The position numbers were made by a program, and so were the translations under genes. DNA of 27,715 nucleotides from a virus. The stretch spans positions 1 to 27,715 of IMG/VR virus record IMGVR_UViG_3300033146_001719; one strand, 5' to 3'. Under the pieces are notes generated by a model. It made no database searches. It worked only from the letters and a program-made list of their open reading frames with translations, and was not told the DNA's origin. Positions 1-27,715 of the stretch are shown here, piece after piece (the stretch's first letter is position 1; every line of letters begins with the position of its first letter).

Positions 1-874
1 CATAAGCAATTGAACTATTACCACTTGCTACAGAATAATCTGCTTTTGCATATGTATTTTCTCCTGATGCTTTACTATAATCTCCTTCTGCTATTGTACC
101 ACCTCCTTCTGCTTGAGCACTTTCTCCTGTTGCAGTATTTGGATTAATATCATTAACAGCTGTTAAAGAAGCTCCTAAACCATCACCTTTTGCCCATAAA
201 TTAGAATCAATCATAGTTGAATCCTTAAATCCAGATTTAATTTCTAAATCAAATGTGTATTCAGTTCCATCTTTAGATATATTTTTAAAAGTATAAGTAC
301 TTTCATTTCTATTTAACAAACCAGTAAATACTCTTTTAACTCTTAAATAAAATTCATTAGTTGCTAAAGGTGCTTCTGTTACACAATTTTCTACTGGAAT
401 ATTATCTTGATACCAATTTATTCCATCTCCTGAAAACCAATATGATTTATCAATATTATTAGTTGATATTTCAATCTTTTCAATTAAATATTCAAACGTT
501 ATAACTGAACAATCTATTAAAGGTAATACTATTTCATTATTAACATCAGAATTACCTAAATCTACTTCAGTTAAAGATGAACTTAAAACTACATTATCAT
601 CTGTAGTTCCATCTTCTAATTTAATAGTAAATAAAATATCTTCAGTTTCAGGTTCTAATAATTCTAACCAAAGTTCTGATAAACCTGCTTCGTAGTTACT
701 ATATTCTGTTTTATAATATAATTCTGGAGTTGTATCAGAATTTTGTACATAACAACTAACTATTTCTCCTTCATCATGCCATCTATTTGGATCATTATTA
801 TCCAAAAATCTAACTTTAAAACTACCATCTCCTGATACCTTTTTAATTCTTACTAATACTTTTTGTGTACTCAT
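1..874 (-). CDS. Tail fibre / appendage protein, N-terminal 291 residues (runs off the window)
   Basis: The ORF starts at ATG 872-874 behind an A-rich leader and stays open to the window edge, so the C-terminus is missing. It begins MSTQKVLVRIKKVSGDG. The first 250 or so residues look beta-rich and match no family I can name. From about residue 245 the composition becomes Ala/Gly/Ser-rich, with a repeating pattern (ESAQAEG, DYSKASGENTYAKA, DYSVASGNSSIA). This resembles the left-handed beta-roll head repeats of YadA/Hep_Hag trimeric adhesins, which also occur in phage fibres. It is the last gene of the minus-strand tail block, 15 bp after the large tail protein, which suits a distal receptor-binding role. 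Seen: the repeats and position. Inferred: trimeric fibre function. A structural protein other than the fibre cannot be excluded. Confidence 0.65.
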   Translation of the reverse strand, partial: MSTQKVLVRIKKVSGDGSFKVRFLDNNDPNRWHDEGEIVSCYVQNSDTTPELYYKTEYSNYEAGLSELWLELLEPETEDILFTIKLEDGTTDDNVVLSSSLTEVDLGNSDVNNEIVLPLIDCSVITFEYLIEKIEISTNNIDKSYWFSGDGINWYQDNIPVENCVTEAPLATNEFYLRVKRVFTGLLNRNESTYTFKNISKDGTEYTFDLEIKSGFKDSTMIDSNLWAKGDGLGASLTAVNDINPNTATGESAQAEGGGTIAEGDYSKASGENTYAKADYSVASGNSSIAY

Positions 875-889
875 TTTTTTAATTTTATT

Positions 890-3800
890 TTATAATAATG
901 ATGCTTTTGTTTCTTTACTTATATTATCTACTTTAGATGTTGTTCCTCCTGAAGAACCTGTTGATGATACATTACCAAAATCATGTGTTAATGATGTATC
1001 ATAACCAATATTAATACTAGTTGTTTTAACTCTTGTATGTAAATAAAATACTTCATTTAAACCTGTATCTAAAAAATCAGAAGTAAATTTCCAATAAGCT
1101 GCATAAAATCTACCAAAACCTGGAGAACCTACTGCATTTACTAATTTATAACTTATTGTAATGATTTCTCCAGGAACTTGAGCTGCTAGAGTTCTAATTA
1201 CTAAAGGTGTACTTGAAGGTACATGCCAACTAGAACCACCATCCCAACTAATTTGATATTTATTACTACCACCTGTTAATTCAATTGTTAAATCATCATT
1301 TAAATTACCATAAGTTAATTCAAAAGTTCGTACTGGAGAATTATATGCACTCGTTACATTTTTATATCCAAAACTATCATCATAATCTGATAAAGAAATC
1401 CATGGAGTAGGATTTAAAACTGAACCATAATAAAATGGATTAAAAGTTATATTAATTAATTTAATCTTTGTTAATTTATTTTCATTAAAGTTACTTATTT
1501 TATCTATTCTATATACATTAGTATCAATTTTAATGATATTGTTTAATTTTAAATCAATAAATTCTTTATTACTTAATTGAACCTCTATTTCAATAATTTC
1601 TGCATCTTTTCTTATAATATCTCTATATTCATTTTGATAAAATAAATCGTAATGATTAAAATCAATTGGATTATATATACTATCTAAATCATCACTTCTA
1701 AATTGTAATGTATATGTTGATGCTGTTAAATCAGGCTGAACTTCTTCAATCATTATATTATCAAATCCAACTTGAGTAAATGCACCATCACTTGTATCCA
1801 TCTGTATTTCAAAAGAAGTTAAAGCAGAACTAGGTGTATATTCACTTATTAATGTACCACTACCAATCATTGATAAATCTACTACATTACTACCTTCAAA
1901 TAAAGATTTAATTTTAGGATTACCATAATAACTTGCATATTTTATATGAACTCTATAAGTAACTCCTGAAGTTAAAGCAATAGTTTTATCTAATCTTGGA
2001 TAATTACTAACACCTCCAGTATAAATAGTTAACTTCATTAAATTACCTGTATTAGTAATAGTTGATGAAGTGCCACCACCATCAGTTAAAATAAATCCAT
2101 TATTATTTCCATTAAATCCATAATTACTTATTATTATTGGATCTGGGTGTTGATTATGTTTAAGTATTGAAGATGAAGTAGGTAAAGTATTTTTATTTAC
2201 TCTATAATAATTTTCAGTTCTAAACGTATAATCAGTATTAATGGCATTCATATAACTAAAGAATGCTACATCACCAATTTCTCTACTTGGAGCTGAACTT
2301 ATAAAATCATTTAATTCTTTTTTATAATTTTCTGTAACTGGTATATTATTATTTAAATATGTAAAAGGAATTAAAGAATAACCTTGTGTTAATTTAGATT
2401 CTTCTTTTTTTAATTCTCCAACAATATGCTTTTCACTTGAACCATATTTATTTTCTGTTAATGAATCAAAATAATTATCTGATTTCATATAATCAAAAAT
2501 ATATTTATTAACTTGAAACTTATTACCTAAATCTGATTTCATTTTAGTTATATCAAACTTATTAGTAAAATCTTTTACTTCAGAATGCTTCATATAATAC
2601 TCATCAAATGTATAATATTTAATATGTTTTCTTTTTTCATCTATTTCAAATCTCATGTTAAATAATTGTAAAACATTTTTATAAAAATCCATTAAAGGTT
2701 TATCATCTACTATTTTATTAATGTTTTCATTACCTCCATTACCAACTGCTCCAATTCTAACATTAGGAGCAATCTTTTTATGTGGTTCATGTTTAATATC
2801 TCCAGTAAATTTAACCTTTAAAACTTTATCCCATGATTCTAAGCCTGAATCTGCAAAATAATCAGAACTTATTATTAATTTAATTTTTAATTGTTCATTT
2901 ATTTTTAAATAATTATAATCAATATCTTCACTAATTTCAACTTCAATTGTATCATCATATGGAGAATAGTTTCTTAAATTATAAGGAATTACTCTTTTAT
3001 AAATGTATTGATTATCTGATTCATCGCCCCAAGAATCATAACCTACTTTTAAAATAATATTACCTCTTACATGTAGATTTGTTGTATTTGTTCCACTACC
3101 AGTTTCACTATACTTATAACCATCATTTGCTTTTAAAGTTATTTTTAATTTACCTTTTAATTTAGTATTCATATTCATATTATAATATGGTAAATTTAAA
3201 CCTGAACCAGGAATAACCATATTATTAACATTAGGTTGGCCCATATACTTATAATTTGAAATATATCCTTTTGTATCTTCTAAAAAAACTTGTGAATTAA
3301 TATAATTAGTTGATGTATCAGATGTTTTAGTTAAATAATAAGTTGATTCAGATTCATTACCAATATATACTCCTGTAAATGTGTATCCACTTGGGATGGA
3401 ATCAACCTCGGCAGTATACCATAATGGATTAGCAGGTTGATTCCATCCTGTTATTTTAATATTATGATCTGTACCATCATTTGCATATAATTTAATATAA
3501 CCAGCATAATCTCTAAAGTTATAAACATCAGCACTTTTATAAAAAGTTATAGAAGTTGATGTTGAAGCAGCAATAACCATTTTATTTCCCCATCCAGCAA
3601 ATTTACCAGATGTTTTATGAGCATCTAATGTTGATTTAGGATATACCCAATCTTTCCAATAGTTATATAATAATCCTTTCCAATTATCAGTTTCAAAAAA
3701 ATCATCACCTTCATATGTATAACCATTTTTAGCATGTAACTCTTTAAATAATTTAGATACTAAAATACTTGGATATACATCATTAACTGAAAATGTTGAT

Positions 3801-4837
3801 GAATGAGCTTTAACTTTACTTTCTGTTGATACTGCTTCTCCCATACCTCTTTGTTCATCAACAGTTTCAGGTATGTTACCATTGTTTACAATTCCATAAT
3901 ATAACCATTTAGAGTTATCATGAAACCATGTTGGTGTATGTTGGCTTCTATTAAAATTAGATTCATTAACAACTACATATCTATCATCTTGAAAACCACT
4001 ACCATCTGGAGCTCCTACTCTAAAATCATTATACTTAACTAATTCTTTTAAAGTTGATTTCTTTAAATTTTCAAAGAATTCAAACCCATTTTCATAAAAT
4101 GTTGCTCTTATTAAATCTTTGCCATTTATATCTCTTTTTATTTCTGAAAATTTTAAACTACCTTCTATTAAAGTAAATGATTCATCTGATATTATGGCAT
4201 CAAATAAAATAGTTGAGTTACTTTTAAGATTAATAAAATTTAAATAATCATTAGTATCATCATCTAATATAATATCAAAACTATTTGTAAAACCTCTTTT
4301 ATATTTATCAGGAGATGTTATCTCTTTAATACTTCTTGTTATTTGTATTCCATTATCAGCATCTAATATAGGTAATTCTGTAGTTTCTCTTTCAATAATA
4401 GTTAAAGATACTAATGTAAAATTAATTGAGCCTGTATCTGAAGTTAATTCCCAATGTAAAGTTTTTGAATCTATATAATTTGAATGTATATTCTTAAATC
4501 TTATAATATTACCAGGAGATAAGTTTGCTTGATTTAATAAGGCTGTTGCATATACTGTGCCAACATCATTTTTTAAATTGAATCTAGCATTAACAGAAGA
4601 TGCTGTATTATCAACATTATTATCAATAACTTTTAATTGAAATTCATAATGTGAATTTACTTTCATTATATTATTAATACTTCCACTATAATCAGTACCA
4701 TCTGATTGAACCCAACTTAAATTATAATCTTTTCTTTCTCCATCAAACACTTCAGTAAATGAAGCATTATCTAATAAAGCAAAATCATTACTATTTAAAT
4801 ATAAAGTTGTTCTTTTTTTAACATCTAATTTTAACAT
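890..4837 (-). CDS. Large tail-tip / hub-like protein (1315 aa) with carbohydrate-binding-like domain
   Basis: A 1315-residue beta-rich protein without a signal peptide. Roughly residues 1-150 look like a jelly-roll-type domain. Residues 180-280 (RGFTNSFDIILDDDTNDYL...) and about 700-800 (PLMDFYKNVLQLFNMRFEID...) look like the hub part of the tail-tip proteins of Bacteroidetes phages. Residues of about 895-1035 fit a CBM4/9-like jelly roll: they open with SNYGFNGNNNGF, pass through LTSGVTYRVHIKY and end GFDNIMIEEV. A further hub-like strand set (LKLNNIIKIDTNVYRI) follows near 1140-1190. The C-terminus is rich in Thr, Ser and Gly. The gene starts 2 bp after its upstream neighbour, so the two are probably cotranslated. 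Its size and place, next to the fibre gene, suggest a tail-tip protein contacting host-surface glycans. Family assignment is by pattern only. Confidence 0.6.
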   Translation of the reverse strand: MLKLDVKKRTTLYLNSNDFALLDNASFTEVFDGERKDYNLSWVQSDGTDYSGSINNIMKVNSHYEFQLKVIDNNVDNTASSVNARFNLKNDVGTVYATALLNQANLSPGNIIRFKNIHSNYIDSKTLHWELTSDTGSINFTLVSLTIIERETTELPILDADNGIQITRSIKEITSPDKYKRGFTNSFDIILDDDTNDYLNFINLKSNSTILFDAIISDESFTLIEGSLKFSEIKRDINGKDLIRATFYENGFEFFENLKKSTLKELVKYNDFRVGAPDGSGFQDDRYVVVNESNFNRSQHTPTWFHDNSKWLYYGIVNNGNIPETVDEQRGMGEAVSTESKVKAHSSTFSVNDVYPSILVSKLFKELHAKNGYTYEGDDFFETDNWKGLLYNYWKDWVYPKSTLDAHKTSGKFAGWGNKMVIAASTSTSITFYKSADVYNFRDYAGYIKLYANDGTDHNIKITGWNQPANPLWYTAEVDSIPSGYTFTGVYIGNESESTYYLTKTSDTSTNYINSQVFLEDTKGYISNYKYMGQPNVNNMVIPGSGLNLPYYNMNMNTKLKGKLKITLKANDGYKYSETGSGTNTTNLHVRGNIILKVGYDSWGDESDNQYIYKRVIPYNLRNYSPYDDTIEVEISEDIDYNYLKINEQLKIKLIISSDYFADSGLESWDKVLKVKFTGDIKHEPHKKIAPNVRIGAVGNGGNENINKIVDDKPLMDFYKNVLQLFNMRFEIDEKRKHIKYYTFDEYYMKHSEVKDFTNKFDITKMKSDLGNKFQVNKYIFDYMKSDNYFDSLTENKYGSSEKHIVGELKKEESKLTQGYSLIPFTYLNNNIPVTENYKKELNDFISSAPSREIGDVAFFSYMNAINTDYTFRTENYYRVNKNTLPTSSSILKHNQHPDPIIISNYGFNGNNNGFILTDGGGTSSTITNTGNLMKLTIYTGGVSNYPRLDKTIALTSGVTYRVHIKYASYYGNPKIKSLFEGSNVVDLSMIGSGTLISEYTPSSALTSFEIQMDTSDGAFTQVGFDNIMIEEVQPDLTASTYTLQFRSDDLDSIYNPIDFNHYDLFYQNEYRDIIRKDAEIIEIEVQLSNKEFIDLKLNNIIKIDTNVYRIDKISNFNENKLTKIKLINITFNPFYYGSVLNPTPWISLSDYDDSFGYKNVTSAYNSPVRTFELTYGNLNDDLTIELTGGSNKYQISWDGGSSWHVPSSTPLVIRTLAAQVPGEIITISYKLVNAVGSPGFGRFYAAYWKFTSDFLDTGLNEVFYLHTRVKTTSINIGYDTSLTHDFGNVSSTGSSGGTTSKVDNISKETKASLL

Positions 4838-4839
4838 TG

Positions 4840-6231
4840 TTATCTAATTATTTTTGAATATTCTACCTTAAATTTATACATTATAAAGCCAGGTTTTTCT
4901 TTTAATGCTACTTTCTGTTTATTACTTATTCTATTTATAACATATCTTTCTCCATCTATCCACATTGTTTGTTTAGCAGAAGAAAATAAACCTTTTAATA
5001 AATCAATCTCGTGTTTCTTTAAGAAATCAGTTTTAACTTCTATAATATAAGCATTATCATTTGAATAAGAACTTATATTAGTTTCATTTAATTCATTATG
5101 TACTCTATTAGAACTAATCTTTAAAGAATTATGTTTGTACGATTTTTGTTTACCAATCATTTCATCTTCTCTTATTTTATTAAAAGAGAAATAATCAATA
5201 CCACCATAACTATTTTGCCAGTTAATATCTATTTCTTTTGTATCACAAGGATTAAAATCCCATGAATATATATTTGATACAACATCTGATTCATCTATCC
5301 AAGTAGTACCATCTTGTAATCTAATATCTAATCCTACAATCTCCACATCACCTGAATCTATTCCTGATTGTAAATTATGTAAGATTCCTGTTTGTGTTAT
5401 TGAAGTACTTACCCATACTCCAGTTTCAGGATTTATATAGCCTTCTCTATGAATAGATGTTACATCAAGATTCTTAATTCCTACTGGAACTTTTAAAGCA
5501 CCTCTTATATAATCTGAAGTAACTGTTAAATCAGTAGGATCAAAAGAATATTGTGCAAGTGGCATTAATGTATAAAACCACTTAGTAACTAAACCATACC
5601 AAGGATGAGCAGGATTTATTGTTTTAGAATGTAAAATATAAACTATTTTACTGTATTCAACACCAGGAAAATAAGTTGGATCAGTATCTCCAGCTATATA
5701 CATTGAAGCTGTTGCTTGCCATCCAGTTTTATATCTTAATCTTGGTTGCATATTAGTAAAAATATTACCCCAATTTACATTATCAATTTTAAATGGAATT
5801 ATAGAATCATTTTCATTATATCTATAATTAGCTGCTAAAGATTTAGTTGCAAATGTTTCTGTTCCATGATCAGCTGGTGCTTCAATATTTGTTGTACTTA
5901 TAACATTACTGTAAAATTCTTGAACACTTATTTTGTATTCTTTTAAAAATTCTGTAGATGTTACTTGTTCAACTGAATCTAAATTCATAGTTGTAAAAGA
6001 TTCTATCACATTTTTAATATTTAATATTCCTAAACCATTATGTGTTGGTGTTTGTAGTGTATCAAAAATTAATCCACTATCATCATATATTCTAAAATGA
6101 TATTGAAAATCAAAATAGTTAGAATATATAGTTGAAATAGCAGTTATATATGAACCTACATTACTTGAATGTGGATATATTAAACTTGCATCTTCAATAT
6201 TATTCGGTACTTGATGTATTGTTATTGCCAT
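4840..6231 (-). CDS. Probable minor tail / distal-tail (Dit-like) protein
   Basis: A 463-residue protein, MAITIHQVPNNIEDASLIY at the N-terminus, starting at ATG 6229-6231 behind an AAATAAAATA leader. It looks all-beta. The last 150 residues carry IDINWQNSYGGIDYFSF, a charged RxHNELNETNIS stretch, SSAKQTMWIDGERYVINRIS and a final FKVEYSKIIR. I associate this pattern with a minor tail protein encoded next to the hub in Bacteroidetes phages. It sits between the gp10-like completion protein and the 1315-aa tail-tip protein, the position expected for a Dit-like adaptor. Seen: fold character and context. Inferred: the Dit-like role. It could equally be a second baseplate or tip component. Confidence 0.5.
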   Translation of the reverse strand: MAITIHQVPNNIEDASLIYPHSSNVGSYITAISTIYSNYFDFQYHFRIYDDSGLIFDTLQTPTHNGLGILNIKNVIESFTTMNLDSVEQVTSTEFLKEYKISVQEFYSNVISTTNIEAPADHGTETFATKSLAANYRYNENDSIIPFKIDNVNWGNIFTNMQPRLRYKTGWQATASMYIAGDTDPTYFPGVEYSKIVYILHSKTINPAHPWYGLVTKWFYTLMPLAQYSFDPTDLTVTSDYIRGALKVPVGIKNLDVTSIHREGYINPETGVWVSTSITQTGILHNLQSGIDSGDVEIVGLDIRLQDGTTWIDESDVVSNIYSWDFNPCDTKEIDINWQNSYGGIDYFSFNKIREDEMIGKQKSYKHNSLKISSNRVHNELNETNISSYSNDNAYIIEVKTDFLKKHEIDLLKGLFSSAKQTMWIDGERYVINRISNKQKVALKEKPGFIMYKFKVEYSKIIR

Positions 6232-6235
6232 TATT

Positions 6236-6652
6236 TTATTTTATATTTTCTCCTTGTTTTAAATATTCATATAAAGAATCTCCAATGCTTATTCCTATTG
6301 CATGTTCTATTTCATCTTTATATTTATCAATTGTTTCTGTAAACTTATACACAAATGGATGTGCTTTAGTTCCATATTTACTAATGTTAATTGCTACTGC
6401 CCATGCATTCAATCCTTTAGCCTCTGCCCACTTTTCAATAGAGCTTACTGGAGGCATATGGGGCTTAGTTCCCTCATCTACAAATTTACCATATAACGGC
6501 ATTACCACTTGCACACTGTATGCATCAGGGAGGTTATAAGTAATATTATTTTTTAAATTACCTGAACCAACAGAACCATTTGATTCCAATTCCTCTTGCA
6601 TTGCTTTTACAATTGCACTACCAACTTTATTTAATATCTCTGATGCTTCCAT
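6236..6652 (-). CDS. HK97-gp10-like head-tail / tail completion protein
   Basis: A 138-residue protein with an N-terminal amphipathic helix (ASEILNKVGSAIVKAMQEEL), then GSGNLKNNITYNL and the signature PLYGKFVDEGTKPHMPP followed by a Trp-containing helix. The YxxFVDxGTxPHxPP pattern is typical of the HK97 gp10 / Bacillus YqbI group of small head-tail joining proteins. Length (130-150 aa) fits the family. Its ATG (6650-6652) overlaps the TAA of the upstream tail-completion gene as TAATG, implying translational coupling. It probably acts at the head-tail junction during virion assembly. The family call is fairly secure; the exact position in the neck is inferred. Confidence 0.7.
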   Translation of the reverse strand: MEASEILNKVGSAIVKAMQEELESNGSVGSGNLKNNITYNLPDAYSVQVVMPLYGKFVDEGTKPHMPPVSSIEKWAEAKGLNAWAVAINISKYGTKAHPFVYKFTETIDKYKDEIEHAIGISIGDSLYEYLKQGENIK

Positions 6653-7092
6653 TAGCTTTTAGGTGTTATACAACTATTTTTTGCTGGCAGTATTGTTACT
6701 AATTCAACTTTAAATATCCATCCACCTAATAAATCATCAAACTTACCCTCAAATGGAATTATACCTATGTTAGATTCATCTAATTCAAATTCAATACCAT
6801 CATTATCTTCAAAATATTCACTTATAACATCTCTACCTATTAATAAAGTTGAATTCATTATATCAATTAAGTTAGAATTATCTTGTTCTTGTAAATCCAT
6901 GATATAAAGTTCCATCTTTAATGTAAGTTTTGATCCTGAAATTGTAGAATCTATAGGCTGAACCCACATCATAGGATATAAACTATCTTTTGTTGTAATA
7001 TTAGCTATATTACCCCATCCAAACTCATTTAATTGATAATGATTATCACTAAATTCCTTTAAATCTTGTATAATTGCTTTAAATGTTTTCAT
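6652..7092 (-). CDS. Tail-completion / tail-terminator-like protein, short paralogue
   Basis: A 146-residue protein starting MKTFKAIIQDLKEFSDNHYQ. It contains TTKDSLYPMMWVQP, IMDLQEQDNSNLIDIMNSTL, FDDLLGGW and a C-terminal CITPK. The protein encoded at 8543-9208 repeats this pattern over its first 145 residues (TTKDNLFPMLYIEP, ILDLLEHDDSNNLDISNETL, YDDLLAGW, CITPN), so the two are paralogues, about 40-50% identical by eye. The size, one-domain layout and location beside a gp10-like gene match tail-terminator or tail-completion proteins, which cap the tail tube. This short form is the better candidate for the conventional role. Function is inferred from context and general pattern. Confidence 0.6.
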   Translation of the reverse strand: MKTFKAIIQDLKEFSDNHYQLNEFGWGNIANITTKDSLYPMMWVQPIDSTISGSKLTLKMELYIMDLQEQDNSNLIDIMNSTLLIGRDVISEYFEDNDGIEFELDESNIGIIPFEGKFDDLLGGWIFKVELVTILPAKNSCITPKS

Positions 7093-7102
7093 ATTGCTTT
7101 AT

Positions 7103-7285
7103 TTAATTAATAGTATTAATATCATCTATTATGTTTTTATCAATATCTTCTTGAATTAAATTATGAACCATCTCATCAGTAAGTTCACCTTCTACTAATT
7201 CATAGAACTTATCTGAATAAAATGTTTCACCTTCTGTATACTGAATTGGTTCTCCTGTTTCTAAATTAATTAATCTCTTTCCCAT
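7103..7285 (-). CDS. Small acidic protein, unknown
   Basis: A 60-residue ORF (MGKRLINLETGEPIQYTEGETFYSDKFYELVEGELT...) starting at ATG 7283-7285 with an AAAATAAAATAAA leader and filling the gap between two tail genes: 10 bp before the short tail-completion gene and 16 bp after the 399-aa ORF. It is acidic, has no membrane segment, and ends in a polar Asn/Asp/Ile-rich tail. I recognise no family. Its packing in a tail block suggests a small virion or assembly protein; that is inference. Confidence 0.55.
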   Translation of the reverse strand: MGKRLINLETGEPIQYTEGETFYSDKFYELVEGELTDEMVHNLIQEDIDKNIIDDINTIN

Positions 7286-7301
7286 TATTCTTTATTTTAT
7301 T

Positions 7302-8501
7302 TTAATTATGTGATACTGTGTATCCATCAGCAATAAGATTTGCTTTTGCTGCTAAGAATTCAGTATGTAGTGGTTCATCTGCATCATTTGGTGATGCATT
7401 ATTTGTAAAGTTCAAAGGAACTGGAGCTACTGCTCTTGAAAGCCAAGTATCTAAATCTACTATCAATTGTGCAGTTTCATTTGGTGTTGATAGTGCCCAA
7501 TAAGATATGGTATTTTGATAACCTCTTAGATACATATATGTTGATAAATATAATGGTTTATCTATTCTATCAGTATATGTTACATTAGCACCATATATAT
7601 AAATTTGGTTCTTTCTATAACCTTCATTTGTTTCACCTGGATAAATTATATTTCCTTTTAGAAAAGTTCCTACATCTCCATACACACCTTTATTATAATT
7701 TGATGTTCCATATTTAAAAGTGAAATATAATAAATTATAGTATATGTAACTATCTTTCATTTTACCTATATCACCACTACTTTCAATATTATAAAAGAAA
7801 TAAAATCTTGATGGTGAATTATTAAATTCATTGAAAGAACCAACAAAACCTCCACGATAAATATAGATACCTGGTGTATGTTCTGTTGTAGAAAAATTAG
7901 TATATGGAAATTTATTATGCCATTGTGGTGCAACCCACACTCTTGAACCTTGGTATAAATAAAGATATCTTAAACCATCACCATAAATATCGATGTTCTT
8001 TGTTGTGTTCATAAACTCAGGTGCATAATTATGATTGAGATAGATATAACCATTAGGATTATCATACACTTCTATTTCACCATCTCCCCAGTTTACATAA
8101 ATATTGCCATCTCCCCAACTTGATTGCTGATAAACTCTTGTTGATGTGTTAAATCCAGTTGTTAATTCCCTATCATCAACACTAATTTTTAATGATGCAT
8201 CTGGAGTTGGAACCTTTATCTGTAAATTATGTGTACAAGTTTCACCAATACTATCTTGAACTGTAAAAGAATAATCACCAAAGGTTCTTTTTGTTTGTGA
8301 GAAAAATAGTTGTTCTGAAACTATTCTATCCGGAAAGAAGATTTGAAAATTAGATATATTCAACTCAGATGTATCTGAAGTTCTACCTGATATATAAATA
8401 TTTTGTGTATTATCATGGCCTGGTATAAACTCCCATACATAGTGCCCTTGCCCTTCAAATTTAAAATAGTTATAAGTTCCAGCATACATCTTATATCTCA
8501 C
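7302..8501 (-). CDS. WGDG / BspA-like tail surface protein (5' end uncertain; possible frameshifted continuation)
   Basis: The 399-residue ORF has a GTG at 8499-8501 and its first ATG at 8487-8489, but the open frame extends upstream without a stop to 8585. There it overlaps the previous gene in the -1 frame and still reads like protein (GERVRIEFDYDTDVFDALV). The body contains an Ig-like stretch, then NIYVNWGDGEIEVYDN followed by an HNYAP turn and a DIYGDG strand. This WGDG...HxY pattern is typical of PKD/BspA-like surface repeats in Bacteroidetes. Next come Tyr-rich irregular repeats (about residues 190-330) and a C-terminal domain (VDLDTWLSRA...LAAKANLIADGYTVSHN). A role in adhesion or decoration on the tail is inferred. 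The true N-terminus is either an alternative start, or this ORF is the second half of a longer protein begun at 9208. Confidence 0.6.
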   Translation of the reverse strand: MRYKMYAGTYNYFKFEGQGHYVWEFIPGHDNTQNIYISGRTSDTSELNISNFQIFFPDRIVSEQLFFSQTKRTFGDYSFTVQDSIGETCTHNLQIKVPTPDASLKISVDDRELTTGFNTSTRVYQQSSWGDGNIYVNWGDGEIEVYDNPNGYIYLNHNYAPEFMNTTKNIDIYGDGLRYLYLYQGSRVWVAPQWHNKFPYTNFSTTEHTPGIYIYRGGFVGSFNEFNNSPSRFYFFYNIESSGDIGKMKDSYIYYNLLYFTFKYGTSNYNKGVYGDVGTFLKGNIIYPGETNEGYRKNQIYIYGANVTYTDRIDKPLYLSTYMYLRGYQNTISYWALSTPNETAQLIVDLDTWLSRAVAPVPLNFTNNASPNDADEPLHTEFLAAKANLIADGYTVSHN

Positions 8502-8542
8502 TAATGCATCAAATACATCAGTATCATAATCAAATTCAATTC

Positions 8543-9208
8543 TTACCCTTTCTCCAATTTCATACTGAATACCATCGAATAATCAGCAGATGAACCAAGA
8601 GCATTAACTACACCTAATATTGTATTATCTTCATTACAAGATTTCTGTAATTCAGTATCTAAAATAGTATAAGGAGGAACTCCACCTTCTGCAGATATCG
8701 TAACAGGAAACAAAAATGGTTCTTCTGGCCTGCTTGGTACAACTACTGAGCTTGAACATCTTAAAGGTTCAGGTTGATTAGGAGTTATACATTTATTTAA
8801 AGGTAATTTAGTTTGAATAGTTATAGTATATCTCCATCCTGCTAATAGATCATCATAAATGCCATGTTCATAGTTACCATTAATGTTATCAGTTAGTAAT
8901 TCAAAATCTATTCCTGTATTATCTTCAAAGAATTCAGCTATTAAATCTCTTGCTATTAAAAGAGTTTCATTTGATATATCTAAATTATTTGAATCATCAT
9001 GTTCTAAAAGATCTAATATTCTTAAATTAAAAGTATATTCACCAACCATATTCTTTATTGATGAATTAGTTGGTTCAATATATAGCATTGGAAATAAATT
9101 ATCTTTAGTTGTTATAACTTCATCTTTACCGAAAAGGAATGAGTTAATTTGATAATGATTATTTGCAAATGTTTCTAAATCATTTATAATAGCTTTAAAT
9201 GTTTTCAT
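8543..9208 (-). CDS. Tail-completion-like protein, long paralogue with C-terminal extension (possibly frame-broken)
   Basis: A 221-residue ORF starting MKTFKAIINDLETFANNHYQ. Residues 1-145 duplicate the 146-aa protein encoded at 6652-7092. Beyond CITPN it carries a Pro-rich linker and an Ig-like piece (SAEGGVPPYTILD...) that stops abruptly after SMKLEKG. At the same place the next ORF is already open in the -1 frame, and rereading one base at AAA GGG TAA would give ...KLEKG-VRIEFDYD... and run on through the 399-aa ORF. The isolated extension looks incomplete for a domain, so this may be the front part of a protein of about 630 residues. Alternatives are a real stop here with the next ORF starting separately, or a programmed frameshift. 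Confidence 0.6.
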   Translation of the reverse strand: MKTFKAIINDLETFANNHYQINSFLFGKDEVITTKDNLFPMLYIEPTNSSIKNMVGEYTFNLRILDLLEHDDSNNLDISNETLLIARDLIAEFFEDNTGIDFELLTDNINGNYEHGIYDDLLAGWRYTITIQTKLPLNKCITPNQPEPLRCSSSVVVPSRPEEPFLFPVTISAEGGVPPYTILDTELQKSCNEDNTILGVVNALGSSADYSMVFSMKLEKG

Positions 9209-9212
9209 TAGT

Positions 9213-10028
9213 TTATTTTTTGTTTATTTGTTTTATTTGTTCATCAGATTGGAATTTTCTATATGATAAGAACTCTAAAACTTCAATTAATTTTTTATTT
9301 GTTATTTCATCTACTTTAGTTATATCATCATTAGTTAAAGAGTAAATGATTCCTTGCCAACCCCATCCATTTATATTATCTTCTTCATCTGTATCTTCTT
9401 CATCTTCTGAAGGTTCATTAAGAGGATTATCATTGTTTGATTTATCATATAGTGATACAGCATCTTCATCTTCTTCAGGTTCTCCTATAAATAAGTTAGG
9501 GTATGATTTTATAATACCTATTCTGTATTCTGAAAAATGATTAAATATAGATAGAAGAGTTTCAACTTTAAATTTAGATAACTTATTTGATAAATCATTT
9601 ACATCTTCTATATTATAATTATCTGGTAATAGTAAGCATGCTACTACATTTTGTATTTTAGTTTTAGAGTTATCTTTAGATGTTAAAAAGAAATCAGCAT
9701 CTACATATCTACCAAATTTAATTTTATTTAAGTTTTGTGTTATATATTCTGTTCCTTTAATCTTATAACTCTTTTGAATAGGTTTACTTTTAATTTCTTG
9801 ATTAAGGATTGATTTGAAATCTATTTGTGTAAATGAGATAACATCTATATTATCTAAAGTATCAATTGGAATATCAGCTAAGATATTTAGTATCTTTTTA
9901 ATTTGATTAATTTCATCATTTTGTTCGCTAAGGATTCCAAATAAAAGGTTATACTTATCAAGAGTTAGTTCTGATATGTTCTTACATTTATAAGTTGTAT
10001 CTAATATTTTAAATTGTATTCTATTCAT
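9213..10028 (-). CDS. Tail assembly chaperone-like protein
   Basis: A 271-residue protein with three parts. Residues 1-170 are helical and polar. An acidic linker (EPEEDEDA ... EPSEDEEDTDEEDN, about 178-215) follows. The C-terminal domain carries NGWGWQGIIYSLTNDDITKVDEI and ends in a Lys-rich helix. An acidic hinge followed by a short domain with a Trp-containing helix resembles the tail assembly chaperones that bind tape-measure and tail-tube proteins (lambda G/GT type). Here both parts are in one frame, with no frameshift needed. The gene directly follows three tRNA genes and lies 4 bp before the long tail-completion paralogue. The tape-measure gene is about 14 kb away, unlike the usual adjacent arrangement. 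The role is inferred from domain layout. Confidence 0.5.
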   Translation of the reverse strand: MNRIQFKILDTTYKCKNISELTLDKYNLLFGILSEQNDEINQIKKILNILADIPIDTLDNIDVISFTQIDFKSILNQEIKSKPIQKSYKIKGTEYITQNLNKIKFGRYVDADFFLTSKDNSKTKIQNVVACLLLPDNYNIEDVNDLSNKLSKFKVETLLSIFNHFSEYRIGIIKSYPNLFIGEPEEDEDAVSLYDKSNNDNPLNEPSEDEEDTDEEDNINGWGWQGIIYSLTNDDITKVDEITNKKLIEVLEFLSYRKFQSDEQIKQINKK

Positions 10029-10040
10029 ATTTAATTTTTG

Positions 10041-10114
10041 CAGGAGTGGTAGGATTTGAACCCACGATCTTCGGGTTTGGAATCCGATATTCTAACCAAC
10101 TGAACTACACTCCT
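10041..10114 (-). tRNA. tRNA-Trp (CCA)
   Basis: On the minus strand a 74-nt cloverleaf: acceptor AGGAGTG (10108-10114) pairs perfectly with CACTCCT (10042-10048), the D-arm is GTTC/GAAT, the anticodon loop is TTCCAAA and the T-arm GTGGGTTCAAATCCTAC. The anticodon CCA reads UGG. The discriminator base G73 (10041) is the usual Trp identity base. The 31-39 pair is an A-C mismatch. The terminal CCA is not encoded (GCA follows the acceptor). Confidence 0.93.
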
Positions 10115-10126
10115 GTTTTATTTTAG

Positions 10127-10200
10127 TAGGAATAGTAAGATTCGAACTTACGGCCACTTCCGTATCAGAGAAGTGCTCTAACCAACTGAGCTATATTCCT
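10127..10200 (-). tRNA. tRNA-Ile (GAT)
   Basis: A minus-strand cloverleaf: acceptor AGGAATA/TATTCCT has 7 pairs, D-stem GCTC/GAGC, anticodon stem CTTCT/GGAAG around loop CTGATAC, T-arm GTAAG-TTCGAAT-CTTAC, discriminator A. The anticodon GAT reads AUC and AUU, the latter very common in this A+T-rich genome. CCA is not encoded. It lies 12 bp from tRNA-Trp and 5 bp from tRNA-Ser, probably on one precursor. Confidence 0.95.
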
Positions 10201-10205
10201 AAGTG

Positions 10206-10290
10206 CGGAGATGATAGGATTCGAACCTATGCAACCACTACAGTTGTACAGTTTAGCAAACTGCTGCGTTAACCACTCTGCCACATCTCC
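10206..10290 (-). tRNA. tRNA-Ser (GCT)
   Basis: An 85-nt minus-strand cloverleaf with acceptor GGAGATG/CATCTCC, anticodon loop TTGCTAA (anticodon GCT, reads AGC/AGU), a T-arm ATAGG-TTCGAAT-CCTAT, and a long variable arm between anticodon and T-arms as expected for a class II tRNA. The discriminator is G73, as in tRNA-Ser. CCA is not encoded. It is the first of three clustered tRNAs after the terminase gene. Confidence 0.95.
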
Positions 10291-10556
10291 ATTATTTTAT
10301 TTATAGTAATAGTTACTATTTATTTGTTTCTTTTATAGTTGATGTAATGATAAAACTATTAAGTTGTTGATAACTAGGATGATAAGTTTTTAATCAATTA
10401 GTTATTAATTAGTTAAGTTAAGTTTTATTATTTTATTTTTATATTACATAGTTTTTATTATTATAATTAAATGTATTTGTTTATTATATAGGTTATAAAT
10501 ATTATTTTGAATGGGGAGGTGAGTTCGCCCGGCATGTTAATAGTACAAAAAACCTG
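10291..10556. other. Intergenic spacer between large terminase gene and tRNA cluster
   Basis: No ORF of note. Positions 10300-10500 are very A+T-rich with short repeats (TTAGTTATTAATTAGTTAAG around 10400-10420). In contrast, 10510-10536 is a G+C-rich island containing the imperfect dyad GGTGAGTTCGCC, directly past the terminase stop. Such a block next to terminase genes could be a packaging site, an RNA structure or the remnant of another gene; the sequence does not decide. Confidence 0.4.
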
Positions 10557-11735
10557 TTAGCCATAGAAAGATATAGTTGATTTAGGTTTGAATTCATCTT
10601 CAATTGCGTAACGAAGAGCATCTATAGCATGGTTAAAAGAATCAATTGGTTTATTAGTTGCTTTACCATTTCTATCTGTTTCCCATCTATAGTTACGAAA
10701 TTCTTTTATAATATTTAGAGAAGAATCTTCAATATGGATTGGGTATTCTAGAAGTTTGTTGATACCAGCCATGATAGAGCCTTTACCTTTTTTAGCACCT
10801 TTAATATTTATTTTATAGATTCTTTTTAATTCAGTTATTGATTTAGGTTCAGCAGAATCAGCAGTTATAGAATTAAAGTTATTTAGTTCTTTTATTTCTT
10901 TTGCTATTTGAGAGTTAAGTAAACCTTTTTTATAGAGGTGTTCTCTAAGATATAGTTGGTTATCACGAAAAGCTACTTCAATGATAGTAGTTGGATCATT
11001 AGTAAAACCCCAATCTAAACCAAATGTATGCCATATAAATTCTGATGGAAAATGATTAACTATATCCCAATTTTTACCTTCTTGAAATATTAAACCTTCA
11101 TAAGAACCCCATTCACCATCTACATAAACTCTTTTAAAGTTTTGGTTTAATAAAGCTCTTTGTTCTAAATCTTTTATAATAGTTTCGCTTACAAAGTTGT
11201 TATCTTTATAAGTTGAGTGTATAATTTTAATATCGTTTCTTTTTTCCATTTCATCTTTCATAAAGAATTCTCCAGATGGATTGAAAGAGCATAGTACTTT
11301 TATTTTAGTTCTTATTGAAGCTTGTATGTATGCTTCTTCTTTTATGTTGTTTATTTCTTCAAAGTAAACTATATCTTGCCTTGGCCCTCTAAACTTATCA
11401 GGATTATCAGCAGATACAAATTGAATAATTGAACCTGTATTTGGAAATGAGTAATAAGATTCTTTTGAGTTCCAATTATCTTGATTAAATAAATCACCCA
11501 TTATTATTTTTTTCCAATCTCTAATAGCACCTCTTCTAAGTGTTGGAAAAGTTTCACCTACAATAGTTATAACTAAACTTTCTTGTGTTAGTGCTATAAT
11601 AGTTAGTAATTGAAGAATTCCTATTGATTTACCTGAAGAGGTACCACCATAGGAAACAATTACACGAGTATTAGGATCATTATATGCATGTAGAGCCTCA
11701 TAGAAGCTCTTAGTAAAATTAAAATTTAATTCCAT
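10557..11735 (-). CDS. terL: Terminase large subunit (packaging ATPase/nuclease)
   Basis: A complete 392-residue TerL that powers DNA packaging into proheads through the portal and cuts the genome. Walker A is GGTSSGKS (residues 30-37); the Walker B-like segment is DIVYFEEIN (about 125-133). The RNase H-like nuclease domain shows FGLDWGFTNDPTT (about 238-250), ITADSAEPKS (about 285) and the final NHAIDALRYAIED, giving the expected acidic residues. Length and motif order suit a short, PBSX/Terminase_3-type enzyme. Its ATG (11733-11735) overlaps the TAA of the small subunit gene as TAATG. Unusually, what follows is three tRNAs and tail genes, not portal. Confidence 0.93.
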   Translation of the reverse strand: MELNFNFTKSFYEALHAYNDPNTRVIVSYGGTSSGKSIGILQLLTIIALTQESLVITIVGETFPTLRRGAIRDWKKIIMGDLFNQDNWNSKESYYSFPNTGSIIQFVSADNPDKFRGPRQDIVYFEEINNIKEEAYIQASIRTKIKVLCSFNPSGEFFMKDEMEKRNDIKIIHSTYKDNNFVSETIIKDLEQRALLNQNFKRVYVDGEWGSYEGLIFQEGKNWDIVNHFPSEFIWHTFGLDWGFTNDPTTIIEVAFRDNQLYLREHLYKKGLLNSQIAKEIKELNNFNSITADSAEPKSITELKRIYKINIKGAKKGKGSIMAGINKLLEYPIHIEDSSLNIIKEFRNYRWETDRNGKATNKPIDSFNHAIDALRYAIEDEFKPKSTISFYG

Positions 11736-12136
11736 TATTGCTTATTTATTAATTTATTTAATTCATCCTGATCCTCCTGTGAACCTACATTAAAATTTAT
11801 ATTTAAATCAAATGAACCTTCAACTTTTAGTTTATCACCAAAAATATTTGATTCCATTTTTGATAACCACCACATAGCAACTTTAGTATCACCATCATTA
11901 ATAGCTCTTCTTAAAGCACCTATTGCATTATCATTTGTTCTCATTCTTTCTTCATGAAAGAATTGTAATACTTCTGGCCATTTATGAACGTATTTTTTAG
12001 CAGTATGCCATTGTACTTCTAATTTACCTGCTATTATACTTATCATTCCACCTGAATCTACAATTGCAGCTTTAACCATTTCTGGAGATATTATATCTGT
12101 GTAACCTTTAGGCCCACTATTTTTATTTCCTGCCAT
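11735..12136 (-). CDS. terS: Terminase small subunit
   Basis: A 133-residue protein starting MAGNKNSGPKGYTD, with a helix-turn-helix-like N-terminal half (SGGMISIIAGKLEVQWHTAKKYVHKWPEVLQFFHEE) that would bind the packaging-initiation site. Next comes a helical oligomerisation segment (AIGALRRAINDGDTKVAMWWLSKME), and then a C-terminal tail (QEDQDELNKLINKQ) that could contact TerL. Layout and length fit the small terminase family, and it is translationally coupled to the TerL gene. The start at 12136 has an AAATAAAAAATAATAAA leader. Confidence 0.8.
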   Translation of the reverse strand: MAGNKNSGPKGYTDIISPEMVKAAIVDSGGMISIIAGKLEVQWHTAKKYVHKWPEVLQFFHEERMRTNDNAIGALRRAINDGDTKVAMWWLSKMESNIFGDKLKVEGSFDLNINFNVGSQEDQDELNKLINKQ

Positions 12137-12140
12137 TTTA

Positions 12141-12461
12141 TTATTTTTTATTTATATGTTTATTCCAATAACTATAAAGATTAATTATAACATATTTCTG
12201 TACTCCTTCACAACCTCTATTACCAGCACTTTCATTATGTATATTTTTAAAAATATCAAATAATCTATTTAGTTGATGTGGAGTTGCTGTTATAACATTT
12301 CTATTAAAATTAGTATAGAATTTAATTAAATATAATTCATCTTCATTATGTTGTGTAATTTTAGGTTTAGATTTACATGTTTCTATATGTTTTAAATAGA
12401 AATCTTTTCTTTTATATTCTTTATTGCAATATTCGCATTTATATTTCATTTGTAATTTCAT
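12141..12461 (-). CDS. Small C2HC zinc-finger protein
   Basis: A 106-residue protein with one N-terminal zinc finger: C9-x2-C12-x12-H25-x3-C29 in the context YKCEYCNKEYKRKDFYLKHIETC, read in two parts. A helical domain follows (residues 42-100) with LIKFYTNFNRN, HQLNRLFDIFKNI and NRGCEGVQKYVIINLYSYW. It lies 4 bp upstream of the small terminase gene and 21 bp downstream of the sigma-like gene, so it is probably in the same transcript. A DNA- or RNA-binding role in packaging or late regulation is plausible but inferred. An internal ATG at residue 5 is an alternative start. Confidence 0.65.
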   Translation of the reverse strand: MKLQMKYKCEYCNKEYKRKDFYLKHIETCKSKPKITQHNEDELYLIKFYTNFNRNVITATPHQLNRLFDIFKNIHNESAGNRGCEGVQKYVIINLYSYWNKHINKK

Positions 12462-12482
12462 AATATATAGTATTAGTTTTTA

Positions 12483-13115
12483 TTAATTTGTTTGTTCGAA
12501 TTTATCATATAAAAGAGAATAATCTAAATTATCATCTTTTAATTTAGTTTTAATTTTATTGATTACAGGAATTAAAGAGTTTCTTATGGATTGAAAATCA
12601 ATTCCAACTTCATCTCCTAATCTTCTATAACTCATTTTTCTTTTTTTGTTTATTTCTTTATTAGTTAAATCTTTAATATCATGAAGCTCTTCATAGTTAT
12701 AAAATAGATTAAATAGTTTATGTTGATACCAAGTAATTTCTTTATTTTCAAACATTACATCAGCTATTTCAATAAGTTTTTTAAAAATATCGTATTTAAT
12801 ATTATTATGGTTATCTTGTTCATAGTTATATACATCAGATTCAGTAATTTCACTATGATTTTTAGTTGATTCTATTAATTTGTTATAAGCTGAATATTTA
12901 TAGAATGCATTGTTCTTTAAAACGACGAAAAGAAACACAAATTTGTTTCTTATATCGCTTAATGGAGCTTTTCTTTTTATAATAGTTATAATAGATTCAT
13001 TTATTAAATCATCTGCATTATAATTTCCTACAAAAGATACTGCTAATTTATGAATCTTGTTATAATTATCATCAATATATGTTAATATCTCTTGTTTATG
13101 CTTATCTTCGTTCAT
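12483..13115 (-). CDS. Sigma-70-family-like transcription factor
   Basis: A 210-residue protein with the two-domain layout of a small sigma factor. Residues about 15-75 resemble region 2 (IHKLAVSFVGNYNADDLINESIITIIK, where NADDLINES matches the region-2 ADDLxQE pattern, then FVFLFVVLKNNAFYKY). After a polar linker, residues about 160-200 (KMSYRRLGDEVGIDFQSIRNSLIPVINKIKTKL) resemble the helix-turn-helix of region 4. It would redirect host RNA polymerase, plausibly to terminase and tail genes just downstream. The start codon overlaps the previous stop (TAATG at 13113-13117). The match is by pattern; another HTH regulator is the main alternative. Confidence 0.6.
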   Translation of the reverse strand: MNEDKHKQEILTYIDDNYNKIHKLAVSFVGNYNADDLINESIITIIKRKAPLSDIRNKFVFLFVVLKNNAFYKYSAYNKLIESTKNHSEITESDVYNYEQDNHNNIKYDIFKKLIEIADVMFENKEITWYQHKLFNLFYNYEELHDIKDLTNKEINKKRKMSYRRLGDEVGIDFQSIRNSLIPVINKIKTKLKDDNLDYSLLYDKFEQTN

Positions 13116-13438
13116 TATCTTAAATTCTTTTTATAATACTCAAATAATTCCATTGTAATTCCTTCTACTTTGTTAGCTGATAATCTTCTAGCTACTACTT
13201 TAATTTGTTCTATTTTATCTTTAGGAATACTCATTTGTTTTATATAATCATATCCATTTCTAAAATAATTAAAATCAAAATATTCATCTTTTAAATTTAT
13301 AATTCCTTTTATTGTTGAAATTGAATATTCTTTTAAAATTGTATTAGTGTTACAAAAATTAATGAATTCTTTTGGATCTCTTAAATGAGTTTCTGCTTCA
13401 TTAATTGCTTTTAGTTTATTATTTAGTTCTTTGTTCAT
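13115..13438 (-). CDS. Hypothetical protein (107 aa)
   Basis: A helical, charged protein (MNKELNNKLKAINEAETHLRDPKEFINFC...RRLSANKVEGITMELFEYYKKNLR). No known motif is visible and there is no signal or membrane segment. Its ATG overlaps the TGA of the upstream gene (ATGA, 13435-13438) and its TAA overlaps the start of the sigma-like gene (TAATG). It is therefore embedded in a tightly coupled operon, which supports it being a real gene. The partner relationship to the sigma-like protein, for example as an anti-sigma or co-factor, is speculation. Confidence 0.6.
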   Translation of the reverse strand: MNKELNNKLKAINEAETHLRDPKEFINFCNTNTILKEYSISTIKGIINLKDEYFDFNYFRNGYDYIKQMSIPKDKIEQIKVVARRLSANKVEGITMELFEYYKKNLR

Positions 13439-13755
13439 ATTAGTATTTTTATTTCTTTTTTATAAAGTGTTTTAGTATCTTTTATTTGTTGATTTATTTT
13501 ATCTTTTTCTTCTTTTAAATATTTTTTATAAATATCTAATTTATGTTTATTTTTAAGAATTGCTTTTAAAATTATTTTAGATAAATATATTTTATCTTCT
13601 TCTAATTGTTGGATAATTAATTTACTTTGCAATCTTCTAAGTTTTTTTGTTAATTTAAGAGTACTTTCTGATTTTTTAATTTTCTTAACATATTCACTCT
13701 TAATGCTTTGATATTCTATCCAACACTCTTTCTCTAATTCTTTAAAGGTTTTCAT
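13435..13755 (-). CDS. Hypothetical Lys/Glu-rich coiled-coil protein (106 aa)
   Basis: The preferred start is the ATG at 13753-13755 (MKTFKELEKECWIEYQSIK), overlapping the upstream gene by 14 bp. A longer reading from 13791 would overlap it by 50 bp and adds a hydrophobic dozen residues of doubtful value. The product is almost entirely helical with heptad-like spacing and about one third Lys (LRRLQSKLIIQQLEEDKIYL, YKKYLKEEKDKINQQIKDT). Expected to be a soluble coiled coil, possibly nucleic-acid-associated. No family recognised. Confidence 0.55.
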   Translation of the reverse strand: MKTFKELEKECWIEYQSIKSEYVKKIKKSESTLKLTKKLRRLQSKLIIQQLEEDKIYLSKIILKAILKNKHKLDIYKKYLKEEKDKINQQIKDTKTLYKKEIKILI

Positions 13756-13990
13756 AGCTAGTACATTTATTATGAGGAGCTTCTGTTTCAAAAATGAACC
13801 ATTCTTGTTTCTTATAATTATAACCTATTTCGTTATATTGTTCATAATACCATTCTAAAACATTTTTTCTATCATTTTTAGCAAATTTATGAAATGGTTT
13901 AATATTAGAATTAATATTAAGGTAAGATGCTAGCATATTATCTAGAGTTTCTTTTTTTCGTAAGTTTGATGTTAATACGTATACATTCAT
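13742..13990 (-). CDS. Hypothetical protein (82 aa)
   Basis: A small soluble protein (MNVYVLTSNLRKKETLDNMLASYLNINSN...KKQEWFIFETEAPHNKCTSYENL) starting at ATG 13988-13990. A leader of the form ATATATAAAATAAAAATAAA lies 12-30 bp upstream, suggesting either a promoter or a ribosome-binding leader. Aromatic-rich (WYYEQYNEIGYNY), no cysteine pairs or membrane segment. The 3' end overlaps the next gene by 14 bp. Function unknown. Confidence 0.55.
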   Translation of the reverse strand: MNVYVLTSNLRKKETLDNMLASYLNINSNIKPFHKFAKNDRKNVLEWYYEQYNEIGYNYKKQEWFIFETEAPHNKCTSYENL

Positions 13991-14039
13991 AGTTGTTTAT
14001 TTTTATTTTATATATCAAAGCTTCTCGGGCTTTTTATTC

Positions 14040-14603
14040 TTAAAACTGTTTTAAATCATATCCACCTCTTTCATTTAAAGAAGTTAAATATTCAGCATCT
14101 TTATTACTTAAATAATCTATAACAGTTAATTGTTCTACTGCAAATAAAATTACTTTAGTATATTTGCCATTAAAATCTGTTGTTAAAGGATATGTTCTGC
14201 CATCAGCAGATTGAACTTGATTTTCAGGTAATACTAAATCTCTTGTTAATTCTATCATTGATATTCTTTTAGTATATTCATCTACAAAAAATAGTTTAAA
14301 AGGCATTCCTAGTGTTTCACTCATTTTAATATATTTTACAAAATGTTTGAAATCTATTCCTGTTGCATTATAATTATTCATTCTTGCTTTTGCTTTAACA
14401 TCTCCTATAAACATTTTTTTATTTTCTTTCATTGTTCTTTCAATTGCCATAATATCAAAAAATTCCCATTTAGAATCTTTTTTCTCTTGAAATGGTTCAT
14501 ATACAACATAACCTTTTTGATTAAGAATCTTTTTTATAATTTTTTCTGCATATACTCCTTTTTTATATACATTAGTTTGATTAAATTTTTTAGTAGTTTT
14601 CAT
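14040..14603 (-). CDS. PD-(D/E)XK nuclease-like protein
   Basis: I use ATG 14601-14603 (187 aa). The frame is open to 14681, but that upstream ATG lies just past a terminator hairpin, while 14603 has an A-rich leader. From this start the fold signature is E20 in helix A (GVYAEKIIKKILNQKGY), D50 in a strand (WEFFDIMAI), and D68-V-K70 (FIGDVKAKAR), followed by a TGIDFKHFVKYIKM helix and LFFVDE strand. This is the layout of PD-(D/E)XK nucleases such as archaeal-type Holliday-junction resolvases and phage recombination nucleases. It lies in the small-gene block between the replication-type and sigma-like genes. Its substrate is not evident: genome resolution, repair or host DNA attack are all possible. 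Confidence 0.6.
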   Translation of the reverse strand: MKTTKKFNQTNVYKKGVYAEKIIKKILNQKGYVVYEPFQEKKDSKWEFFDIMAIERTMKENKKMFIGDVKAKARMNNYNATGIDFKHFVKYIKMSETLGMPFKLFFVDEYTKRISMIELTRDLVLPENQVQSADGRTYPLTTDFNGKYTKVILFAVEQLTVIDYLSNKDAEYLTSLNERGGYDLKQF

Positions 14604-14683
14604 AATATGTTTATTTTTTATTTTATATATTACTTCATCTTGTTTAAAAAAATTTAAATCTAGTGGTTCTAAACAGTTCACAT

Positions 14684-14713
14684 AAAAAAACCCATTCTCT
14701 ACAAAATGGGTTT
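14684..14713 (-). terminator. Intrinsic terminator after the 173-aa gene
   Basis: A 9-bp stem, AAACCCATT (14688-14696) with AATGGGTTT (14705-14713) and an 8-nt loop. Read on the minus strand it is followed by seven T (14690 down to 14684). It lies 40 bp past the stop of the gene at 14753-15274 and separates it from the nuclease gene. Confidence 0.8.
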
Positions 14714-14752
14714 AATAAAAAAAATAAACGGTTAAATTGTTATGTTATTATA

Positions 14753-15274
14753 TTATATATCAGTTACGGCTGGCGGAAGATTTAATTCTGGATCGTTTCG
14801 TAACTTTTCCACTATTCTTGCAACTTCTTCTAATTCTTTTATATTTAATTTTATATCTTTATGATTACTATTATCTCTACTTGGTTTATGTATATCTTCT
14901 AATTCAGTATCTAATGGATATGAAAGGCCGCCATTAAATTTAACATAAGAATATTTTCTAGCAAATTGTTCTAATCTATGTAAATACACTTCAAATTTAC
15001 CAGTATCCTTACGGGCTTCATATCGTAATTTAATTACTTTTACTAAATCATTTAAATAATCTTCATTATAATATACGTATATCTTTGAAAACATAGTTAA
15101 AACACCATTAACAACAGTTTCATTTAAAGTATAAATTAAATAATCATTGTTATTTGCTCCTCTAAAATCGTTATTAGAATCATAGTTTTCTTTACATTTA
15201 TAATCAGTAGTATATTGTAGTTTCTTTTCTATAATATTAATTATTTTTTCCATTGTTGAATATTCGTATTCCAT
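14753..15274 (-). CDS. Hypothetical protein (173 aa)
   Basis: A soluble, mixed alpha/beta protein (MEYEYSTMEKIINIIEKKLQ...LHRLEQFARKYSYVKFNGG...) with a helical C-terminal half (LNIKELEEVARIVEKLRNDPEL) ending in a Pro-rich tail. No catalytic motif or membrane segment that I can identify. The start at 15274 lies 2 bp past the stop of a 39-residue ORF and the gene ends at a clear terminator, so it is the last gene of a short transcript starting at or before 16139. Role unknown; the neighbourhood suggests early or middle functions. Confidence 0.6.
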   Translation of the reverse strand: MEYEYSTMEKIINIIEKKLQYTTDYKCKENYDSNNDFRGANNNDYLIYTLNETVVNGVLTMFSKIYVYYNEDYLNDLVKVIKLRYEARKDTGKFEVYLHRLEQFARKYSYVKFNGGLSYPLDTELEDIHKPSRDNSNHKDIKLNIKELEEVARIVEKLRNDPELNLPPAVTDI

Positions 15275-15276
15275 AA

Positions 15277-15396
15277 TTATAATTTGTTTATTTTATATAT
15301 CACTTCTTCCCAGTTTTTTTGGATCTCTTCATCACTCTGTGTACTTGTTGAAATATTATCAAACCATTCATCTAATAATTTTTTAGCTTCTTTCAT
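15277..15396 (-). CDS. Very small ORF (39 aa) tightly packed between two genes
   Basis: It encodes 39 residues (MKEAKKLLDEWFDNISTSTQ, then SDEEIQKNWEEVIYKINKL). The ATG (15394-15396) overlaps the upstream TAA as TAATG, and the TAA (15277-15279) lies 2 bp before the next ATG. This gap-free packing, on the coding strand and with amphipathic helices at both ends, argues for a real gene. Function unknown; an acidic helical peptide that may bind a partner protein. Confidence 0.6.
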   Translation of the reverse strand: MKEAKKLLDEWFDNISTSTQSDEEIQKNWEEVIYKINKL

Positions 15397-16139
15397 TAGT
15401 TTAAATATTTTATTGTTAAATTTTGTTCTTTAATTGTATTCATATCAATCGTATAACCTTTAGAAGTTTTAAAACTCCCAGTTGATGTTAAATATGCGTA
15501 AATAATTTGATCACTTGTTTTACTAGTGATTTCAACTTGGTTCTTTTTTGATTCTATTTGTTCTTTTTTAATTTTTTCAACAAACTCATTATTATAACTT
15601 TTTACTTTAGTTTCCTTTTTAATTTCTTCTTTAAGTTTCTTTTTAAAATTGTTTCTTTTAACATTTAAAACAAAACTAAAATCAATATACTTATTATGTT
15701 TTTCATAACCTTTAAGTTTTATTCTTTTAACGATTTTTAATCCCTCTAATAAATGTATAAATTTTAAAGATGTATTTTTTGAAATATTAAAAAATTTCAT
15801 TATAGTATTAATTGTTATAAAATAGTTATGGTTTACTTTTTCACCAGCAGCTTTAGATAAATAAATTTTTAATTTTTGAGATTTTAAAAATTCATTATAA
15901 ATTATATGATAATAATAATTAGTTTTAAATTCTTCAAAAGAAGAGCTTATCTTTAATCTTTTATTAGTTAATAGCTTAAATTCATTTATTAAGTTATCAT
16001 ATTCATTTTTATTTCTTTTAAAAGAATTAAATGGAATACCTGATGCTTTAGCTATGTTATAAATGCTATCTTTAGTTTCTTTATTTTTAATTAAGAAAAA
16101 AAGGTACTTAATTAAATTTTCATGAGTTAATTGTTTCAT
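15396..16139 (-). CDS. Winged-helix-like DNA-binding protein (possible replication or control protein)
   Basis: A 247-residue very basic protein starting MKQLTHENLIKYLFF. Residues 23-45 (SIYNIAKASGIPFNSFKRN) look like a helix-turn-helix. A second one lies near 105-140 (FITINTIMKFFNISKNTSLKFIHLLEGLKIVKRIKL), followed by a wing-like strand. Residues 165-200 are a Lys/Glu helix. Two winged-helix-like units suggest a replication-initiator- or regulator-type protein. The first gene of a minus-strand transcript, it faces the repeat-bearing intergenic region 16140-17069, a usual position for a protein binding its own origin or operator. All function is inference. Confidence 0.5.
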   Translation of the reverse strand: MKQLTHENLIKYLFFLIKNKETKDSIYNIAKASGIPFNSFKRNKNEYDNLINEFKLLTNKRLKISSSFEEFKTNYYYHIIYNEFLKSQKLKIYLSKAAGEKVNHNYFITINTIMKFFNISKNTSLKFIHLLEGLKIVKRIKLKGYEKHNKYIDFSFVLNVKRNNFKKKLKEEIKKETKVKSYNNEFVEKIKKEQIESKKNQVEITSKTSDQIIYAYLTSTGSFKTSKGYTIDMNTIKEQNLTIKYLN

Positions 16140-16195
16140 TATGTGTTGTTTATTTTTTGGTATAAAAATTAAAACTTATTATTTTTTCGATTAAA

Positions 16196-16220
16196 GAAGC
16201 TGGGTAATTAATCCAGCTTC
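16196..16220. promoter_or_regulatory. 8-bp hairpin in the leader of the 247-aa gene
   Basis: GAAGCTGG (16196-16203) pairs with CCAGCTTC (16213-16220) around a 9-nt loop containing AATTAA. It lies 57 bp upstream of the start of the 247-aa gene. On neither strand is a clean T-run directly adjacent, although ATTTAATTTTT follows on the plus side. It could be a terminator of plus-strand transcripts, an operator or an RNA leader structure. Confidence 0.45.
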
Positions 16221-16542
16221 ATTTAATTTTTAACCAAAATAAACAATGAAACTTTAATTTCATTTAATCAATAGTATAAAACTTATAATTGTTGTTTTTA
16301 TTATTAATTATATTATATATATGTTAAATCGGTTCAAAGTTCAGCCCATTAAGCTGTTTATAAATGTTATATAATATTTATTTAGTTTCACTTCTGGTTA
16401 TATGGGTTATAAATGTTTATGGTTATTATTGCTTGTTAGTTTAAATTTAACTGGGTTCATCTGCTAAGCTTAGGTTATATGTTATAGGATGTTTTATTTT
16501 AATGGCTCTCCTTTTTTCTTTTTCTTTATTGGTTAACTCTTT

Positions 16543-16578
16543 GGGAATAATATCCAATTAAAAGGATATTTCATTCCC
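16543..16578. promoter_or_regulatory. Interrupted hairpin upstream of the tandem repeat
   Basis: GGGAAT and ATATCC on the left pair with GGATAT and ATTCCC on the right, with a small internal bulge and an 8-nt loop AATTAAAA. It ends 23 bp before the first copy of the tandem repeat. It is not followed by a T-run on either strand, so a role as operator or origin structure is as likely as termination. Confidence 0.4.
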
Positions 16579-16600
16579 TTATTTATTTATAAATAGTATA

Positions 16601-16744
16601 GTTCACTTTTGGCACTGAATTTTTATATTATATTGATAACCAATTAATTATAAGCAATAACCAAGTTCACTTTTGGCACTGAATTTTGTATTATATTGAT
16701 AACCAATTAATTATAAGCAATAACCAAGTTCACTTTTGGCACTA
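16601..16744. repeat. 63/64-bp tandem repeat, 2.3 copies (iteron-like)
   Basis: Copies begin at 16601, 16665 and 16728, each with GTTCACTTTTGGCACT. The first two copies are 64 and 63 bp and nearly identical, differing only in a TTTTTA/TTTTG stretch; the third is cut off after the first 17 bp. Each full copy holds TTTTGG followed about 20 bp later by TATATTGATAACC, and the short palindrome AATTAATT. The arrangement suits an iteron array, repeated operator, or repeated promoter. Confidence 0.75.
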
Positions 16745-16794
16745 AAATTAACTTTATAAGTATTTATAATATAATTTATAATTAATTCGTATTT

Positions 16795-16833
16795 AATAGC
16801 CAAAGCATTGTAGAAAATTAAGCTTTGGCTATT
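16795..16833. promoter_or_regulatory. 12-bp perfect inverted repeat (hairpin)
   Basis: AATAGCCAAAGC (16795-16806) pairs perfectly with GCTTTGGCTATT (16822-16833) around a 15-nt loop. The phrase TGGCTATTAAA recurs just downstream at about 16845. No T-run follows directly. This is the longest perfect stem in the non-coding region and lies 51 bp after the tandem repeats. Confidence 0.55.
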
Positions 16834-17012
16834 TATATTTATAATGGCTATTAAATTACCTCTGAAGCTTCTTCTTTCATCCCTATTAAATCCATTTATA
16901 ATCTATATATAATTATATTAAATAATATTAAAGCTTCTCTAGTGCATCCTAAATGCTTTTAATAAAGTAAATAAATAAACATTTAAAAAGGCTTCCGATT
17001 AATCCAGAAATG

Positions 17013-17023
17013 TATAATATTTG
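17013..17023 (+). promoter_or_regulatory. Likely promoter -7 element for the 106-aa gene
   Basis: TATAATATTTG lies 47 bp upstream of the ATG at 17070. It resembles the Bacteroidetes sigma-A -7 element (TAnnTTTG) with one extra spacer base. A clear -33 TTG was not found at the ideal distance, so the call is moderate. Confidence 0.45.
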
Positions 17024-17069
17024 CATTAATAATTTAAATAAATAATTTAACCATTTAAAATTTTATAAG

Positions 17070-17390
17070 ATGAAAACAAAATTAAATTTAAACGAAGTAC
17101 AAGAATTAGTAAAAAACATTTCAGAAGTACGAACTAATTTAACAAAAATTATTAATTTAAGTAACCAACTTACAAAAAGAGGTTACAGAATAGAAATTAA
17201 ATTTGAAGATTTAAATAATATTCATTTAACAGGAACAATTAATAAAGAAAAGTTTACAATTAAAACATTTAATAACGAAGGTTCTCCAGTATTCAAAGTA
17301 ACATTTGATAAATTAAAGAAAGTTGAATTTTTACCAAGAACATTTAGTGAAGTAGAATATTGTATAAAATTTATAAGAATTAACAAATAG
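17070..17390 (+). CDS. Hypothetical protein on the plus-strand island (106 aa)
   Basis: A small, basic protein (MKTKLNLNEVQELVKNISEVRTNLTKII...). The N-terminal 35 residues form a helix with heptad-like spacing. The rest alternates strands (RIEIKFEDLNNIHLTGTINKEKFTIKTF, FKVTFDKLKKVEFLPR). No motif recognised and no signal peptide. It is transcribed opposite to nearly everything else, from its own likely promoter, and is closed by a terminator at 17398-17436, giving it the look of an independently expressed gene. Possible roles include early takeover or lysogeny-type control, but nothing in the sequence proves one. Confidence 0.6.
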   Translation: MKTKLNLNEVQELVKNISEVRTNLTKIINLSNQLTKRGYRIEIKFEDLNNIHLTGTINKEKFTIKTFNNEGSPVFKVTFDKLKKVEFLPRTFSEVEYCIKFIRINK

Positions 17391-17397
17391 AACCATT

Positions 17398-17436
17398 AAA
17401 GTGGATATATAAAATAAAAACTATGTATCCACTTTT
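17398..17436 (+). terminator. Intrinsic terminator after the 106-aa gene
   Basis: A 10-bp stem, AAAGTGGATA (17398-17407) with TATCCACTTT (17426-17435), with an 18-nt A-rich loop, followed by a short T-run. It starts 8 bp past the stop codon. Confidence 0.7.
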
Positions 17437-17529
17437 AACTTACTTTATTCAAAATGAAAATTATTTAATATTATTAATGCTAATATTAAACTAATTTATT
17501 ATATTTATATAAATAAAAAATAAAAAAAC

Positions 17530-17889
17530 ATGAAACAAATATTTTTAACATTAGGTTTAATATTATTCACATTAATATCTAATTCTCAAACAGTTGGTAA
17601 TTTTAATATCAATAACGATTCAATTCATTTCATTAATGTAAAAATTGTTAAAAAAGGTAATTGGAATCCAACTTATAGAGCCAGAGTTGATTATGGCCAA
17701 CAAGAAAAAAATACTACTAAAGATAATCATTTTAATTATATTTTTAAAAATAATCAACCTAAAGATTTTCATAGTAAAGTAGAAATATTAAATTACTTTT
17801 ATAATAATAATTGGAATTTAACAACTATTTATGATAATGATTATTGCGAATTAAGTGGAACAACTTATCTATTTAGTAAAAATAAATAA
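17530..17889 (+). CDS. Secreted / periplasmic small protein with signal peptide (119 aa)
   Basis: The first 20 residues (MKQIFLTLGLILFTLISNSQ) form a textbook signal peptide, with a basic n-region, a hydrophobic core and an NSQ end of the type common in Flavobacteriia. The mature part is about 99 residues, polar, Asn- and Tyr-rich (GNWNPTYRARVDYGQQEKN, NYFYNNNWNLTTIYDNDYCEL), with a single Cys. The start has the A-rich leader AAATAAAAAAAC. It has terminators on both sides (17398-17436 and 17904-17937) and lies opposite to the virion genes, as expected of a moron gene. An envelope-acting function such as blocking superinfection is possible but not shown. Confidence 0.7.
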   Translation: MKQIFLTLGLILFTLISNSQTVGNFNINNDSIHFINVKIVKKGNWNPTYRARVDYGQQEKNTTKDNHFNYIFKNNQPKDFHSKVEILNYFYNNNWNLTTIYDNDYCELSGTTYLFSKNK

Positions 17890-17903
17890 ATCATTTTAAA
17901 TTA

Positions 17904-17937
17904 AAAAAAGCTATACAAATTAATGTATAGCTTTTTT
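17904..17937. terminator. Strong bidirectional terminator
   Basis: A 14-bp perfect stem, AAAAAAGCTATACA (17904-17917) with TGTATAGCTTTTTT (17924-17937), loop AATTAA. Six T follow the stem on the plus strand and six on the minus strand. It stands between the convergent secreted-protein gene (plus) and tRNA-Cys (minus) and should stop transcription from both. Confidence 0.9.
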
Positions 17938-17943
17938 AGGGAG

Positions 17944-18015
17944 AGCACCTAGTTGGAATCGAACCAACATATAACAGGATTGCAAACTGTTCCCTAACCA
18001 ATCGAGCATAGGTGC
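17944..18015 (-). tRNA. tRNA-Cys (GCA)
   Basis: A 72-nt minus-strand cloverleaf: acceptor GCACCTA/TAGGTGC fully paired, D-stem CTC/GGG, anticodon loop TTGCAAT, T-arm GTTGG-TTCGATT-CCAAC, discriminator T (17944). The anticodon GCA reads UGC/UGU, and U73 is the bacterial tRNA-Cys identity base. The 31-39 pair is a T-C mismatch. CCA is not encoded. It ends a minus-strand transcript and is separate from the other three tRNAs. Confidence 0.9.
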
Positions 18016-18076
18016 ATATATGCATGTAGAGCTTACTAGAAGCTTCTCGTTCCTTTATATTATAATTTATATATAA

Positions 18077-18559
18077 TTATATATCCAATTTATTAAAGCC
18101 TCTCTGTTTAAATTCTTTATCTGCTTGCTTAAATAAGTAATTATATCTATTTGTATCATTAGCTAAAACATTAAAAGTACCAACAGCTTTTAATAATCTT
18201 AAATCTTTTGCAATTGTTTTGTTATTTTTAATTATAACATATTTAATTTTATTCATTTCATTTATAATCTGTTGATGTTCTTTAGAATTTTGTTCATTAA
18301 TTTGTTTAAATTCTGTAAACATTTTAGAATTTTCTCTTTGATGATTTATAAAATCAACTCTTAATGAATTTATTTGCTTATTATCTTCTTTAAGTTCTTC
18401 AGTAATATTAAATTTATCATTTTTATATTCTGCTTTCATTTCATATACTAAACTTACTGAAGTTGCTATAAATATTACTAATGCAGTAAAAACTGAAATA
18501 GCAACTCCTATAAGAATTACATTAAGGGCTTTTTTTAGCTTTTCTTGGTTTATTCTCAT
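18077..18559 (-). CDS. Membrane-anchored coiled-coil protein (possible spanin-like)
   Basis: A 160-residue protein with a basic N-terminus (MRINQEKLKKALN), one transmembrane helix at about residues 13-38, and then a long polar helix with coiled-coil character (KEDNKQINSLRVDFINHQRE through HQQIINEMNKIKYVIIKNN). The layout, N-in with a periplasmic coiled coil, is that of inner-membrane spanins such as Rz, but it could also be another membrane-tethered virion or lysis protein. No overlapping outer-membrane lipoprotein gene is seen. It is the last protein gene of the head block, directly before tRNA-Cys. Confidence 0.55.
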   Translation of the reverse strand: MRINQEKLKKALNVILIGVAISVFTALVIFIATSVSLVYEMKAEYKNDKFNITEELKEDNKQINSLRVDFINHQRENSKMFTEFKQINEQNSKEHQQIINEMNKIKYVIIKNNKTIAKDLRLLKAVGTFNVLANDTNRYNYLFKQADKEFKQRGFNKLDI

Positions 18560-18611
18560 CTCTTTTAATTTTTTTCAAATATTCTATTAGTTTCTTCTTG
18601 TTTTTCTTCAT
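18522..18611 (-). CDS. Very small Lys-rich ORF (29 aa)
   Basis: ATG 18609-18611 lies 1 bp past the connector gene stop, and the ORF reads MKKNKKKLIEYLKKIKRDEN then KPRKAKKSP, overlapping the following gene by 38 bp in another frame. It fills the gap between the connector and membrane-protein genes. The overlap with the next gene and its composition make it uncertain; it may just be leader sequence. Confidence 0.3.
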   Translation of the reverse strand: MKKNKKKLIEYLKKIKRDENKPRKAKKSP

Positions 18612-18612
18612 T

Positions 18613-19161
18613 TTAAATGCTTTTTCCTAAATATAATGAGTAAGATGTTCTAGAAGTAGTATCACAATCATCAATTAAATTCTTAAACAAAGGATAATCA
18701 GTTGAATTTTCAATTAAAAACTCAATCATTATTTGTACTAAATTTTCAGCTTTTTGTTTATAATCTTTTCTCATTTTTTCAATGTAAATAAAATCTGTAG
18801 TTTCAGAATTATTACTTGTTTGTGTAACAGTTCCTTTATTAGTAAATTTATTATACATATCATAAACAGAATAATATAATGTGTAATATAGAATTATTGG
18901 CTTTAAATAATCATTAACTAAAGCCAAATTAGTAGCAGAAACATAACTTCCTATGTTTGAAATAGGATCTCCTGAATCCTTAAATGCAATAAATTCATTT
19001 ATAATATTATCATACATAGTTGAACCTAAGATTTGTTGAATATCTATGTTTTGGCTCTCCATAATATGCATCTTAATGAATTGATTATCAACATTTTGCA
19101 TAATCGAACTTGTTTGTTTAACAAATTCTTCTCCTATTAAATATATTTTTTGGTTTATCAT
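18613..19161 (-). CDS. Head-tail connector / neck protein
   Basis: A 182-residue, mostly helical protein (MINQKIYLIGEEFVKQTSSI..., LGSTMYDNIINEFIAFKDSG, LKPIILYYTLYYSVYDMYNKF, ending YSLYLGKSI). The pattern of a helical body, a YP-type segment (STDYPLFKN) and position immediately after portal matches the gp6-like adaptor proteins that join portal to neck in phages. It recalls a family of Bacteroidetes-phage proteins at the same position (possibly DUF6712; by memory, not searched). Its ATG overlaps the portal TAA as TAATG. Function is inferred from position and size. Confidence 0.55.
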   Translation of the reverse strand: MINQKIYLIGEEFVKQTSSIMQNVDNQFIKMHIMESQNIDIQQILGSTMYDNIINEFIAFKDSGDPISNIGSYVSATNLALVNDYLKPIILYYTLYYSVYDMYNKFTNKGTVTQTSNNSETTDFIYIEKMRKDYKQKAENLVQIMIEFLIENSTDYPLFKNLIDDCDTTSRTSYSLYLGKSI

Positions 19162-20396
19162 TACTCTTCTGTTTTTTCTATTTCTTTTGCTAATTCTTCA
19201 TAACCAAGATAATCTCTAACTTCATTAGTTGTTAAATAATCTTTTAATTCTGCTAAACCAAACATTAAAATATTTGGAGATGGATTAATTATCTCTAATG
19301 GTTTTAATTTATTAATAGTTCCAATAAGATTAAATCCACTTAATAACTTTTCTTGTTTAGGTATAATATAATCTACTTTAAATACAGCATTGCTTTCTAA
19401 AATCTCTTTTGAATTACCTAATGAACCTGCTTGTTCAATTGAAGCAACTGATCTAGGTATTTGATGAGATACTACTATGTTTTCTTTAACAGATTGCATT
19501 AAATTTTGATACATTTCACCTATACCACTAACATCTGCTGCTTTAAACACTGGATCTTCTTGTTCTGTATCTAAAAAGAATACGGCAGGTTTACCACTAT
19601 TTTCTGCTCCTGAATATTTCTTAACTAAACCTTCAACAATAGCATCTTTTCTATCTTCATCTGGTTCTGGCCCTCTAAAGAATATCATAAATCCTGGTTG
19701 AAAATTGTTCTTTATATTTGTATTATGAAATGCTGATATTTCTTCTAATGTATTTATATCTGTAACTGCTCCTGAATAATCTGGAAATGGGTAATAAAAG
19801 TTACCTGGATCATATTCTTTTACAAACATAATTTGAGGATCTTTTTTATTTTCTTTAATTGAAAATGAATTTATTGAAATTAAATCTGATTCAGTTGTAT
19901 ACTTTAAAAATCCATCTGATTTAGGATTATAAAAATATTCTTTAACTATTCCAAATTCATCTGCTTTACCGCTTCTCATTCTATTATATGGCATATGATA
20001 AATTTCTTTAATAGCTTTACCACCTTTTTCCCATATAACTTGTAAGTAATAACCACCAAATAATAATAAATCTAAACCACATTTATCTAAAACTGTATTT
20101 AAACTTTCATTAGGGTTAACTGATAAAATAAAATCATCTGTTTTCTTATGAGTTGATTTTGAATCATATGTTACAGTTTTACCAGTTAACATATTTAATT
20201 TTTTAAGAATAATTGATCTATGTAAACCAACATCTTTATAATAATTTAATAATTGATCTGGATATTTGTTATCTTTACCAATTTTTACATATTTATCATA
20301 ATCACTTTCTATTATCGTAGGATTAACTACAGTTGGTTCAGTACTTATGAATTTTACATCAATTGAACTTCTTTTTTTAATATTTTCTTTTGCCAT
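19161..20396 (-). CDS. Portal protein
   Basis: A 411-residue protein (MAKENIKKRSSIDVKFISTE...) with the features of the PBSX/HK97-type portal family: LLLFGGYYLQVIWEKGGK and MPYNRMRSGK in the wing part, then GAVTDINTLEEISAFHNTNIKNNFQPGF and a Gln-rich helix near EQAGSLGNSKEILESNAVFKVDYIIPKQEKLLSGF, which is a typical clip/stem section. It ends with LAELKDYLTTNEVRDYLGYEEL. The portal forms the dodecameric ring through which the terminase packs DNA. Here it lies downstream of capsid and tail-tube genes, not before them. It is translated with the connector gene (TAATG). Confidence 0.88.
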   Translation of the reverse strand: MAKENIKKRSSIDVKFISTEPTVVNPTIIESDYDKYVKIGKDNKYPDQLLNYYKDVGLHRSIILKKLNMLTGKTVTYDSKSTHKKTDDFILSVNPNESLNTVLDKCGLDLLLFGGYYLQVIWEKGGKAIKEIYHMPYNRMRSGKADEFGIVKEYFYNPKSDGFLKYTTESDLISINSFSIKENKKDPQIMFVKEYDPGNFYYPFPDYSGAVTDINTLEEISAFHNTNIKNNFQPGFMIFFRGPEPDEDRKDAIVEGLVKKYSGAENSGKPAVFFLDTEQEDPVFKAADVSGIGEMYQNLMQSVKENIVVSHQIPRSVASIEQAGSLGNSKEILESNAVFKVDYIIPKQEKLLSGFNLIGTINKLKPLEIINPSPNILMFGLAELKDYLTTNEVRDYLGYEELAKEIEKTEE

Positions 20397-20406
20397 AGCT
20401 TATTTT

Positions 20407-20766
20407 TTAATTGTTATATACAAATGTATCATCTTCAGTATTATCATAAATTAATTTATCTTCATCTGTGTATTCAACAAACAATATATTAGTATAAATT
20501 AATTCTAAATTATGATAAACCATAATCTTATTTAATCCTGGTGTTAAATATATTTTTTTATTAGGTAAATCTTCATTATTATCACTAACTAATTCTAAAT
20601 CAAATTTAATATATCTATCATTAACAAATACAGAATCTAAATTAAAATCTTTATTATTATTTTTAAACTCATTACTAATTAATATATTATATGGATCTAT
20701 TAATGTAGTAGTTTGTATATCGTTTTCAATATAAAATGAATTTGTTCCTGTTTCTAATTTTATCAT
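20407..20766 (-). CDS. Small beta-rich structural protein, unknown
   Basis: A 119-residue protein (MIKLETGTNSFYIENDIQTT...NNEDLPNKKIYLTPGLNKIMVYHNLE...VYNN), acidic and rich in Asn/Asp with repeated strand patterns, with no cysteine or membrane segment. It lies 10 bp before portal and after the terminator that ends the capsid/tail-tube transcript, so it starts a new transcript leading to portal. It resembles small structural proteins that recur near portal or tail-tube genes in Bacteroidetes phages, but I cannot name it. Confidence 0.5.
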   Translation of the reverse strand: MIKLETGTNSFYIENDIQTTTLIDPYNILISNEFKNNNKDFNLDSVFVNDRYIKFDLELVSDNNEDLPNKKIYLTPGLNKIMVYHNLELIYTNILFVEYTDEDKLIYDNTEDDTFVYNN

Positions 20767-20826
20767 TTTAAGATTTTTTGTTATTTAATTATAAGTATTA
20801 AATTATAAATTTTTGTTTAAACAAAA

Positions 20827-20856
20827 AAAAAGCTTAGAAATTAATCTAAGCTTTTT
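20827..20856 (-). terminator. Strong terminator after the tail-tube gene
   Basis: A 12-bp stem, AAAAAGCTTAGA (20827-20838) with TCTAAGCTTTTT (20845-20856), loop AATTAA, followed on the minus strand by a run of about nine T. It lies 44 bp past the stop of the 178-aa gene and separates the highly expressed capsid/tail-tube genes from portal. Confidence 0.9.
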
Positions 20857-20899
20857 GATATATTGGTACCTACATTGCGCAATATAGGATTTATTTTTA

Positions 20900-21436
20900 T
20901 TATGCTAATACTGCAACTAATGCTGATTCTTCAACTTCATAACCAGGATGGCCTTCCATTGCTGAAAAAGTTAAATTATAACCATTCAAATCAGTTAATG
21001 CTGTTCCTGTTCCTGTGTTACCACCTGAAAGTACACATGCATCTTCTCCACCATACATAAAGTATTTACCATTCTTATCTTTAACAATTATAAGTAAATT
21101 ACCTGCTGCCATCAATTTAATTTGATTTCTTTTAGCTGCATCCATTTTACCGAATACCATTGTTATTACTTGCTCCCAACCTACAGTACCGTTCTCTAAA
21201 GAACTCTGTACGTTTTCTACAACATTTGAACTATTCTTATTAGGAATATATTCATAAAATGCTATATCTGTGTGTGTAGTATCATCAAATGCTGTTATAA
21301 TTTCTGCTGAATCCAATGTTACATAATCAGTTAAACCTGTTACTCCCGCTGGATAATTAGAAATATAAAATTGATAAACTCCACCTGCATTATCTCTACA
21401 TCCTCTTGCGATTCCGCTTGTTATTGTACAACTCAT
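20900..21436 (-). CDS. Probable major tail (tube) protein
   Basis: A 178-residue protein starting MSCTITSGIARGCRDNAGGVY. The core contains LDSAEIITAFDDTT, GTVGWEQVITMVFGKMDAAKRNQIKLMA, IIVKDKNGKYFMYGGEDA and a C-terminal TDLNGYNLTFSAMEGHPGYEVEESA. This arrangement, especially the final strand set, is what I associate with tail-tube or similar major structural proteins in Bacteroidetes phages. It directly follows the capsid gene, has an A-rich leader (AAAATATAAAAATG) and is closed by a strong terminator, all consistent with high expression. It could alternatively be a capsid decoration protein. Confidence 0.5.
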   Translation of the reverse strand: MSCTITSGIARGCRDNAGGVYQFYISNYPAGVTGLTDYVTLDSAEIITAFDDTTHTDIAFYEYIPNKNSSNVVENVQSSLENGTVGWEQVITMVFGKMDAAKRNQIKLMAAGNLLIIVKDKNGKYFMYGGEDACVLSGGNTGTGTALTDLNGYNLTFSAMEGHPGYEVEESALVAVLA

Positions 21437-21457
21437 TTTTATATTTTATTTTTATAT

Positions 21458-21485
21458 AAAGAGAGATAAATGAATACCTCTCTTT
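21458..21485 (-). promoter_or_regulatory. Hairpin between capsid and tail-tube genes
   Basis: AAAGAGAG (21458-21465) pairs with CTCTCTTT (21478-21485), 12-nt loop, in the 64-bp gap between the two genes. No T-run follows on the minus strand, so it is unlikely to be a full terminator. It may set the ratio of the two mRNAs as a weak attenuator or protect the 3' end of the capsid message. Confidence 0.55.
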
Positions 21486-21500
21486 TAATTAATTTTTAGT

Positions 21501-22373
21501 TTATGCTGCTTCGAAATAAACTACTTCGTTTGTATACTTAATTTGAGCACCTAATTTAAATGCTGCATCAAAATGTACATTCTTAGTTAATGGATCATTA
21601 ATCCATTCCGCTGAACTTACTTTAGAAACTTCATCAGTTCCAATTACTAAATTCTTAGCCCATGTTAAGATCATATCTTGTGTTGATCCTAAACCTACTT
21701 TAGCTTCAATTTTTACTTGGCCTTCATAACCAAATGCCCACATTGATAATGGCCCGAAATCTGCATTAGCATCTCTGTAAAAGTTAGCTGATAATCTATT
21801 TTGCTTATATAAATTAAAATTAGCTAAACTCATATAAATTGTTAATACACCTCTAGAACTCATACCTGGAGTTGATTTTGCAATCATATCAATTACTGCA
21901 TCATCAATTGAAGTAGATGTAATACCTATTGAAGTTGCTACAATTTTATCTGTAGAATCTGCTGTTAATGTTAACCAACCATCAATATAATCTGTACCTG
22001 AAGTATCTCCGATCCATAAATCATGATTTACTTTAGTTTTAATTTTAGCAATTTCATCTGCTGTTACTGCTGAAGCTACATCAATTCCACCTAAGGCTTT
22101 TGAATCTAAATCAGCATAACAAAGTTTATCTGTTGCTCTATAATCTTTAACTTCAATTTCTTTTTCTGTTAAAGTTGTTGCACCATCTGCTGGTGTTCCA
22201 CAAGCAGCATTTGCGAATGTAGGCTGTGCATCTACATAGTTTAAATACTCCTTAAATTTAATACCTGTTTGGATTTCATATTGTGCGAAATCATCGTTGA
22301 ACAATACTCCTGCTCTTAAAAGCTCAGTTGCTTTTTCGGTATAATCTGTTAATCCTGTTACTACAAAACTCAT
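21501..22373 (-). CDS. Major capsid protein
   Basis: A 290-residue protein (MSFVVTGLTDYTEKATELLRAG...). It follows the scaffold gene by 25 bp and precedes the tail-tube gene. The segment ATTLTEKEIEVKDYRATDKL resembles the E-loop/core start of HK97-fold coats, and DAVIDMIAKSTPGMSSRGVLTIYMSLANFNLYKQNRLSANF followed by GPLSMWAFGYEGQVKIEAKVGLGSTQDMILTWAKNLVIGTD resembles the P-domain and A-domain strands. It ends LGAQIKYTNEVVYFEAA, a typical capsid C-terminus. It should form the head shell after scaffold loss. The HK97-like fold is inferred; coat identity rests on context and pattern. Confidence 0.75.
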   Translation of the reverse strand: MSFVVTGLTDYTEKATELLRAGVLFNDDFAQYEIQTGIKFKEYLNYVDAQPTFANAACGTPADGATTLTEKEIEVKDYRATDKLCYADLDSKALGGIDVASAVTADEIAKIKTKVNHDLWIGDTSGTDYIDGWLTLTADSTDKIVATSIGITSTSIDDAVIDMIAKSTPGMSSRGVLTIYMSLANFNLYKQNRLSANFYRDANADFGPLSMWAFGYEGQVKIEAKVGLGSTQDMILTWAKNLVIGTDEVSKVSSAEWINDPLTKNVHFDAAFKLGAQIKYTNEVVYFEAA

Positions 22374-22398
22374 TTTTTATCTTTTATTTTTATGTTTA

Positions 22399-22881
22399 TT
22401 AATATGATAATCCTAAAGCTGTTCTTTGAGCTTTAATTTTTTCAATCATTGTATTTGAAAAACTTACATTTTCCGATTTAGTTTCTTTTACAGAAACTGG
22501 TTTAGTTGCTGGCTCTTCTTTAAGTTTTTCAACTTGCTTAGTTAAGTTAGCATTTTCTTTTTTCATTTCTTCTTCTTTCTCCTCTGCATCTTTTGTTCCA
22601 TCTTCTAATTCAGCAATCTTAGCTTTTAATTCATCATTTTCTAAAGTTAATTCTTCAACTTTAGCTTCTAATTCAGCTATAATTTCTGCATCAGTTTTTT
22701 CTTCTTCTTTTTCTGCTGGCTCTTCAACTTCTTCTACTGTTTCAACATGTTCAGTTTCTTCAGCTAATTTAGTTTCATCTTCAGCAATGATTACATCTTC
22801 TTTATTCTCTGTTACAATTTCATCTTCTTTAGTAACATTAAATAATTCAGCAATCTTACTTAAAATTTCTTCTGCTTTCAT
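22399..22881 (-). CDS. Capsid scaffolding protein
   Basis: A 160-residue, very acidic protein, nearly one quarter Glu. Residues 1-25 form an amphipathic helix, followed by a long charged linker (ETEHVETVEEVEEPAEKEEE) and a continuous coiled coil at about 55-125 (LEAKVEELTLENDELKAKIA, ENANLTKQVEKLKEE). The C-terminus is a basic amphipathic tail (MIEKIKAQRTALGLSY), which would bind the coat protein. This is the usual layout of a phage scaffold, encoded between protease and coat genes. It would be removed by the prohead protease. Confidence 0.8.
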   Translation of the reverse strand: MKAEEILSKIAELFNVTKEDEIVTENKEDVIIAEDETKLAEETEHVETVEEVEEPAEKEEEKTDAEIIAELEAKVEELTLENDELKAKIAELEDGTKDAEEKEEEMKKENANLTKQVEKLKEEPATKPVSVKETKSENVSFSNTMIEKIKAQRTALGLSY

Positions 22882-22951
22882 ATATATACTTTATTTTTAT
22901 TTAACGTATTTATTATATGTAATTATAATAAATTTTTTGTTTAGTTTCTTC

Positions 22952-22971
22952 GAAACTGTTCACTAGTTTTT
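22952..22971. repeat. 20-bp inverted repeat flanking the protease gene, copy 1
   Basis: GAAACTGTTCACTAGTTTTT. It matches, at 19 of 20 positions and in inverted orientation, the sequence at 23695-23714. This copy starts inside the protease stop codon region (stop 22970-22972). Each copy also holds a small dyad AAACT-N7-AGTTT. Confidence 0.75.
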
Positions 22972-23650
22972 ACTCTTTATCAGTAATTACTAATGTATTA
23001 TTTTCATTCCATTCTTCTATCAAATACTTAATATAATTGATTTTAGCATCATTATCTTTAAAATCTTCTCTACCTTCTGGTTTATTTTCTAATTTTAAAT
23101 CTGTTAAAACTGTTGTTATAAATGCTTCAATAGAAAATCCTCTAATTTCATCATTTTTAATCTGTTCCCATACTTCATCATTATCAACTTTCATTGAAAT
23201 CATCCAAGTACCTGGTTCTAAATCAGTAAATCCTAATGCATTTGATTTATCATTTGTTGGATCTTCTACAATCCATGATTCAAATATATACATATTATTT
23301 GCATTATATTCATGTTGAATAGTTACATTAGATTGTTTATGATTTTTTAAATACTCTTGTGCTAATTGTGCAACAGTATCTTTTGAGAAAAATACTTCGT
23401 ATTCGCCTTTAAACATATCAAATCTATAAATCTTTTTATTAGGTATTAATGCTGGGCCTGTTATAACTCTTTTATCTTCATCTGATTTACCAAATGTAAA
23501 TTTCATTTTACCTTTTTTAGCAAATTTCATGAAATCCTTTTCAATAGCAGGAAAATCAACTGCACTTACAGCAGTTAATGCATCAAAATCAATATTTTCA
23601 ATTAATAATTCATATAAATCTAATTTTTCTTCTTTTTCTTCTTTTTCCAT
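22970..23650 (-). CDS. Prohead maturation protease (XkdF-like, S78-type)
   Basis: A 226-residue protein (MEKEEKEEKLDLYELLIENI...). Residues 61-90 read RVITGPALIPNKKIYRFDMF then KGEYEVFFSK. H113 lies in IQHEYNAN. Residues 124-150 read ESWIVEDPTND then GTWMISMKVD, and S173 lies in IRGFSIEAF. The PNKxIxR, H and GFSIE pattern is that of the XkdF-like (Peptidase S78_2) phage proteases, with H113 and S173 as likely catalytic residues. It matures proheads by cutting scaffold and possibly coat. It lies directly before the scaffold gene, as usual. Confidence 0.82.
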   Translation of the reverse strand: MEKEEKEEKLDLYELLIENIDFDALTAVSAVDFPAIEKDFMKFAKKGKMKFTFGKSDEDKRVITGPALIPNKKIYRFDMFKGEYEVFFSKDTVAQLAQEYLKNHKQSNVTIQHEYNANNMYIFESWIVEDPTNDKSNALGFTDLEPGTWMISMKVDNDEVWEQIKNDEIRGFSIEAFITTVLTDLKLENKPEGREDFKDNDAKINYIKYLIEEWNENNTLVITDKE

Positions 23651-23694
23651 TGTATTATTATTTTTTATAAGTAATATATTTAGCTTTTTTGTTT

Positions 23695-23714
23695 AAAAAC
23701 TAGTAAACAGTTTC
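23695..23714. repeat. 20-bp inverted repeat flanking the protease gene, copy 2
   Basis: AAAAACTAGTAAACAGTTTC, the inverted partner of 22952-22971 with one mismatch. It abuts the stop codon of the tape-measure gene (23715-23717). The two copies frame the protease gene and its leader. Confidence 0.75.
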
Positions 23715-26705
23715 TTAAAAACTAACTCTATCTTGAACTTCTACATCAGTATCTTGTTGATCTGTTATTTCATGTGATACTACATAAATCTTTTTACTTT
23801 GTAATGTTGCTGCTAATAAATTATAATCAATTAAAGGTGAAACTTCATTAACATCTCCAGAACTATTACCAGCATCATTAATACTATTTAATAATGGAGC
23901 AAATTCTTGAGTGCTTGCTCTATTTATAATAAATTCACCACCTTCTGCTTCAACTGCACCCATATTAACACCACCTGCTGCATGTAAAGAACCATTAAGA
24001 ATTCCACCACCTGCTGCAATTAAAGGTTTAGGAGTAAACTTCTCTTTATTAACATCTGATATTTGTTTAATAGCAACCCCTGCTATTATAGCTGATTCTA
24101 TTCCTGCTAGTATTTGCCCAGCTGGAGCAGGAATAGTAGTATTCCATGCAGCCATGATACCTGATGCTGCATTAATAGCAATACCAGCTTTTTGAGAATT
24201 TTTAGATGAATTAAAAGCTTGTTGGCCTGCTGCATTTTCAGTTTTAATTCTTTTATTCTTGATTTCTTTCTCTTTTTCTTCTTTCTTTAATTGTAATGTT
24301 ATAACTTTTTTATCAAATTGTTCTTGTGATATTAAACCTGAATCTAATTGGGCTTGTAATAAAGCTTGTTCTTGTTTAAACTTTGCTTCTAAAATATTAG
24401 TTTCTTTATTTGCAGTTTCTGTAGCAGCTGCAATTCTAGCATCTTTTAATTTATTTGCATTATCAATAGAAATTTGATTAATTTGCGATAATATACTTAA
24501 TCCTTTTTGTGCTACTGCTTTAACAGTAGCTAATTCTTCATCTAAAGCTGCAGCTTTTGCAGCTTTCTTTTCTTCATTTCTTACTACTTCAGCTTCATCT
24601 TTAGCTATTTGGATTTCAGCATCTCTTTCATCTCTAATTGTTTGATATTCTTCTTCAGTTATCAATTGTTGATCAAGCTTCATTCTTAATTGTTCATCTT
24701 CAAGAACTGCTTGTTCATCTAATTTAATTAAAATATTATTATGTTTTTCATCAATTAATGTTAATTCTCTATTAAGTTGTTCTTGATTACTTAAATCTTG
24801 ATTATCTAAAAATGCTTTATGAATACTTAATATTAAATCATCTGTAGCTTTCTTTTGATCAATTAATTGTTTATCACTTTTCTTTTGATTATCAATTAAA
24901 GATTGATTTAAACCATCTACTTTATTAATATAATCTTGATCAATTTTTAATAACTCTAATGAAGTTTTTTCTTTACTCCATTCTTCTTGTTCAGCAGTAG
25001 CTCTTACAATTTCTAATTGTTTATCTTTATTAATTTTATGTAATTCAATTCTAGCATCTAATTCTGTTTGTGTTGCTACACTATTATCTTTTAATGCTTC
25101 TACATTCTGTTGTTTCCATAAATCAATAACTTCTTGATTAGCAGCTATTAATTGTGAATTATGTTCATCTTGATTTTCAGCTATTTTTTCATTAGTTTCT
25201 CTTGTTATTTTTTTCTTTTCAGTTAAATATTTTAATTCTGCTTCTTTTAACTTTAAATTATTAGTACCATATTCGGCTTTTATAATTTCAAATTCTTTTC
25301 TCGCCGCTTCTATTTTTTTATTTTGTATTTTAATCAATCTATCTTCCTCATCTTTTAACATTTCTTCTGTAAATGTTTTTTGATTCTCTAAAATAGATTG
25401 ATTAGTTTCTTCATAATATTTTAATCTAGCTTTAATTAAATTAACATTTTCTCTTAATGATTGAGATCTTAATCTATTACCTTCTTGAGCCTTTTTAGCT
25501 CCTTCTTCAGCTACTTTACCTTCTAATTCTGTTTGTTTTATAATAACATCCATTAAATGTAAACCTTCTTCTCTTAAAATAGTACCTTCATCCATTAATT
25601 TCTTAACTTGAGTAGCATTTTTAACTTCTACTCCATATTTAGCATTAATTAAACCTATTTCAGCATTAGTAACTGCTTCTTGAGCACTTAAATCATCTTC
25701 AGCTTGGCCTTTTCTCATTGCATAATAATCTTCAAAGGCTTTCTTTCTTTCATCTATTGATTTACTTTGATCTTTATAAACACCTTCAAGTTTTTTCATT
25801 GATGCTGTAACTTCTGCAGTAGTAGCATCATTTAACTTTTGTTGCGCATCATATTCTCTTAATGCTTGTGTTAATTTTTCATTAGCTTCAGCAACAGCAA
25901 TCATTTTATCACCCATATCACCAATAAGTTCACTAGCTTTTGCAAAATCACCACTAAAAACTGCAGCGATTACATCGCCAACTCCTTTCATTGATTCTAC
26001 AAAACCATCTACTAAACCACTAACATATGCAATTTTATCTTCAATAAAATCTAATAAAGGCTGAAATTTACTTAATACTGCAACGGCTACTCCGATTAAG
26101 GCAGCAATTAATGTTAAAATTAAACCAATAGGATTACTAAGCAACATAGTAAAAAAAACTTTAGTTGCTTTAGCGGCATTCATTACTAATCCAGGTAATT
26201 TACCCATAGAACCACCAAATGAACTCATCATACCTCCAGCTTGTTCAGCTCCTTCTCCCATTTTAGCCATACCTTCAGAATACTTACCAGTTTGCCTGTG
26301 GAAATTACCTCCAGCTTGTTCAGTTTTATTTAATTCATCAGTTAAAGCTTTTTGTTTAGCAACCATCTTTTTACCAACATTAACATCATTTAATTCTGCT
26401 TTTGATAATTTATTAATATTATTAGTAACTACTGATAATTCAGCTTTTAATTTTTCTAAGTGCCCACTCTCTTCTTTCTTTAACTTATTAGTATTTTGTA
26501 TAGCTTTACTATTTTCATTATAACTCTTCTTTAAAACTTTTAATTTTTCAGCGTTATCAACGAATTCTTTAGTACCTTTTTGATTATTTTTACTTAATTC
26601 TCTTTGAGATGCATTTAATTCTTGAATTTCTTTATTTGTATCAACTAAAGATTTTTCCATTTTAGTTGTATCAAGATTTAATGTATATGTAATAACTTCA
26701 GCCAT
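23715..26705 (-). CDS. Tail tape-measure protein
   Basis: I place the start at ATG 26703-26705 (MAEVITYTLNLDTTKMEKSL, 996 aa). The frame is open to 26738, but the preceding gene overlaps that stretch and an A-rich leader precedes 26705. Residues 15-110 are coiled coil (LKKSYNENSKAIQNTNKLKKE), followed by a Gly/Met-rich part. About 190-240 is hydrophobic (LLSNPIGLILTLIAALIGVAV), as in most tape measures. Some 500 further residues are long Glu/Lys/Gln coiled coil. The C-terminus (AIIAGVAIKQISDVNKEK, GGGILNGSLHAAGGVNMGAV, EGGEFIINRAST) is typical of the family. At about 0.15 nm per residue a tail of about 150 nm is expected. The stop-start overlap with the endonuclease gene (TAATG) couples the two. 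Confidence 0.9.
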   Translation of the reverse strand: MAEVITYTLNLDTTKMEKSLVDTNKEIQELNASQRELSKNNQKGTKEFVDNAEKLKVLKKSYNENSKAIQNTNKLKKEESGHLEKLKAELSVVTNNINKLSKAELNDVNVGKKMVAKQKALTDELNKTEQAGGNFHRQTGKYSEGMAKMGEGAEQAGGMMSSFGGSMGKLPGLVMNAAKATKVFFTMLLSNPIGLILTLIAALIGVAVAVLSKFQPLLDFIEDKIAYVSGLVDGFVESMKGVGDVIAAVFSGDFAKASELIGDMGDKMIAVAEANEKLTQALREYDAQQKLNDATTAEVTASMKKLEGVYKDQSKSIDERKKAFEDYYAMRKGQAEDDLSAQEAVTNAEIGLINAKYGVEVKNATQVKKLMDEGTILREEGLHLMDVIIKQTELEGKVAEEGAKKAQEGNRLRSQSLRENVNLIKARLKYYEETNQSILENQKTFTEEMLKDEEDRLIKIQNKKIEAARKEFEIIKAEYGTNNLKLKEAELKYLTEKKKITRETNEKIAENQDEHNSQLIAANQEVIDLWKQQNVEALKDNSVATQTELDARIELHKINKDKQLEIVRATAEQEEWSKEKTSLELLKIDQDYINKVDGLNQSLIDNQKKSDKQLIDQKKATDDLILSIHKAFLDNQDLSNQEQLNRELTLIDEKHNNILIKLDEQAVLEDEQLRMKLDQQLITEEEYQTIRDERDAEIQIAKDEAEVVRNEEKKAAKAAALDEELATVKAVAQKGLSILSQINQISIDNANKLKDARIAAATETANKETNILEAKFKQEQALLQAQLDSGLISQEQFDKKVITLQLKKEEKEKEIKNKRIKTENAAGQQAFNSSKNSQKAGIAINAASGIMAAWNTTIPAPAGQILAGIESAIIAGVAIKQISDVNKEKFTPKPLIAAGGGILNGSLHAAGGVNMGAVEAEGGEFIINRASTQEFAPLLNSINDAGNSSGDVNEVSPLIDYNLLAATLQSKKIYVVSHEITDQQDTDVEVQDRVSF

Positions 26706-27205
26706 TATGTTATATTTATTTTTATATTTTTGAAACACTCTTGCATACCACTAAATTTAATTATAGGTATATATTTAAATTCTTTATTTTCTTTTTGTAT
26801 TGTATTTTCTAATTCACTAATTATTCTCGAAGAGCCTTTGAATATTTTAATTATTTTATAATTATAAGGTAATCTAATAAATCTTCTTTTTATTGTTAAA
26901 AAAGTTTTCCCTATTTTATAAAATTCTTCTTTATCATTATAACACTTAATTATATAAACTTTAAATGAATCAAATTCTTTACTTTTATTACCAGCTTCTT
27001 CCCATCCAGTATAACTCCACCATCCAGTAGTTCTTCCTTTAGAGGCTTTACTTAATTTATCTCTAGTTTCTTTAGTAACTGGAGTTAATCTACGTTTTTT
27101 CCAAGCTTCTTTTAATTTTTCTTTATGTTCTTCTGATAATTTTTTGCCTTTTTGAGATTCACTCATTTTCTTTAATGTTTCTTTAGAATGTTTCCTAGTT
27201 GCCAT
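26705..27205 (-). CDS. Homing endonuclease, NUMOD3 plus GIY-YIG (free-standing)
   Basis: A 166-residue protein with several NUMOD3-like DNA-binding repeats at the N-terminus (HSKETLKKMSESQKGKKLSE, SEEHKEKLKEAWKKRR, TKETRDKLSKASKG), then a GIY-YIG nuclease module: FKVYIIK at 81-87, FYKIGKT at 95-101, R107/R108, and acidic residues E131/E133. The module ends IPIIKFSGMQECFK. Such enzymes cut a target allele and spread by repair. Order of domains (DNA-binding first) is inverted relative to typical I-TevI-type enzymes. The gene sits directly before the tape-measure gene and after a hairpin-rich spacer; no intron is evident. Base composition resembles its neighbours. Confidence 0.8.
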   Translation of the reverse strand: MATRKHSKETLKKMSESQKGKKLSEEHKEKLKEAWKKRRLTPVTKETRDKLSKASKGRTTGWWSYTGWEEAGNKSKEFDSFKVYIIKCYNDKEEFYKIGKTFLTIKRRFIRLPYNYKIIKIFKGSSRIISELENTIQKENKEFKYIPIIKFSGMQECFKNIKINIT

Positions 27206-27280
27206 TATAAATTTTATTATTTATTATAAAGTATTATTTATAGGATTCTTGTTTTTAATTTTTATTAGCTTTTAATTAAG

Positions 27281-27385
27281 GAATAGAGCTTAATAGAATC
27301 ATCTAGTTTAATTTAAAATAAAAAGCTTTATAATCCATTTAAAATAATTATAAAGCTCTCTAAACCTTTATTTTAAGCTCTATCC
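27281..27385. repeat. Long inverted repeat enclosing the terminator
   Basis: The arm ATAGAGCTTAA (27283-27293) has its exact complement TTAAGCTCTAT at 27373-27383. Two further pairs (GG/CC) fit if one A is bulged. The arms enclose the terminator hairpin and one arm covers the stop of the holin-like gene. It may form a multi-stem RNA or mark the insertion borders of the endonuclease gene. Confidence 0.5.
27324..27357 (-). terminator. Intrinsic terminator after the holin-like gene
   Basis: An 11-bp perfect stem, AGCTTTATAAT (27324-27334) with ATTATAAAGCT (27347-27357), 12-nt loop. On the minus strand it is followed by TTTTATTTT. It lies 23 bp past the stop of the 68-aa gene and should end that transcript. 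Confidence 0.75.
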
Positions 27386-27586
27386 AAGTTCATTATTTTG
27401 TTCTTTTTTGTAATTTTTAACTCCTTCAACACTAAAATAACCACCTAATACAATACCTAACGGAATAGTTAAAGTTTTTAATACTTCTAAATAAATTGGT
27501 ATTGATGCACTTAAAAAAGCAAGAATTAAAACACTAAATGTAATACTTAATGCTAAAACTCTTCTTATTATTTTATTATAACTCAT
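27380..27586 (-). CDS. Small membrane protein, holin-like
   Basis: A 68-residue protein with a short basic N-terminus (MSYNKIIRRV), two hydrophobic segments (about 10-31 LALSITFSVLILAFLSASIP and 34-53 EVLKTLTIPLGIVLGGYFSV) and a charged C-terminal tail (KNYKKEQNNELG). Size, two membrane spans and Lys-rich tail fit class II holins. It starts 16 bp past the stop of the previous gene and ends 23 bp before a terminator. A partial upstream protein could be the lysin, but that is not established. It could also be a small membrane protein of unknown role. Confidence 0.5.
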   Translation of the reverse strand: MSYNKIIRRVLALSITFSVLILAFLSASIPIYLEVLKTLTIPLGIVLGGYFSVEGVKNYKKEQNNELG

Positions 27587-27601
27587 ATATTTCTTATAAT
27601 C

Positions 27602-27715
27602 TTATATTCTATCGTTATTCATTCGATATCTTAAACTGAATACATCAATAAACCATTCTTTACTATTTGGTAATGAAGTTCCTGTATAATCATAATACTG
27701 CCCAAAACCACAAGT
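27602..27715 (-). CDS. C-terminal 37 residues of an unidentified protein
   Basis: On the minus strand the frame is open from the window edge to TAA 27602-27604. It reads TCGFGQYYDYTGTSLPNSKE, then WFIDVFSLRYRMNNDRI. The start is outside the window. The aromatic-rich end next to a holin-like gene would suit a lysin, and IDVFSLR has the look of a catalytic or cell-wall-binding domain end, but too little remains to identify it. Confidence 0.5.
   Translation of the reverse strand, partial: TCGFGQYYDYTGTSLPNSKEWFIDVFSLRYRMNNDRI

Follow-up and report, generated by a model that had tools for sequence, protein, structure and literature searches.

Tail terminators are normally small, conserved ring proteins, and those of the gpU type (lambda gpU, T5 p142, pyocin R2 collar) resemble most closely the protein considered here. 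Known larger terminators have extra domains, for example those that contact the sheath (PMC11784142). Carbohydrate-binding modules are found at the neck or collar of the lactococcal 936 phages and TP901-1, in the neck passage structure (NPS; PMC6669499), while ribosomal frameshifting makes Ig-like C-terminal extensions in phages, as in the T3 coat protein, A2 and PSA (PMC5009743).

The locus lies in a virus record of 27.7 kb (the window), and has traits of each of these systems. Two open reading frames, ORF A and ORF B, lie on the minus strand, the frame of B being -1 relative to that of A. The N-terminal 145 residues of ORF A share the predicted fold of gpU-type terminators, and the gene position beside Neck1 is alike; the locus differs from them in that fused relatives (and, in broken form, the window) add a C-terminal surface module, and in that the window genome has two terminator paralogues. 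As with the NPS, a module would be displayed at the neck or collar, but there it belongs to a separate BppU-like collar protein, whereas in the family of the window it is joined directly to the terminator. The arrangement of two ORFs in different frames, of which the second encodes an extra domain for a structural protein, also recalls T3, A2 and PSA; unlike these, the window has no slippery site, and none of its relatives has a frame offset at the joint. The features discussed below are the following.

8543..9208, minus strand: ORF A, 221 aa, terminator domain (residues 1-145) and linker, the last ~11 codons outside the coding frame
8774..9208, minus strand: tail terminator (gpU-like) domain, copy 1, from an AF2 model and Foldseek matches in the PDB
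7302..8582, minus strand: open frame of ORF B, the surface-type C-terminal part of the putative broken fusion
8543..8582, minus strand: stretch in which both frames are open, with codon-phase statistics preferring frame B from ~8577 on
8577..8584, minus strand: most probable frame-break site, from the switch posterior, its calibration by synthetic breaks, and a tandem repeat with its chance rate
6652..7092, minus strand: second tail terminator, intact and stand-alone, 146 aa, sharing 51% identity with copy 1 and adjoining Neck1
6236..6652, minus strand: Neck1-type protein, 138 aa (PHROG 5, E 1.4e-6)
9213..10028, minus strand: tail assembly chaperone-like protein, 271 aa in a single frame, matching both overlapping ORFs of relatives

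Layout and identity of the two reading frames

ORF A ends in SMKLEKG followed by TAA at 8545-8543, and ORF B, of 399 aa when counted from a GTG at 8501 to its stop at 7302, follows in the -1 frame, in substance as the first-pass annotation had described. The B frame is uninterrupted for 425 codons. It had been taken to be open back to 8585 and to lack an ATG before 8487; the first in-frame ATG is indeed the one at 8489-8487, but an in-frame TGA at 8585-8583 bounds the frame upstream, so that the first sense codon is at 8582, and the GTG at 8501 is an earlier candidate start, which no ATG, GTG or TTG precedes. Upstream of this GTG the B frame translates as LFDGIQYEIGERVRIEFDYDTDVF.

Sequence searches of A and B against Pfam, PHROG and the PDB gave no significant match, and the identity of the N-terminal domain is drawn from its predicted fold. 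AF2 modelled the N-terminal 145 residues from an alignment of 34 sequences with a pLDDT of 85.2 and a pTM of 0.79, and the best Foldseek matches of the model in the PDB were lambda gpU (3fzb), the pyocin R2 collar (6u5f), T5 p142 (8bcp) and the P74-26 neck, with E-values of 1e-4 to 1e-3, a probability of 1.00 and TM-scores of up to 0.60-0.64. By this predicted fold the domain is a tail terminator, which narrows the earlier label of a tail-completion domain. Genes in the window and in relatives follow the same order: chaperone – terminator – (module) – Neck1 – tail.

For ORF B no homologue was found in any collection searched. The labels Ig-like and WGDG/BspA, previously attached to the joined protein, find no statistical support, the best Pfam match being SprB with an E-value of 0.26-0.31 over 14 residues. 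An AF2 model of ORF B alone was discarded (pLDDT 36), a resemblance of its C-terminus to P12024L_10 was not significant (E 0.18), and a CBM_4_9-like jelly roll spanning the A-B joint, suggested by reading the joined protein by eye, was supported by no tool and was dropped.

Position of the frame break

Phase-specific Markov models of order 1-4, trained on 21 other genes of the window, place the best switch position at 8577-8584 at every order: frame A is preferred down to ~8577 and frame B after it. Between 8577 and 8543 frame B is ahead of A by 6-11 nats; for genuine frame-A coding the expected difference is -17 +/- 6.6, and of 441 control stretches not one attained +3 nats in this test. By score, the final 11 codons of ORF A belong to frame B rather than A. 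The preference persists from 8542 to 8502, upstream of all B starts, where frame B leads by 12-19 nats, in line with the mean of 16 for true-frame stretches of equal length. The coding signal of frame B can be followed back from GTG 8501 for ~75 bases, which takes it into the final codons of ORF A (the same 11), and because it reaches upstream of every possible start, B must at one time have been translated as a continuation of A. The proposal that A and B make up one protein of ~630 residues is borne out by the same signal.

The precision of this placement was calibrated with 238 synthetic breaks introduced elsewhere among the window's genes, which were located with a median error of 3 nt and a 95th percentile of 19 nt, errors of 30 nt or more occurring in 0.4%. 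The switch posterior, P = 0.96-0.995 at or upstream of 8570 and ~0.001-0.002 at or downstream of 8555, is somewhat overconfident, as nominal 95% sets contained the true synthetic break in 84%. With the switch so mapped, a joint at AAA GGG TAA (8551-8543), put forward in the first-pass annotation and lying about 35-40 bases downstream of the mapped site, is very unlikely, and a missing G in the GGG run, to which the break had been attributed, falls with it. A and B were probably once a single reading frame, which was lost at 8577-8584.

The break site itself carries an 8-base imperfect tandem repeat, its first unit at 8584-8577 and its second, with a gap of 2 bases, at 8576-8567; on balance this repeat produces the frame offset seen between A and B. 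Such repeats occur by chance in other genes at ~0.01 per 12-base interval, a rate that is optimistic for the present case, since the repeat was spotted only once the break had been mapped.

Fused and separate forms in the terminator family

Starting from the paralogue pair of the window, members of the terminator family were found in contigs of IMG/VR and in a small number from Bacteroidota genomes; a scan of 395 Bacteroidota genomes matched only the centre genome itself. Forty-four of 55 distinct terminators are stand-alone, and 11 of 55, a share biased upward by one scan that was built on two fused members, run on in the same frame for 66-693 residues. A fusion of terminator and surface module, which had been thought unusual, is therefore ordinary here. 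Seven of the 11 fused ORFs are complete in their contig (L136, L190, L191, L194, L198, L205 and L206; 124-693 aa beyond the terminator domain), and the other four leave the contig end.

In L006-L014 (except L009) a separate, ATG-started ORF follows the terminator within a few bases, and in L006, L008, L011 and L012 this separate module is homologous to the fused part of L188 and L190 (30-40% identity, E to 3e-17). The terminators of L204 and L206 are 86% identical, with unrelated neighbours: in L204 (2548-4087) a separate ORF of 344 aa follows, and L206 (2114-4132) encodes a 672-aa fusion. Two separately started proteins, regarded beforehand as an argument against a joined one, thus do exist among the homologues (L006-L014, L204), but fused ones stand beside them and the fusion is not refuted. 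A common linker is shared by L136, L191, L194, L198, L199 and L205, which mostly diverge beyond it. The 842-aa ORF of L190 (1572-4097) combines the terminator domain with a stretch matching the alpha-L-arabinofuranosidase B catalytic family PF09206 at 38.9 bits (cut-off 25), and has a PHROG virion structural match and a weak match to phage cement proteins.

In the tree, the window, fused and separate sequences fall in one clade (support 1.0), in which fused and separate forms neighbour each other at two points and the window's own pair group as sisters (0.94). Judged from these sequences, the family has repeatedly, and in modular fashion, joined surface modules to its terminators. In the window, where the frame is broken, no single open frame spans terminator and module, and searches for an intact homologue of the A-B fusion itself, for a relative of ORF B and for a close phage relative gave none among records from which near-identical ones may have been withheld; neither did viral_contigs contain close relatives of A, B, the 1315-aa tail protein or the MCP, nor did searches of phage records with A, B, the 463-aa protein or the L009 or L007 terminators return any.

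While the break itself is ordinary, the terminator family around it is of interest to specialists: in these phages terminators serve as an anchor for exchangeable surface modules, as seen in the L204/L206 pair, the shared linker and the arabinofuranosidase match of L190. This suggests adhesive or glycan-binding parts at the neck that are fused directly to the terminator. From the predicted fold and the fused relatives, the N-terminal domain of an intact form would be part of the terminator ring, where the tail meets the head, and the module would be displayed at the neck.

Other genes of the neighbourhood are worth recording. No other locus was seen with two terminator paralogues in one genome. 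The chaperone halves, encoded in one frame in the window, are overlapping ORFs in relatives (for example, L003, L033, L118 and L159), those of L003 being offset by -1, like lambda G/GT.

Origin of the break

The intact ancestor would have been one gene for a tail terminator with a C-terminal surface module, ~630 residues in all, which a small indel at 8577-8584 would have split into A and B; that such a fusion gene existed and was broken there, through mutation or through an error in the record, has good odds. As written, the product would be 221 aa, made up of the whole terminator domain, part of the linker and ~11 out-of-frame residues, and the surface module would be lost unless the ribosome slips or reinitiates. 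The break is probably tolerable, as a second, intact terminator adjoins Neck1. A real and recent mutation, for which the offset and the imperfect tandem repeat would fit a short slipped duplication, is our tentative first choice, although its chance taken singly falls a little short of even. An error of sequencing or assembly, with the fused gene intact in the true genome, comes second and is rather unlikely. In its favour, the break is the single one within ~27 kb of otherwise intact ORFs, similar records of the same collection carry frame breaks (the terminator of L141, 5501-5928, is split over two frames at ~5660-5740), B is open over its whole length as would be expected were nothing truly broken, and a one-base error at 8577-8584 would look identical; against it, an 8-base imperfect repeat is atypical of read errors, and 8577-8584 lacks a long homopolymer.

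Whichever of the two it was, the window copy is most likely an ordinary broken member of its family rather than a case of programmed recoding. Independent translation of B, by ribosomes that terminate on A and reinitiate at GTG 8501 or ATG 8489, has its model in those relatives whose surface-type ORF starts from its own ATG a few bases past the terminator (L006-L014, L204), but is improbable, as the frame-B signal begins well before either start and both lack the A-rich leader typical of other genes of the window (A fraction 0.25 for GTG 8501 and 0.40 for ATG 8489; the median over 21 other genes is 0.65, and ORF A has 0.75). Slightly more doubtful still is programmed recoding, by -1 slippage or a short bypass, which would supply, next to the 221-aa terminator, a small share of fused protein in the manner of the phage Ig-like extensions. 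Recoding does add C-terminal domains to head and tail proteins of other phages (PMC5009743), B is still open, and matching GAT codons lie 8 bases apart at 8584-8582 (frame A) and 8576-8574 (frame B). But on inspection of the sequence, frame A contains no X XXY YYZ slippery heptamer from 8584 to 8543, the downstream RNA has no significant stimulatory structure (fold z -0.72), the stop that follows the take-off codon in a bypass of the T4 gene 60 type is absent (the first GAT is followed by TAT), and the relatives, fused in frame or separate with their own ATG, have no frame offset at the terminator/module joint. The first-pass annotation had likewise seen no canonical heptamer and had judged error or recent mutation as likely as recoding; we concur in both respects, error or mutation being at least as likely. 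It is very doubtful that the break is functional, with a bypass or unconventional slip at 8577-8584 giving a minority of terminators a surface module; if it were, the ring would mix bare and decorated subunits, and the paralogue at 7092..6652 would add further bare ones.

The host of the phage is probably a member of the Bacteroidota, judging by the company of its TerL and its A-rich leaders. The window also encodes four tRNAs on the minus strand, with genes for Trp, Ile and Ser clustered at 10040-10290 and one for Cys alone at 17943-18015. Adjoining a tape measure-like gene, a 166-aa ORF (26705-27205, minus strand) has repeated SEEHKEKLKEAWKKRR-like motifs, which we take to be reminiscent of homing endonucleases.
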